A stretch of DNA of 44,907 nucleotides, taken from a virus. Below are positions 1-44,907 of the stretch, one piece after another. How positions within the stretch are numbered: the first letter of the stretch is position 1; each line of letters begins with the position of its first letter. The notes under the pieces were generated by a model. The model was given only the letters and a program-made list of their open reading frames with translations, made no database searches and was not told where the DNA came from. The stretch lies in the IMG/VR virus record IMGVR_UViG_3300036846_000760, positions 1 through 44,907 of that record; one strand, written 5' to 3'. Made by a program: the position numbers and the translations under genes.

Positions 1-20
1 AACTCCGGGGTCACTGAGTC

Positions 21-167
21 ATGGACGACGGATTTACCGGAATGATGGTTGCTCTCCTTTCGCCGCTCCTGGTGGTGATTTTACTAGAGCTATGCGCCAT
101 CGAAGACGCCATAAAACATAATCACGCCGACAATATCGCGTGCCGCTCGGAGGGGGCACACCCATGA
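21..167 (+). CDS. small single-pass membrane protein
   Basis: A 48-residue reading frame starts at ATG 21 and ends at TGA 165-167, overlapping the next start as ATGA. Residues about 8-28 (GMMVALLSPLLVVILLELCA) form one strongly hydrophobic segment, followed by a short polar tail, so the product is probably a single-span inner-membrane peptide. It heads a chain of five small genes joined by 4-base overlaps, which supports its being real. A lysis or superinfection role is possible by size and topology only. No family was recognised. Confidence 0.5.
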   Translation: MDDGFTGMMVALLSPLLVVILLELCAIEDAIKHNHADNIACRSEGAHP

Positions 168-409
168 TCGACATCAACATCGGCGAGGGCCGCGCGCTCC
201 TCAAGACCACGCTCAGGGACGTGCGCGAGGTGCTCACGCCGGCGCGGGTCAAGGAGGAACGGCTCTACCGCGTCAAGACCGAGGCCGGGATGAAGCTGTT
301 CGAGTTCATCGGCCCCGGCGGGTTCTGGTGGTCGGGCCGCGCCGACAACGCCTACGAGGCGCGCGCCAAGGGTTGGGACGCGTGGCTGACCCAGAGGGGG
401 TTCCGATGA
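164..409 (+). CDS. hypothetical protein, 81 aa
   Basis: An ATG start at 164 is preceded by a strong GGAGGGGG ribosome site, so it is preferred over the in-frame start at 140. The 81-residue product is basic and soluble, with an aromatic patch (GGFWWSGR) and a C-terminal half rich in Ala, Arg and Trp. It overlaps both neighbours by 4 bases (ATGA), indicating translational coupling in a five-gene cluster. No family recognised and no function proposed. Confidence 0.6.
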   Translation: MIDINIGEGRALLKTTLRDVREVLTPARVKEERLYRVKTEAGMKLFEFIGPGGFWWSGRADNAYEARAKGWDAWLTQRGFR

Positions 410-594
410 CCGCCCACACGCTCTCCCGGAAGAAACACGATCAGGTCATCGCAAATATGCGATTCCTGCTTGAGGGCGATGTCGCACCGGACAGAACGTT
501 GTCGTATATCGCTCGCAAGTATGTCCTGAGCGCAGCCGATCGGGCTTACATGGAGGGCGTCATTCAGAAGCTCTTGACGGAGTTAAGTAAATGA
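406..594 (+). CDS. hypothetical protein, 62 aa
   Basis: Starts at ATG 406 inside the ATGA overlap with the upstream gene, after a GAGGGGG stretch; the in-frame start at 328 would lie wholly inside that gene and is rejected. The 62-residue product (MTAHTLSRKKHDQVIANMRF...) is charged and probably helical, with no membrane segment. It ends in an ATGA overlap with the HTH-like gene at 591. Function unknown. Confidence 0.55.
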   Translation: MTAHTLSRKKHDQVIANMRFLLEGDVAPDRTLSYIARKYVLSAADRAYMEGVIQKLLTELSK

Positions 595-821
595 CCGCCT
601 CCCAGCTCCGCGTCATCCGAAGCCGCCTCGAGCTGACCGGCGATGAGTTCGCCAAGCTGGTCGGGGCCGCCGACGCCCGCAGCGTGCGCCGCTGGGAGGC
701 CGGGACCAACGATGTCCCCGGCTCGACCCGGCAACTGCTGAAATTGTTAACCGCCATGTCGCCGGCCGAGTTGAGGCGGGCAATGGCAACCCTTCTGGCC
801 GATTACAAGGAATCCAAATGA
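591..821 (+). CDS. small helix-turn-helix protein (XRE-like)
   Basis: The 76-residue product reads like a single XRE-type helix-turn-helix: residues about 3-40 contain SRLELTGDEFAKLVGAAD followed by a recognition-helix-like RSVRRWEAGTNDVPG, and the rest is a short helical tail. The sequence 'RRWEAG...VPG' is typical of phage and plasmid transcription regulators that sense a DNA operator. It overlaps both neighbours by 4 bases. Its targets cannot be told; the repeat-rich region at 1282-1624 lies just downstream and is one candidate. Domain assignment is from motif resemblance. Confidence 0.65.
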   Translation: MTASQLRVIRSRLELTGDEFAKLVGAADARSVRRWEAGTNDVPGSTRQLLKLLTAMSPAELRRAMATLLADYKESK

Positions 822-1123
822 TTACTCTTCTTCTGATCCTAATCCTCTTCGCCCTGTCGCCGGTTCTTGCAATCTTGCTCGCTGCCGGTTGGGGTATCTT
901 CCTACTCGGCGGTGTCGTTATTGATTACCTTTCTGACCTGCCTCCAATGAGTGCGCCTGATTTCTCCTGGGTCGTGGTGGGCATCGATGGGACCGGGGCT
1001 ATCGGCGACAGGATCGGTACATGGCTTGGTCTGGCGATTATCGGTTGCATGGTCGTCGGAGGGATTCGAGCGGAGCTGAAGGAGCTGAAATCAGCCCCCA
1101 AGCGTCGCGCTGACAGGCACTAA
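818..1123 (+). CDS. membrane protein, 2-3 predicted spans
   Basis: The 101-residue product begins with a very hydrophobic stretch (residues 2-38, probably two close spans or a long hairpin) and has another at about residues 71-85 (WLGLAIIGCMVVGGI), followed by a basic cytoplasmic-like tail ending RRADRH. It starts in an ATGA overlap and is last in the small-gene cluster; two hairpins lie just downstream at 1150-1222. The topology would fit a holin or other phage membrane protein, but no family was recognised and no endolysin is adjacent. Confidence 0.6.
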   Translation: MITLLLILILFALSPVLAILLAAGWGIFLLGGVVIDYLSDLPPMSAPDFSWVVVGIDGTGAIGDRIGTWLGLAIIGCMVVGGIRAELKELKSAPKRRADRH

Positions 1124-1149
1124 ACGGCAGGCTTCCCTTACCCTGCCGG

Positions 1150-1180
1150 GGGCAGCCAGTGGCGACGGCCCTGGCTGCCC
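1150..1180 (+). terminator. 10-bp perfect stem-loop after the small-gene cluster
   Basis: GGGCAGCCAG (1150-1159) pairs perfectly with CTGGCTGCCC (1171-1180) around an 11-nt loop. There is no T-run directly after it, so on its own it may act as an RNA 3'-end stabiliser; it stands just ahead of a better terminator at 1195-1222. Confidence 0.5.
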
Positions 1181-1194
1181 TAGCGCGCCATCAC

Positions 1195-1222
1195 AGGAGG
1201 CCATTCCAGGGGCCTCCTTTTT
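1195..1222 (+). terminator. rho-independent terminator
   Basis: AGGAGGCC (1195-1202) pairs perfectly with GGCCTCCT (1211-1218) around an 8-nt loop and is followed by a T-run (1218-1222). This is a classical intrinsic terminator for the rightward small-gene cluster and isolates the control region that follows. Confidence 0.8.
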
Positions 1223-1281
1223 CGTTTCTGGAGGGGTCCAATCGTCGTCGGGACCGTCCCACCTGCCGAAACCAACTCCTG

Positions 1282-1445
1282 CCTACGAAAGCGGCATCAG
1301 TCACGGGTTAGTCACGGACTCCGTGACTAAATACGTTTCGTAGGACCCGGCCAACCATGCCTTAAGTCATTGATGTTTCACGTGAAACAGCGCGTAATAC
1401 TGGCGAAGGGTCTTGCCCTGCGTCACGGCAGATGGGCCTACGAAA
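1282..1445. promoter_or_regulatory. three copies of CCTACGAAA, candidate operator
   Basis: The 9-mer CCTACGAAA occurs at 1282-1290 and 1437-1445, and as its complement TTTCGTAGG at 1336-1344. A fourth copy (TTTCGTAGG, 33859-33867) lies in the leader of the CI-like repressor gene, and a near match (CCTACAAAT) at 33894-33902. Clustering and sharing with the repressor region suggest a phage regulator binds both places. This is inference from repetition, with no known motif matched; the scan of the window was by eye. Confidence 0.45.
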
Positions 1446-1580
1446 ACGATGAAACCTACCAAATATTTGGCGGTTTTCAGCCACTTGGTGACTGTCGTAG
1501 TTGGTCGTAGGCGGACATTCCGGTCACGGAATACGTGACTTTAGCCCCTCGAAACCGGTTTAGTCACGGACTCCGTGACT
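1299..1580. repeat. GTCACGG inverted-repeat cluster
   Basis: The core GTCACGG or its complement recurs through this interval. A perfect 10-bp inverted repeat with a 3-nt centre spans 1308-1330 (TTAGTCACGG / CCGTGACTAA); a second copy of the same palindrome core is at 1561-1580; an imperfect version is at 1522-1540; single copies are at 1299-1306 and 1422-1428. A further perfect palindrome TACCCTAGGGTA sits at 1613-1624. The arrangement resembles an operator or iteron cluster in an otherwise gene-free region (1124-1698). Binding protein unknown. Confidence 0.6.
1374..1389. promoter_or_regulatory. parS: perfect match to bacterial parS (ParB-binding site)
   Basis: The 16-bp palindrome TGTTTCACGTGAAACA at 1374-1389 is identical to the consensus parS site bound by chromosomal ParB (Spo0J) across most bacteria. 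It lies in a gene-free control region between the terminator at 1195-1222 and the hicB-like gene. No ParA or ParB homologue is encoded in this window, so if active it would recruit a host ParB or one encoded outside the window. Identity to the consensus is seen directly; function here is inference. Confidence 0.75.
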
Positions 1581-1668
1581 GGAAATACAGCCTGTTTTCG
1601 TCGTGTCTGTCATACCCTAGGGTAATCACGTTTCGTCTGTTTTTGGCGCACGCATACTGTCGTAACAT

Positions 1669-1707
1669 ACGCCGCATAACGACCAGGAGATTACCCATAT
1701 GCGGCGT
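1669..1707 (+). promoter_or_regulatory. hairpin enclosing the hicB-like ribosome site and start codon
   Basis: ACGCCGCATA (1669-1678) and TATGCGGCGT (1698-1707) are perfect complements. The AGGAG ribosome site (1685-1689) falls in the loop and the ATG (1699-1701) in the 3' arm. In mRNA this could restrict initiation; as DNA it is a 10-bp inverted repeat that the encoded antitoxin-like protein might bind. Both readings are inference. Confidence 0.5.
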
Positions 1708-2118
1708 TTTTACCCGGGCGTGATCACCGCCCACGATGACCAGTTCAACCTCGCGTTCCCTGACCTCCCAGACCTCCCAGATACCGAAGCCGCCACCCTC
1801 GTAGAATGCTTGCTCCAGGCCGAGCGCAATCTCGCCGACTACCTCGAGACCCGCCCCAGCCGCTACCCCCTGCCGCCGCCCTCGAGCCTCCACCGGCTCC
1901 GCACCACCGTCGGTGCCCTGGCCGGGCTGGTCACGGTGGTGATGATCCCGCCGCTCCGCCGGGGGCGGAAGGCCCGCATCACCATTGCCATCGACCAGGA
2001 GCTGCTCGTCAGCCTCGACGCCGCCGCCGGTCCATTAGGCCGGTCGCGCTGGCTGGCGGAGGCGGCCGAGGACAAGCTGGCCCAGACCTATGCCGCGAAA
2101 GGGGATACGCCGCTATGA
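1699..2118 (+). CDS. hicB: HicB-like antitoxin with RHH-type tail, orphan
   Basis: The 139-residue product has a HicB-like N-terminal half (residues about 1-52: RRFYPGVITAHDDQFNLAF... then a Leu/Glu-rich helix), a Pro/Leu-rich linker, and a C-terminal segment (about 89-131: GRKARITIAIDQELLVSLDAA... RSRWLAEAAEDKL) resembling a ribbon-helix-helix DNA-binding domain. HicB proteins neutralise HicA mRNA interferases and repress their own promoter. No HicA-like dsRBD toxin (about 60 residues) is recognisable upstream or downstream, so this may be a phage regulator or anti-toxin decoy. The start is at ATG 1699 after AGGAG; it overlaps the next gene by 4 bases. Confidence 0.65.
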   Translation: MRRFYPGVITAHDDQFNLAFPDLPDLPDTEAATLVECLLQAERNLADYLETRPSRYPLPPPSSLHRLRTTVGALAGLVTVVMIPPLRRGRKARITIAIDQELLVSLDAAAGPLGRSRWLAEAAEDKLAQTYAAKGDTPL

Positions 2119-2336
2119 AGGGTCAAGGCCGCTCCGTTTTCCGCTACGACTGGGAAGATGGCGGTTGGATATCGTTCGCGGCGGGCGGGAACGTCTCGAC
2201 CGAGGAAGCCCTAAATATGGCCGAGACGCTGATCGCGCTAAAGCGCGAGGAAATTGCGCGTACCCCACGGCCCAAGACAGCCGAATCGGAACCGGAGAAC
2301 TCGGAGGCATATACGCCGGTCTTCCGGCAACGCTGA
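2115..2336 (+). CDS. hypothetical protein, 73 aa
   Basis: Starts at ATG 2115 in an ATGA overlap with the HicB-like gene; the longer in-frame extension runs inside that gene and is rejected. The product (MKGQGRSVFRYDWEDGGWIS...) has a beta-rich N-terminal half, a helical middle (EEALNMAETLIALKREEIAR) and a polar tail. Its stop (2334-2336) abuts the stop of the leftward gene at 2337, sharing TGATCA. Possibly a partner of the HicB-like protein by linkage, but it lacks HicA features. Function unknown. Confidence 0.55.
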   Translation: MKGQGRSVFRYDWEDGGWISFAAGGNVSTEEALNMAETLIALKREEIARTPRPKTAESEPENSEAYTPVFRQR

Positions 2337-3521
2337 TCACGTCCCCGGTCGGCGCGCCTTGAACTGGCTTGCCAGCGGCGACGGTGCCGTGTCGTCATCG
2401 GACAGCGCCGCAGCGCCTCCGGCAAGCGGGGCCAGGATGCCGTACTTGCGCAATATCTCTACAATCTTGGGATCGAACACGACGTAGTTGCTGGTCTGGT
2501 CGTCCGCGCGTTTCATCGACTCGAGTTCTTGCATCGCGTCGGAAAGCCTATTTTGATTTGCCTCTGACGGCTCTCTTTTAAGAAGGTCTTCTAGGTCGGC
2601 GGCCTTTTTTTCATACCGCGCTAAATTTGGACGCGGAACGCCGAGCCGCCGCGAGCCTTGATCGAGATACTTGATGCCGGGGATGCCGCTCTCATCAAGA
2701 ATGGCGGCAGCGTCTGCATATGCTGAAGGATCACCAGACCCAGCCAACCTTCTGTAAAATTGTTCACCGGATTCATTCGTTTTGAGCCGCGGCTCTATGT
2801 CTGCCATACGTCCTGCTGAAAGCAACCGGCCCGGGTCTGTTGATTGAGCCGCCAAGGTCTTATCCCAATCAAGGAACTGCGCCGGATCGGCGTTGATGTT
2901 GACCTCGTAGGTGCGCGGGCCGACTGGCTTATCGCTTTGCAATAAATTCAGCATATCCTGGCTATATTTATCGTTGTAATGACGAACAAGACCCTCGGCT
3001 TGATTGATAGCCGATGCACGATCAAACCGATTCGCTTGCAAAATCTGAGCGGCTTCCAATTCAGGGGACCCCTCAAATTTGCGCAAAAACTGATTCCAAT
3101 ATCGCCCGCCCTGCCCCGACACTGCCGGGTTCTCCGCGAAGTACAGCCCGTGACCAAAAGTCTGAAACCCCTCGCCGGTGCCGATCTTCGAGAGATCGAA
3201 CTGATTAAAATCGTGCGGGCTGCCGTGATAGGCCAGGATGCCGCCGATCTTGCTGATCGGCCCGCTGAGCCCCAGCGCGAAATTGGCGGGTGCGCTCTGT
3301 GTGACCTGATGAATGTTCTCCGGCAGAAACGAACGCGCGACATAGTCACGCGGCATCTCGTTCGGCTGCGGTGTTGGCAGTCCGGTGTCGATGTTGACGC
3401 TGTCCGGTATCTGCGGATCGATAAATGGGCGCAGCGGATTGAAATCCGCGAGCCGCCCAAGCCCGGACGATTTGCCCGACCGGGGTGTGATGGCTTGGGC
3501 GAGCAGATCACTGATGCTCAT
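2337..3521 (-). CDS. virion-associated protein with ADP-ribosyltransferase (ART-PolyVal-like) domain
   Basis: The 394-residue product contains, at residues about 97-350, hallmarks of the ART domain found in phage polyvalent proteins: YHGSP (98-102), GTGEGFQTFGHGLYFAEN (114-131) and, near the end, NYVVFD (345-350). The H and Y of the first two motifs match the NAD-binding H-Y-E pattern; the third acidic residue was not pinned down. Such proteins could modify host factors after co-injection with DNA. ATG 3521 is chosen because it overlaps the upstream 50-aa gene as TGATG; a GTG at 3545 would overlap that gene further. It is last in the leftward virion operon, next to the internal proteins, which fits ejection. 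Confidence 0.7.
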   Translation of the reverse strand: MSISDLLAQAITPRSGKSSGLGRLADFNPLRPFIDPQIPDSVNIDTGLPTPQPNEMPRDYVARSFLPENIHQVTQSAPANFALGLSGPISKIGGILAYHGSPHDFNQFDLSKIGTGEGFQTFGHGLYFAENPAVSGQGGRYWNQFLRKFEGSPELEAAQILQANRFDRASAINQAEGLVRHYNDKYSQDMLNLLQSDKPVGPRTYEVNINADPAQFLDWDKTLAAQSTDPGRLLSAGRMADIEPRLKTNESGEQFYRRLAGSGDPSAYADAAAILDESGIPGIKYLDQGSRRLGVPRPNLARYEKKAADLEDLLKREPSEANQNRLSDAMQELESMKRADDQTSNYVVFDPKIVEILRKYGILAPLAGGAAALSDDDTAPSPLASQFKARRPGT

Positions 3522-3673
3522 CACGCGCCATGCTGCTGCAGCCACGCGCGGTGTGCGTTGCTGAGTCCCAACTCAGGGCTCGCACCCGCGCCGCTCTCCA
3601 GCATGGCGTCGGCGATGTATCCGCCGCGCTTGCTGTTGACCACGGAACTCAGGAGATCGGCAAGGGACGGCAT
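3521..3673 (-). CDS. small protein, 50 aa
   Basis: A 50-residue frame starts at ATG 3673 and stops at TGA 3523-3521, overlapping the ART-domain gene start by one base (TGATG). It begins 9 bases after the stop of the 686-residue gene. The product (MPSLADLLSSVVNSKRGGYI...AWLQQHG) is amphipathic and helical. The tight TGATG coupling and the lack of other use for this gap support it. Function unknown; possibly a small virion or chaperone peptide. Confidence 0.5.
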   Translation of the reverse strand: MPSLADLLSSVVNSKRGGYIADAMLESGAGASPELGLSNAHRAWLQQHGA

Positions 3674-3682
3674 CGCATGATC

Positions 3683-5743
3683 CTATGGGCGGCGTGGCGG
3701 TAACGTGATCGGCGGCAGCGGGGCAGGCGTCGTGGGTACGTTCCATTGCGGCACTGGCTTGAAGTATGGTGCACCGCCAAAACGCAGACGCGCTTTCCAG
3801 TCGTCCAGTACGTCCTGGCCGCTGCGGCGATTTGCAATCGACTTGAGATAGGCTTCACGTACAGCCGGGTCGCTCGTCACGAGCGGAACGCCCTCCGCCG
3901 CAGCAACGCTTGCCGGAGGACGTGTGAACAGATTAGCTGCCGCTTGCCACGTGGCCTTGATAGGATTGCTTATAAAATCCACCGGCACCGGCGCGTTTTG
4001 CTCGGCCTGTGCGGCTGTGCGGAACGCCGTGCGGCTATTGGCCGAAACATTGTGATAGGTACGCGCCTTCTCGCCGGTGTTATCCATGAACACCTTGAAC
4101 TCGGCCATTTGCTGCGGCGTTCCCAGGCCCGCAAGCTTCTCCCGGCGTGACGGGCTGCCATAGACACGGTTGGTCAGGTCGGACGTGTCATAGGCCCGGT
4201 CTATCGTGTTCTTGAGCGTGTTCATGGCGACGATGGGCTGCGACAGTTCGCCCCAACGCCGGTTTGCGTAGCCCCAAGCCGATTGCGTCGTGCCGGGTGT
4301 TACGCCCGGATAGGCTTGCGGCAATTGAGACTCCGTTTCGTTAGTCAGGATTTTGAGTTTCTCGGTGATGTCCCTGCCGTAGGGCGTCAGCGTGCCGGTG
4401 TCCTGGTTATATATCGCCGCATTGCCTTCATTATGCAGCATCTCCGACCAGCCGCGCCGCACAGCATCAACCGTCCTGAGCGGTGTCTGCGCGTCGATGT
4501 GAAGGTTGCCCGCCATGTCGGTGTTCATGGCATAGGCGTTAGGGTCATACGGTACATTGGCGTTGTCGGCCTCTCGCCGTATCGCGTCCTTTCCGGCCTG
4601 GAGACCGTCACGCGCCTCTGGCGAGGACAGGATGCGGTTAAGGCGCGGCGTGCTGATGGGCTGGTTCATGTCCGCAGCCTCGTACAACGGAGCTGCCTCG
4701 GCCCGGCGGCGCGCGATCAATTGATCCTTGTTTCCGCCAGCGATGCTTTCCGCCTTTGCCAGGATCGTGGGCCCCTGTTCAAGGTGACGCTCGGCCAATC
4801 CCTCGGCTGCCGTCAACGTGTCGCCCAATTGATTTGCAGCAGCCTCTGCCTCACCGCGCGTGTTTGGCCCGACATCGGCCAACACTGTATCAGGGCCCAT
4901 CTCGGCAACGCGCTGACGCGCCTTCTGCACGAGCATGGCGCGCGAATAATCCGGCGGCAGGTCCTTCGCAAAATCACGCCCGAGCGCAATCTCGCCGCGC
5001 CGCGCCATCTGCGACGCCGGAAGCGTGGCGCGGCTCAATAGATTGGCTATGCCGCTCTTGGCGACGTCATAGCCCTTGTTGATCAGTAAGGGCGCGCCTG
5101 GGAACGCGAGACCGCCAGCCGTGCCTAGCGCCGTACCCGTCAATGTATCACGTGCGAAGTCCCACGGCCCCGGTATGCCGTTGTCGGCTCCGCGTGACGA
5201 CTGCGCCCCTTCGATAGTGCCTGTCGCCCCGCCTTGGGCAGCCGTGCGCCCGACAACACCGCTGACCGTCTTAGCTGGAATAGCGCCGCCTATCTTCCCC
5301 ATGATCCAGTTATTGAGCGGATTAGTGACCGAGCCCGCGAGATAAGACAGACGCGCCTTCATCGGGTCTGTTTCAGTATAGAGGTCTGATTTACCGCGCA
5401 GCGTCTGCAGCTCGTTGTTATATGACGTGAGGTCGTCCTTCTGCTGTGACTGCCCGGTCACGGCGTTGGTTATGGCTGATATTGTTTGCAGCGGATGCAC
5501 AACCTTGTTTGCAAGATATGACGCGCCTGCAGTGGTGAAGTCCCCGCCCGGCGTATAGGCCCGCACGAATTGCGTGAGCGCCGGGTCTTCCACGGGCGCT
5601 CTCTGCAGGAACGTCTCGTTAGATTTGCCGTCCTCCAAAGCGTAGGCGCGGTCCATGAAATTCCGCGCAGCGGTCGGATTGTTCTGCTTCAGCATCTCGC
5701 GCGCCTGATCGCGCAAGAATTGGATGTCGTCGGTGGTCGCCAT
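3683..5743 (-). CDS. putative internal virion / DNA-ejection protein, 686 aa
   Basis: This 686-residue protein starts at ATG 5743, shortly after the 709-residue gene. The first 60 residues are helical and charged; residues about 135-235 are rich in Gly, Ala and hydrophobics (GGAIPAKTVSGVVGRTAAQG and similar), the type of segment seen in internal proteins that line the ejection channel; the middle is a long Ala/Arg/Glu-rich helix region; the C-terminus is Pro-rich (ending PPITLPPRRP). Place and size match the gp15/gp16-type internal proteins of T7-like podoviruses, but no sequence motif proves homology and no transglycosylase motif was seen. Confidence 0.5.
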   Translation of the reverse strand: MATTDDIQFLRDQAREMLKQNNPTAARNFMDRAYALEDGKSNETFLQRAPVEDPALTQFVRAYTPGGDFTTAGASYLANKVVHPLQTISAITNAVTGQSQQKDDLTSYNNELQTLRGKSDLYTETDPMKARLSYLAGSVTNPLNNWIMGKIGGAIPAKTVSGVVGRTAAQGGATGTIEGAQSSRGADNGIPGPWDFARDTLTGTALGTAGGLAFPGAPLLINKGYDVAKSGIANLLSRATLPASQMARRGEIALGRDFAKDLPPDYSRAMLVQKARQRVAEMGPDTVLADVGPNTRGEAEAAANQLGDTLTAAEGLAERHLEQGPTILAKAESIAGGNKDQLIARRRAEAAPLYEAADMNQPISTPRLNRILSSPEARDGLQAGKDAIRREADNANVPYDPNAYAMNTDMAGNLHIDAQTPLRTVDAVRRGWSEMLHNEGNAAIYNQDTGTLTPYGRDITEKLKILTNETESQLPQAYPGVTPGTTQSAWGYANRRWGELSQPIVAMNTLKNTIDRAYDTSDLTNRVYGSPSRREKLAGLGTPQQMAEFKVFMDNTGEKARTYHNVSANSRTAFRTAAQAEQNAPVPVDFISNPIKATWQAAANLFTRPPASVAAAEGVPLVTSDPAVREAYLKSIANRRSGQDVLDDWKARLRFGGAPYFKPVPQWNVPTTPAPLPPITLPPRRP

Positions 5744-5755
5744 GACGCATTCCGT

Positions 5756-7885
5756 TCATTGTCTGCGCGGCAGTGTCTGCTCCAATTCCGCATCGCTGAT
5801 CGGCGGCTTGAAATTGAGATTGAGCGGGCTGCTACCATCATAAATCAGATTGTCGAGATTGACGCCCCAGGAGCGCGGCGCCGTCGACGGGCTGATCTCC
5901 TGGCGCAACCCCTTAGCCCACGCCATGCGCCGGTAGCGCGCCGCGTTGTAGTCGTCCTGGTTGCCATTGGGATTCATCGCGAACATGTTTGCGTATCTGA
6001 CGAATTCGTCCTTATTGATCGCCGCGCCGGATTCCGGCCGCAGCACGGAGATCAGGATCGCGTTGACGGCATTCATGTAGCGCCGCGTCGCCGGGTCGGT
6101 GATCGTCTTGAAGAATGCTTCGGTCAGGCCCTGCTTGCCTGCCTCCGCCCATGCCTGCGCGAGTTGGCTCGGGACTTTGCCGGGCATGATCGTATCGACG
6201 TACTTCAGATCGGGGATCACACGCGACAGGAACGCGTAGTTGTTGGAGATGCGGGCGTCGGGCGCGAGGTTGCCTCTCTGATTGGCGGGCGTGACAACCG
6301 GGAACGGCGGACGGCCCGGCACGTTGACGGTCTGCACGTCATCGGGCAGCGGTTCCTTGCCGGTATCGCGGACAACGTCACCCGTCTCCGGCACGAACCC
6401 GCTTTGGAAGGCCGCGATCGGGATCGCGCTGCGCGCGATCTCCTTGCTTTGGAGCAACCCTTCGCCGGTCGGTGCGGCGGTTTCTCCCGGCTTTAGCTTG
6501 TAGTCCTGCGGCGGCGCAGCCGCGGTTGGCATGGTGACTTGATCGGCAGGAGCTGCGGGGGGCGCTGCGGGGGGCGCTGCGGGGGGCGCCACAGCTCCTG
6601 CCGCAGAAGCTGCCGCAGGAGGCACAATAGGAGCTGCGGGGGGCGCTGCAGGAGGCGCAACAAGAGTTGCCGCAGGGGCCGGGGGCAGAGCCGCTGCGCC
6701 GGGCGGCGGCGTAGCGGGTTTCGCGGGAGCCGCGGCGTACTGTGACACTGTGAGCGGCAGGACCGGCACCGGGGCTGCGGCCGCAGCTGGCGCGGCTGGC
6801 GCGGGCGGGACTCCCGAAGACGGCGCCTTGTTGATGGCGCCCACGCCCGGCATGCCACCGCCACCTCCGCCGACGCGTGCGGGAGCCGCAGCGCCCGCAC
6901 GCGGCACCAGACCCGCGTTGTGCTGGGCCACGGCGGCGTCGAAAGCATCGGGGCTCATGGTGCCGTCGGGCGGCGGGACGGTCGGATCGTAATAACCGGT
7001 CCTTCCGTCTTGGGTCTTTACCGCCACGAGCGGCTTCTTGCCGTATTCGGCATTGTACGCGCTGCGGTAATACCCACCGACCAGTAGCGGTATATATTCG
7101 CCCGCGTACTTCGGATCGTTCAGGCGATTCACCGCATCCGGCATGTAGCGCAGGTTATCGCCCGGTGTGCCTTTGTAGCCAGGGACGCCGCCGGTGGCCT
7201 TGCCTTCCGCCGCCGCCTTGGCAGCGTTGACGGCGATCTCGCCCGCCGCTTTCGCATTGGCTGCGATCTGTTCCTGTGGCGCAAATAAAGTATCGTTGGG
7301 ACCATACATCACGCCGGCAGAGAGCGACTTGCCCATGAGCGGGATCGCGGTGCGGATATCATTGGGACCGCCGCGTTCGATCAGACGCTGGCCTTCACCC
7401 GTACCAAGCGACGACTGATAGTCCTCGGCACTGGTCGCCGCGAACGGCAGAAACTGCTCGTTCTTCAGGATCGAGTTGTATTTGCGCTGCACGGGCGTCT
7501 GGACGACGGCGGGCATGGTCGCGGGATCGCCGATATCGCCGAGTGTGATATCACCGCCGGGCGGGCGCACGGGAACCGGCATCGGCGGCGGGGCTCCGCC
7601 CGGCGCGAACTGGTCGGCCTGTTGCAGTCCGCGCGCGTCCCCGGTGGCCACGGCTCTGTTCAGTTTCTCTTTTTCCCACTGCGTCTTGGCCGCATACAAC
7701 GCCGCTTCGGCGTCCTGGCTGCGCCCATAAGCCTCCTTCGCCGCCTGTTCGATGCGCAGCTCCGCCAGCTTGGCCTCGGTCTCCGGGTCCGGCTTGAACG
7801 CCTTGCTCAAGAGATCGCCGAGCACGCCCGAGCCAAGCGCGAAGTTGTCGTTTTTGGCGAACTGGACGCCGAGCGGGATCGTCAT
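5756..7885 (-). CDS. putative internal virion protein with Ala/Pro repeat linker, 709 aa
   Basis: The N-terminal about 100 residues are a charged helical region (PETEAKLAELRIEQAAKEAY...). A middle segment, about residues 330-470, is almost entirely Ala and Pro (runs of PPAAPPAAP), encoded partly by perfect 12-bp tandem repeats at 6552-6587; this must be an extended flexible linker. The C-terminal 200 residues are globular (LSRVIPDLKYVDTIMPGKV...ALRYANMFAMNPNG-like region). Position between two other internal-type proteins suggests an ejected or tail-lumen protein. No enzyme motif was recognised. Confidence 0.5.
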   Translation of the reverse strand: MTIPLGVQFAKNDNFALGSGVLGDLLSKAFKPDPETEAKLAELRIEQAAKEAYGRSQDAEAALYAAKTQWEKEKLNRAVATGDARGLQQADQFAPGGAPPPMPVPVRPPGGDITLGDIGDPATMPAVVQTPVQRKYNSILKNEQFLPFAATSAEDYQSSLGTGEGQRLIERGGPNDIRTAIPLMGKSLSAGVMYGPNDTLFAPQEQIAANAKAAGEIAVNAAKAAAEGKATGGVPGYKGTPGDNLRYMPDAVNRLNDPKYAGEYIPLLVGGYYRSAYNAEYGKKPLVAVKTQDGRTGYYDPTVPPPDGTMSPDAFDAAVAQHNAGLVPRAGAAAPARVGGGGGGMPGVGAINKAPSSGVPPAPAAPAAAAAPVPVLPLTVSQYAAAPAKPATPPPGAAALPPAPAATLVAPPAAPPAAPIVPPAAASAAGAVAPPAAPPAAPPAAPADQVTMPTAAAPPQDYKLKPGETAAPTGEGLLQSKEIARSAIPIAAFQSGFVPETGDVVRDTGKEPLPDDVQTVNVPGRPPFPVVTPANQRGNLAPDARISNNYAFLSRVIPDLKYVDTIMPGKVPSQLAQAWAEAGKQGLTEAFFKTITDPATRRYMNAVNAILISVLRPESGAAINKDEFVRYANMFAMNPNGNQDDYNAARYRRMAWAKGLRQEISPSTAPRSWGVNLDNLIYDGSSPLNLNFKPPISDAELEQTLPRRQ
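6552..6587. repeat. three perfect 12-bp tandem repeats in the Ala/Pro linker
   Basis: GCTGCGGGGGGC occurs three times without interruption at 6552-6563, 6564-6575 and 6576-6587, with degenerate copies continuing towards 6650. On the minus strand each unit encodes Ala-Pro-Pro-Ala-type tetrapeptides. The repeat keeps frame (12 bp) and could change linker length by slippage. Confidence 0.85.
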
Positions 7886-7892
7886 GGGAGCC

Positions 7893-8612
7893 TCACACTT
7901 GATAGAAAGCCGGTATCTTGGGCACCGCCGCGCCCGCCAACTGCGCGCCCAGCAGGCTGGTGCCGACCATCAGCGACGCATTGGTCAACGGCAGCGTCGC
8001 CGACGGTGTGTGCTTGATCTGGATCGGCTCAATCGTATGCTCGAGATTGTATGCGCCGAGCGAGCCTTGACGCGCGTTGTTGGCGGCGTCGATGCCGCGC
8101 CCGGACTGCTGCAACGACAGGTCTGCCGTCGTGCTGAGGCCGCCGGAGGAGCCGCCGAAACTCGACACGCGCGCCAAGGCAGCAATGCGGTTCTTGGCTT
8201 GGGTCGTCGCATCGTTGATGCGCCCGGCGAGATCGTTCATCAGCGCAGGATCACCGCCGCCTTGCCCCGTCAACGCGCGATCCGCCACCGACACGGGCGC
8301 TCCCACGGTTGGCGCGGACGGGGTCTGGTTCGTCAAGTAGTTGGAGAGCCGGGTTTCCTCGTCGGCCTGTCGCTGCTTCTGCTGGTCCGACGACAGCGTC
8401 GTCAGTCCGACCTGCTGCGCCGCCTCCGCGCGCTGGCGCAGGGTATCCTGGCGCTGGGTCTCAAGGTTGCGCGCCTGATCCTGCTGCGCCACCCAGGTGT
8501 CATAAGCCGACTTCTGCTTGTTCTGTGCGCTGGCCTGCCCGGCGGCTTCCGCCGCCTGACCGGCGACGCCCGCGACCGTGGCGGCAATGCCGATTATCAA
8601 AGCATCACACAT
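7893..8612 (-). CDS. internal virion protein, gp14-like by position
   Basis: The 239-residue product opens with a hydrophobic Ala/Val/Gly helix (residues 3-25), continues with a long coiled-coil-prone region rich in Gln, Ala, Glu and Arg (about 28-100) and ends with a Ser/Gly/Ala-rich domain. This pattern of an N-terminal membrane-active helix followed by coiled coil is typical of the smallest internal core protein (T7 gp14 type) that enters the outer membrane at ejection. It starts at ATG 8612 and follows the 301-residue gene after 6 bases. Homology is inferred from pattern and order only. Confidence 0.55.
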   Translation of the reverse strand: MCDALIIGIAATVAGVAGQAAEAAGQASAQNKQKSAYDTWVAQQDQARNLETQRQDTLRQRAEAAQQVGLTTLSSDQQKQRQADEETRLSNYLTNQTPSAPTVGAPVSVADRALTGQGGGDPALMNDLAGRINDATTQAKNRIAALARVSSFGGSSGGLSTTADLSLQQSGRGIDAANNARQGSLGAYNLEHTIEPIQIKHTPSATLPLTNASLMVGTSLLGAQLAGAAVPKIPAFYQV

Positions 8613-8618
8613 GACGTG

Positions 8619-9524
8619 TCACCTCACCAACGTGGAGCTGTTTCGTCCGATATTTTGCAGCAGGTTGACGTTTCTCTGGCCTTGGTAGCCCTGGTAGGCA
8701 TTCGCGCCGCCGATTGCCACCGTGTTGAAGAGTTGACCGAGCGGCGTGAGATCGGGTTTCTGAAATTGAATCGCATTGACCGCTCCGAGCGCCTGATTGG
8801 CCGCGACATCCGGGTTCTCGGTGGCATAGAGCTGGCTTTCCGCCTTGCTGCGCTCATCGGCGACTTCGCCTTTCAGGGTGGCGATGCCGGTGTCGGCCTT
8901 GTTCAGGATATCGCCGCGATTGAGCACATCCTGCTTGGCGAGATCGGCGACCGCTTGGTTCGCCGCCGTCGAGCGCAGCGTGCCGGCGCGGGCCAAGGAG
9001 TAAGTCAGCTCACGCTTGGCCTTGGCGTATTGGTCCTCGATCTGCGGCGTGTAGTAGTCCGTGATGCCTTGCCCATATTTGGCGTAGAACGCATCATCGA
9101 ACCCCGGATCGACTTTGCCGGTGTCGTAGGTTTCCGTGTAAGCCTGCGGATTCGTCGTCCCCATCTGACGGAGCGCGTCCAGCGTCGGCGCGCTGTAGAT
9201 CGCCTTGCCGGTGGAATCCACGGCCTCATAGTCCGGGAGATTGAACGACCCAAACATGCCGGTGTCGACCGGCGTGCCGGTCCCTTGCTTGAGCGTCAGC
9301 CCGCCGATCGCATCGCCGACCTTCTGGAGCCCCGACAGATCGACGGCTCCGGTGTGCTGGCGCGTGCCCATGATCGGGCCGCCCTCGAATGCGCGTTTGA
9401 TCGACGCGAGCCCGGTGTTGATGCGCGCCTGCCGATCGGCCTCCTTCTGCCGCGCCTCCTCGGCCTGCCGCTGCTGCTCTGCTACGACTTGGTCGTTGGT
9501 TGCGCTGTTGCTGCCGCCCATCAC
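8619..9524 (-). CDS. virion protein, 301 aa, coiled-coil containing
   Basis: The product starts with a Gln/Glu/Arg-rich coiled-coil segment (residues about 10-40), has a Tyr-rich middle (DDAFYAKYGQGITDYYTPQI at about 140-160) and then a long helical C-terminal region ending in NLLQNIGRNSSTLVR. The ATG at 9524 overlaps the GNAT gene stop by 4 bases. Proteins of this type sit next to gp14-like genes in alphaproteobacterial podoviruses, where they are annotated only as virion-associated. No enzymatic motif. Confidence 0.5.
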   Translation of the reverse strand: MMGGSNSATNDQVVAEQQRQAEEARQKEADRQARINTGLASIKRAFEGGPIMGTRQHTGAVDLSGLQKVGDAIGGLTLKQGTGTPVDTGMFGSFNLPDYEAVDSTGKAIYSAPTLDALRQMGTTNPQAYTETYDTGKVDPGFDDAFYAKYGQGITDYYTPQIEDQYAKAKRELTYSLARAGTLRSTAANQAVADLAKQDVLNRGDILNKADTGIATLKGEVADERSKAESQLYATENPDVAANQALGAVNAIQFQKPDLTPLGQLFNTVAIGGANAYQGYQGQRNVNLLQNIGRNSSTLVR

Positions 9525-10033
9525 AATCTCCTCATCATCACGCTGCCGACGCGCTCAAAGCCTGCACGCGTGAACAGATTTTCGAGTGTTTTGGTTTGCT
9601 CAATCTCAGAGGAGAACGATGCTAAGAACATGCACGCACCATCGACATCCGCCGCCGTCGCCGACGCGAGACCGAGCAGGAACCGCCCCATCGCGGTGCC
9701 GCGGTATTCCGGCAGCGCATAGATTTTCGTCATGCAGGCGATCGGCCGCGCGCAGAACGTATGATCGAGGATGTAGGAGATGAACCCCGCGATCTTGCCG
9801 TCGATCCGCGCCACCAGATGCGGACTCGTGCCGCGGCGCAGCGCGTCCTTGAGCGCCGCGTATGCCTTGTCGCGCGCATACACCACGCCGCGCTGTGCGT
9901 AGCCGGTCTCGGCGAAGAACAGCGCGCCCAGGTCGGCCAGCTCAGCGGCGTCGGCCTCGGTCGCCGGTTCAAACACTGCGCCGGAGAAAGTCTCCAGTAC
10001 GAGCTTTTTCTTAAGTGTATTTGCGTCGCGCAT
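9521..10033 (-). CDS. GNAT-family N-acetyltransferase
   Basis: The 170-residue product fits the GNAT fold: a first helix region (ATEADAAELADLGALFF), a central strand (PHLVARIDGKIAGFISYIL), and the acetyl-CoA-binding motif A (KIYALPEYRGTAMGRFLL, about residues 103-120) followed by a C-terminal strand (AGFERVGSVMMRRL). It would acetylate an unknown amine substrate. ATG 10033 is chosen after GGCCTCCCC context; a start at 10081 lies within the neighbouring gene. The gene overlaps the gp13-like gene by 23 bases. Lying in the virion operon, it may be packaged, or act on a virion or host protein. Confidence 0.75.
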   Translation of the reverse strand: MRDANTLKKKLVLETFSGAVFEPATEADAAELADLGALFFAETGYAQRGVVYARDKAYAALKDALRRGTSPHLVARIDGKIAGFISYILDHTFCARPIACMTKIYALPEYRGTAMGRFLLGLASATAADVDGACMFLASFSSEIEQTKTLENLFTRAGFERVGSVMMRRL

Positions 10034-10490
10034 GGGGAGGCCGGTACACATAGAGGAGCATGTCCTCTTTGCGGGCGCCAATCTCCCTGACAGTGGCCTC
10101 GGGCTCGAAACCCAAGAACGCTAACCAGCGTTGCGAGACGCGATTTTTAGGATGGACCAGCGCGCGCCCGATCATCACCTTCGACGCGACCAACCCCGGA
10201 ATCATAGTCTGCATGATGTAGCGTGTCACGGCGCGCGAGACCTTCGGCGCACGGTCCGTGCCGAATCCCCACAACTGGACCTCGTGCGGCGCAAGATACT
10301 TTGCGCCAAACGCGAATACAGGCTCGCCGTCCTTGGTGACCGCCACCTTGCACACCACGGAATCGTTCGCCGCCTCGACCAGCGACGGTACGTCATCGAG
10401 ATCGCGCGTGACCGACAGCTCCATGACATCCTGCTTGCGCAAATGCGTGGCGACGAATTCCAGATCGGGTTTGCGTGCGTCCCTGATCAT
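10011..10490 (-). CDS. T7 gp13-like internal virion / assembly protein (GNAT-like fold)
   Basis: The 159-residue product begins IRDARKPDLEFVATHLRKQD and contains VCKVAVTKDGEPVFAFGAKY and, near the end, RWLAFLGFEPEATV. This is the pattern of the phage gp13-like family, which has a degenerate acetyltransferase fold and is needed for assembly or ejection in T7-type phages. It overlaps the nozzle gene by 4 bases upstream (ATGA) and the true GNAT gene by 23 bases downstream. Assignment rests on motif resemblance and gene order. Confidence 0.6.
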   Translation of the reverse strand: MIRDARKPDLEFVATHLRKQDVMELSVTRDLDDVPSLVEAANDSVVCKVAVTKDGEPVFAFGAKYLAPHEVQLWGFGTDRAPKVSRAVTRYIMQTMIPGLVASKVMIGRALVHPKNRVSQRWLAFLGFEPEATVREIGARKEDMLLYVYRPPHARRKYT

Positions 10491-11896
10491 GCTTCGTCAT
10501 CCGCCGTTTGCATATGCACGGCAATATTCGTGATCGTCGCAGGCTGATCGTCGTTGTTGTAAAAGCGCAGCGAGAAATGCGAGGCATTGCCCTGCATCTC
10601 CATGCGCCCCTTGTTCCAGGTCGGAGCGGCGAACGTGCCGAGCGTCTCCTCGCTGTCGGGATCATCGAAATTGTACGACACCGCCGCGCTCCACGTGCCG
10701 GTCACCGTCATATCGATGGCTTCAAAGGCTTTGTTGTGACCCGGCTTCTTGGCGTCAAGGTACGGAAGACGCACCTCAACGCCGCAGTTATCCCATGTCG
10801 AGCCGTCGATGCCGCCGTAAACATAGAGATCGTCGCCGGAACGCAGGAAAACGCGTTCATCGCACGTCACGGCATAATCGACCGTAAACGGCAGCGTGTA
10901 GATCGACCACGCCGTGATACTGGTGCTGGGGAAATAGGACAGCACTAAGATTTGCGTCGGCAGCACCATCCAGAAGCGGCCCACGACCGGCTCCAAGATC
11001 GCAACCGCCTTTTCGAGATAGCTCTCGGCGAGAGCCGGATTGAAGCGGATATCGTTCACCAAACCATCAATCGGCGAACCGATATCCGAGACCGCCGCCG
11101 AGTTAGAGACGTTGCGCGCACGCACCGACCGCACGCCGGAGGACGCCATGCACAGCACGTCGCCGGAGCCGTATTGCAGCGTCGACTTCGGGGCGCGCGT
11201 GCCAATCCCGCGCAAGACCTGAAAAAGCTGGTTTTGCAGAGGGTCCGGGTCCATCGTCCAAAGCTGCACCGACTCGCTGGAGAACACCGCGAGCTTGTCG
11301 TAGTAGACTTCCAATGATGTCAACACCTCCGCATCGGCGTCCTGCGTCGAGAGGTTGATGCTGCCTGCACCGGTGCCGGAATCCCAATCCATCGGGTCGT
11401 CGACGGCGGAGAAATACAGCGTATTCCGCACGACCGAATGGACCTTGGTCCGATAGGCGCGGACATAGATGCCCTTGCCGGAGCCGGTCGTTTGAGCCCC
11501 GTCGTAATAATGCAGGTTGTTGTTCGGGACCGGAGTCCCCGCCGGATCGAAGGTCGCAAGGTAAATCTTGCCGTCGAAGGTGTCATAATCGGTCTGCAGC
11601 AGCGTCGTGCTGGCGTTGGGAATTGTCTGATACACCAGCGACATCCCGGCCATCCCAAGCGACGGGGGCGAAAGCACGACGTTGCGCGTGAACGCATACA
11701 GCGTGCTTCCGGTCGACGCCAATCCGAAGCTGCCGGTCAACGTCGCGATCTTGACGAACGCGCGCCGCTTGTAGATGTCGCCCCCCGGCGTAATGGCTGC
11801 GTTGACCAGCCGCGTCAACGTCCCCGGCGGCGACGCGAGAATATGCTTGCGTGTATCAAGCCCTGCGGCGAAGTCGGTGATCAGCAGATACGGCAT
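10487..11896 (-). CDS. tail tubular protein B / nozzle-like protein
   Basis: The 469-residue product is beta-rich throughout, beginning LLITDFAAGLDTRKHILASP (residues 4-23), then a series of short strands with YDTFDGKIYLATFD and LCMASSGVRSVRARN-type segments. This matches the six-bladed nozzle/tail-tubular-B group of podoviruses, which closes the tail tip and connects to fibres. It follows the adaptor (tail tubular A) gene, the usual order. ATG 11896 is the chosen start; it is 3 bases after the adaptor stop. Confidence is moderate-high owing to order and length. Confidence 0.65.
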   Translation of the reverse strand: MPYLLITDFAAGLDTRKHILASPPGTLTRLVNAAITPGGDIYKRRAFVKIATLTGSFGLASTGSTLYAFTRNVVLSPPSLGMAGMSLVYQTIPNASTTLLQTDYDTFDGKIYLATFDPAGTPVPNNNLHYYDGAQTTGSGKGIYVRAYRTKVHSVVRNTLYFSAVDDPMDWDSGTGAGSINLSTQDADAEVLTSLEVYYDKLAVFSSESVQLWTMDPDPLQNQLFQVLRGIGTRAPKSTLQYGSGDVLCMASSGVRSVRARNVSNSAAVSDIGSPIDGLVNDIRFNPALAESYLEKAVAILEPVVGRFWMVLPTQILVLSYFPSTSITAWSIYTLPFTVDYAVTCDERVFLRSGDDLYVYGGIDGSTWDNCGVEVRLPYLDAKKPGHNKAFEAIDMTVTGTWSAAVSYNFDDPDSEETLGTFAAPTWNKGRMEMQGNASHFSLRFYNNDDQPATITNIAVHMQTADDEA

Positions 11897-11899
11897 CTA

Positions 11900-12598
11900 T
11901 CAGCTCGTCTGCGGGATGTAGTCCAGGTAAGGCGTCGGACGCGACGCGCCGCCGGGACGCGCGCCCAGCGTCGAAACCTTGTTCTTGGACGACACCTTGT
12001 TGCCGAGAACCTTGAGGAGATGACGCTGTGCCTTCTGCATTTTCAGGCTGGCGTCTTCAGCCTTCGCGCGCGCCAGCAGCTCCGCGCCCGCGAACATCAC
12101 GATCAGGGTGGAATCCAGTGTGCTCTGGTCAGTGTCGTTGACGAACGACCCGAGCGGCTTGTTGCCGATCAGCCGGATTGTCGCGTTGTCGACATCGGGC
12201 GTCGGCCACACCCGGAGCATGCCGCCCGCATCGGTGTCCCAGTATTGTGTCGGCAGCCCCGCTATCGTGTTGCTGTCGTCCGGCTTGATCATATCCTCGT
12301 TGATGCCGTAGGTGACCGGCTGCCAATCGTAGCTGGTCGAGAGCGCATACCAAACTTCCCGGATCTGATCGAACGCCATCTGCGGCGGAAACGGATAGTT
12401 CCACTGGTCTGAAGCGAGCGTGACGAGCTGGCGCAGCTTGAGATCGGGCCATACGAACGCTGTCCACAATTCGATCTGCGTGCGTTTCAGGATGTACTTG
12501 AGCGTGTCCACGGTGTTCGCGCCCTGCGTGATCGCGAGCGAGTGCCCCGCCTCGGAGCGGAGATCGCGCACCATGTTAGAGAGTGTATCGGTCGCCAT
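11900..12598 (-). CDS. tail tubular protein A / head-tail adaptor (gp11-like)
   Basis: The 232-residue product (MATDTLSNMVRDLRSEAGHS...) has an N-terminal helical bundle with LKYILKRTQIELWTAFVWPDLKLR, a Trp-rich beta section (WYALSTSYDWQPVTYGI), and a helical C-terminal part rich in Lys and Ala. This is typical of the podoviral tail-tube A adaptor that docks beneath the portal. ATG 12598 overlaps the upstream stop as TGATG, so the longer frame to 12700 is rejected. The gene precedes the nozzle gene, as in T7-like phages. Confidence 0.7.
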   Translation of the reverse strand: MATDTLSNMVRDLRSEAGHSLAITQGANTVDTLKYILKRTQIELWTAFVWPDLKLRQLVTLASDQWNYPFPPQMAFDQIREVWYALSTSYDWQPVTYGINEDMIKPDDSNTIAGLPTQYWDTDAGGMLRVWPTPDVDNATIRLIGNKPLGSFVNDTDQSTLDSTLIVMFAGAELLARAKAEDASLKMQKAQRHLLKVLGNKVSSKNKVSTLGARPGGASRPTPYLDYIPQTS

Positions 12599-12990
12599 CA
12601 GGGAGCACCCAGAGCGTCTTGCCGCCGCACGCTGCCGCGCTCCAGGGCGCTGCGAACCGGACCTGTGGTGACTGCGTGCCCGGTGATGGGGTTGAACCAC
12701 GCAACGTTATCCTTCAGCGTCACGTCGGGCAGTTCCATCACCATGCCGGGATTGCGGCCCGGATAGACCGGCTCGACCACCTTCTCACCGTAGATCAGCA
12801 CCAGCCGCATGCGCTCATCGCGCGGCGACTGCTCGACACGCGCGAACGGCACCACCTCGGTGACGGCGGATTCGCCGTGCAGATAACGCAAGAGATCGAC
12901 CTCCGGGAACGACACCGGATTGAACTCGTGGCGGTGCGCGCGCTGCTCCTGGTCGTTGCCGATGGCGATGTAGGCCGTGCAGAAATGCAT
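12598..12990 (-). CDS. hypothetical protein between capsid and adaptor, 130 aa
   Basis: ATG 12990 follows a strong AAAGGAG site, preferred over 13014. The 130-residue product (MHFCTAYIAIGNDQEQRAHR...) is probably a mixed alpha/beta protein; FPEVDLLRYLHGESAVTEV and PGRNPGMVMELPDVTLKDN are its clearest segments, and the C-terminus is basic. It lies just after a terminator that follows the capsid gene and is coupled (TGATG) to the adaptor. The position suggests a head-completion or regulatory role; no family recognised. Confidence 0.55.
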   Translation of the reverse strand: MHFCTAYIAIGNDQEQRAHRHEFNPVSFPEVDLLRYLHGESAVTEVVPFARVEQSPRDERMRLVLIYGEKVVEPVYPGRNPGMVMELPDVTLKDNVAWFNPITGHAVTTGPVRSALERGSVRRQDALGAP

Positions 12991-13004
12991 CGTAGTCTCC
13001 TTTG

Positions 13005-13059
13005 TAAAAAGCACCGCACGGAGCCGTTAGGGGCGGAAGCGGGGATAGGCTCCGTGCGG
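13005..13059 (-). terminator. intrinsic terminator after the capsid gene (leftward)
   Basis: On the minus strand CCGCACGGAGCC and GGCTCCGTGCGG (plus coordinates 13048-13059 and 13014-13025) form a perfect 12-bp stem with a 22-nt loop, followed by TGCTTTTTAC. It sits between the capsid stop (13074) and the next gene, so capsid mRNA would exceed that of tail genes. Confidence 0.8.
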
Positions 13060-13073
13060 ATCGCCTTGCAGGG

Positions 13074-14189
13074 TTAGGCGATATCTATGACTAAAGAGCT
13101 GTTGAGCTGCTTAGCGACAATCTGACCGGTCGATGTGATTGAGCGATACATGATGAACTGGTTAGCGGGCCGCGCTGGCGAGTGTTGGTGCAGCCATTCA
13201 TCCTCCATCGCATCAAGGAAGATATTGCGTGAATCGAACCAATACGCCCGCTTGCTCTTGCCGAGATCATCGAGCGTCGGGTCATACTGGATCGGCGTGC
13301 CCGAGAATTCGAGATCGCCGATCGAACCGTCCTGGGTCTTGGTGAAGCCGCCCTGCGTGTACAGACCGTTCGCACGCAGCTCCTTCTCCATCGCACCCAT
13401 GAAAGCACTCCCGCACACGAACACGTCGGGTTTGCCGCCATAACGGATGAGCTGACGCCGCTCCGCCTGCAAGACCTGCAAGAGAGCACCGCCGTTGGTC
13501 GGATCGGACGCAATCGGTGCGCCGCCCCACGCTGCTAGTGCTGGCGTGCCGGTCACAGCGGTTCCCATCGCCGCCGTATAGGCTCTGTTCCGCCACCACT
13601 CGTTGCCCACGGTCGCGCGGTTGATGCCGCCGACCGTGCCGGTGGTCGGGTTGTCGGCGATCAGCAACGCCAGACCCGCCATGGCCTTCGGGTCAGCGGT
13701 GCCGTCGCCATATGACAGTGTGTTCATGCCGCGTGCGTACTGTTCGCCGAGATCGAACAGCTTGTCCTCGAGCAGACCCACCAACACCGTCATCTCGCGA
13801 TTGCTGTGGTTGGAGGTACGTTCGCCGCTGCTGCTCGGATCGACCACGCTGATGCCGTCGATCTTCAATTCCGTGTGCGTCAACGTGATGCCAAGGTGAT
13901 GCTCGCGCCACGGGAAGTTGGCGCGCATGATGTTGGCTGGGGTATAGAAGGCAACCGTGTCATTGTGAGTGTAACCCTTGACCACGTCGTTGCCGGAACC
14001 GTCGCCGAATTTTCCTTCGACGGCGACGCTGATGTTCCCCTTGCCGCCGGGGAACGTCTTCTTCTTCCGCTCGAGCACGTCCCAGAGCGGCCGATTCTGC
14101 AGTGATTGCCGGAACACATCTCCTTTGTTGAGGTAAAAATCCAACGCCGCATTGGCGATATTTTGTACTTCTCCCGCAGTGAATGCCAT
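13074..14189 (-). CDS. major capsid protein
   Basis: The 371-residue product, MAFTAGEVQNIANAALDFYL..., has the features of a podoviral coat protein: an N-terminal helix, a beta region with GGKGNISVAVEGKFGDGSGN, a long helix with SNREMTVLVGLLEDKLFDLG, a central WWRNRAYTAAMGT segment, and a C-terminal part with NIFLDAMEDEWLHQHSPARP, matching 'substrate-like' capsid proteins of HK97 fold. It lies directly after the scaffold gene and before a terminator, as expected for the most abundant virion protein. The start at ATG 14189 is 3 bases past a hairpin (14193-14213). Confidence 0.8.
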   Translation of the reverse strand: MAFTAGEVQNIANAALDFYLNKGDVFRQSLQNRPLWDVLERKKKTFPGGKGNISVAVEGKFGDGSGNDVVKGYTHNDTVAFYTPANIMRANFPWREHHLGITLTHTELKIDGISVVDPSSSGERTSNHSNREMTVLVGLLEDKLFDLGEQYARGMNTLSYGDGTADPKAMAGLALLIADNPTTGTVGGINRATVGNEWWRNRAYTAAMGTAVTGTPALAAWGGAPIASDPTNGGALLQVLQAERRQLIRYGGKPDVFVCGSAFMGAMEKELRANGLYTQGGFTKTQDGSIGDLEFSGTPIQYDPTLDDLGKSKRAYWFDSRNIFLDAMEDEWLHQHSPARPANQFIMYRSITSTGQIVAKQLNSSLVIDIA

Positions 14190-14192
14190 CGA

Positions 14193-14213
14193 GGCTAACT
14201 TTCCCAGTTAGCC
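14193..14213 (-). promoter_or_regulatory. 8-bp hairpin at the scaffold-capsid junction
   Basis: GGCTAACT and AGTTAGCC (minus strand; plus 14206-14213 and 14193-14200) pair perfectly around a 5-nt loop containing GGGAA. The stem includes the scaffold stop codon (TAA, 14210-14208) and ends 3 bases before the capsid ATG, so the loop carries the only candidate ribosome site. It could couple capsid translation to scaffold translation. Confidence 0.5.
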
Positions 14214-15293
14214 GTTCGACCTCGCTGTTGCCAAACCTTGAAGAGCCGCTTCCATGAGCGTTTTCGGTTGTGATCGAACGGCTGGTGACTGACCGTGACC
14301 ATTGGGAATCACACCGGTCGCACGCGGTGCCGGTTGCAGGCGTCTCAATCGCGTATTCACTTCGTCGTATGCGGCCTTGGTCAATTGCAAAGCCTCATCG
14401 ACCGACGAGATCGATCCGCCGCGTTCAAACAGCATTGCTTGCGCGGTGCGTTTCACATGATCGGCTTTTGCCCGGTAGTCGGGATCGCTCGCAGCAAAAC
14501 GCTCCTCCAAAGACGACACGGCACGCTGTACATTGGTCTGCAGATGCTGCACGTGCTGGGAAACTTGAGCTTCCCGCGCGCCATGCACTGCCGCTTCCGC
14601 ACGCTGATGATCGAACCGCGTGCGTGCGAATTCCATCGCCGCCTCTTGCGTCATTTGTCCTTGCTGTACACGCGCGTTCAGGTCGGGTGGAAGAACCACA
14701 CCGAGATATTCCTGCGCGCGGCGCACATAAGGGCCGACCTCTTTGTAGAACGCCTCATAGTCGCCCCGGCGCAGCGTCGCTGCGATGTTGAGGGCGCGTA
14801 TGATGTCGTCGCCATTGAGTTCGTTGACGTTCGCGAAGGTTTGGAGTTCGTGACCGATGCGCGCAACAGGTTCGATCGCCGTGACGTGATCACGGAGTTC
14901 GCGCCGTTGCTTGAGTAATTTGTTGATCTTTTTACGGACCAGCGGCGACGCCTCGGCCGCGGCGGCCGGATCGTCGTCGTGCGTGTCGTCATCTTTGTCG
15001 GTGGCGTCGTCTGCCTGTTCCTGACCGAGTGGCGTTTGCGGCGTGGGAGCGTCGCGATTGTCCGTGCGGCCTAGGACATCCGGCTCGGGCGCCGTGGGTA
15101 CGGCCTTGAGGACGGCATCCAGTAGGGATTGCTTGGACTCCCCTTTGCCGTCGCCGGAGCTGGCCGGAGACGGCGGTGATGAATCGGTGGATGGGCTCGA
15201 CGGCGGAGCCGGAGCCGATGAGGGCGCAGGATCAGGTGCAGGCGTTGCAGCCGGTTCCGGCGCAACTGATTGTTGTGTAGCCGTGCCGCTCAC
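14208..15293 (-). CDS. scaffolding protein
   Basis: The 361-residue product begins with about 115 residues of low-complexity sequence rich in Pro, Ser, Ala and Asp, followed by a charged helical region (LVRKKINKLLKQRRELRDHV at about 117-136), helices with HHL/HQRAEAAVHGAREAQVSQHV, and a basic C-terminus (KTLMEAALQGLATARSNG). Disorder, coiled coil and a basic capsid-binding tail, directly upstream of the capsid gene and after the portal gene, are typical of podoviral scaffolds. The GAGGAAACC site supports ATG 15293. Confidence 0.7.
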   Translation of the reverse strand: MSGTATQQSVAPEPAATPAPDPAPSSAPAPPSSPSTDSSPPSPASSGDGKGESKQSLLDAVLKAVPTAPEPDVLGRTDNRDAPTPQTPLGQEQADDATDKDDDTHDDDPAAAAEASPLVRKKINKLLKQRRELRDHVTAIEPVARIGHELQTFANVNELNGDDIIRALNIAATLRRGDYEAFYKEVGPYVRRAQEYLGVVLPPDLNARVQQGQMTQEAAMEFARTRFDHQRAEAAVHGAREAQVSQHVQHLQTNVQRAVSSLEERFAASDPDYRAKADHVKRTAQAMLFERGGSISSVDEALQLTKAAYDEVNTRLRRLQPAPRATGVIPNGHGQSPAVRSQPKTLMEAALQGLATARSNG

Positions 15294-15359
15294 GTTGGTT
15301 TCCTCGCACGCGAGACCCTACCAAGCACTACTACTCCTGCCGCGTGCCCGCCGCAATGG

Positions 15360-17846
15360 CTAGTTGGGCCGCATACCCGCAGGCATAGGCGTGGCCGTGA
15401 CCGGCGACGGTGCACTGGATTGTGGGGGCGGCGGCGCAGGCGCATTACTCGCGCCCTGCGGGCCTTGCGCCTGCGGGATACCCGCGCCGGGTGGTCCCAT
15501 CGAGGCGCCGGGCTTCATCCCGTTCTGGGCGGTGATCGACGGCATGCCATCGGCGACCGCCTCCTCCAGATTGACCCGGTCGTCCAGCCGCGTGATGGCC
15601 TGCTGCGCCAGGAATTGCGGCTTGATGCCGGGGATTTGCATCAGGATCGGCGCGAGGCGCTCGAAGTTCTGCAGCTCCAGCGCCTGATTGGGCCGCCCGC
15701 TGCTGCCTGCCTCGATCGAGAGATAGACATCGCGCGCCACCTCCGCCTTGGTCAGCGTCGGCCACACGGCGCCGGGACCGACGATGTTCTTCACGGTCTC
15801 TTCGCTGACATTGAGCAGCAGGATTTGCCCACCGGCGTGGGCCATCTCGGTCAGCGTGTCGTCGATGTCGTCGATCGCCGATCCCGATTGTCCCGCCTTC
15901 ACGGTCGCGGCGTAGTTCGCCTCGGTCGCAGTGCCGCTGCTCATACCGCCGAGATCGGCCTGCTGATCGCCGATGACGCGCAGCAGATCCTGAAACACGG
16001 GGTTAACCTCGTATAAATTTGGATCGACCGGCACACCTTTCACCGCCATCAGAACATCGTTGATGTTCTGTCCCGGCTGCAGCGCACTGACGCTGATCAA
16101 CGCATTGACGGGGTGTGTCTGGAAGGCATCCAGGTCGTCTTGCGACAATGTGCCTTCCGCGTATGCCGTCTTCGGACGGTTGGCGAACCGATGTTCGCGC
16201 AGACCCTGGCGCATGCGGTTCAGCTCGAGCTGCATCGGACGGATGAGTTTCACGTCGGACGGCGGATAGACCTCACCAACGGTCTCGTTGAACGCGACGA
16301 CATACCACGGCCAGAAACGCTCGGTATAATCGGGCTCCTTCGGCTCTTCCAGGAAATCGGGCCAACCGTCGCACATCACATAGCGCAGCCCGTCGCGGCG
16401 ATTGTACAACTCCCACACCAAGCAGTGCCCTTTGTCCCCCGGCGACACCGCCGCGTCGTTCGCACCGCTGCTGCGGCCCTGCCAGATCGCGCGCGCCCGT
16501 TCGTAGTCGGTGCCGGTATCAGTGCGATCATAGCCGGTGTAGCAGCTCCGCACGTCGACACCGTAGGTCTCCATGACTTCGTTGGGACTGAGACAAAATT
16601 CCTCCGCCACCCAATCGCAGCCTAAAAACCCGCGCAGTTGTACACAGCGCGGATCGGGAATGATGGCCGTCGATTTCGGATAGCCAAACTGCAATCCCTC
16701 GCGCAGCACAATGTCCTGCTGGTTTGTCAGCGACGACAACGTCAGCCGGAGCTGTTCGACCTCGGCGCTATCGGGCGGGATGTCGTCGTCGGCGATGCCC
16801 GCGGAGATGCGCTGCACCAGTTCAAGCTGCTGCTGCACGTCGGCGATGCGCCCGTCGAGATCGGGGCTGCGTCCCATGACGCGCTGGAACCCGAGCCGTA
16901 CCCAACCGACGCCCGCGGTTGCGGCACGGCGCACCACCAGCTTCATCATGGTCTTGAAACCCTGTTGCTGCTCATCGATCTCATACTGGTAGAGCAGCTC
17001 GAGGGTGCGGGCGATACGGTTGAGCGTCTTGGTCTGCTGCTGCACGTTCTTGGCGTCAGCGACGATCGCTTCTGCTTCGATCACATCCGAATCAGGCGGA
17101 GCCTGCGGCAGCCCCATCATGCCGCCGAGACCACCACCGCCGCCGGGCAGGGGCGCCGCCGGGGGCGATCCCTGCAGCGGCGGCAATCCTTGCTGTGGAC
17201 CGGCCGACAACGGAAACGGACTCGCGCCGGGAAAGATACTCCCCGCCGCCGTCGGTTGGCCGAGACCGGCAATTGCCGACGGGTCCACGCCCATCTTCGC
17301 CGCCATCAGGCCCAGCGTCACGCCCATCGCGGCCTTTTGCTGGGCATCCTGTGCGGCTTGGGCCTGCGCCAGCGTCTGCTGTGCACCCTGCAACTGCTCC
17401 AGCGTGCCATCCCACGCGGTCGACAGGATACGCTGACGCTTGCGCGCAACCGCCTTCGGGTTTTTCGCATACACCGCCGCCACGCGGCCTTGGATGTGCC
17501 GCAGCACGATGTTGGCGACATAGAGGTCGTCTTTCCCATCGTTGAACGCCGCGACCTTGGTCTCTTCCGGCCACTGCTTCCCGGCGGCGAATTTCTGATC
17601 CTTCTCCATCTGCCGGAAGACTTTGTCCCAGTGCCCCTTGGCCTGCTTGACCATGTCGCAGAACGACGCCACCAATGCTTTGCGCTTGTCGTCTATCTCC
17701 GGCTTTTCGCGGGACATGCGCTTGTCGGTCTGCGGCGGCTGCGGCGGCTGCAGAAATTGCGCAGTCTGAAAATCGGCGACCGGTTGCTGCATCGGATCAC
17801 CGGGCATCGGTGCGCCCAGCGGGGGCTGGCCCATCATGTCGGACAT
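15360..17846 (-). CDS. portal protein
   Basis: The 828-residue product has a disordered Met/Pro/Gln-rich N-terminus, then the portal core (DKVFRQMEKDQKFAAGKQWP at about 75-95; YVANIVLRHIQGRVAAVYAK), a Gly/Pro-rich insert at about 200-250, a crown region with coiled coil, and a C-terminal Pro/Ala tail ending AGMRPN. The length and motif order are those of large P22-like podovirus portals. ATG 17846 overlaps the terminase stop (TGATG) after a GGAGG site, so the TTG at 17852 is not needed. The portal forms the dodecameric ring through which terminase pumps DNA. Confidence 0.75.
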   Translation of the reverse strand: MSDMMGQPPLGAPMPGDPMQQPVADFQTAQFLQPPQPPQTDKRMSREKPEIDDKRKALVASFCDMVKQAKGHWDKVFRQMEKDQKFAAGKQWPEETKVAAFNDGKDDLYVANIVLRHIQGRVAAVYAKNPKAVARKRQRILSTAWDGTLEQLQGAQQTLAQAQAAQDAQQKAAMGVTLGLMAAKMGVDPSAIAGLGQPTAAGSIFPGASPFPLSAGPQQGLPPLQGSPPAAPLPGGGGGLGGMMGLPQAPPDSDVIEAEAIVADAKNVQQQTKTLNRIARTLELLYQYEIDEQQQGFKTMMKLVVRRAATAGVGWVRLGFQRVMGRSPDLDGRIADVQQQLELVQRISAGIADDDIPPDSAEVEQLRLTLSSLTNQQDIVLREGLQFGYPKSTAIIPDPRCVQLRGFLGCDWVAEEFCLSPNEVMETYGVDVRSCYTGYDRTDTGTDYERARAIWQGRSSGANDAAVSPGDKGHCLVWELYNRRDGLRYVMCDGWPDFLEEPKEPDYTERFWPWYVVAFNETVGEVYPPSDVKLIRPMQLELNRMRQGLREHRFANRPKTAYAEGTLSQDDLDAFQTHPVNALISVSALQPGQNINDVLMAVKGVPVDPNLYEVNPVFQDLLRVIGDQQADLGGMSSGTATEANYAATVKAGQSGSAIDDIDDTLTEMAHAGGQILLLNVSEETVKNIVGPGAVWPTLTKAEVARDVYLSIEAGSSGRPNQALELQNFERLAPILMQIPGIKPQFLAQQAITRLDDRVNLEEAVADGMPSITAQNGMKPGASMGPPGAGIPQAQGPQGASNAPAPPPPQSSAPSPVTATPMPAGMRPN

Positions 17847-19414
17847 CACCAACCTCCGTTGCGGGTGCGTTGTTCTTGTTCACGTCGTTTGGTGTCGGCC
17901 TTCAGCCAACCCAGCGTGCCGGTCTCGGGCGGCGGTTTGGCGGCGCGGCGCGGTGCGGGCGCGATCACCATGTCGAGACCGAGACCGACCCACGCCAGCG
18001 CATCGACAAAGTCGTCGTGCGTCGCGAATGGAAACTTGAGCAGCTCCGCGCGCGCCTCCGACCACCACGGCGCATAGGCCGGGAAATACACCTTGCCCAT
18101 CGCCATGCGCCCGCGCACGCCCTGCGCGCGACTCTGCTTGTCCTTGCTCGGGGTCATCTCAACGACCGACGCAAAGATGCTGCGCTCCAACATGCGCTTG
18201 CGCAAAAACGGCCCGATCGACTTGCTGATATGGCCTTCCTCCGCCCACCACGTCAGCGGCTTGTACCGCGCCATGCGATCGATCATCGCCTCGACCACGA
18301 TGTCGGTCGCAGCCCGCGCCCAAAACAAATCGTCGTGGACCCAGATGTTGCCGTCCTGATCGACGCCGATCGTCATCAGTACGGTCTTGTCGCGTTGCTG
18401 TTTGATTGAGACCGCATGATCGGAGGCGCAATACCACCGAAGCTCGTCGTTGGGCGGACGCTCGCGCCGCTGATAGACGCGTATTTTATCGGCAGAGAAA
18501 AAGTTGCCGCTCTCCGGCGTCGGCGAGCCCTGGTAGAGCGCCTGGAACCCGCGCGGGTCGGCGGCGCGCAGCTCCTCCAGATATTCCGCCGGAAACCGCT
18601 CCGGCCACAGCGCCTCGCCGGGTTGACGCCCCAATACGTCGTCGTCGCCGGCGAGGGCAGGAAGGTCGATGATCTTCCAGCGTGGCCCTTCGACGGCGCT
18701 GTAGTTGGCGTTGAGCGGATCGGTCAGCCGCCCGACGATGTCGTCCTCGTGCCATCTCGTAGAAATAATAATAATCCAGCCCTTGTGCGTAGCGAGACGC
18801 GTCTTCGCCACCTGTAAAAACCACGTCCACAGACGTTCGCGGATGGTCGGACTGTCGGCCTCGCTGCGGTCCTTGATCGGGTCATCGAGGATCAGGCCGA
18901 CGCTGCCGCGCCCGGCCAGGGCGGAGCCGCGTCCGACGAAGAACACCTTGCCGCCGTCCGTCGTCTCGATGCGGTCGACCGACGCGGTGTTGAGTTTCAC
19001 GTTAGGAAAGATTTGCCCATAGATCGGGTCTTCGATGATGGCGCGCGCCTCGCGCCCGAAATCGTAACTGAATTTCTCGCCGTAGCTGGCGATGATCAGA
19101 CTATCGGCGGGATGCCGACCGACAAACCACGCCGGAAACATACGCGAGGTGAGTTGCGATTTTCCATGCCGGGGACCGACGTTGATGATGAGGCGGCTGA
19201 TCTTGCCCGCCTCGACCTGCTCCAACGCCGCGGCGATGGCGCGGTGATGCCGCGCCACGATGTACTGCGACTTGTCGCTGTCCCACGGCGCATCGGCGTC
19301 GGGCATCAGCAGGCGCGTGAACGAGATCAGATCGTCACGCGCCTCCGCTGCCGCCTTACGTCTCTTCAGCGCCGCCAGATATCTTACTTCGTCCGATGTA
19401 AGGGTCTGGTTCAC
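17846..19414 (-). CDS. terL: terminase large subunit
   Basis: The 522-residue product has an N-terminal ATPase with Walker A GPRHGKS (residues 80-86), Walker B LILDDP (174-179) and a coupling motif STRWHEDD (about 217-224). The C-terminal nuclease of RNase H fold starts near CASDHAVSIKQQ (about 335), and ends with acidic residues in DDFVDALAWVGLGLD (about 470-485). It translocates and cuts DNA during packaging. The start is GTG 19414, overlapping the upstream stop as GTGA. The small subunit is not adjacent; a candidate lies at 27460. Confidence 0.9.
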   Translation of the reverse strand: MNQTLTSDEVRYLAALKRRKAAAEARDDLISFTRLLMPDADAPWDSDKSQYIVARHHRAIAAALEQVEAGKISRLIINVGPRHGKSQLTSRMFPAWFVGRHPADSLIIASYGEKFSYDFGREARAIIEDPIYGQIFPNVKLNTASVDRIETTDGGKVFFVGRGSALAGRGSVGLILDDPIKDRSEADSPTIRERLWTWFLQVAKTRLATHKGWIIIISTRWHEDDIVGRLTDPLNANYSAVEGPRWKIIDLPALAGDDDVLGRQPGEALWPERFPAEYLEELRAADPRGFQALYQGSPTPESGNFFSADKIRVYQRRERPPNDELRWYCASDHAVSIKQQRDKTVLMTIGVDQDGNIWVHDDLFWARAATDIVVEAMIDRMARYKPLTWWAEEGHISKSIGPFLRKRMLERSIFASVVEMTPSKDKQSRAQGVRGRMAMGKVYFPAYAPWWSEARAELLKFPFATHDDFVDALAWVGLGLDMVIAPAPRRAAKPPPETGTLGWLKADTKRREQEQRTRNGGW

Positions 19415-20028
19415 TTCTTTTTGGCGCTGCCTTGAGTTTCGCCCGCAGTGTGGCCGCTCGCGCCATGACTCCCGCCAGACTGTCCTGGGCGGTTGCCGTG
19501 TCCGGCACCGTGATCGGCGCTGTCGTTGGTGTGCTCATCGGCGGGGTTGCTATGGGATGCGGCGGCCTTCGCACGGGCGTCCTCCTCTTTCTTCCAGCGT
19601 TCGTTGCGTTCCTTTTCGGCAGGCTCCTTCACACTGTCTTCCGTGTAGTCGGTGCCCGCGATCTTGGGCAGCTCCTGGCCGGTCTTCGCGGCGGCTTGCT
19701 GACGCACCTGCGCCATCTGCTCTTCCGACAGCGGCGGCTTGTTTTGTTCCGGGTTCCCGTAGCCGGAAACCTGCGATGGATCACCGCCCGGCTGGACGAC
19801 ATCGTCAGGCGGCGTCTGGTGCTGACCGGAGATCGTCAGTCCCGGAGCGCCGTACGCGGCCTGCTCGCTCTGCGTCGGCGAACGGATCGTGCCGCTCACC
19901 GTCAGATCGCGATCCTCCGCCTTCGGTAAGGGCTGGCCCGCCGCTTTCTGCTGCGGGCCAGAAGGTTCGGATGCGCTGTGCGGGGGCGCACCTGCACCCG
20001 GTTTCGGATCGTCATGCTTGCCTGTCAT
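19411..20028 (-). CDS. disordered protein, 205 aa
   Basis: The 205-residue product is low-complexity throughout, rich in Gly, Pro, Gln, Ala, Glu and His, with a charged patch (VKEPAEKERNERWKKEEDAR, about 134-153) and a Lys tail (SAKKK). ATG 20028 follows AAGGAGAACAACG, a good ribosome site, and the stop overlaps the terminase GTG, so it is translated with it. It is too disordered for a normal small terminase; a scaffold-like or packaging accessory role is possible. No family recognised. Confidence 0.55.
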   Translation of the reverse strand: MTGKHDDPKPGAGAPPHSASEPSGPQQKAAGQPLPKAEDRDLTVSGTIRSPTQSEQAAYGAPGLTISGQHQTPPDDVVQPGGDPSQVSGYGNPEQNKPPLSEEQMAQVRQQAAAKTGQELPKIAGTDYTEDSVKEPAEKERNERWKKEEDARAKAAASHSNPADEHTNDSADHGAGHGNRPGQSGGSHGASGHTAGETQGSAKKK

Positions 20029-20044
20029 CGTTGTTCTCCTTCCA

Positions 20045-20124
20045 AAAAAGATCGGTGGTCAGGGACCGGTTTTTGCGTGGGGCAAGGCACCGGGGTTGGT
20101 GGGGATTACACCACCCTGACCACC
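20045..20124 (-). terminator. long stem-loop with T-run, probable terminator
   Basis: On the minus strand GGTGGTCAGGG (plus 20114-20124) pairs perfectly with CCCTGACCACC (plus 20054-20064), and GATCTTTTTT follows directly. The 49-nt interval can also fold. It would end or attenuate leftward transcription from the small-gene cluster just before the 205-aa gene and the terminase. Confidence 0.5.
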
Positions 20125-20151
20125 ACGTGCCGTGGGGGCACAGCACGCTTC

Positions 20152-20238
20152 TCACATTCCGTCGTTCCGCTTCGCTTGCTTCAAGACCTTGTAGACAGCA
20201 TCGGGATGCTTGCGCGTCCCAGCTTTCGGATCACTCAT
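20152..20238 (-). CDS. very small protein, 28 aa
   Basis: ATG 20238 follows a strong GGAGGGAG site and gives a 28-residue basic peptide (MSDPKAGTRKHPDAVYKVLK...) that stops at TGA 20154-20152, before the stem-loop. Strong ribosome site and fit in the gap argue for it; its length argues against. Function unknown. Confidence 0.35.
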   Translation of the reverse strand: MSDPKAGTRKHPDAVYKVLKQAKRNDGM

Positions 20239-20263
20239 GGGGCTCCCTCCGGGGTTTGTGCCA

Positions 20264-20677
20264 TCACCCGCCTCGCAATTTCACCGCCGCACCCATCAAC
20301 TGCGCCAGCGATGCATTCGGCGGCAGCGAACGCTGATAGAGCGCCATCTCCTGCGGCGTCATGTTCTGCGGCGCACGCGCCAGCGCATACCCCGGCAGGC
20401 CGGTCGGCGTCGGCGTCGGAGCCTCGCCTTCTGCCGCCTCCGGTTGCCCCGACGGCTCATCCGCTTCATCGTCAGCGCCCGGCGGCCGCAACGCCTGTGC
20501 AATCTGCTGCGCCGAGAGCGCCGCATAGTTCAGTCTCGGGTTCTGCGTTTGCCACGTCACATCAACGCTCGGCGCCGCGCCGCCAAGCAACGGAAACGGC
20601 TTGGTGATGGAAGCGCGCACGCGCGGCTGCATCACATTGCCCATCGGCACCATCGGCCCAAGGTATCTGTCGCTCAT
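20264..20677 (-). CDS. hypothetical protein, 137 aa
   Basis: The 137-residue product is Pro/Ala/Gln-rich. Its N-terminal half has SITKPFPLLGGAAPSVDVTW, its centre is an acidic, Pro-rich linker (DDEADEPSGQPEAAEGEAP), and its C-terminal part is a short helical region (MTPQEMALYQRSLPPNASLA). It lies between the membrane-peptide gene and the terminase block. No family is recognised; a minor structural role is possible. Confidence 0.5.
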   Translation of the reverse strand: MSDRYLGPMVPMGNVMQPRVRASITKPFPLLGGAAPSVDVTWQTQNPRLNYAALSAQQIAQALRPPGADDEADEPSGQPEAAEGEAPTPTPTGLPGYALARAPQNMTPQEMALYQRSLPPNASLAQLMGAAVKLRGG

Positions 20678-20678
20678 G

Positions 20679-20870
20679 TCACAGCCTCACATCAGCGCCG
20701 GTCAAATTCAGCAACAGACCGATCACGACCAGCGCTGTAATCACCACAAGCGCAATGTTTATGACCTGACGCACGGTCGGCGGGAGCGGAATTTGCGACA
20801 GAATCCAGTACACCAGCGAAATCACAATCGCGACAACAGCAAGTATAACAACCAGATGGATCAGGCTCAT
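20679..20870 (-). CDS. small membrane protein with two spans (Thivi_2564-like), possible holin
   Basis: The 63-residue product has two hydrophobic helices, about residues 3-25 (LIHLVVILAVVAIVISLVYW) and 36-57 (INIALVVITALVVIGLLLNL), separated by a short polar turn SQIPLPPTVRQ. This resembles small two-span phage and bacterial proteins of the Thivi_2564 type; two-span topology also fits a class II holin. The ATG overlaps the upstream stop as ATGA. No endolysin lies nearby, so a holin role remains unproven. Confidence 0.6.
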   Translation of the reverse strand: MSLIHLVVILAVVAIVISLVYWILSQIPLPPTVRQVINIALVVITALVVIGLLLNLTGADVRL

Positions 20871-21079
20871 GACTTTGTCCTCAACGCTCTTATCTTGTTG
20901 CGATATTCTATGATTGCTCCCATAGCACCCGCTCCTGGGTCACCATGCAGTCGCTCCTCGTCAGACGCCGGATTTACAATTGCAGAAAGCCCTGCGGCTT
21001 CATCCAGAGCGGTGTTACGTGCCTGATCCAAAATACGCTGGTAACGTTCACGATAATGGTCATCTGCATCTTTAGTCAT
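20867..21079 (-). CDS. hypothetical protein, 70 aa
   Basis: ATG 21079 gives a 70-residue product (MTKDADDHYRERYQRILDQA...) that is mostly charged helix, ending IIEYRNKIRALRTKS. It overlaps the zinc-ribbon gene by 8 bases at its start and the membrane-peptide gene by 4 bases at its end, so it is part of a coupled cluster. The longer frame to 21193 would lie inside the zinc-ribbon gene and is rejected. Function unknown. Confidence 0.55.
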   Translation of the reverse strand: MTKDADDHYRERYQRILDQARNTALDEAAGLSAIVNPASDEERLHGDPGAGAMGAIIEYRNKIRALRTKS

Positions 21080-21278
21080 GACTTTCCTCCCGCTTATCGG
21101 TCGCGCTGAGGAACTCCGCGTGAGCCTGATAGTCGCAGCCGGTGCATTCAAATCCGGTGTCCAGGTCACGCCCACAATTCGGGCACCTATCATACCGGCG
21201 CACCAGTTCGCGGCGAATAGCTCTGCTGCGCACCGGATACGACCTGATGCCTAATGGCTCTGGCTTCTGATCAATCAT
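21072..21278 (-). CDS. zinc-ribbon protein, 68 aa
   Basis: Two CxxC pairs, C32-PNC-35 (CPNCG) and C45-TGC-48 (ECTGC), spaced by nine residues, form a treble-clef or zinc-ribbon knuckle in a basic 68-residue protein. Such small zinc proteins in phages usually bind nucleic acid or a host protein. The gene overlaps the tail-fibre gene by 4 bases and the next gene by 8. Partner unknown. Confidence 0.6.
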   Translation of the reverse strand: MIDQKPEPLGIRSYPVRSRAIRRELVRRYDRCPNCGRDLDTGFECTGCDYQAHAEFLSATDKREESHD

Positions 21279-23335
21279 GGCTTGGCCTCCAATTGCTGGA
21301 CGCGTGCGGACAGCTCTTTTACAGAGTTCACCAATGCATAGATCAGCGGCCCCGTATCGACGTCACGCATATCGATCACAGGCTCGCCGTCGATATAAGC
21401 TGCGCGCTTTGTCACCATTTCAGGAAATACGTCCTCGATTTCCTGCGCCACAAAACCGATGAACTCCGTGCCTTCCGTCGCCGCCGTATAATTCGGACTC
21501 GCGGGGTACGGGGCTTCCGTTATGATCTGCGGAGCCGTCTCGGGCGGCGTCTCCGGGCCGCCGACAAGATCGCGTGTCGGCGTGTCGTTGCCTTTATAAG
21601 AAAACCGGCGCGGTACAAGCGATAGAATTTGCTCAAGCCCAACCGTATAGTCACCTGAAACCGTCTTGATGCGCGCATCGGACGTCGCCACCCACGACCC
21701 GCCGCCGGGCTTGTAGCCTTGCGCGCACGTGACGCTTCCTAAGAAATTGACGTTTTGCTGAGAGCTGCCATCGAACTCCATTGCCGCAACACCGGCAGAC
21801 GGCGAATACCCAAGACGACCCGAGCTGGACTGGTAATAAAGAAGGTGATCGGTGGAGAAATTAAGCTGGTTCTGGCCGGACACACCGCGCAGCCCGAAAT
21901 TGGGGTCGTTATTGGCATTGATGTTCCGCCCAAACGTCACATCCATGTTGGCGGCGAATATCATCGCCCCGCCCGCAGTGGTCCACCAGCCAAACCCGCC
22001 GTCGGCGCGGTTGTGGTACAAATAATTGTTGGTGTTGAACTGCATCCGGTAGTTCGTGACCGTGCCGACATTGACGTTAAGGCCGAAATTCAGGTCGTTG
22101 TTGGCATAGATCGCAGTCCCGGCCATCAGGGACGCCGAAAGCACGACCGCTCCGCTCGAGCGTATGATCGTCAGCGGCGTATCGATGGCAGTGCTGCCGT
22201 CGCCCCAACGCTGCACCCTGAAATCGGACCCGGCGTTGGCCCCAGTCTCGCTGCCAGCGTCGCCTAGAATAATATCCCAGCGGGTGGAACCGCCGGTATA
22301 GGCACGAATGAGATTGGTCTGGCCGGACGCGTTCTTGTTCAGCTCCAAGAACGGCGCGCTCCCGGACACCGTCAGGGTCGGCGTCGTCAGGCGGCCCGTC
22401 ATGGTGTCGCCGGTCTTCGTGACCTTGGCCGCTAAGCTGTCCTGCAACGTGCTGTCGGCGGCGGCGCGGGTCGCAATCTCGGCATTCAGGTTGGCGATGT
22501 CGGCATTCAGATTGGTGGTCAGCGTCGTATCGGCGCTGGTCCTGTTCGCGGTCTCCGCCGCAAGGTCGGCGGCAAGTGCCTTCGCATCCAGAGCAGACTG
22601 CAAGCCCGTAGTGTCGGCAATAGCGTGCGTGTGCGCTGTCGGCGGAAACGTCGTCGGCTTGCCGAGAAGGGTGCTCCAGTCCACCACCCACCAATCCAAA
22701 TCCTTACGGGCAAAGAATTGGCCGTTTTGCGGCGCCTCGGTGATAACGCCGGTGCTCGCCGTCGAAGCGACATCCTGCCAGTTCGCTCCGGTCCAAACGC
22801 GCATGATGTTATAGTTCGTGTCGAAATATTGCGCCCCAACGAGCAACGGATTGCCGCTGTTGTCGAGCGTCGGCGGCGTGCTCTTGCTGCCGAGATAGTA
22901 CGTCCCGGTTTCTTCCCACGCCGCCAAAGCGTTCTGCGATTGCTGCGCGCTCTCGGCGGCATCGGTCGCGTGCTGGTCGGCCTGCAGCGCCCAAAACGCC
23001 GCGCTCCAGTGGCTGCCGGTGATGCCCATGATGGCCAGCGTATCACTTGGGATTGGGCCATCCATCCACTCGGCCCAGTTCCAACTGACTTGCGCCCAGT
23101 CGTATGAGTATGCGCCCCATCCGGCGGCGTCCTTTTCGTCGTTGACGGGATCGTTCGCCTTCGGCGTGGCCGGCGTCTGCAAGCGCTGCTGCTCGGCATA
23201 GAGCGCATTGATCGCACGGCGATGTTCGGTGAACTCAGAGTCGATGCGGTCGCCCGGAATCGGGTCCTTGGGCCGCGACGCCGTGAAGGCCGTGAATGAA
23301 TAGAGTTGATTGACGATATGCGGATCGTCGTTCAT
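21275..23335 (-). CDS. tail fibre/spike with C-terminal S74 chaperone
   Basis: The 686-residue product has an N-terminal anchor domain (residues about 1-120) that matches that of the fibre at 24969-26816 (DEKDAAGWGAY, WMDGPIPSD, LAIMGITG). Next come a collagen-like/coiled region with 'LNADIANLNAEIATRAA' repeats, a beta-rich shaft with NNDLNFGLNVN repeats, and a C-terminal peptidase S74 domain from about residue 560: SDARIKTVSGDY, GFVAQEIEDVFPEMV. The S74 domain trimerises the fibre and cleaves itself off (catalytic Ser in SDARIK). It starts in an ATGA overlap with the neighbouring fibre gene. Confidence 0.8.
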   Translation of the reverse strand: MNDDPHIVNQLYSFTAFTASRPKDPIPGDRIDSEFTEHRRAINALYAEQQRLQTPATPKANDPVNDEKDAAGWGAYSYDWAQVSWNWAEWMDGPIPSDTLAIMGITGSHWSAAFWALQADQHATDAAESAQQSQNALAAWEETGTYYLGSKSTPPTLDNSGNPLLVGAQYFDTNYNIMRVWTGANWQDVASTASTGVITEAPQNGQFFARKDLDWWVVDWSTLLGKPTTFPPTAHTHAIADTTGLQSALDAKALAADLAAETANRTSADTTLTTNLNADIANLNAEIATRAAADSTLQDSLAAKVTKTGDTMTGRLTTPTLTVSGSAPFLELNKNASGQTNLIRAYTGGSTRWDIILGDAGSETGANAGSDFRVQRWGDGSTAIDTPLTIIRSSGAVVLSASLMAGTAIYANNDLNFGLNVNVGTVTNYRMQFNTNNYLYHNRADGGFGWWTTAGGAMIFAANMDVTFGRNINANNDPNFGLRGVSGQNQLNFSTDHLLYYQSSSGRLGYSPSAGVAAMEFDGSSQQNVNFLGSVTCAQGYKPGGGSWVATSDARIKTVSGDYTVGLEQILSLVPRRFSYKGNDTPTRDLVGGPETPPETAPQIITEAPYPASPNYTAATEGTEFIGFVAQEIEDVFPEMVTKRAAYIDGEPVIDMRDVDTGPLIYALVNSVKELSARVQQLEAKP

Positions 23336-24966
23336 CGCGCTGTCTCCAATGCTTCAATGCGCGCCAGAGCATCATCCAGTTTCGCCGACAGCGTCTTGGT
23401 TGCGTTCACCAGCGCAAATACAAGGTTGTTGGTGTCGAGCGTTCTGAGATCGTCCAGTTTGATGTCGCCGACCTGCCCCGGCGCGCTCGTCACCATGTCG
23501 GGCATGACATCTTCGACTTCCTGCGCAATGAAGCCGACCTGACGCGTATTCAGGAGTTCCTCGGGATAATTCGTCTGTGGACGGTATTTGAACGAGACGG
23601 GCCGCAGTTTTACGACATCGTCCAGGCCCGTCCGGTAATCCTGCACATCCTGCTTGATGCGCGCGTCGGAGGGATTGGCCCAGGTGGTGCCGGAGGCTTT
23701 GGTGGCGACGGCTCCGACGACAGTAAAGTTTGAGGACGTATCAAAGAACCCAACGCCTAAAGTATTCGTCCCGCCGCCGTCCATGAACCCGAACGATAGG
23801 CGGTTGAGGGTGTCGACATACATCCCCGCCGCCGTGTTGATGCCGCCCGCTGTATTGTACGCGCATACCGTCGCGGCACCAGCGACCGTCGAGACGATGC
23901 GCCCGCCGTACGCACGCAATGTGCCGGTGGTGGATATGAACGAGGCGTTGCCCGACGCGTCCATGTTGAGGACGGGCGTATAGGAAACTGCCGCGCCTGC
24001 TGCAACGTTGGTCCCCATCTGTATAGACCACACACCGGTACTCGTGTTGATCGTCGTCATTGTCGAATAGCCCGCCGCAATCGCGCGTCCGCCGCCACCG
24101 CCTGCGTAGGCGTTGTAAAGCACCCCCGCACCGGCTGCATACCAACCCGCACCAACGCTGCCCGGATCCATGCCGGCAATGTCGCTTGCGCCCGCGACGA
24201 TGCGAGCCGTATTAAGCAGAGCACCGCTCATGGTATCGCCGCTTTTCGACACTTTATTGTTCGTCAGCGTCGTGTCGGCACTCGTTCGCGCCGTAATCTC
24301 GGCAGAAAGATCGGCGGATATCTTATCGCTCATCGTCGCAAACACCGTGAACACACCCGCCGCCGTCTTGAAGATGGTGTAGGTGTAAACGTCGATGCCG
24401 TTGGGCGTGCCCGCCGCGGGCGCAACGCCGCCCTGCCAGCGCAGCGTGACCGTCGATGCGCCAATTGTGACGCCGGTATTGATGAACGGTGCCGCGCCCT
24501 GCTGCACCAGAAACTTCACCGTCGTCGCCGTTTCTGTCCCCATTGCAGCATCAAGCGTGGTCGAGGCCGACATGCGGAAATTCACCACCCAATTCGCGGT
24601 CGCCGCCGTCGAATAGAAAAGCCCTGATTGCAGCGAGATGTCGTAGTTGATGGTGCCCGTGGCCGCCGATGCCTGAATCGTCCAATCGTCCTGAATGTTG
24701 GGGGTAAATACCGCAAACGAGCTCGACGTTCCGGAAAAGGTCTGCTTGGCCGTGAACGTGCAGGCCGTGGCGGGCGCGACATAATCGTTACTCGCGTTCG
24801 CCTGCGAGATGGGAGACGTGCCGTTGCCCTTGAGCATGCCCGTGAGCGTCGCCGCACCCGTGCCGCCGGTCACCACCGACAACGGCAGACCCAGAATATC
24901 TCCCGGCTGGTGGGTGTGCGGCGCGGGCGGGAGTTTGCTTTGGTACGTTGCGGAAAGTGTCGTCAT
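23332..24966 (-). CDS. tail fibre with S74 chaperone domain, 544 aa
   Basis: ATG 24966 comes two bases after the upstream stop; an upstream TTG extension is not needed. The N-terminal part contains SKLPPAPHTHQPGDILGLPL, a histidine-rich turn like those found in short fibre proteins, then a beta-rich shaft with many Ser/Thr/Gly repeats (about 50-420), and a C-terminal S74 domain (SDARIKQDVQDY near 445, GFIAQEVEDVMPDMV near 500). It lacks the N-terminal anchor shared by its two neighbours, so it may attach through one of them. Confidence 0.75.
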   Translation of the reverse strand: MTTLSATYQSKLPPAPHTHQPGDILGLPLSVVTGGTGAATLTGMLKGNGTSPISQANASNDYVAPATACTFTAKQTFSGTSSSFAVFTPNIQDDWTIQASAATGTINYDISLQSGLFYSTAATANWVVNFRMSASTTLDAAMGTETATTVKFLVQQGAAPFINTGVTIGASTVTLRWQGGVAPAAGTPNGIDVYTYTIFKTAAGVFTVFATMSDKISADLSAEITARTSADTTLTNNKVSKSGDTMSGALLNTARIVAGASDIAGMDPGSVGAGWYAAGAGVLYNAYAGGGGGRAIAAGYSTMTTINTSTGVWSIQMGTNVAAGAAVSYTPVLNMDASGNASFISTTGTLRAYGGRIVSTVAGAATVCAYNTAGGINTAAGMYVDTLNRLSFGFMDGGGTNTLGVGFFDTSSNFTVVGAVATKASGTTWANPSDARIKQDVQDYRTGLDDVVKLRPVSFKYRPQTNYPEELLNTRQVGFIAQEVEDVMPDMVTSAPGQVGDIKLDDLRTLDTNNLVFALVNATKTLSAKLDDALARIEALETAR

Positions 24967-24968
24967 GT

Positions 24969-26816
24969 TCAGTCCGGTGTCCAAGGCGCCGTCGGCGGCG
25001 TGTACGTGCCGCTGTAACGCGCAATATTGCTGATCCGAAGTTCATCGATGCCGCCGTTGCATTTGCCGGATGTCCCCAATGTGACGGCCCCGCCGATGCG
25101 GAGCGCACTGCAATCGATCACCCCGCCCAGCGTGACCTGTGGACTCTGCAATACGCCGTCCCGGTAGAACGACCAGAGATTGTTGGCATCGCGCTGCAGC
25201 GAATAGTAATGCCACGTCGAAGTCCCAGCCGACCAGTTCACCGCCGTCCCGTTGCCGTAGGCTGCCGTGAAAAACCCCGACCCCGCCATATACATCGATA
25301 TCCCGTTGGCGTTCGGGTTGGTGTTCGTCCCCAAGTACGAACAGGTCAAAGTCCCGCTTTTCCACATCCAGAACTCAATCGTGAACGTCGTCCCCAGCGT
25401 GATCTGTGAACCCAGGTCCAGCCATGTGTTGGCTGCGCCCGCGTTGAAAACCGCCGATGTCGCGCCAACCTTGAACTGCGCATTCGTCGTCGTCGGCGAT
25501 CCCACCAATGCGACCGCTCTGGCGTAGTTGCTGCTGTCGGTGAACACAGCGCCACCGTTGGCACCCTCCATGTGCATGAGCAGTTCGGTGTTGCCCAGGC
25601 TTGCTGGCGTGGGCAGCGCGCCGATGAGCCGGGTGGCAACGTTGCCCGTAGACGTGCACGTGAGCAGCAGCGACTGCTTGTCGATGTCGAAGGTGAAATC
25701 CGCCGCCACGCCGTCGATGTTCTGGCCGTTGCGGGCGATCGTGACGCTGCCCAGCGTGGTGTCGCGCTCAATCACAAGCGCATCCGCCGCCGCCATCACC
25801 GGCAGCGTCATAGTGACATTGCTTGTGACCCGGTAGCGCGTGCCGACGACACACGCGGTATTCACCGCAACCGACGTCGCCACACCGCGCATCATGGCGT
25901 CGGCGCCGCCACCGCCACTGGTCGCAACCTGCCAAGAATGATCCGAGCCCCGGCGCACATAGCTCAGGCCGCCCGCCGGCGCCTCGGGCAGCCCCGCCGG
26001 GACCGGCGTCCACGTGTCGTTCTCGCGCCCATACAGCGTCCCATCGCTCGGCGCATCGTCCAGCTTCTCGGCGGCTAGCTCGTCAATCGCATCCTGTACA
26101 TTGGTCGCAGCAAGCCCCGTACCCGTGTTGTCGTAAGGAATCTCGGTCCCCATCTCCGAAACAATCCGGTTGGCTTCATTGGCCCACCACGCGCTGCTCC
26201 AATGCGCTCCCGTGATGCCCATGATGGCCAAGATGTCGCTGGGGATCGGCCCATCCATCCACTCGGCCCACCGCCAGCTCACCTGCGCCCAGTCATAGGC
26301 ATACGCGCCCCAGCCGGCGGCATCCTTCTCATCGTTGAGGACATCCTGAGTGCGTGCGTCGATGCGCGCTAAGAGCTGCTCGCCATCGCGCTTCAACTCC
26401 GTCAGCGCATGCACCATCGGACTGGTTGAGGCATCCAACCTTATGAGCGCGCGATCAACCTCCATCAGCGCCTGCGACACCAAGCGCGCGTCAGCCTTGA
26501 CCCGCTGCGCGGTGTCCAACGTCGCCTCGAAACACGCCTTGGCGCGGGCCGCATCAGCCGCTACGCTGCGCTTGATCTCACCACTCAAATGCTCAACGAA
26601 ATCAGGCGTAACCTGCGCAACGCCCACAACCGCATTGGCGAGCCGGCCGTCACTGCGGACAAGCTGCGCCACACTCGCGCGCAGCACCCCGATCGCACGC
26701 CGCTGCTCGGTAAACTCATCATCCAGCCGATCGCCCGGAACGCCGTCACGCGGATGCGTGCGGGTGAAATCGGCAAAACTGTACTGCTGGCGCGGCAAAC
26801 CATCGTCCGGCGGCAT
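24969..26816 (-). CDS. tail fibre / anchor protein with LamG-like lectin domain
   Basis: ATG 26816 follows a GGGGAG site and is preferred over 26882. The 615-residue product has an anchor domain (DEKDAAGWGAY at about 186, WMDGPIPSD, LAIMGITG) shared with the fibre at 21275-23335, preceded by a long helical coiled-coil arm (about 30-170). Next come a beta region (GGGGADAMMRGVATSVAVN) and a C-terminal concanavalin/LamG-like domain (about 420-615: TIEFWMWKSG, WHYYSLQRDANNLWSFYRDG, IDELRISNIARYSGTY). The lectin part probably binds host surface glycan. It is first of three fibre genes. Confidence 0.75.
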   Translation of the reverse strand: MPPDDGLPRQQYSFADFTRTHPRDGVPGDRLDDEFTEQRRAIGVLRASVAQLVRSDGRLANAVVGVAQVTPDFVEHLSGEIKRSVAADAARAKACFEATLDTAQRVKADARLVSQALMEVDRALIRLDASTSPMVHALTELKRDGEQLLARIDARTQDVLNDEKDAAGWGAYAYDWAQVSWRWAEWMDGPIPSDILAIMGITGAHWSSAWWANEANRIVSEMGTEIPYDNTGTGLAATNVQDAIDELAAEKLDDAPSDGTLYGRENDTWTPVPAGLPEAPAGGLSYVRRGSDHSWQVATSGGGGADAMMRGVATSVAVNTACVVGTRYRVTSNVTMTLPVMAAADALVIERDTTLGSVTIARNGQNIDGVAADFTFDIDKQSLLLTCTSTGNVATRLIGALPTPASLGNTELLMHMEGANGGAVFTDSSNYARAVALVGSPTTTNAQFKVGATSAVFNAGAANTWLDLGSQITLGTTFTIEFWMWKSGTLTCSYLGTNTNPNANGISMYMAGSGFFTAAYGNGTAVNWSAGTSTWHYYSLQRDANNLWSFYRDGVLQSPQVTLGGVIDCSALRIGGAVTLGTSGKCNGGIDELRISNIARYSGTYTPPTAPWTPD

Positions 26817-27459
26817 CGCTGCTCCCCAGGCTCCGTATGGCTTCCGCGCCGACGACCCTACACCCAACGCGGCGAAAAGCACGCGTTTCGTCGTGCCGGA
26901 TGCGACGACGGGCGGCGCGGCGGCGTGGACCCAGGCCGGAGGCAGGGGTTGCGGGCGGCGTTGAAGTGGGGTTGGAGGCGGCGTTAGGAGAGGCGTTTAC
27001 TACAGGTTGTTGGGATAACGCGTTGATAATATGAGGGAAAAGCGGGGTGCTGCGCCGGCGCTTTCGTGGAAAGGTTGTGAGATAAAAATAGGGAAGTTTT
27101 GTGGGGGTCGGGTACGTCTGACTTCGGCGGTCGCGGCGAGGGGGGCCAGGGGGCGGGGTGCCGGGATCGGGCTGCAGCCAGGATGGCCCACCGTGGCCCG
27201 CGGAGGGGGCTAGGACGCGCAGCTCTGTGCTGCCCGCTACCAAGGGGCCAGGGGTCGAGTTGCGCCCTGGAGGCCCCCAGGAGGTGGTTTATGAGGCTAG
27301 GGCACCTAGAGGTGAGCCGACTGCGTGAGTACACGCGAGAATGGCTGGCTCCGATCGAAGGATGGGTAGAGAGATGGTATCGCCCATCCCGTCATTCAAG
27401 AAACCCCTGTGCTGCAGGCATATCCTGCACACACGCTGCGGATATAGTATCCGCCGCAC
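26817..27459. other. 640-bp non-coding region between fibre and small-gene block
   Basis: No frame here looks like a real protein: the candidates are Pro/Arg/Ser-rich with no ribosome site or family. The region is G-rich on the plus strand and has several hairpins, including a perfect 7-bp stem GCGGATA/TATCCGC at 27438-27454 just past the 120-aa gene's stop, and GGCCAGGG (27246-27253) opposite CCCTGG...GGCC (to about 27274). It may hold a promoter for the fibre genes, a packaging site or a terminator; none was identified with confidence. Confidence 0.4.
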
Positions 27460-27822
27460 CTACGGCTTCGGATCGCCGTCGTCGGGTTTTGACGTTGCCC
27501 TGCTGGAGGGCAAACCCTTCTTGCCTAAGTCTTTGATATCTACCACGTTTCCGCGCCTCGGTCGACGCGATCCCGTGGCTGATCCCTGACTCGCTGCCGC
27601 CAGACGCCGCTGCAGCCGATCGATTTCGCTATCCAGCTCACCCCTGCTAAGTTCTTGTAAATCCTTATCATTTTGGCTGTTTTTGTCCTGCAGACGCCCG
27701 ATATAGCCGAGCATTTCGAGCAAAGTTCGCGCAGCCGCTGCGCGTGCCGCGCTGCTCGCGCGTTCGCTCTGCGCCACCGCGAGCAGCGTCGAAACCGCGA
27801 TATTTTTGAGTTCATCTGACAG
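27460..27822 (-). CDS. possible terminase small subunit, 120 aa
   Basis: The first in-frame standard start is GTG 27777 (105 aa), but the reading frame extends cleanly to a CTG at 27822 that begins a natural-looking protein, MSDELKNIAVSTLLAVAQSE, one base past the upstream stop, with AGGATA about 8 bases before. The central part (ARAAAARTLLEMLGYIGRLQ, then SRGELDSEIDRLQRRLAA) resembles small terminase subunits: an HTH-like helical region followed by a coiled coil. The tail is Lys/Arg/Asp-rich. It is about 8 kb from terL, unusual but possible. Confidence 0.5.
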   Translation of the reverse strand: MSDELKNIAVSTLLAVAQSERASSAARAAAARTLLEMLGYIGRLQDKNSQNDKDLQELSRGELDSEIDRLQRRLAAASQGSATGSRRPRRGNVVDIKDLGKKGLPSSRATSKPDDGDPKP

Positions 27823-27823
27823 G

Positions 27824-28336
27824 CTACGGTATCCTATTACCGTCGCGCATTACGCGAAATTCCCATAATATGTGTGCATTTTCAAAGACATCGCGCCACG
27901 CCTTTGGGTTGCTGTGGCGGTTCGCAAAGCAGTGGTACGCCTCGCCGACCTGCGACCGGCTAAGGCGGTCGAAGGCGAACCCGGTTGCGGATCGGTCTGG
28001 GAACCCTTCCGGCTTGGTCCATCCCACCTCGGCCATTACGGCCCTGAGGGCGCGCTTGGAGGCACTGCGTTGGGCGTGGGGATACTTGGCCAGCGCGTCA
28101 CGCATTGCCCATCTGGTGCCGCCATGGTGGCGGCACAGCGTGCGTCCCTGGACGGCATTGCATCGGCACTGCTGTCCGGTCGACTTGGCGATCTTGGCGC
28201 ACTGGCGCCGGCCCGATCCCTCGGCGAAGCACCCGAAGAACGTGCGCTTGGCGAGGAACGTCGGATTGAGTCCCGGCCCGCCGCCTTTCGGGTAGTTGGT
28301 CAGCGGCGCGCGCCAGTGTGGTCTTGGTCGTGCCAT
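27824..28336 (-). CDS. HGG-motif zinc-finger-like phage protein, 170 aa
   Basis: ATG 28336 follows CGGAGG; the frame to 28420 is not needed. The 170-residue product has CAKIAKSTGQQCRCNAVQGR followed by LCRHHGGTR (residues about 50-80). This Cys-Cys-Cys...HHGG pattern is the 'HGG' motif common in short phage proteins near terminase and HNH genes; it probably binds zinc. The C-terminal part is helical (ASKRALRAVMAEVGWTKPEG) with a conserved-looking FDRLSRSQVGEAY. Exact function unknown; a packaging or DNA-binding role is likely from the neighbourhood. Confidence 0.6.
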   Translation of the reverse strand: MARPRPHWRAPLTNYPKGGGPGLNPTFLAKRTFFGCFAEGSGRRQCAKIAKSTGQQCRCNAVQGRTLCRHHGGTRWAMRDALAKYPHAQRSASKRALRAVMAEVGWTKPEGFPDRSATGFAFDRLSRSQVGEAYHCFANRHSNPKAWRDVFENAHILWEFRVMRDGNRIP

Positions 28337-28611
28337 GTACAACCTCCGTGGTGTGCCCGCCCGCGCCGCGTCCAGTTTGACCCGGAGGGGGGCTGGGGCC
28401 AATCTTAAAAAAGGCTTCAAGGCATCGTGGGGTATGTTTCCGCTCCTGTACCCAAATACGCATCGTTGTTACTCGATACTGTGGATTCTCCTATGGGGGT
28501 TAGGAAACACTCCGAGAAGCCTCGGAAGCCTAACGTATATTGTTTCTACATTTCTGCGCGCGCGGCTGAGTTTCGAGTTCTCGTGCGCAGAGTTCAATCA
28601 CACTTAAGTTG

Positions 28612-31497
28612 CTATAGCCCAGACTGGGTCAGCATCACTGTCCAAATCATTCCTACGGACCTATCTCGGGTCTGCGGCTTGGTGCCCGTTAAAAGATACC
28701 CGTCGCGTCGTGTGCTCTTATTACGAGACAGCCACCCGCGCATACTTTGTGGCGACAGTATGCCGCGCGCACCCGCTGCTGCCCCCGTCAGCGCCTGTTT
28801 AAGGGTGTCGTCGGTTTCGGCCCCGGCGAGCATTTGGGCGACCGTCGTGGGGGTGTCGCCGAAAACACGATGGAGATTGGCAAGCGTCTCGCGCCGAATC
28901 TCACGCGCGGGGTCGCTGTCCTGCGCCGCCGCCTGGGTCAACCACGGGTCGGTGAGCCCGAGTGCGATCAGCGGCGATCTGACGTAGTCGGACCAGTATT
29001 CATAGCCGCCGATCGGGTCTTGCCGGTCCATGAGCCCGATCCCGGTGTACCAGCAGGCTATGATGAGGCAGGCGCGGATGTAGGTCCCCCGGTCATTCAG
29101 GATCATTTGCAGGGGTTTCTGGGCGAAGATGCGTCGTTCGGGATTCTCCATGCCTGCGTCCAGTGTGATCATGACCGTACGCCGCACCAGATCGTCCCGG
29201 ATTCGTAGGTTGTTGCCGGTGCAGAGCATCAGGCTGGCGTTGCCGATGGTCTTGATATCGCTGCTGCCGAGCGCGCGCACGTCGACTCTGGGTTGTGAGT
29301 TCGCTTGGCAAATGAGCGGCGAGCCGAAATTGCCGTTGATGTTGTCGAAGGAGATGATGGGTCTGCTGGCGAGCATGGCGCCGGTAAGTTGCTTGTCGGT
29401 CTCTTCCGGGCTGGTCGATGCGGCAACGACAGGACAGGCGTCGCCTGTGACGACGGCGGAAAGACAGTCCCAGAGATAGCTCTTGCCGCTGCCGGGTTCG
29501 GACGACGACAGGGCGAACAGCGGGGCCGTGCCGAGCATGGGACGGAGTACGGCTGTGATGAACGCCGCCACGGCCCCGGAGAAAGATGCGGAGCTGGGAC
29601 CGGCGGCAGTACTGCCGTCAGGCGCGAGATCGACAAAGGGGAACTCTTTCAACAGGTCGGCGAGCAGCGCCAGCGCGGTCTGGGCGTGCTGATATGTGAT
29701 TTCCTCGGGCAGTGGCTGCATCACGGGCAAATTGCGGAACAGCGTTCGCATTGATGCGTCATACCCTTCCTCGGTCACCAGCGAGCCGTTCGTGCGCATC
29801 GTCTGACACGATTGGATGCCGTCGAGTTTTGGGAAGGCCCAATCGTTGGGGCTGTCGATGATGGCGCTGGCGAGTTTCTCGGGCGGCTTCACGTACTTCC
29901 ATCGGTTCATGCGGCCGTCGAAGGCCTGGAATCGCGCTGCCTTGGCCATGCTGTACCAGATTGCGTGCTGCGACACGCGCCCTGTCGAGAAGAACGTTGT
30001 GCTCACATCCGGGATCGCCGTGGGCCATGTGTCCTGGAGCACGTGCACGAGGATATGACCCCGGTCATAGAGTCCGAGATTGGCGGCAGCGAGATGTGCG
30101 CACGTCTCGGCAACGGCGCGTGACATGGTGTCGTTCTCGATCCGCACGATAGGGCGCGCGTCTTCGCTGCGTGCGGGTGTGGTGCTGCGCTTTTCGCTTG
30201 GCCCAAAGAAGAACGTATTGACGGCCGGGTCGGTGTCTTCGTCGGTGTCGTCTTCGGGCGTCCAGCCCGGCGGACGCAGCGTCATGTTCTGTTTTCCTTC
30301 GCGCGGCGGCTCGATGAAAGGCTTCAGGTCGGGTGGTCCCATCGGCGGGGCCGACGAATATGGGGACCATGACGCCCACTGGGCGCTGTGGACGGCTTTG
30401 CTCCAGGCGCGTGCGATGGAGCGGAAAGATGCGTTTTCGTCGAGTCCTTTGGCTCCTTGGCTGAATTTCCAGATACGCACGAGGCAGGCGAAGTCCTCGG
30501 GTGTGTAGCGCTCCTTATGCGCCAGCCAGTATGCGAGTTTCATGATGCGGCCGGAGGCGGTGAGATCGTTATCGCGCGTGCCCCGGCCGGTCGTCCAGAA
30601 GTGTGCCAGCGCCGGTTCGTGAAGGAAATCATACTCAAGTTTCTCGAGGAGGTCGCTTGCGAGCCCTTCCCATCCCACGACCTGAATTATTTTTTCTTCG
30701 CGCTCCAACAGCTCATGCATGATGGCGTCATACAACTCCTGACCGGGATCGTTGCGATAGGCTACCGAGCGCGAGGTGGAGACAACGCCTCCGATTGCGG
30801 TGAGGCGTTCGGGCAACTCGTGGAAGAAGCGCGCGATCTGCTGTGTGGTGATGTTGGGTGCGCCGGTCTTTGTGATGGGCACATCCCATATGAATCGTTG
30901 TTGCCGCCCCGGGTGGATGCCGAACGCTACGAACTGTCGACGAGCGCCGATGATCTGCACCATTCGTTGCTTGGGCTGGCCTCCGGTGTTCGTTTCCGGT
31001 TCGCCCGGCATGACGACGCCGATGTCGCCGACCGATGCCACCGACACCGGCTGTCCTTCGTCGTTCACGATGCGTACACACATCGTGTACTTGATGTGCG
31101 TGGCGTCCTCGACGCTGCGGATCGGGACTGCCTTCTGGAAGCATTCAAACGCCCAACTCCGCACGAATGTCGCAGCCTCGGGGAGGATAAGGTCGACATC
31201 GATGCCGAGGAGTCCCTGCACGCCGCAGAGGATACCTGTGCCTGCACCCATCTTGTCGTAGGCGCGGGCTTGTTCGACCGAGAGCGGTGCGTGCAGGTCT
31301 CTGGGATCGAGGCGTTGCCAGTTCTTCAGATGCACCCACCGGCCGTCGGGTAGTTTGATGCCCGGGGCCTTGCCTGCACCGTGTGGGACGACGATACCGT
31401 CGCCTGGGACCAGATTGCCTGGGATGATGGGAACGGTGCGGTAGCCGAGTCTCTGGAATTGCTCATGGTATCCGATGGGATGATCGTTGCTGTCCAT
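28612..31497 (-). CDS. primase-polymerase / ATPase replication protein
   Basis: The 961-residue product carries an N-terminal prim-pol-like domain (about 1-230: GTGILCGVQGLLGIDVDL with a DxD motif, GIHPGRQQRFIWDVP) and, from about residue 600, an ATPase with Walker A EPGSGKS (about 670) and SFDNINGNFG as a Walker-B-like strand, followed by LMLCTGNNLRIRDDLVRRT (sensor/Arg region). It should prime and unwind DNA at the phage origin. ATG 31497 with AAGGACC upstream is preferred; a TTG at 31563 would add 22 residues. Downstream (28337-28611) is a 275-bp gap with no gene seen. Confidence 0.7.
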   Translation of the reverse strand: MDSNDHPIGYHEQFQRLGYRTVPIIPGNLVPGDGIVVPHGAGKAPGIKLPDGRWVHLKNWQRLDPRDLHAPLSVEQARAYDKMGAGTGILCGVQGLLGIDVDLILPEAATFVRSWAFECFQKAVPIRSVEDATHIKYTMCVRIVNDEGQPVSVASVGDIGVVMPGEPETNTGGQPKQRMVQIIGARRQFVAFGIHPGRQQRFIWDVPITKTGAPNITTQQIARFFHELPERLTAIGGVVSTSRSVAYRNDPGQELYDAIMHELLEREEKIIQVVGWEGLASDLLEKLEYDFLHEPALAHFWTTGRGTRDNDLTASGRIMKLAYWLAHKERYTPEDFACLVRIWKFSQGAKGLDENASFRSIARAWSKAVHSAQWASWSPYSSAPPMGPPDLKPFIEPPREGKQNMTLRPPGWTPEDDTDEDTDPAVNTFFFGPSEKRSTTPARSEDARPIVRIENDTMSRAVAETCAHLAAANLGLYDRGHILVHVLQDTWPTAIPDVSTTFFSTGRVSQHAIWYSMAKAARFQAFDGRMNRWKYVKPPEKLASAIIDSPNDWAFPKLDGIQSCQTMRTNGSLVTEEGYDASMRTLFRNLPVMQPLPEEITYQHAQTALALLADLLKEFPFVDLAPDGSTAAGPSSASFSGAVAAFITAVLRPMLGTAPLFALSSSEPGSGKSYLWDCLSAVVTGDACPVVAASTSPEETDKQLTGAMLASRPIISFDNINGNFGSPLICQANSQPRVDVRALGSSDIKTIGNASLMLCTGNNLRIRDDLVRRTVMITLDAGMENPERRIFAQKPLQMILNDRGTYIRACLIIACWYTGIGLMDRQDPIGGYEYWSDYVRSPLIALGLTDPWLTQAAAQDSDPAREIRRETLANLHRVFGDTPTTVAQMLAGAETDDTLKQALTGAAAGARGILSPQSMRGWLSRNKSTRRDGYLLTGTKPQTRDRSVGMIWTVMLTQSGL

Positions 31498-31582
31498 GAC
31501 ATGGTCCTTCACGTAGGATGTTGGCAGGTGGATACGAGTGTCGGGGTGGTGTTGGTCCTTCAACGCGCCGACGCGCGTCTGC

Positions 31583-31819
31583 TCAGACGGGTGGGCCGGT
31601 GTGATCAGCGCCGTTCCGCCCGTCGCCGTCGCCGTCGTCGTTGTCGGCCCCGTGAATATGCGGCACCACGTCGAGCTGCTTGAGATCGATCAGGCTGTCG
31701 GCGATCAGCGCCAGCGCACAGGCGGGACAGATGCGCGAGCGCATCACGACATCGCGCACGGCGTCGCTGACCTCATTCAGCATGCGCTGGACACGAGGAT
31801 GGGATGGCGGAATGGGCAT
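31583..31819 (-). CDS. hypothetical protein with CPAC motif, 78 aa
   Basis: ATG 31819 gives a 78-residue product: N-terminal half helical (VQRMLNEVSDAVRDVVMRSR), then ICPACALALIADSLIDLK with a CxxC pair, and an acidic Asp/Gly-rich tail (HGADNDDGDGDGRNGADHTG). The single CxxC could form a zinc knuckle in a dimer or a redox pair. It stops 86 bases before the replication-protein start, so is probably co-transcribed. No family recognised. Confidence 0.5.
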   Translation of the reverse strand: MPIPPSHPRVQRMLNEVSDAVRDVVMRSRICPACALALIADSLIDLKQLDVVPHIHGADNDDGDGDGRNGADHTGPPV

Positions 31820-31895
31820 TGGGTTGGTCCGTCGTTGGACGTGGCGTGCGATGAGACACGACTACGGCCAACGATGAGCCGCGTTCACAAAAGAG

Positions 31896-31933
31896 TCAAA
31901 AGATAAGGGCGGCACCTGTTGGAGGTACCGCCC
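31896..31933 (-). terminator. intrinsic terminator downstream of integrase (leftward)
   Basis: On the minus strand GGGCGGTACCT and AGGTGCCGCCC (plus 31923-31933 and 31907-31917) form an 11-bp stem with one mismatch and a 5-nt loop, followed by TTATCTTTTG. It lies 38 bases past the integrase stop and separates the lysogeny genes from the replication genes. Confidence 0.75.
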
Positions 31934-31970
31934 ATTGATATGGATCAAGAGTTAGGTCAGCAGGGCTGCG

Positions 31971-33107
31971 TTATTCCGCGGCCTCCGGCATTGTCTCGCG
32001 GAAGTCCACGGCGGCGCGTGTGTCGCTGGGAATGTGTACAGCGTAGTGCCTGAGCACGACTTCGACCGTGTCGCACAGCACGTCGGCGACATGCGGAATC
32101 GGCACGCCCGCCTGTACGGCCAGGGTCGCCCAGGTGCGGCGCAGGTCGTGCTTGCCGGTCTTCGGGTATGGGGTCTTGCGGACCCACGCGCGGAACGATT
32201 TGGCGATGACGCCGTCGCTGTCGAGGACGTAGTCCGATTTGCGTTCGCCGTAGGCGCGCTTGAGGATCGGCATCAGGCGTTTGGAGATGGCGATCACGCC
32301 GCGCCGCTTCTTGGTGACGGTCCTCCCCGGCGCGCGGAAATCAATCGTGCCGGAATGGAAATCGACGCGGTCCCACGTCAGGCCCTCGATGGCTTCCGTG
32401 CGTGCCGCCGTGTCGAGGGCAATGCAGACGAAACGCGTGATGCGCGACAGTCGTTTGCTGCGTTTCCTGCGGGCCGTATGTTCCAGGGCGAGCTGATGGA
32501 AGTGTGCTTCTTCGTTGCGCTTGAGATAGTAGCCGCGCCCTGCCTTGCCTCTGGGGATTTTGAATTTCGGGATGTCCTCGAGTTTCAGACCCAATTTCCT
32601 GGCCAGCTTAGCGTCGTCGCGGACATGGTAGAACGCGGCGCGCAGTATCGAGAGTTCGCGATTGGACGACGTGGCGTTGACGCCGTTCGTCTTGAACATG
32701 GTCTGCCTGACGCGAGCGATCCTGAAGTTCTCGATCACGCGCGGCTCGGCGCGTTCGATCTTGTAGTTGCGCAAAGCGTTCGCATCGATTTCGCCGATGC
32801 GCCTGTCGCCGAGATAGAGCTGCAGCACCTTCAGGTTTTCGAGAGTGGTGTTATAGTCGCCGTCGCGGCCCAGTATTTCAGCGCGGTACTCGGCGATGAT
32901 GTCGGAGACGAGCGGTGAAGCGGTGATTTCGGCGATCATTTTGTCCGCGCGTTTCCAGTCCGCGAAATATGCCTCTGCCTCAGTGCGATCTTTGCAACGC
33001 GTTGACTGGCTGCGCGTGAGGTATCGTTTCTCGGTTTTTTCTGTCCACACGATTGCCCAGTAACCGGTGTCGGCGAGCTTGAGTTCGGGGTTGAGTTTGT
33101 CTGACAT
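31971..33107 (-). CDS. int: tyrosine recombinase, phage integrase
   Basis: The 378-residue product has an N-terminal arm-type/SAM-like part (about 60-170) and a catalytic domain with R236 (DTAARTEAIEGL), lysines K267-K268 in the beta-hairpin, H320-DLR-R323 (KHDLRRTWATL), and Y355 (VVLRHYAVH). The usual second His (as in LGH) is replaced by Asp346 in VLCDT, so the catalytic set is R-K-H-R-D-Y. It integrates and excises phage DNA at att sites. ATG 33107 is the chosen start; a longer frame to 33227 overlaps the excisionase-like gene. A terminator follows. Confidence 0.9.
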   Translation of the reverse strand: MSDKLNPELKLADTGYWAIVWTEKTEKRYLTRSQSTRCKDRTEAEAYFADWKRADKMIAEITASPLVSDIIAEYRAEILGRDGDYNTTLENLKVLQLYLGDRRIGEIDANALRNYKIERAEPRVIENFRIARVRQTMFKTNGVNATSSNRELSILRAAFYHVRDDAKLARKLGLKLEDIPKFKIPRGKAGRGYYLKRNEEAHFHQLALEHTARRKRSKRLSRITRFVCIALDTAARTEAIEGLTWDRVDFHSGTIDFRAPGRTVTKKRRGVIAISKRLMPILKRAYGERKSDYVLDSDGVIAKSFRAWVRKTPYPKTGKHDLRRTWATLAVQAGVPIPHVADVLCDTVEVVLRHYAVHIPSDTRAAVDFRETMPEAAE

Positions 33108-33280
33108 GATGTTGTTAGTCCTTCGATGTATTGCGTGAGGTCGATCAGAGGTATGCGCACCGGGCGTCCCGGCAGAAAGCGCAGCAGCTTCTGCGATCTC
33201 AGCCGGTGAACGGTACGCACCGAGCACCGCAGGATCAGCGCGGCCTCGGCTTGGGTGACCAGTGCGATAGGATCAGACAT
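32936..33280 (-). CDS. xis: excisionase-like HTH protein overlapping integrase
   Basis: The first 55 residues (ALVTQAEAALILRCSVRTVH..., then FLPGRPVRIPLIDLTQYIEG) are a MerR/HTH_17-type winged helix typical of excisionases, which bend att DNA to direct excision. The frame runs on for another 57 residues (TTSCQTNSTPNSSSP...) in a different frame from the integrase N-terminus, overlapping it by 172 bases. That tail may be a by-product of overlap. The gene is 9 bases past the repressor stop, so all three leftward genes probably share one transcript. Confidence 0.7.
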   Translation of the reverse strand: MSDPIALVTQAEAALILRCSVRTVHRLRSQKLLRFLPGRPVRIPLIDLTQYIEGLTTSCQTNSTPNSSSPTPVTGQSCGQKKPRNDTSRAASQRVAKIALRQRHISRTGNARTK

Positions 33281-33289
33281 CGCGCGGGC

Positions 33290-33817
33290 TTATCTGTGTT
33301 TCAGCGCGGCCTGCACAGCCTCGCGTTTTCTGTCGCGGTGATTGCTGATCAGACCGGCGATGGTGATGGCGAGATCGAGGCTGACGACCGAGCGGAGCTG
33401 CAGCAGCACGGTGTCGGTGCCGCTGATGGCCTTGATCTCCAGCTCGGGGCTCGCCTGCTCGACGTGTGAGGACATCGCATGCGGCGCGAGTTCCGCAACT
33501 GGGATCTCGAGGGCAGCCGCCAGTTTGGTCAAGTTGGCGTGATCGGGCATGACGAGACCGCGCACGTAGGTCGAGATGCGGTCCTTGCCGACCGGGTGCT
33601 CGTAGCCCTTCTTGTCGGTGCGGTGTTCGTTCCAGACGCGCCGCGCCAGCTCGGCCTGTGACCAGCCGCGCTCTATGAGGGCGTGCTGGAGCCTGCGTGC
33701 AAATTCCTGGCGGGGCGTCATCATCGGGGTTTCGAGGTGCGGCACCGGCGGCTCGACCGGAGTCGAGCGTGGTGGCGGCGGCGGGGGGGTATTTTTGGTG
33801 GTGCGGCGCGAAGCCAT
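33290..33817 (-). CDS. CI-like repressor with XRE helix-turn-helix
   Basis: The 175-residue product has a disordered Pro-rich N-terminus (residues 1-32), an XRE HTH (FARRLQHALIERGWSQAELA at 39-58; recognition region KDRISTYVRGLVMPD at 78-92) with an unusual insertion (about 62-78, VWNEHRTDKKGYEHPVG) between the two helices, and a C-terminal part suited to oligomerisation (LQLRSVVSLDLAITIAGLI). No LexA-like S24 protease domain is seen, so induction may not be by self-cleavage. It faces the Cro-like gene across a 277-bp gap. ATG 33817 follows AAAGGAA. Confidence 0.75.
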   Translation of the reverse strand: MASRRTTKNTPPPPPPRSTPVEPPVPHLETPMMTPRQEFARRLQHALIERGWSQAELARRVWNEHRTDKKGYEHPVGKDRISTYVRGLVMPDHANLTKLAAALEIPVAELAPHAMSSHVEQASPELEIKAISGTDTVLLQLRSVVSLDLAITIAGLISNHRDRKREAVQAALKHR

Positions 33818-34094
33818 TGCAAGCGTTCCTTTGGTGGTGGTTTGGGCCGTATGACTGATTTCGTAGGGACATCACCACAAAATCAATCACACACCTACAA
33901 ATACGATCACGCCATGAACGCGTAAAGTCAAAACGCGACAAAAGGCGACAAAATCGACTCATCTCATGGTTTTCGCGGTGGACAAACTACAGGGTTGCCG
34001 CCTAGCTTTCAGTCGATTTCCTACGCCGATTCGCTGGGAGCGTCGAACGAAGCCGCAGCCCAGAGTAGAACAGCATCCTTAGGTAGGTGCTCCC
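33818..34094. promoter_or_regulatory. lysogeny switch region between repressor and Cro-like genes
   Basis: This 277-bp divergent gap holds candidate operators: TTTCGTAGG (33859-33867, shared with three sites at 1282-1445), two tandem CGACAAAA copies (33936-33943, 33946-33953) and a 9-bp inverted pair AAATCGACT (33951-33959) / AGTCGATTT (34011-34019). On the minus strand TTGACT near 33930 could be the -35 of the repressor promoter. No strong -10 box was identified for the rightward promoter. Confidence 0.55.
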
Positions 34095-34343
34095 ATGGCG
34101 CGTAATGCCGGTCCCGAGTGGCGCTATTCCGCCCTTCTCAACGCGTTCGGCTACGACCGGGACGTGGCCGACGCGATCAAGGCGGCAGGTTTCGAGCCGC
34201 CGCCGATCCGCACCATCTCCGGCTGGCGGGCGCGTAACAGCGTCCCCGCCAAATGGGCGCCGCTGATGATCCTTCTCGGCATCGAACGCGGCTATGTAAC
34301 GCACATCCGCCGCCTGTTGAAAAAAGCGGAGGCGAGTCGATGA
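34095..34343 (+). CDS. Cro-like small DNA-binding protein, 82 aa
   Basis: The product (MARNAGPEWRYSALLNAFGY...) contains a helix-turn-helix-like segment: DRDVADAIKAAGFEPPPIRT followed by ISGWRARNSVPAKWAPLMIL (residues about 21-60). The 'I-x-x-W-R-x-R-x-x-V-P' recognition helix resembles Cro/YdaS and Carph-isopro-type regulators. As the first rightward gene opposite the repressor it probably turns off lysogenic transcription. It ends in an ATGA overlap with the next gene. Confidence 0.65.
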   Translation: MARNAGPEWRYSALLNAFGYDRDVADAIKAAGFEPPPIRTISGWRARNSVPAKWAPLMILLGIERGYVTHIRRLLKKAEASR

Positions 34344-34930
34344 CCCCCATCGTGGTCGACATCAACGGCCGGCCGGTGGTGTCGCAGCTCCCGGTGTACT
34401 GCTCGCCCGACGACCTGAGCGGCCTCGCCAATACGCTGCCGCCGACGCCGCTGATCTATGCGCACAGCCCCTACGCGGACCCGGTCAACGAGATGTGGCT
34501 GGACGACGTGACGCCGCTGATCGGCCAGCTCGCCGCCGACACATGCACCCTCTTCATCTGGTCGAGGCTGAAGCGTCTCCACGCGACCAACGAGCTGATC
34601 GCAGCGTGGGGGTTCCGCCACATCGGGCCGGTCGGTGCGTGGACGGTCGAAGACACGCCTGCGATGGACAGCGACATCCTGCTGCTGGCCGTCAAGCGTC
34701 AGCCGATCCATTTGCAAAACATCAGGATCGGCAGCGTGCATTCGATCCTGGCCGACGACACCGGGATCAAGCCGGAGAGTTTCCGCAACGACATCATGCG
34801 TTCCACCCACCGCGCCGGGTTGGAGCTGTTCGCGCCGGAGGCATCGCCGGGGTGGGTGTCGTGGGGCTGGTCGATCCCGAAGAACGATTTTATCCGCAGC
34901 GTGCACTATGCGGTGGGATGGACCCGATGA
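34340..34930 (+). CDS. degenerate MT-A70-like methyltransferase
   Basis: The 196-residue product aligns by eye with phage MT-A70 adenine methyltransferases: LIYAHSPYADP (38-48), CTLFIWSRL (69-77), NELIAAWGFRHIGPVGAWTV (84-103), a central DILLLAVKRQP (112-122), and a C-terminal RAGLELFAPEASPGWVSWGW (158-177). However the catalytic DPPW motif is absent: the matching places read HSPY (42-45) or DPVN (47-50), and the segment after it is shortened. It may bind DNA or S-adenosylmethionine without methylating, or be a dead duplicate. ATG 34340 overlaps the Cro-like stop. Confidence 0.6.
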   Translation: MTPIVVDINGRPVVSQLPVYCSPDDLSGLANTLPPTPLIYAHSPYADPVNEMWLDDVTPLIGQLAADTCTLFIWSRLKRLHATNELIAAWGFRHIGPVGAWTVEDTPAMDSDILLLAVKRQPIHLQNIRIGSVHSILADDTGIKPESFRNDIMRSTHRAGLELFAPEASPGWVSWGWSIPKNDFIRSVHYAVGWTR

Positions 34931-35385
34931 CGATCCTTGCCGTCGATCCCGGCCTGAGCGGGGCTTACGTCGTGATGGACGACGATACGACGGTGGTCGA
35001 TATCGGCGATCTGCCGACCGTCGCGAAGGACATCGACGGCGCGGCGCTGGCGCGCATGATCCGCAATTACGCGCCCCGGCTCGCGATCGTGGAGCGCGTC
35101 GCCTCGATGCCCAAGCAGGGCGTCGCCTCGACGTTCCGGTTCGGCCTCTCGACCGGCGTCGTGCATGGCGTGATCCAGGCCCTCGACGTGCCGCTGATGC
35201 TGGTCACACCGCAGCTCTGGAAGAAGTATTTCCGGCTTGGTCCCGACAAGGAAAAGGCACGATTGCTGGCTGTGCAGCGGTTCCCTGATTGCGCCGCGCT
35301 GACGCGCAAGAAAGACCACGGACGCGCGGAGGCGCTCTTGATCGCGCTGTGGCACAACGAGGCACAGCACCGCGAGGCGCAATGA
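34927..35385 (+). CDS. RuvC-like Holliday-junction resolvase
   Basis: The 152-residue product has the RuvC/RNase H pattern: AVDPGLSGAYVVMDDD (D7), LAIVERVASMPKQGV (E56), LVTPQLWKKYF (92-102) and KKDHGRAEALLIALW (D130, E135). These acidic residues form the two-metal active site that nicks four-way junctions, resolving branched DNA for packaging. ATG 34927 overlaps the upstream stop as ATGA, and its own stop overlaps the next small frame. Position in the early operon fits recombination. Confidence 0.85.
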   Translation: MTILAVDPGLSGAYVVMDDDTTVVDIGDLPTVAKDIDGAALARMIRNYAPRLAIVERVASMPKQGVASTFRFGLSTGVVHGVIQALDVPLMLVTPQLWKKYFRLGPDKEKARLLAVQRFPDCAALTRKKDHGRAEALLIALWHNEAQHREAQ

Positions 35386-35504
35386 ACGTGTGGAACGTTG
35401 TTTTTGAGAACATGTGCGCGCTCACGATCAAGTCGGGGCGGAGGCCAAGAAGGGTATGGCTTCGAATTTGGAATCTATTCTTTTGGTGGCCACGGAGTCA
35501 TTGA
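35382..35504 (+). CDS. small basic/aromatic protein, 40 aa
   Basis: A 40-residue frame starts at ATG 35382 in an ATGA overlap with the resolvase stop and ends at TGA 35502-35504, overlapping the HNH start as TGATG. The peptide (MNVWNVVFENMCALTIKSGR...) is rich in Trp, Arg and Phe and could be membrane-associated. Both overlaps suggest coupling, but the sequence could also be a gene fragment left by HNH insertion. Low certainty. Confidence 0.35.
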   Translation: MNVWNVVFENMCALTIKSGRRPRRVWLRIWNLFFWWPRSH

Positions 35505-36019
35505 TGTCTCGTCTCATAAATGCTGGCATTAATTGCGACGCGTGCGGGTCGCAATTTCGTGGATGGAGTAGAACGCAACGATTTTGCTCGAAGGAGTGCT
35601 CCAGAGCGGGTGCTAGGGCAATCTCCAAGAAAACCGCGGAACAGTTAAAAGCATCTCGCGCGCGTAAGTTTTTCAACTATCAAATTCTCAGCGGGAAAAT
35701 TCTCCGCCCCAATAACTGTTCTGTGTGTGGAATAGAAAATAAAACTAATTCCAGAGGGTCACACACACTTCAAGCGCATCACCATCGCGGATACGACTAC
35801 CCTCTCGCCATAATCTGGTTGTGCTCAAAATGCCATACCCGGGCTGATGGGAATTATGGCGAAACCGCCGGGAACGCAAAGTTAACTGAAAAAAAGGTCC
35901 AAGAGATTCGTTGCTTATACGCGGAGGGGGAATTCATTACATCCATTGCCCCAAAATTCAATGTCGGAACGTCAACGATTTGGGAAATTGTCTCGCGACA
36001 AACATGGAAGCATACATGA
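35504..36019 (+). CDS. HNH endonuclease, probable homing element
   Basis: The 171-residue product has two zinc knuckles (C11-xx-C14 and C28-xxx-C32; C72-xx-C75), an HNH core AHHHRGYDYPLAIIWLCSKC (91-110), and a C-terminal HTH-like DNA-binding motif LTEKKVQEIRCLYAEGEFIT to about 165, as in free-standing phage homing endonucleases. The DNA is clearly AT-richer than its neighbours, and the codon use differs, so it looks newly acquired. It sits between the resolvase and a gene of unknown function. ATG 35504 follows GGAG; a longer frame starting at 35414 overlaps the 40-aa gene. Confidence 0.8.
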   Translation: MSRLINAGINCDACGSQFRGWSRTQRFCSKECSRAGARAISKKTAEQLKASRARKFFNYQILSGKILRPNNCSVCGIENKTNSRGSHTLQAHHHRGYDYPLAIIWLCSKCHTRADGNYGETAGNAKLTEKKVQEIRCLYAEGEFITSIAPKFNVGTSTIWEIVSRQTWKHT

Positions 36020-36038
36020 ATCCCTTAAGGAGAATCGA

Positions 36039-36557
36039 ATGATCGAGATCAAGGTCACGGGACAGACCAACGGCGAGATCGCGGAGAAAATCCGCATGCT
36101 CGCCGACCGGCTCAATCAATCCACCAATCCGCTCGAGGCTCTGGCGGCGATCGACGAGACCACGATCCTGGAGACGTTGCGCACCCGGCTCGAACCGCAG
36201 GGGTTCGTCGTGATCGTGAAAGAGGCACCGGGCACCCTGTCGGACGCTCCGATCCGCGCGCGCAAGGCACGCCAGGAGCTGGGTGAGGAAAACGAAGCCC
36301 TCCCCATGAGCGATACCGAGCCGTTGCCGGGGACAATGCCTGCGGAAGACATGCGCGACGGCGACAGCGTCGATCTGGAAGAGCTGAAGCGCAATACCCT
36401 TGACCGCATCCGCGCTGCCTACAAGACCCACAAGGACGCCATCGACGACATCATCGCCGAGTATGGCAAGGGCTACCTGAATTTCCCGAGCGTACCTGCG
36501 GAAAAGTTCATGGCGATCGCCGCTACGCTCGACCGCATCCTGCCGAAGGAGATGTGA
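36039..36557 (+). CDS. hypothetical early protein, 172 aa
   Basis: ATG 36039 follows TAAGGAG, so the frame starting at 35946 (inside the HNH gene) is rejected. The product has an N-terminal beta-alpha part (MIEIKVTGQTNGEIAEKIRM, a turn, then ILETLRTRLEPQGFVVIVKE), an acidic middle (EENEALPMSDTEPLPGTMPA) and a helical C-terminus (NTLDRIRAAYKTHKDAIDDI...YGKGYLNFPSVPAEKFMAIA). The C-terminal region is of a type seen next to phage recombination genes. Function unknown. Confidence 0.55.
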   Translation: MIEIKVTGQTNGEIAEKIRMLADRLNQSTNPLEALAAIDETTILETLRTRLEPQGFVVIVKEAPGTLSDAPIRARKARQELGEENEALPMSDTEPLPGTMPAEDMRDGDSVDLEELKRNTLDRIRAAYKTHKDAIDDIIAEYGKGYLNFPSVPAEKFMAIAATLDRILPKEM

Positions 36558-36558
36558 G

Positions 36559-36774
36559 GTGGACGAACGGCTTAACACTGCACTCGAAAACATGTCGGAG
36601 ATGCTTGTTGTTCGCGCCACAGATAGCCGTTCCGTCATAGCGCCGCATGAGGCTGTTGCGATCCTTCAGGCGTTGGCGCTGCATCAGATTTCAGCGAGCC
36701 TCGAATATATCGGAGAATCCCTGGCTGCGATTGAACGAGAGAAATATCTCAATGACCCAGAAAAGCCACGCTGA
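36559..36774 (+). CDS. hypothetical protein, 71 aa
   Basis: GTG 36559 follows a good GAAGGAGATGTGAG ribosome site and gives a 71-residue, mainly helical product (NTALENMSEMLVVRATDS..., HEAVAILQALALHQISASLE). Its end overlaps the DUF2800 nuclease gene by 23 bases, implying coupled translation. No family recognised; a small DNA-metabolism accessory is likely only by location. Confidence 0.5.
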   Translation: MDERLNTALENMSEMLVVRATDSRSVIAPHEAVAILQALALHQISASLEYIGESLAAIEREKYLNDPEKPR

Positions 36775-37903
36775 CGCCGCGCCATCCGCCGCATCAAGCT
36801 GGATCGCGTGTCCCGCATTCGTGACCAAGACGCGCGGGATGGAACGGCGCAGTACCATCTACGCCCGCGAGGGCACGGCGGCGCACGAAGTGGCGGCAAC
36901 ACTGCTCACGACCGGCGAAGCCCCCAAGAGCGTCACCGTCGAAGACGATGTGTTCGTCGTGGACGACGACATGATGGATGCACTGGAGCCGTATCTCCGG
37001 TTTGTGCGCGAGACCACGACCCGCACCGATTTCACCAACATCGAGACCAAGGTGTCGATCTCCGGCCTGCCCGAGCCGGTCCATGGGACTGCCGACATGA
37101 TCGCGCTGGCGCGCTGGGAGAAGACGCTCGACATCGCCGATCTGAAGTTTGGGCGCGGTGTGCCTGTGGAGGCTTCCAACAACGCCCAGATGCGCGTCTA
37201 TGCATTGGGTGCCCTGGAGGCGCTGGGTCCGTTCGAGGACGTGGCGCGCGTCCGTATGACGATTGTGCAGCCACGTATCGAGGACGGCGATGTCATCAAG
37301 AGCGAAACAATTTCGATCGATGAGCTTGCGGCCTGGAAAAACGACGTGTTCATGCCTGCAGTGTCGCGGATCGCCGCTGGTGATACAACTGAACACGCTG
37401 GCGTACATTGCCGATGGTGCCCGCGTGCCCATGAGTGTGATGAATTGCAAGCGCTCGTCGGCAAGAAAGCGATGGTGGCGTTCAATCAGGCCCCGCCGCT
37501 AGCGTCAACGATATCCGATGACGATCTTGCGCGCATCTACGACTACAGCAAGCTGATCCTGGCGTGGGTCAGCCGTGTCGAGGAGGAGATTCGCGATCGG
37601 CTCGACAAGGGCAAGACCATCCCCGGCTATCATCTCGTGCCCAAGCGCGCCATGCGGCAATGGATCGATGAAGACGCCGCCCTGCACTATCTCACCCGCA
37701 AGCTGACGCTGCCGATCATCGACATCACCAAGCTGGTCTCGCCCGCCGCCGTCGAGCGTGTGATGAAGACGCACAAGATCAAGGACGCGGCGGTCGAGGA
37801 GCTGTGGAAGAAGGAGAGCAGCGGCAGCACGATTGCGCCGATCGGCGGCCGCGCCGGTGTTCCCGCGTCACGGGACGCGAGTTTAATTTTTGAAAAAATT
37901 TAG
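36752..37903 (+). CDS. DUF2800 phage nuclease (RecB/Cas4-like)
   Basis: The 383-residue product begins PSAASSWIACPAFVTKT, a DUF2800 signature, and has RecB/Cas4-like motifs: AREGTAAHEVAATLL (first acidic/His region), VHGTADMIAL (about 115) and LDIADLKFGRGVPV (about 128-141; D and K of the GhII/QxxxY-type core). The C-terminus has CRWCPRAHEC, a cysteine cluster that could hold an iron-sulphur centre. The family is thought to process DNA ends in phage recombination. It is followed 11 bases later by the ssDNA-binding gene. Confidence 0.75.
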   Translation: MTQKSHADAAPSAASSWIACPAFVTKTRGMERRSTIYAREGTAAHEVAATLLTTGEAPKSVTVEDDVFVVDDDMMDALEPYLRFVRETTTRTDFTNIETKVSISGLPEPVHGTADMIALARWEKTLDIADLKFGRGVPVEASNNAQMRVYALGALEALGPFEDVARVRMTIVQPRIEDGDVIKSETISIDELAAWKNDVFMPAVSRIAAGDTTEHAGVHCRWCPRAHECDELQALVGKKAMVAFNQAPPLASTISDDDLARIYDYSKLILAWVSRVEEEIRDRLDKGKTIPGYHLVPKRAMRQWIDEDAALHYLTRKLTLPIIDITKLVSPAAVERVMKTHKIKDAAVEELWKKESSGSTIAPIGGRAGVPASRDASLIFEKI

Positions 37904-37914
37904 CGGAGGATTCC

Positions 37915-38661
37915 ATGTCCACGAATCTGTTCACCCCGGTTGGTTTGCTCGCGTTCCCACATCTATTCACGCCGCGTCCGCGCGCGGAGGGTAAGACACC
38001 AGACTTCAACGCCACGCTGATCTTCGACGTTGATGCACAGATGACGCCGGAATTCCGGGCGATGCAAACGGCGGTGAACGAATTGGCCCATGAGAAGGCC
38101 GCGAAATACGTACAATCGCTGACGTATCCGTGGCGTGCGGGCGCGGAAAAAGCCGAGATATATCCCGGCGTGTTCGGCAGCGACGATATATACGTCAGTC
38201 CGTGGTCGAGCTATCGCCCCGGTATCGTGGATCGCGACGGTAACTTGATCGAAGACCCTCAGGCTGTGTGGGCCGGGCAGACCGCGCGCATGCAAATCCA
38301 TCCGTTTTTTTGGGAGGTCAGTGGCAAACGGGGCATCTCATTTGGGCTCGACAACGTCCAGGTCGTTGACATTGACGGCCCGCGTCTCGATGGGCGCATA
38401 GGCGCACAGCAGGCGTTCGCGCAGGCCCCGCCGCTCTTGGGCTACGCCGGTGCACCGCGCATCATGCGACCGGCAACGCCGCGTCTGGCGACGACACGTC
38501 CAGCGCCGCCGCCGCGGCCACAACAAATGCCGGAGACACACACAACGCCGCCTGTCGGCAGCGGGCGCGTGATGGCACCGCGTCCCAGCGCCCAATCGGC
38601 AGCAGCGGATCGGTTCAATCGGCCGCTATCGGATGACATGGACGACCCGATGCCATTTTAA
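37915..38661 (+). CDS. DUF2815 single-stranded DNA-binding protein
   Basis: The 248-residue product (MSTNLFTPVGLLAFPHLFTP...) matches DUF2815 phage ssDNA-binding proteins: FNATLIFDVDAQMTPEF, YPGVFGSDDIYVSPWSSYRP, and GISFGLDNVQVVDIDG, then a Pro/Ala-rich linker (about 175-235) and an acidic tail ending DDMDDPMPF. A terminal acidic-Phe tip is the hallmark by which SSB-type proteins recruit partners. It acts in replication and recombination with the neighbouring DUF2800 nuclease. ATG 37915 follows GCGGAGG. Array 1 starts 7 bases after its stop. Confidence 0.8.
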   Translation: MSTNLFTPVGLLAFPHLFTPRPRAEGKTPDFNATLIFDVDAQMTPEFRAMQTAVNELAHEKAAKYVQSLTYPWRAGAEKAEIYPGVFGSDDIYVSPWSSYRPGIVDRDGNLIEDPQAVWAGQTARMQIHPFFWEVSGKRGISFGLDNVQVVDIDGPRLDGRIGAQQAFAQAPPLLGYAGAPRIMRPATPRLATTRPAPPPRPQQMPETHTTPPVGSGRVMAPRPSAQSAAADRFNRPLSDDMDDPMPF

Positions 38662-38667
38662 ACCCAA

Positions 38668-39406
38668 GGTCTGGTGAGGTCAGGCGGGGTGCGGCATGGC
38701 TAGGCACGGCTCGGTTCGGCGGGGTCCGGCAAGGCGTGGTTCGGTGGGGCTAGGTTTGGTTGAGCATGGTTCGGTTAGGCGTGGTGCGGCATGGCAAGGC
38801 ACGGTTTGGTGTGGTTCGGCGCGGTTAGGTCAGGTTTGGCACGGTTCGGCATGGTCTGGTCTGGTGTGGCATGGCTAGGTTCGGTTGGGTCGGGTTCGGT
38901 TAGGCACGGTGCGGCATGGCAGGGTCCGGTTCGGTTTGGTGGGGTTTGGCTAGGCGAGGTCGGGTTGGGTTTGGCGTGGAGTGGTTAGGCATGGCACGGC
39001 AGGGTGCGGTCCGGTCTGGCATGGTCTGGCTTGGTGTGCTGGGGCAGGGTTGGGTGAGGTCAGGTGCGGCGTGGCGAGGCCCGGTTTGGCATCGTCTGGT
39101 CAGGCAGGGTTAGGCGCGGTCGAGCAAGGTTAGGTTCGGTAGGGCGTGGTTGGGTGCGGTTTGGTTCGGTTTGGTTCGGTATGGCACGGTCAGGTCCGGT
39201 GAGGCACGGTCGGGCACGGCGCGGTATGGCCGGGCGTGGTTTGGCGAGATGTGCTTGGTTTGGTGCGGCACGGTCGGGCACGGCGCGGTTTGGCAGGGCT
39301 TGGTCCGGTCGGGTGAGGTGTGGCGCGGTTCGGCGCGGTCTGGTTTGGCATGGTTAGGCACGGTTAGGTCTGGTTCGGTACGGCTTGGTTCGGCGAGGCT
39401 TGGCTT
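38668..39406 (+). repeat. degenerate GGYNN pentamer array 1 (148 units)
   Basis: From 38668 to 39406 the plus strand reads as 148 head-to-tail pentamers. Of these, 142 start with GG (exceptions AGCAT, GCTGG, CGTCT, AGCAA, GATGT and a 4-base GCTT), and position 3 is C or T in all but one (GGAGT). Positions 4-5 take nearly any value. One 1-base deletion at 39253 shifts the phase; nothing else does. The array begins 7 bases after the DUF2815 stop and ends 28 bases before the next start. It has stops in all forward frames and no ribosome-site-like AGGAG. Confidence 0.95.
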
Positions 39407-39434
39407 AGTTTTCAACAACAAGAGGGATAACAAA

Positions 39435-40058
39435 ATGAACAAGGCAGAAAAAGTAGTGTTGAGCGATCCCGGTAACGGCGGCAACGAAGCGATTTCGTTC
39501 TCGCAGCCATACACGGCGCACGTCACGGTGACCGGTGTCGCGGATTTCATTTTCCACGGCTGGGACCCGGAAGCGGTGGAGGAAAAAGGACGTGCCGCGA
39601 AAGGCAGCAAGGCAAAAAAAACCGACAACATCAATTCGTATATCTATCGCGACGAAAACAACATGTTGGCGATTCCCGGCGAATACTTGCGCATGTGCGT
39701 CTGTAACGCCGCGAAGTTTCGCCAAGACCCGCGATCTCCGCGCAAGTCTGCAATGGACTTGTACAAAGCTGGCATCGTTGTCTTGAACAAGTTCGGCAGC
39801 CTTGGCACGGAGGCGTGGGACTATCTCGACAAGCGGCGCGTCGTCGTACAGCGCAACGGGATCAATCGCACGCGGCCTGCAATGCGCGCAGGCTGGGTCG
39901 TCTCGTATGAGGTGATGTGTCTGTTACCCGAGTACATTCCGCCACATGATCTTCTGGATACAATTGGAGTTGCCGGTCGTCTTGTCGGGTTGGGAAATTT
40001 TCGACCGACCTACGGCAGATTTTCCGTGACGAGTTTTGCTGTTCAAGACGCGATTTAA
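39435..40058 (+). CDS. unknown protein flanked by two pentamer arrays, 207 aa
   Basis: ATG 39435 follows AGAGGG; the longer frame to 39150 is array sequence. The 207-residue product is globular: AHVTVTGVADFIFHGWDPEA (about 30-49), a Lys-rich loop (RAAKGSKAKKTDN), NSYIYRDENNMLAIPGEYLR (about 68-87) and a C-terminal GLGNFRPTYGRFSVTSF (about 185-201). The last motif recurs in uncharacterised phage proteins I can recall, but I cannot name a family. Base composition of this gene is lower in GC than its neighbours. Its location between two like arrays suggests it is functionally linked to them or carried by them. Confidence 0.7.
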   Translation: MNKAEKVVLSDPGNGGNEAISFSQPYTAHVTVTGVADFIFHGWDPEAVEEKGRAAKGSKAKKTDNINSYIYRDENNMLAIPGEYLRMCVCNAAKFRQDPRSPRKSAMDLYKAGIVVLNKFGSLGTEAWDYLDKRRVVVQRNGINRTRPAMRAGWVVSYEVMCLLPEYIPPHDLLDTIGVAGRLVGLGNFRPTYGRFSVTSFAVQDAI

Positions 40059-40073
40059 CGAGACATCAAGCAA

Positions 40074-40493
40074 GGCTTGGTAGGGTCCGGCACGGCATGG
40101 CAAGGTCGGGTCAGGCGTGGTGAGGTATGGCATGGTTCGGCATGCTCGGGCGAGGTGCGGTCGGGTAGGGTTTGGTAAGGCCCGGCGTGGTGCGGCGATG
40201 TGTGGCGCGGCAGGGCATGGCAGGGCGAGGTCGGGTATGGTCCGGTCTGGTTTGGTCGGGTAGGGCAAGGCATGGTTTGGCGAGGTTTGCTGCGGTCGGT
40301 TCGGGCGCGGCATGGCACGGCCCGGCTTGGTTTGGTTTGGTCCGGTGTGGCAAGGCGCGGTTGGGCATGGCGTGGTTGGGCGTGGTGAGGTCGGGCATGG
40401 CTTGGCAAGATCGGGTGCGGCGTGGTCGGGTCTGGCGGGGCATGGCAAGGTCGGGCATGGCAAGGTCGGGCGAGCTATGGCGAGGTTTGGTTT
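40074..40493 (+). repeat. degenerate GGYNN pentamer array 2 (84 units)
   Basis: Exactly 84 pentamers (420 bp) run in a single phase from GGCTT at 40074 to GGTTT at 40489-40493. Of these, 78 start with GG; the six exceptions (GCTCG, TGTGT, GCTGC, GTTCG, GATCG, GCTAT) keep position 3 as T. Position 3 is C or T in all 84. There is no insertion or deletion. It starts 16 bases after the unknown gene's stop and ends just before a small hairpin (TTTCAC/GTGAAA, 40493-40510). Its orientation is the same as array 1. Confidence 0.95.
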
Positions 40494-40541
40494 TTCACAG
40501 CGTGGTGAAAGTTAAAAATCCAGAAAATTTTTGAGGCGAAA

Positions 40542-42161
40542 ATGGACCGCAGCATCACCATCAACATCACTGTCACCGACGACCAGAACGATGGACTGCT
40601 ATTGTCCGAGACTGACATTTCGGTCGTCATTCCGCCGGTCGCGCAGTGGGTGGTGGAGATCACCTGCAACGGCGGCGTCGTCGTCCTCAATCAGGACAGC
40701 GGTGTTGACCTCGGCACCTTCGACAGTGGCGACATCCATCAGCGGTGTCTGTCGTTCTACGTGCGCGAGATTGACCTGACGGTGTTCTTCCGGCCTGAGG
40801 CCGATGGTTCGCGCCAGGAGATCGTCTTTGAGCGCGGCAATTGTTTCCTGGGCGGCGACATCGAGGGCGACATCGGGTCATACACCGCGCGCATCTACAA
40901 CGAGGGTGTGCTGAAGGAGAGCGTCAGCATCGCGCACCACTACGCGTTCACCCGCTGGCGTTGGCAGTCCGCGCCGCGTCCGATCATCGCCGACATCGAC
41001 AGCCTGCTCGCGCTGCATTTAATCCCTGCATTGCGGCGCGATTCGGAGCGCCCGCCGGTCTCCATGCCGGTCCCTTATGCCCCGCTGGGGCTGGCGGGCG
41101 TCTATCCCCACATGCCCGACGCTGGCGAGCGTCCCGACATCGGTCTGCTCACGGACCCGCAGGCGGAATACGTCGTCACCGGCAGCGCGTCGTCGCTGGA
41201 GGTGGTGATGGCGCAAGCGGAAGCCTCCGGCTCGATCCCGTGGCACATGCGTGACGAGCGTGTCGGTGCGCCGATCAATTTCGAGACCTATCCGAAAGCG
41301 TGTTGGTATCAAGGGCAGGGTCAAGGCGAGCCGTTTGTCTATGTGCCGCCGCATCCCGAGATCATCGTGGACGAGGCTCACCAGCCCGCGCTGGCCTATC
41401 TGCCGTACCTTATGACCGGCGATCCGTATTATCTGGAAGCGCTGCAATTCCAGGCGACATGGAATTACGGCTCGACCTCGCTGGGATATCGTCCGACGCT
41501 GTCGCAGACGCGGCAGTTCGCGTGGAGCATGCGGACGCTGGGACAGTGCGTCAAGGTGACGCCGGAGAACGTGCCGTCGTGGCTGAACCCGCGCGACTAC
41601 TGGCAGGGCATGCTCGACAAGCACCGCGATTTTTTCACCGGGATGTACATGATGAGCGAGTCCCGTTTCCAGACGCTGTTCCGTTCTACCGACAACATCA
41701 GCGGCAAGAAAGCAGACGGCAATTTCCCCGAGGGTACGTGGTGTCAGCCGTGGCAGAGCGAGTTCCTCGGCAGCGTCTTTGGCTGGCTGGTGGCGCTGGG
41801 CAATGAGGATTGGCGCGCGGCATTCGAGTGGGTGCTGCAAGGCACGATCGACCGCACCAGCGGCTGTGAGTGGCCGCGTGCGCTGTGTACGCCGTATCAG
41901 ATGATGCTCTGCGAAAGCAAAGGCGCAGAACCGGCACGCTCCTACACCGAAGCGTGGTTCATCAATGCCGAGATCGCGGGCCTCGACTACACCGATGCTA
42001 ATGCGTGGCAGCAGGATGATATGACGTATCTGACCTATACGCGCGGCGCGCTGACCTATGCCGTGATGCATGGCCTCGATGCCGGCGACAACCTCGCGTG
42101 GGTCGATGCGCAATTCCAGCACCGGCACCAACTGCCTGCCTTCAAGTGGAGCCTTGCGTGA
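40542..42161 (+). CDS. large unknown protein, 539 aa, possible alpha/alpha-barrel
   Basis: ATG 40542 follows TGAGGCG. The N-terminal 150 residues are beta-rich (ITINITVTDDQNDGLLLSET... CFLGGDIEGDIGSYTARIYN), like a surface-exposed beta-sandwich. The rest is helical with aromatic motifs: YLPYLMTGDPYYLEALQFQA, WSMRTLGQCVKVTPENVPSW, FWLVALGNEDWRAAFEWVLQ-type segments, suggestive of an (alpha/alpha)-toroid as in polysaccharide lyases or hydrolases. No catalytic residues could be assigned. A depolymerase or virion protein inside an early operon would be unusual. Function unknown. Confidence 0.6.
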   Translation: MDRSITINITVTDDQNDGLLLSETDISVVIPPVAQWVVEITCNGGVVVLNQDSGVDLGTFDSGDIHQRCLSFYVREIDLTVFFRPEADGSRQEIVFERGNCFLGGDIEGDIGSYTARIYNEGVLKESVSIAHHYAFTRWRWQSAPRPIIADIDSLLALHLIPALRRDSERPPVSMPVPYAPLGLAGVYPHMPDAGERPDIGLLTDPQAEYVVTGSASSLEVVMAQAEASGSIPWHMRDERVGAPINFETYPKACWYQGQGQGEPFVYVPPHPEIIVDEAHQPALAYLPYLMTGDPYYLEALQFQATWNYGSTSLGYRPTLSQTRQFAWSMRTLGQCVKVTPENVPSWLNPRDYWQGMLDKHRDFFTGMYMMSESRFQTLFRSTDNISGKKADGNFPEGTWCQPWQSEFLGSVFGWLVALGNEDWRAAFEWVLQGTIDRTSGCEWPRALCTPYQMMLCESKGAEPARSYTEAWFINAEIAGLDYTDANAWQQDDMTYLTYTRGALTYAVMHGLDAGDNLAWVDAQFQHRHQLPAFKWSLA

Positions 42162-42164
42162 GCT

Positions 42165-42401
42165 GTGGGGCGATTTGCATATTACAACGAGATCGACGCC
42201 TACGCCGCGCAGTGGCTGCGCAACCTGATCAAGGCCGGATTGATCCCGGAGGGTGAGGTCGATGAACGATCAGTCGCTGATGTCGAAGCCGGCGACCTTG
42301 CCGGATTCATCCAATGCCACTTCTTCGCCGGCCTCGGCGGCTGGCCCTACGCATCGACTGCTCGCCATCGATCTTTTCTGCGGCCTAGGCGGCTGGACTG
42401 A
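42165..42401 (+). pseudogene. truncated 5' end of a phage DNA cytosine methyltransferase
   Basis: GTG 42165 opens a 78-residue frame whose first 64 residues, GRFAYYNEIDAYAAQWLRNL... to CHFFAGLGGWPYAS, match the N-terminus of phage cytosine-5 methyltransferases (motif I FAGLGGW at 54-60). After that the frame degenerates (TARHRSFLRPRRLD) and stops. A second, complete motif I (DLFCGLGGW) is encoded 52 bases later in another frame and belongs to the next gene. The reading is that one methyltransferase was replaced by another at their homologous motif I, leaving this stub. Confidence 0.65.
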
Positions 42402-43248
42402 AGGGCTGCTTGCGGAGGGCTATGAGGTTGTCGGGTTCGACATTGAGCAACATGCCTATGGCGGCGAACGCTACCCTGCGCAGTTGATCGTTCAGGACGT
42501 ATTGACGCTGCACGGAAGCCAGTTCCGCACCGCCGCTCTGATTGTCGCAAGCCCGCCGTGTCAGAAATATTCCTACATGGCGATGCCGTGGAAACGCGCG
42601 AAAGATCTGGCAAAATGGTATCGCGCCGAGCCCGCACGTATTGATGATCTGAATGCACTTTTCAACGCCTGCTTCCGAATCCAGCGTGAGGCCTCCGAGG
42701 CGGCCGGACGGCACGTCCCAATGATCGTAGAGAACGTTCGCGGCGCTATTCCGTGGGTTGGGTACAGCCGGTGGAATTTCGGGTCGTTTCATTTGTGGGG
42801 CGATGTTCCTGCGTTGATGCCCACTGGCCGCGCGATCAAAGTCAAATCATTCCGGTTCGACGGTTCCGGAAAGTCTTTTCAAACCGCATCCGTTTATGAA
42901 GGCATCAAGGCTCCCGGCCTGAACTGGTCCGATCAAACCAAGCGTGGTCAAGATTTTACGCGTCACGCCGTTAAACACGCCGCCGGACGCCGTACCGATC
43001 CCGGTAACGGTGTGCGATTCACTTCGCGGGATTGCGGTGTGGAGGGTATAAAAAACGGCAACGACTGGTTCGGCGCGGGCGAAAATTGCAGTCTTCAGCG
43101 GAAGGCCGCGTCCGGTTCGTCCGCCCGCAAAGAGGCATCAGCCATGATCGCCAAGATACCGTTGACGCTATCGGGTCACATCGCGCGCGTCTTTAAACCG
43201 CCATCAAAGGCGAGCGGTGCCTACCTCGACACGGAGGCCGCAAGATGA
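42262..43248 (+). CDS. DNA cytosine-5 methyltransferase
   Basis: The 328-residue product has C5-MTase motifs: I, DLFCGLGGWTEGL (37-49); IV, ASPPCQKYS with catalytic C100; VI, MIVENVRGAIPW (E157-N158-V159); and a final MIAKIPLTLSGHIARVF resembling motif X. ATG 42262 follows GGAGGGTGAGG; the first 30 residues (MNDQSLMSKPATLPDSS...) are read out of frame through the stub's coding region and are probably not native. It would methylate cytosine in phage or host DNA, possibly for restriction avoidance. The target-recognition part (about 170-290) shows no known specificity. Confidence 0.8.
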   Translation: MNDQSLMSKPATLPDSSNATSSPASAAGPTHRLLAIDLFCGLGGWTEGLLAEGYEVVGFDIEQHAYGGERYPAQLIVQDVLTLHGSQFRTAALIVASPPCQKYSYMAMPWKRAKDLAKWYRAEPARIDDLNALFNACFRIQREASEAAGRHVPMIVENVRGAIPWVGYSRWNFGSFHLWGDVPALMPTGRAIKVKSFRFDGSGKSFQTASVYEGIKAPGLNWSDQTKRGQDFTRHAVKHAAGRRTDPGNGVRFTSRDCGVEGIKNGNDWFGAGENCSLQRKAASGSSARKEASAMIAKIPLTLSGHIARVFKPPSKASGAYLDTEAAR

Positions 43249-43433
43249 CGGCCCAGGAGATCATCGCACGTGAGTTATGCAACCTGTCCGAGATCGATCC
43301 CGATGCGGCCTCGGAGGCCGGAGAGCCCAACATGGCCCGCATGAACCGCTATGCGCTGGAGATCGTGCTGGCGTTGTTCAACGCGGGCTTCGACATCGTG
43401 AGCGCCGACGCCGATGAAGAGGTGGAGGATTGA
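43245..43433 (+). CDS. hypothetical protein, 62 aa
   Basis: ATG 43245 overlaps the methyltransferase stop as ATGA. The 62-residue acidic product (MTAQEIIARELCNLSEIDPD...NRYALEIVLALFNAGFDIVS) is mostly helical and ends with DADEEVED. A ribosome site (GACGGCC context) is weak, so translation may be coupled. No family recognised. Confidence 0.5.
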   Translation: MTAQEIIARELCNLSEIDPDAASEAGEPNMARMNRYALEIVLALFNAGFDIVSADADEEVED

Positions 43434-43435
43434 AC

Positions 43436-43705
43436 ATGGAACCCATGCGACGCCACGACTACAACGATGAGATCGCAACACTGGCGCGGCACGTGATCGC
43501 GGCCGCGCATCTGATCAAGTCGCCGTACATGCTGGCGCAATATCTGCACGACGTGTGCGGCTGGCGGCAGCGCTCCAAGATCGATCGCATGGTGACGCAC
43601 GAGCTGATGGCATCGTGGCTGCGCGCCCACTGCGATCTGTCCGATCGCGCCGCGCACATGGCGGCGGATGACTTCTTCGATCATTTCGAGGCGCGGATGA
43701 GGTGA
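43436..43705 (+). CDS. hypothetical protein, 89 aa
   Basis: ATG 43436 follows GGAGGATTGAAC, which decides the start over the TTG at 43430. The 89-residue product (MEPMRRHDYNDEIATLARHV...FFDHFEARMR) is helical, His-, Asp- and Ala-rich; the repeated acidic and His residues could bind metal. It is followed 3 bases later by a GTG-started gene. No family recognised. Confidence 0.5.
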   Translation: MEPMRRHDYNDEIATLARHVIAAAHLIKSPYMLAQYLHDVCGWRQRSKIDRMVTHELMASWLRAHCDLSDRAAHMAADDFFDHFEARMR

Positions 43706-43708
43706 TCT

Positions 43709-44554
43709 GTGGCACGGTCCTCCAAATTCCCCACGCTCGCCGATCACATTTGCTCCGCGGAGGGAGGAGGCAAGGCGTTGGGGACACTTCAGATGCTGAT
43801 CGAATCGGCAGAACGCTTTGTGTTTGATCACGACGTTTCGATAGCGGCGTCGCGGGTTGTCGAGGTCAACGCCGCGTCGATTGGGAAAGCACTGCCGTTG
43901 TGCCGGTTGCCTGCGCGGTTGACGTGGATCGAACTTACCCCGCAGGCTTTGCCGGATTGGATTCCGGATGTCTCGGCCTTCGGCATCTTAATGCTGGACG
44001 GATTGACCCACGACGACAAGAACGACCACCGATTCTTGGTAACATGCCTTGTCACCAACAAGCACACGGGCGAGGTTTGCGCGTTCCCCTACAATCTTCG
44101 CATCAACCCTGACGCCGCCACGGATCGTCCCGAAGCGTTCATCGAAGTGCTGGAAAATGTTTTTATAGGGGACCGTGCCATTCCTGAAGGGGTCGATCTG
44201 GAGGGATTGGGCCTCGTTGAGGCGCAGCTTGCTGTCTCTGCGTTGGCGATGCTCAACTCGCGTAACCTTGTCAGCACAGCCCCGGCGACAGGACTGTATA
44301 CGCGCGCCGCACGGCGCCGGAAGGAACGCCCGTTGTTGTCTCACAGCGTGGTCAAGATCACCTTGAGCAAACGCGACCGCATTGCGGTCGATCTGCATGG
44401 GATATCCGAGCGCGAAGTGCGCGAGCATCTTGTCAGGGGACACTTCAAGATCAAGAAGCGCGGCGTCTATTGGTGGCGTCCGCACATCCGGGGCAACGCC
44501 ATCATCGGACGGATCATTCACGACAGATACCAAGTCAGTGCAGAAGCAAAATGA
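43709..44554 (+). CDS. phage protein with C-terminal RGHFK-type motif, 281 aa
   Basis: The gene begins at GTG 43709. The N-terminal half (FPTLADHICSAEGGGKALGT..., LPLCRLPARLTWIELTPQAL) and the middle (AFPYNLRINPDAA, ENVFIGDRAIPEGV) are mixed alpha/beta; the C-terminus carries HLVRGHFKIKKRGVYWWRPH (about 245-264), followed by IRGNAIIGRIIHDR. This 'RGHFK...WW.PH.RG' ending is typical of a widespread uncharacterised phage family. It may act in DNA metabolism by location. Function unknown. Confidence 0.6.
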   Translation: MARSSKFPTLADHICSAEGGGKALGTLQMLIESAERFVFDHDVSIAASRVVEVNAASIGKALPLCRLPARLTWIELTPQALPDWIPDVSAFGILMLDGLTHDDKNDHRFLVTCLVTNKHTGEVCAFPYNLRINPDAATDRPEAFIEVLENVFIGDRAIPEGVDLEGLGLVEAQLAVSALAMLNSRNLVSTAPATGLYTRAARRRKERPLLSHSVVKITLSKRDRIAVDLHGISEREVREHLVRGHFKIKKRGVYWWRPHIRGNAIIGRIIHDRYQVSAEAK

Positions 44555-44613
44555 CCGACGAGGGCGGCGCGATTTCGCTCAAAATCCACTAAAAAATGGC
44601 TGAATTCCGCCAA

Positions 44614-44653
44614 TTTTGTCCTATTGGGGAATCAGGACACTTTGTCCTATAAT
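44614..44653 (+). promoter_or_regulatory. promoter with TGTCCT/AGGACA operator
   Basis: TTGGGG (44624-44629), an 18-bp spacer and a perfect TATAAT (44648-44653) form a sigma-70-type promoter for the coiled-coil gene at 44697. A direct repeat TTTGTCCTAT occurs at 44615-44624 and 44641-44650, and AGGACA-CTT-TGTCCT (44634-44648) is a perfect inverted repeat that overlaps the -10. Three half-sites over the core promoter imply repression by a dimeric regulator, identity unknown. Confidence 0.65.
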
Positions 44654-44696
44654 CCTGGGGCCGGGGCAATGGTGCCCGGCAGGAAAGGAACCCAGA

Positions 44697-44907
44697 ATGA
44701 CTGACGCAGACTTTACGCTGATGTTCGAAATGCTGAAGGATATGCAATCTCGCATGAGCCGCATGGAGAAAGACATTGCGGAAATCAAAACGCACATGTC
44801 GTCCATCGATGAACACATCACCCTCATCCATAGGGACATGTTCCGTTTCTCTTCGCGTGTGGAAAGCCTCGAAGAAAGAATTGCCCGCATCGAGGCGCGG
44901 CTTGAAC
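44697..44907 (+). CDS. coiled-coil protein, partial at window end
   Basis: ATG 44697 follows AGGAAAGGAACCC. The visible 70 residues (MTDADFTLMFEMLKDMQSRM..., EIKTHMSSIDEHITLIHRDM, RVESLEERIARIEARLE) form continuous heptads with hydrophobic residues at a/d positions, a long coiled coil. The frame is still open at the window edge. It has its own promoter and operator just upstream. Such proteins act as small regulators or virion spacers; function unknown. Confidence 0.6.
   Translation, partial: MTDADFTLMFEMLKDMQSRMSRMEKDIAEIKTHMSSIDEHITLIHRDMFRFSSRVESLEERIARIEARLE

Follow-up and report, generated by a model that had tools for sequence, protein, structure and literature searches.

A parS site is commonly regarded as the mark of a chromosome, or of a plasmid with its own ParAB. 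In the chromosomal ParABS system, parS acts together with ParB as a CTP clamp, with ParA and with SMC. ParB of Caulobacter spreads from parS as a CTP clamp, for which a bound TetR is a roadblock (PMC7053999). Caulobacter loses fitness when an additional parS is placed beyond a zone that surrounds the native cluster (PMC5815017), and in Pseudomonas parS must be near oriC and a distant extra parS likewise lowers fitness (PMC5098823). Given these findings on ectopic sites, a parS would be a liability for an integrating phage unless it were gated or well placed.

Herein, we describe a parS site in a stretch of phage DNA of 44,907 bases (the window, meaning the whole stretch analysed). The nearest precedent is the parS mimicry of SGI1, in which sites mimicking the parS of the IncC plasmid are bound by that plasmid's ParB and stabilise the element (PMC10954446). 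The principle is the same and the partner is different. In both cases a mobile element carries the parS of another replicon but not its ParABS, and SGI1 has been shown to bind the ParB of that replicon and to destabilise it; unlike SGI1, which has a plasmid parS in two copies and an accessory protein, Sci, the window has a chromosomal parS in a single copy and no accessory protein that could be recognised. The window pairs the chromosomal consensus with the lack of a detected ParB.

The site is identical to the consensus of chromosomal ParABS systems, but it stands alone on a phage in which no parB was detected, outside any oriC-proximal cluster. A centromere on a phage genome is also found in RedRock and its relatives (PMC7157519) and in P1. 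RedRock-type phages, however, encode their own ParA and ParB and have private parS repeats; in RedRock, parS consists of 8-bp direct repeats and there is no integrase (PMC7157519), whereas the window phage has an integrase. Since ParB was tested for in the window and not found, the window is not a member of the RedRock-type ParABS class. The phage proteins with a ParB-CTPase fold (PMC12704722) are a further case in which phages meet the ParB world, but that survey concerns proteins, and the window and the tested parS phages of the terL group described below show no PF02195 protein. No report of an orphan or chromosomal parS in phages was found in the open-licence literature outside bioRxiv, and earlier reports may exist.

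The phage and its parS site

The window is a virus record with genes for terminase, portal, head, integrase, exonuclease, single-strand-DNA-binding protein and an HTH repressor. Given the presence of terminase, portal and head proteins, a tyrosine integrase and an Xre-type repressor, it is a temperate tailed phage. As both an integrase and an HTH repressor are encoded, an integrated lysogen is plausible and a permanent episome is not required. The genes that matter here are as follows.

591-821, plus strand: small HTH protein, Aca2/YdiL-like (weak match; Pfam PF08965, 7.5e-5, just below cut-off)
1699-2118, plus strand: HicB-like protein with a ribbon-helix-helix-like C-terminus, the first gene downstream of parS (phrog_497, 1.2e-9; Pfam HicB_lk_antitox, 2.1e-4, below cut-off)
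17846-19414, minus strand: terminase large subunit, TerL (phrog_38, 9.2e-104)
31971-33227, minus strand: tyrosine integrase (phrog_1, 1.1e-30; PF00589, 3.6e-10)
33290-33817, minus strand: HTH (Xre/CI-like) repressor gene (Pfam HTH_3, 1.3e-5, over cut-off)

The Aca2/YdiL family includes anti-CRISPR-associated regulators. The next ORF after the small HTH gene (818-1123) had no Pfam match, no HicA was seen beside the HicB-like gene, and neither a tRNA nor an Rfam RNA was found in the window. When the contig ends were joined, a 106-codon open frame, small and coiled-coil-like, spanned the junction with only a few codons past the join, a weak sign compatible with a complete permuted genome. The relatives of TerL and the integrase, which included a Rhizobiales prophage (57% TerL identity) and Rhizobium phage RHph_N65 but also a Microcystis phage, point weakly to Alphaproteobacteria.

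The initial annotation had claimed an exact consensus parS, and this was confirmed: TGTTTCACGTGAAACA occurs at 1374-1389 with 0 mismatches and is the sole match within 3 mismatches when all 44,907 bases are scanned, so that the genome has a single site in one copy. This is the 16-bp palindrome of the chromosomal type at all positions. The expected number of exact matches in the window by chance is 2.6e-6 from base composition and 6.1e-6 under a dinucleotide model. The earlier estimate of about one occurrence per 4 billion bases per strand was right in order of magnitude, with the reservation that TGTTTCACGTGAAACA is a palindrome and its two strands are therefore not independent. The phage had further been described as lacking ParA and ParB. 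For ParB this stood: a PF02195 (ParB_N) search of the window gave no match up to E <= 1, and the parB of a phage-encoded ParABS was accordingly not detected; for ParA it holds for those window ORFs that were scanned with Pfam and PHROGs, among which none was seen.

The control region around parS

The parS site is located in a noncoding region between two ORFs on the plus strand, with a GC content of 55% compared with 61.5% for the whole window. The region and its elements are listed below.

1124-1698, unstranded: 575-bp intergenic control region holding parS, with no credible ORF between ORFs 818-1123 and 1699-2118
1195-1218, plus strand: intrinsic-terminator-like stem followed by a T run
1282-1290, plus strand: CCTACGAAA copy to the left of parS, candidate repressor operator
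1311-1327, unstranded: palindrome GTCACGGACTCCGTGAC, candidate operator
1336-1344, minus strand: inverted CCTACGAAA copy 29 bp to the left of parS, candidate repressor operator
1374-1389, unstranded: perfect chromosomal-type parS, TGTTTCACGTGAAACA, exact 16/16 match
1437-1445, plus strand: CCTACGAAA copy 47 bp to the right of parS, candidate repressor operator
1523-1539, unstranded: palindrome GTCACGGAATACGTGAC, one mismatch
1563-1579, unstranded: palindrome GTCACGGACTCCGTGAC, candidate operator
33859-33867, minus strand: last of the four CCTACGAAA copies, 41 bp upstream of the repressor gene

The window contains 4 copies of CCTACGAAA against 0.17 expected, a number reached in 0/100 shuffles. 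Three of them are found within 165 bp around parS, and the remaining copy is just upstream of the repressor. A clustered motif is thus common to the repressor gene and the parS region, as looked for in a repressor-controlled operator region, and the simplest reading is that the CCTACGAAA repeats are putative operators of the repressor. The GTCACGGANTCCGTGAC palindromes are confined to 1311, 1523 (one mismatch) and 1563 and occur nowhere else in the window. The placing of parS among other repeats, as first annotated, was therefore borne out by both CCTACGAAA and GTCACGGANTCCGTGAC. The stem at 1195-1218 may close the upstream transcription unit (one such stem was found compared with 0.7 expected, no more than chance would give), and no promoter-like match was found in 1100-1750.

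Orphan parS sites in other phages

It had been proposed that conservation of the site be checked in related phages, and the outcome was divided: the site is absent from the phage's own TerL relatives and is kept in a separate marine group. None of the 50 records with TerL relatives of the window phage (up to 49 kb) carries parS within 2 mismatches; the one relative at 94% identity is a fragment of 6.3 kb in which the parS locus is not covered, and all others are at most 63% identical. No close relatives were found via the HicB-like gene or via a 686-aa gene near parS, and blastn of the left 4 kb of the window against named phages gave no relatives. A Rhizobiales bacterium whose prophage TerL is 57% identical has two exact parS sites on a different contig, and exact parS sites occur in 6/10 further Rhizobiales genomes with TerL homologues, never near TerL. 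Given that there is no site in the TerL relatives and none near TerL in the prophage hosts, parS is not ancestral to this TerL family, and among the available data the site is lineage-specific. TGTTTCACGTGAAACA is the sequence that alphaproteobacterial hosts use. As a separate observation, AGTTCCACGTGGAACA, which differs from a parS variant at one position, occurs in a TerL relative of the window phage (41%) at L194:608-623.

Across IMG/VR, at least 120 stretches contain an exact parS, compared with 1 for the reversed palindrome. A fairer comparison is given by the TGTTTCANNTGAAACA pattern, whose cores were compared within a single IMG/VR scan: among the matches listed, 46/80 had the CG core, the next class was CA/TG, a one-step variant of CG, and all remaining cores were rare. 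Intergenic placement, determined with the same crude ORF caller throughout, was seen for 66/146 parS matches and 11/123 matches to sister (control) cores among those listed, a fivefold excess of parS over the controls, and for 8% of random positions. Among the listed parS records of at least 15 kb, 45/50 had no TIGR00180 match and 0/50 had one over the cut-off. A terminase or portal match was carried by 17 of the 45 TIGR00180-free records in a hand cross-count that used two terminase/portal families only and so identified just part of them as phage. The 120 parS loci listed and the window fell into 65 groups by shared genes, with two shared proteins as the threshold. These results suggest that orphan parS sites, mostly without a detected ParB, may be a common and general feature in phages. 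Since genuine phages are mixed in these numbers with possible misbinned host or plasmid pieces, the case is not rested on them.

Mutual comparison of the listed parS loci placed about 25 of them no more than 1.5 kb from a TerL of a single family, that of marine podoviruses akin to pelagiphages HTVC023P and HTVC027P. An unbiased set of 80 relatives (L398-L477) was then fetched by TerL alone, parS being ignored. In 47/80 of this set, an exact 16/16 match to parS is found 35-132 bp upstream of terL, 1/80 has a single mismatch, and 32/80 have no match within two mismatches; 200 permuted palindromes gave 0 exact matches in the same 80 loci. The flanks were compared in 24 parS-bearing representatives, chosen for having parS. 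The adjacent 5, 10, 20 and 40 bp are about 30-40% identical, near the level of unrelated DNA, and the adjacent 5 bp are 32-39% identical among these members. On the TerL tree, the presence of parS tracks clades, with about 6 changes, showing that the marine group inherited parS and retained it unaltered, with occasional loss or gain. Given that the site is exact or gone in the unselected 80, with almost no intermediates, and that the neighbouring DNA has drifted near randomness, exactly these 16 bp appear to be under constraint in the marine terL group. L398 is one example, with parS about 35 bp upstream of terL at 942, and L093:7174-7189 is a further exact parS of this group. In L455 and L457, a second parS-like palindrome, TGTTCCACGTGGAACA, directly follows the exact parS upstream of terL.

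PF02195 was absent from 50 records that comprised 44 contigs with parS (most of them from the terL group, and many of them fragments) and 6 named phage genomes. In the cultured Pelagibacter phage HTVC027P, whose genome shows no PF02195 protein, a 15/16 parS occupies 16412-16427 of the record (L393:15873-15888); it is intergenic, flanked by two short genes, and some 4 kb upstream of terL. A survey of HTVC023P-type phages mentions neither parS nor ParB. In a wider marine set, parS is also found downstream of terL or near portal, and given this variable position no single gene seems to be its object.

Candidate roles of the phage parS

Given that 16 bp are kept exact amid drifted flanks, that they are identical to the loading site of a conserved host protein, and that ParB was undetected in the phage, the sequence at 1374-1389 is probably a functional orphan parS, a loading site for host ParB on a phage without a detected ParB. 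Binding of ParB to this site in the infected or lysogenic cell is highly probable. The proposal in the initial annotation that the phage recruits host ParB is thus well supported in its core and generalises to many phages, while binding itself we infer from the site. The consequences that the annotation attached to it, namely silencing or clustering of DNA, segregation of an extrachromosomal prophage and disturbance of host partitioning, would be further possibilities, and its interpretation as a whole is supported in part. Host ParB would nucleate on the 16-bp palindrome, close as a CTP clamp and slide onto the adjoining phage DNA, where it could connect the phage to host ParA and SMC. As the leading benefit, we tentatively propose that the phage genome, while circular and unintegrated, is positioned and faithfully retained. 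A less likely benefit is that amplified phage DNA titrates ParB and would stall host segregation or division; help with SMC loading or packaging is unlikely, and local control of transcription more so. Several points speak against this reading. With only one ectopic site, little ParB may be recruited; none of the 50 TerL-relative records has the site within 2 mismatches; and an integrated prophage would pay a cost, given the reduced fitness of Caulobacter and Pseudomonas when an additional parS is distant from the native cluster or oriC (PMC5815017, PMC5098823).

The flanking repeats might offer one way around this cost. We consider it a rather slim possibility that the phage parS is bracketed by the operators of the phage's own repressor, which would control the spreading of ParB. 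In the lysogen, bound repressor would form a roadblock on both sides and confine host ParB clamps to about 90 bp, so that the integrated prophage would leave chromosome segregation undisturbed; upon infection or induction, when the repressor is absent, ParB could spread over the free phage genome and reach host ParA and SMC. If this were true, an orphan chromosomal parS would be a general phage route into host chromosome segregation.

Other uses of a ParB-binding site deserve weighing. ParB clamps or loaded SMC might act on an adjoining promoter, or on DNA near the packaging genes. The window parS does lie among candidate repressor operators upstream of the HicB-like gene, the marine-group sites lie 35-132 bp upstream of terL, and ParB-type proteins can repress neighbouring promoters (PMC5521831, PMC11790492). 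However, the window site is about 18 kb from terL, the wider marine set has parS downstream of terL or near portal too, and the stretch 1100-1750 has no promoter-like match, all of which leave local regulation or a packaging aid somewhat doubtful. The variable positions in the marine set would fit a ParB sink, which needs only presence and copy number and no fixed gene context. Dozens of lytic phage genomes would draw ParB off the chromosome together with ParA, SMC and (in alphaproteobacteria) MipZ, so that segregation and division stall to the benefit of the phage. An ectopic parS in Caulobacter disturbs ParB and MipZ foci and cell length (PMC5815017), and amplification of the parS-like sites of SGI1 destabilises the helper plasmid (PMC10954446). 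Such a sink would favour many copies per genome, whereas the window and most records have one, and we regard it as unlikely.

Two explanations dispense with ParB. The site might be an operator for a phage-encoded regulator that resembles parS by convergence only, as it is found among other palindromes with TCACG half sites in a phage that encodes an HTH repressor, an Aca2-like HTH protein and a HicB-like protein. This is improbable, since the match to parS is complete over its 16 positions, the GTCACGGANTCCGTGAC palindromes nearby recur and differ in spacing whereas parS occurs once, and the conserved block in the marine group is the same 16 bp, with no regulator found that is common to that group and the window. 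Even less probable is a chance occurrence or a chimeric assembly with host DNA. The relatives without the site, and the fact that the window was picked from a large scan, would fit this; against it, only 3-6e-6 occurrences are expected per window, and the CCTACGAAA repeat around parS has its only further copy at a distance of 32 kb, upstream of the phage repressor, supporting that the parS region belongs to the phage. An ORF that may span the joined ends, compatible with a complete permuted genome, also speaks against a chimera.

Taken alone, the window site is a strong lead; together with the widespread and group-conserved orphan sites, it is a credible example of parS hijacking by a phage with host ParB as the probable partner. 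That orphan sites are common, and strictly conserved in one marine group, suggests that many phages borrow the chromosome-segregation machinery of the host. If many phages, abundant marine ones included, carry an exact host parS under strong selection, then segregation would be a target or a tool of infection, and ParB ChIP data, parS surveys and phage biology would merit a second look. The role of ParB on a small, fast-replicating genome would then be directly addressable through these 16 bases.

Multiple sites were also seen in the collection. Three contigs with distant TerL homologues (L017, L044 and L053) have 3 to 5 exact parS sites within about 1 kb and resemble a parS cluster on a phage.

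What the first reader, a model, noticed from the sequence alone, without database searches (positions are those of the whole stretch)
38668..40493. Two long arrays of a degenerate pentamer, GGYNN, not matching any repeat class I know
Seen directly: 148 units (38668-39406) and 84 units (40074-40493) of five bases, oriented alike, with GG in 220 of 232, a pyrimidine at position 3 in all but one, and almost free positions 4-5. The interval is not a simple tandem repeat, as neighbouring units rarely match, nor a CRISPR, REP or minisatellite. Maintaining a 5-bp GG phase over 740 and 420 bp while letting the rest drift implies a constraint acting on DNA or RNA shape. This is the strongest candidate for a new element in the window.
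Basis: seen in the sequence. Interest (0 to 1): 0.97.

Follow-up and report, generated by a model that had tools for sequence, protein, structure and literature searches.

The report
Phage VIPR guide-RNA arrays beside vipr gene
The two five-base repeat arrays are guide-RNA arrays of VIPR, an RNA-guided weapon that phages use against each other and that was first described in 2026; at least one guide in this phage spells out, through the gapped VIPR code, the matching weapon gene of rival phages.

Summary
They are not a new class. The small gene between them (39435-40058) is a Vipr protein. A profile of its family matches the solved SUSP1 Vipr chain (E 7.8e-39), and its model has the RAMP/Csm3 fold. 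This is a VIPR system (Viral Interference Programmable Repeat; preprint PMC13142463), in which Vipr binds vrRNAs of GGY/NN repeats and the NN pairs read DNA with one skipped base. I tested that code. With a 1-nt skip, the last 11 units of array 1 match the conserved KK(T/S)D(N/D)(I/V)ESYVY stretch of rival phages' vipr genes at 20-21 of 22 bases. An exact 22/22 site occurs once in IMG/VR, inside another phage's vipr gene. The window's own vipr matches 16/22; shuffled arrays reach at most 20, other skip rules 16-17. Arrays flank vipr in 92 of 105 loci chosen by the protein alone. What is unusual is the architecture: uninterrupted runs of 148 and 84 units instead of 9-16 units plus tail. How these yield mature guides is unresolved, and the preprint mentions 'staggered arrays' that may cover them. 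New member of a known kind.

The parts
38668..39406 (+). GGYNN array 1, 148 units: vrRNA-coding array of a VIPR system
   Evidence: Unit decomposition; same array type abuts vipr genes in 80 of 112 array loci and 92 of 105 vipr loci
39352..39406 (+). Last 11 units of array 1: inferred guide against vipr genes of rival phages (NN = TA AC TA CT TC AC TT TC GA TT TT)
   Evidence: 21/22 in L232 and L154, 20/22 in L147; exact 22/22 once in IMG/VR inside a vipr gene, L234:3376-3407; own vipr 16/22; 400 unit shuffles reach at most 20
39435..40058 (+). vipr gene, 207 aa, phrog_4652, RAMP fold with glycine-rich loop (AGRLVGLGNFRPTYGRF)
   Evidence: Profile A1 vs PDB 36pp_D 'SUSP1 Vipr protein' E 7.8e-39; model pLDDT 90.9; Csm3/type VII Cas7 fold Z 12-13
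40074..40493 (+). GGYNN array 2, 84 units: second vrRNA-coding array
   Evidence: Unit decomposition; starts 15 bp after the vipr stop codon
40439..40493 (+). Last 11 units of array 2: tentative guide, best match 19/22 to the portal-gene start of related phages
   Evidence: not confirmed by collection-wide scans
40493..40510 (+). Possible short hairpin (TTTCAC...GTGAAA) right after array 2, candidate vrRNA tail
   Evidence: Seen directly in the sequence; no statistical or comparative support sought

Best explanation
The arrays encode the guide RNAs (vrRNAs) of a phage VIPR system, and the gene between them encodes the Vipr protein. By the published mechanism, Vipr subunits assemble along the RNA, hold each GGY, and present the NN pairs. 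The NN pairs base-pair with double-stranded DNA while one target base is skipped per unit, which represses the target gene. Shown here: the Vipr protein, the arrays, their constant association, and a guide at the 3' end of array 1 that decodes to the vipr gene of competing phages but not to its own. Inferred: transcription, RNP assembly, and repression of rivals' VIPR during co-infection or superinfection.
For: Vipr homology by profile (E 7.8e-39) and RAMP fold (Foldseek E about 1e-7; Z 12-13). The array consensus is identical to the published GGY/NN repeats. Array and vipr are linked in both search directions: 80 of 112 array loci have vipr, all on the same strand; 92 of 105 vipr loci have arrays within 2.5 kb, and only one array lies farther away. 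The 1-nt skip code finds a target and the other skip rules do not: 22/22 against 16-17; 400 shuffles reach at most 20. The unique exact match in IMG/VR lies in a vipr gene that is 58% identical to the window's and has its own array. The skipped base falls on the codon wobble position, as reported for SUSP1. The own vipr gene has 6 mismatches at that site.
Against: The arrays are 148 and 84 units long without the 9-16-unit guide plus tail layout described for type II. No internal tail was found. Most units (about 200 of 232) have no identified target. No neighbouring gene recognisable as a vap was found. No expression data exist for this uncultivated phage.
Confidence: 0.94

Rival explanations
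1. Each long array is one very long guide (148 or 84 units) that reads a contiguous 250-440 bp target.
For: GG phase is kept along the full length with almost no slips, and GG integrity is uniform from end to end in 41 long arrays.
Against: The vipr-target match in array 1 stops after 11 units and falls to chance upstream. Decoded full-length peptides have no relatives in PHROGs or in the phage collection by tblastn.
Confidence: 0.06
2. The arrays are assembly or recombination sites for the neighbouring exonuclease and ssDNA-annealing protein, not guide RNAs.
For: Array 1 directly follows a Gp2.5/Enc34-type ssDNA-binding gene and a DUF2800 exonuclease gene.
Against: Homologues of these two genes were found near vipr in only 2 loci of the relative set, one of them the window itself, whereas vipr itself is constant. 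The gapped-code target match is unexplained.
Confidence: 0.02
3. The repeats are a drifting microsatellite without function.
For: Short period; some local duplications.
Against: GG is kept in 95% of units while NN is saturated.
Confidence: 0.01

Closest known systems
VIPR systems (Viral Interference Programmable Repeat; Escherichia phage SUSP1 and Pseudomonas fulva prophage, type II; PMC13142463)
   Same: Homologous Vipr RAMP protein; GGY/NN pentamer repeats in intergenic arrays next to vipr on the same strand; phage-encoded; 1-nt skip decoding finds targets with skips at wobble positions; a guide against another VIPR system, as reported for the P. fulva clade.
   Different: Uninterrupted arrays of 148 and 84 units instead of 9-16 units plus a tail; no vap recognised; Vipr only distantly related by sequence. 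[quoted passage not shown] S18) could not be checked.
Csm3 / Cas7-type RAMP subunits of class 1 CRISPR effectors (types III-A, VII)
   Same: Same fold over nearly the whole protein (Z 12-13), glycine-rich loop, inferred RNA-backbone binding.
   Different: About 10-15% sequence identity; no CRISPR repeats or spacers, no other cas genes in the window among the proteins scanned; 5-nt instead of 6-nt period.
VIPR of Gordonia phage UmaThurman (gp39 and the array annotated as gene 40) and phage DSL-LC04
   Same: vipr gene with abutting GGYNN array; UmaThurman gp39 matches the Vipr profile at E 1.9e-51.
   Different: Cultured temperate phage with an array of other sequence; not recognised in its annotation.

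Membership tests
VIPR | Vipr protein: small single-RRM RAMP homologue with G-loop | tested here: met
   PDB 36pp_D SUSP1 Vipr E 7.8e-39 with profile A1; RAMP fold; 207 aa
VIPR | vrRNA region of alternating GGY and hypervariable NN, period 5 | tested here: met
   220 of 232 GG, 231 of 232 Y, NN saturated
VIPR | vrRNA arrays flank the vipr gene in the same locus | tested here: met
   Gaps of 28 bp and 15 bp in the window; 92 of 105 relatives
VIPR | Carried mainly by phages | tested here: met
   IMG/VR virus record; terminase, portal and major head proteins present
VIPR | Target recognition by NN pairs with a 1-nt skip | tested here: met
   By sequence only: 22/22 exact target, unique in IMG/VR, only under skip 1. 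Binding itself is not testable here
VIPR | vrRNA of 9-16 units with a conserved 3' tail (type II architecture) | tested here: inconclusive
   Arrays are continuous (148, 84) without a repeated internal tail; the one matched guide is 11 units at the 3' end. Other VIPR types have other architectures according to the preprint
VIPR | vap accessory gene (typical, not universal) | tested here: inconclusive
   No neighbour recognised as a vap; downstream gene 40542-42161 matches no family
VIPR | vrRNA expressed and co-purifying with Vipr | not testable with these tools
   Needs RNA sequencing and pull-down
CRISPR-Cas class 1 | Array of identical direct repeats with unique spacers | tested here: not met
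   No conserved repeat of CRISPR length
Tandem microsatellite/minisatellite | Head-to-tail copies similar to their neighbours | tested here: not met
   NN identity between units at short lags near chance level; only weak TRF fragments

The most novel reading that the evidence does not exclude
Long uninterrupted vrRNA arrays (80-300 units without tails) are a distinct VIPR architecture in which overlapping or sliding segments of one transcript serve as guides, giving a dense, tail-less guide store, with guides aimed at rivals' own vipr genes at a conserved motif that the carrier has altered in its own copy.
Probability: 0.35. Interest if true: 0.7.

Novelty: new member of a known kind. Interest (0 to 1): 0.55.

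Why it matters
VIPR is, by its authors' account, the only described RNA-guided system with a gapped pairing code, and is proposed as an ancestor of CRISPR. This window adds an independent, sequence-only confirmation of the 1-nt skip code outside the two clades on which it was worked out, and a clear natural case of VIPR aimed at VIPR, with the own gene changed at the targeted motif. It also shows that very long tail-less arrays occur repeatedly, which leaves open how guides are cut from them. The cultured phage UmaThurman, which carries a related array, makes that question testable.

Tried and rejected
Recombination-site or annealing-protein footprint (suggested by the neighbouring exonuclease and ssDNA-binding genes): neighbours not conserved. 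One long guide: decoded peptides match nothing. Known RNA families or hammerhead ribozymes in the window and seven related loci: no Rfam match. Target search among the first 120 array loci only: database too small, no signal over out-of-phase controls. Array 2 target: portal-gene match of 19/22 at its 3' end looked promising, but a 20-base exact scan found nothing, and a relaxed scan gave 14 sites, none in a portal gene and apparently chance. Inverted repeats of 20 nt or more inside the arrays: none. Promoter-like sites no more frequent than in shuffles; terminator-like sites 9 against 5.0 expected, not pursued. First genome-contig scan with the single protein found nothing; the alignment query found 24 prophage or genome loci. 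Literature: only one VIPR paper found in the library; its supplement could not be read.

Full report
Observation. The window holds two arrays of five-base units, GGYNN, at 38668-39406 (148 units, one 4-nt step at 39253) and 40074-40493 (84 units, no slips). Shuffled versions never gave a GGY run longer than 5, against 42 in the real sequence. Nothing similar exists elsewhere in the window.

Spread. Most of the arrays show the same pattern: GG fixed, pyrimidine third, positions 4-5 variable. A few of the 120 are simple pentamer repeats (for example L109, L116, L117) and were left out of the later target tests.

Partner gene. Of the genes around the window's arrays, only one recurs: the 207-aa gene at 39435-40058 (phrog_4652, unknown function). 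A profile built from these loci finds it in 80 of 112 array loci, always on the strand of the array, usually within a few bases. In the reverse direction, relatives of this protein were fetched without regard to arrays: 92 of 105 have an array within 2.5 kb, 2 arrays are on the opposite strand, and one array lies elsewhere (the 105 include the window). Homologues of the exonuclease and ssDNA-binding genes next to array 1 were found near vipr in only 2 loci of that set, one of them the window.

Identity. The family profile matches PDB chain 36pp_D, 'SUSP1 Vipr protein', at E 7.8e-39, and no other solved chain at a meaningful level. The predicted structure (pLDDT 90.9) has the RAMP fold of Csm3 and type VII Cas7 subunits (Foldseek E about 1e-7; Z 12-13), with the conserved glycine-rich loop AGRLVGLGNFRPTYGRF. 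The preprint PMC13142463 describes VIPR: a Vipr RAMP protein plus vrRNAs made of GGY/NN repeats, phage-encoded, recognising dsDNA through NN pairs with one skipped target base per unit, and repressing competing phages.

Test of the code. I decoded the NN pairs and compared them with 2.6-3.6 Mb of held phage DNA under skip rules 0 to 3. Under the 1-nt skip rule only, the last 11 units of array 1 match vipr genes of other phages in antisense: 21 of 22 bases in L232 and L154, 20 of 22 in L147. The matched stretch codes for the conserved motif KK(T/S)D(N/D)(I/V)ESYVY, with the skipped base at the wobble position. The exact 22-base gapped pattern occurs once in all of IMG/VR, at L234:3376-3407, inside a vipr gene that is 58% identical to the window's and sits next to its own array. 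A different 26-nt pattern with about 17.5 specified bases gave 14 apparently chance sites, so about 0.03 chance hits are expected for 22 bases. Unit-order shuffles of array 1 against 105 vipr genes reach 20 in 2 of 400 and never more; other skip rules and reversed unit order reach 16-17 (the 22/22 gene, L234, was itself found by the pattern, but the 21/22 genes were not, and 21 also exceeds every shuffle). The window's own vipr gene matches this guide at only 16 of 22, so the system appears to avoid itself. A second, independent array (L176, units 3-14) matches other vipr genes at a different site, so VIPR-against-VIPR targeting may be common in this clade.

Array 2. Its last 11 units match the start of the portal gene in relatives that share the window's terminase family, best 19 of 22, in frame with wobble skips. 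This is suggestive because it again lies at the 3' end of the array, but shuffles reach 19 in 1 of 70, and collection-wide scans did not support a portal target. I treat it as tentative.

How it works. Shown: protein identity and fold, arrays, their linkage, and one decoded guide with a unique natural target. Taken from the preprint: vrRNA expression, RNP formation, dsDNA binding, transcriptional repression. Inferred for this phage: array transcripts load Vipr, and the array 1 terminal guide silences the vipr gene of rivals, thereby disarming their VIPR.

What is unusual. The characterised SUSP1 and P. fulva vrRNAs have 9-16 units and a structured tail. One relative here, L010, shows a similar layout: guides of 9-14 units separated by a conserved insert of about 33 nt. 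The window and some close relatives (for example L021) instead have runs of 84-148 units without internal tails. GG integrity is uniform along 41 long arrays, so the whole length seems to be under constraint. Full-length decoded peptides match no known protein, which argues against one giant guide.

Verdict. Real, very probably functional, and already explained in kind: a new member of VIPR with an interesting array architecture and an exceptionally clear natural target.

Noticed in passing
window 38668-39406 and 40074-40493: The pyrimidine at position 3 is coupled to position 4: C before purines, T before pyrimidines (odds 11-14). Shuffling it among units makes the predicted RNA fold more stable (z +5.1 and +2.4), so the choice appears to keep the array RNA unstructured; seen also in L057, not in most GC-rich arrays.
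   Followed up: partly
L330 (Gordonia phage UmaThurman NC_031249, 32723-33685): gp39, annotated hypothetical, is a Vipr (E 1.9e-51), and the annotated gene 40 is a GGYNN array wrongly called as a protein gene. This is a cultured temperate phage with VIPR.
   Followed up: partly
L129 4001-4618 (phage DSL-LC04): A vipr gene is annotated as a helix-turn-helix transcriptional regulator; it has a degenerate GGYNN array of about 52 units upstream.
   Followed up: no
L010 637-1197 (- strand): Guides of 9-14 units are separated by a conserved insert GGGCCTGCRAGGAATGGYTACGCCTCGTGC in four copies, probably the vrRNA tail of that system.
   Followed up: no
L107 4334-5152 (- strand): Two segments that interrupt its array resemble the 3' end of its own vipr gene (CTGATCGGC...GACATATG), as if vipr-end plus array had been duplicated.
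   Followed up: no
L176 3119-3625 (+ strand): Units 3-14 of this 101-unit array decode to another conserved vipr site in L157, L167, L055, L194 and L190, so guides can also lie near the 5' end of a long array.
   Followed up: partly
window 39150-40058 (+ strand): An open reading frame starting at a TTG inside array 1 runs into vipr; automatic gene callers may extend vipr into the array.
   Followed up: no
L139 9834-9918 and L149 2198-2232: Another 1-nt-skip match of 23/24 bases between an array and a different contig outside vipr, a candidate natural target in Phycisphaerales MAGs.
   Followed up: no

Follow-up and report, generated by a model that had tools for sequence, protein, structure and literature searches.

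VIPR (Viral Interference Programmable Repeat) systems were first reported in a 2026 preprint (PMC13142463; bioRxiv 2026.04.26.720920), in which two of them, from the phage SUSP1 and from a Pseudomonas fulva prophage, were characterised in detail. Their parts are a RAMP protein, Vipr, and vrRNAs of alternating GGY and NN, and a complex of SUSP1 Vipr with GGY/NN RNA was demonstrated experimentally (PMC13142463). Double-stranded DNA is recognised through the NN pairs, which pass over one base for every unit, and this base is usually at the wobble position of a codon; the targets are competing phages, sometimes the VIPR systems of these competitors, and binding represses transcription (PMC13142463). 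Staggered arrays with overlapping vrRNAs are also mentioned in this work, in which VIPR systems are sorted into seven types (PMC13142463). The window analysed here, a stretch of 44,907 nucleotides of viral DNA (IMG/VR record IMGVR_UViG_3300036846_000760), holds a further member of this already described kind of system (Table 1). It is very likely that RNA from the arrays beside its vipr gene guides the encoded protein in repressing genes of competing phages, with one guide aimed at the vipr genes of rivals.

Table 1. Features of the VIPR locus and its upstream neighbours (positions in the window)
Feature	Position	Strand	Remark
vipr gene	39435..40058	+	207-aa RAMP/Cas7-like protein; phrog_4652
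Array 1a: 117 GGYNN units, few irregular	38668..39252	+	candidate vrRNA source
Array 1b: 30 clean GGYNN units	39257..39406	+	3' of 4-nt phase break
Array 2: 84 GGYNN units	40074..40493	+	downstream of vipr
11-unit guide TA AC TA CT TC AC TT TC GA TT TT	39352..39406	+	fits rival vipr genes, 1-nt skip rule
Small hairpin TTTCAC...GTGAAA	40493..40512	+	just 3' of array 2
Gp2.5-like ssDNA-binding protein	37915..38661	+	upstream neighbour, context only
DUF2800/PD-(D/E)XK exonuclease	36752..37903	+	upstream neighbour, context only

The vipr reading frame begins with ATG, directly 3' of a ribosome site (AAGAGGGA), and its 207-residue translation matches PHROG 4652, a family of unknown function, with an E-value of 1.5e-14; no model for it was found in Pfam, NCBIfam or PADLOC. 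Among solved proteins, a profile of three homologues matched only 36pp, titled 'SUSP1 Vipr protein', at E 3.7e-10, and with a profile of 40 homologues the same entry was matched at E 2.5e-31, a degree of homology that places the protein in the Vipr family. The alignment of 40 homologues also gave an AlphaFold2 model (pLDDT 90.4, pTM 0.82), for which all matches listed by Foldseek and VIA-align are to CRISPR effectors, most of them RAMP chains of the Csm3/Cas7 type, the best structural Z among the matches listed being 12.3 over 164 residues. The absence of 36pp from these fold-search matches is uninformative because the library ends in April 2026. A glycine-rich loop, GRLVGxGxFRPTYGRF, is kept across the homologues, and together with the predicted structure this indicates an RRM core with a glycine-rich loop, as in the RAMP fold. 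On homology and this model the protein is Vipr, the RAMP (Cas7-like) protein of VIPR systems, and these profile and structure searches supply the family name that the initial annotation could not give.

Array 1 (38668-39406) lies 5' of vipr and is split into arrays 1a and 1b by a 4-nt phase break at 39253-39256. Over arrays 1 and 2 there are 219 clean GGYNN units and about a dozen irregular ones. Both arrays are intergenic, non-coding and on the same strand as vipr, which itself lies outside the repeats; the gene thus stands as initially annotated, with pentamer arrays on both sides (38668-39406 and 40074-40493), a clear ribosome site and start, and no share in the repeats. Eight consecutive GGYNN units occur 133 times in the window and 0 times in 100 dinucleotide-preserving shuffles, and the locus has, next to vipr, the alternating GGY/NN tandem repeats of a VIPR system. 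The hairpin that follows array 2 is a weak candidate for a possible RNA end, its folding being no better than that of shuffles. The sequence 3' of the arrays has no unusual structure and a structured 3' tail of the SUSP1 type was not seen there, nor were tails seen between the units inside the arrays; an Rfam search at the arrays found no family, hammerhead ribozymes included. The Y of the units in the window (38668-40493) is not free: C favours a following purine at N1 and T favours a pyrimidine (odds ratio 12.7, p 7e-17), and of 43 testable loci, 8 have coupling in the same direction at p<1e-3, among them L027, L115, L207, L092 and L158. Directly after array 2, at 40542-42161, a 539-aa protein is encoded that has no Pfam, PHROG or PDB match. 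When the neighbours were clustered over about 116 loci, the commonest cluster was present in just 14 and there was no constant accessory gene; given that no neighbour recurs in more than this number, an accessory gene is not proposed.

The association between arrays and the protein was found in both search directions. Scanning viral contigs with a pattern defined on DNA only, (GGYNN)x9+GGY, returned 120 loci, 85 of which encode a homologue, in every case on the same strand as the array and at most 1.5 kb from it. When loci were fetched by protein, array segments lay no more than 1.5 kb from the homologue gene in 93 of the 114, at a density of 6.31 segments per 10 kb within that distance versus 0.025 beyond it (about 250-fold), and 199 of the 202 segments near a homologue lie on the gene strand. 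The link is general and is not confined to the window. Co-occurrence with GGYNN arrays was among the checks proposed in the initial annotation, and homologues that lack arrays and have an unrelated known function did not turn up. Of the suggested roles, that the protein binds, makes or spreads the arrays, a functional link is borne out by this co-occurrence and by homology to Vipr, for which the RNA complex of SUSP1 has been shown (PMC13142463). Binding was close to right, since by analogy the protein most likely binds RNA transcribed from the arrays; making or spreading them gained no support.

Phage DSL-LC04 encodes a Vipr homologue of 59% identity just downstream of a short GGYNN array (L003 10001-10618; OR003939.1, WJZ48083.1), and this protein is annotated as a 'helix-turn-helix transcriptional regulator' although it is a Vipr homologue. 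On a cyanobacterial scaffold of Stenomitos rutilans, vipr is present twice (L212 and L213), the copies being separated by about 102 kb, and no arrays were detected there at the score cut-off used. The guides of L135 (2500-3215) comprise about 10-14 GGYNN units each, and between them lie similar sequences of ~60 nt with GCTG...CAGC-like elements, which are probable vrRNA tails. The arrays of the window and of L144, unlike those of related loci such as L135, are uninterrupted and tail-less.

For decoding, the fetched DNA (5.5 Mb over both strands, arrays masked) was searched for matches to every 11-unit stretch of the arrays at skips of 0-3 bases. The best scores at skips 0, 1, 2 and 3 were 19, 21, 19 and 18 of 22, with scores above 19 at skip 1 only. 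All of the best 25 skip-1 sites come from a single guide, units 19-29 and the last clean units of array 1b, or from its one-unit shift, and in every case the matched strand is the antisense one of a vipr gene. There are 31 sites that score at least 20/22 at skip 1; when the units of the arrays were shuffled 150 times, no shuffle gave more than 4 such sites, the best score was 20 and 21/22 was never reached. The matches of 20-21/22 are not independent, because a single conserved motif underlies them and vipr genes are abundant in the DNA compared, which was collected around such genes. When its complementary strand is read codon by codon, the guide yields K-K-S-(D/E)-(K/N)-V-(D/E)-S-Y-V-Y. An exact scan of IMG/VR for its 22 specified bases returned a single contig (L246), in which the 22/22 site is inside a vipr gene and encodes the peptide KKSDNVESYVY, the skipped bases coinciding with the wobble positions of its codons. 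In silico, therefore, the NN pairs of one guide fit DNA with a 1-nt skip, which supports the view that the published code works in the arrays of the window, and the location of the exact match, in the vipr gene of another phage, points to phages disarming each other.

This guide is the only one in the window with an identified target. Exact scans of viral contigs with three further segments, the starts of arrays 2, 1b and 1a, gave no match, and the L246 phage's own array had nothing above background against the window. A match of array 2 in L116 (20/24) was set aside as a repetitive AT-AA-CG motif, and high scores at skip 0 come mainly from low-complexity runs of A or AC. Pseudo-proteins decoded from the arrays had no tblastn match in phages, a result that is expected because the guides are short. 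A second guide directed at vipr was found at L167, where the first guide after that locus's own vipr (3124-3188) spells RTRPALKAGWQA, another conserved Vipr motif; it has sense matches of 21/22 in the vipr genes of L098 and L141, scores 17/22 in its own vipr and had no match in an exact scan of viral contigs. Beyond the window and L167, the other loci have no general excess of guides aimed at vipr; a score of at least 19 was reached by 4 source loci at skip 1, against none at skip 0, 3 at skip 2 and 6 at skip 3. A guide of L227 (9844-9908; assigned to Phycisphaeraceae) matches L238 (2226-2235; assigned to Phycisphaerales) with 21/22 at skip 1, at a site outside vipr.

It is suggested that the flanking arrays are transcribed and that several Vipr subunits bind the array RNA, with probably a single subunit on each GGYNN unit. 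The protein would grip the GGY triplets, and double-stranded DNA would be read by the NN pairs as NNxNNxNNx, one base being skipped per unit, such that the bound RNP could block transcription of genes of competing phages. That the RNA is expressed, that the RNP assembles, and that it binds DNA and causes repression are all proposed here by analogy with the work on SUSP1; the basis within the window is homology, the predicted fold, the association with arrays and an exact gapped match placed in a vipr gene. Since the guide formed by the last 11 units before vipr would read the antisense strand of a conserved stretch in the vipr genes of other phages, with the skip on wobble positions, the phage probably shuts off the VIPR systems of its rivals. 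A more specific version can be put forward only tentatively: the locus may represent a variant in which a very long tail-less GGYNN transcript serves as overlapping guides in any register, the vipr-adjacent guide acts against the KK(S/T)D..ESYVY codons of rivals, and the phage's own vipr is spared through changes in codons and residues.

Given that the phage's own vipr has the vipr-matching guide in its 5' leader region and also contains the conserved motif, it is conceivable that the arrays serve a Cas7-like RNA-binding protein in tuning its own expression and not that of rivals. This scenario is very unlikely, as the homologous site in the phage's own vipr scores just 16/22 against 22/22 in the vipr of another phage and 21/22 in nine fetched loci, and 84% of 124 relatives outscore it. 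Nor is it at all probable that the locus is a VIPR system with its real targets elsewhere and that the 22/22 match arose by coincidence: only one guide is involved, its target is within a conserved motif and the other exact scans were empty, but 22 specified bases gave a single match in the whole collection, this match is in a vipr gene and in the predicted codon register, and shuffled arrays did not come within one mismatch of a full match.

An extremely unlikely alternative is that the arrays are DNA elements, such as a replication origin or packaging or recombination sites, to which the neighbouring protein binds as DNA. The G-rich, strand-asymmetric repeats do adjoin genes for ssDNA-binding and exonuclease proteins; however, the fold of the family is that of RAMP proteins, one member with a solved structure has been shown by experiment to be RNA-guided (PMC13142463), and the NN positions hold a readable gapped code. 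A VIPR system directed at other phages is therefore the preferred reading. With it, the 1-nt-skip code as published gains support from the raw sequence of a locus in a distant clade, the large phrog_4652 clade labelled 'unknown function' gains a likely role, and a natural guide-target pair is provided in which the VIPR of one phage appears aimed at the vipr gene of another.

Compared with the Csm3/Cas7 RAMP backbone of class 1 CRISPR-Cas, the window protein shares the fold and the glycine-rich loop, and for it, too, polymerisation along a guide RNA with pairing interrupted periodically is predicted. In contrast to those systems, the window has no CRISPR repeats or spacers, the unit is of 5 nt and identity to Cas7 chains is just about 10-15%. 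A tandem repeat scan found no CRISPR array of identical repeats and unique spacers, GGY alone being constant in the 5-nt unit, and no Cas5, Cas8/Cas10 or other companion cas genes were present among the ten window ORFs scanned. Several features are shared with VIPR (PMC13142463): the locus is encoded by a phage, its small RAMP protein has a single RRM and is a homologue of SUSP1 Vipr, GGY/NN repeats flank the gene, the code has a 1-nt skip that falls on codon wobble bases, and one guide is directed against another VIPR system. Nevertheless, the protein is just distantly similar to SUSP1 Vipr in sequence, and no recurrent vap neighbour was found in its clade, whereas type II (SUSP1-like) systems carry this accessory gene beside vipr. 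Furthermore, systems of the SUSP1 type have separate vrRNAs of ~100 nt, with 9-16 units and a conserved, structured tail at the 3' end, whereas the window has uninterrupted arrays of 117, 30 and 84 units in which 3' tails between guides are not visible. In summary, the locus is distinguished among VIPR systems by its long tail-less arrays and by an anti-VIPR guide adjacent to vipr.
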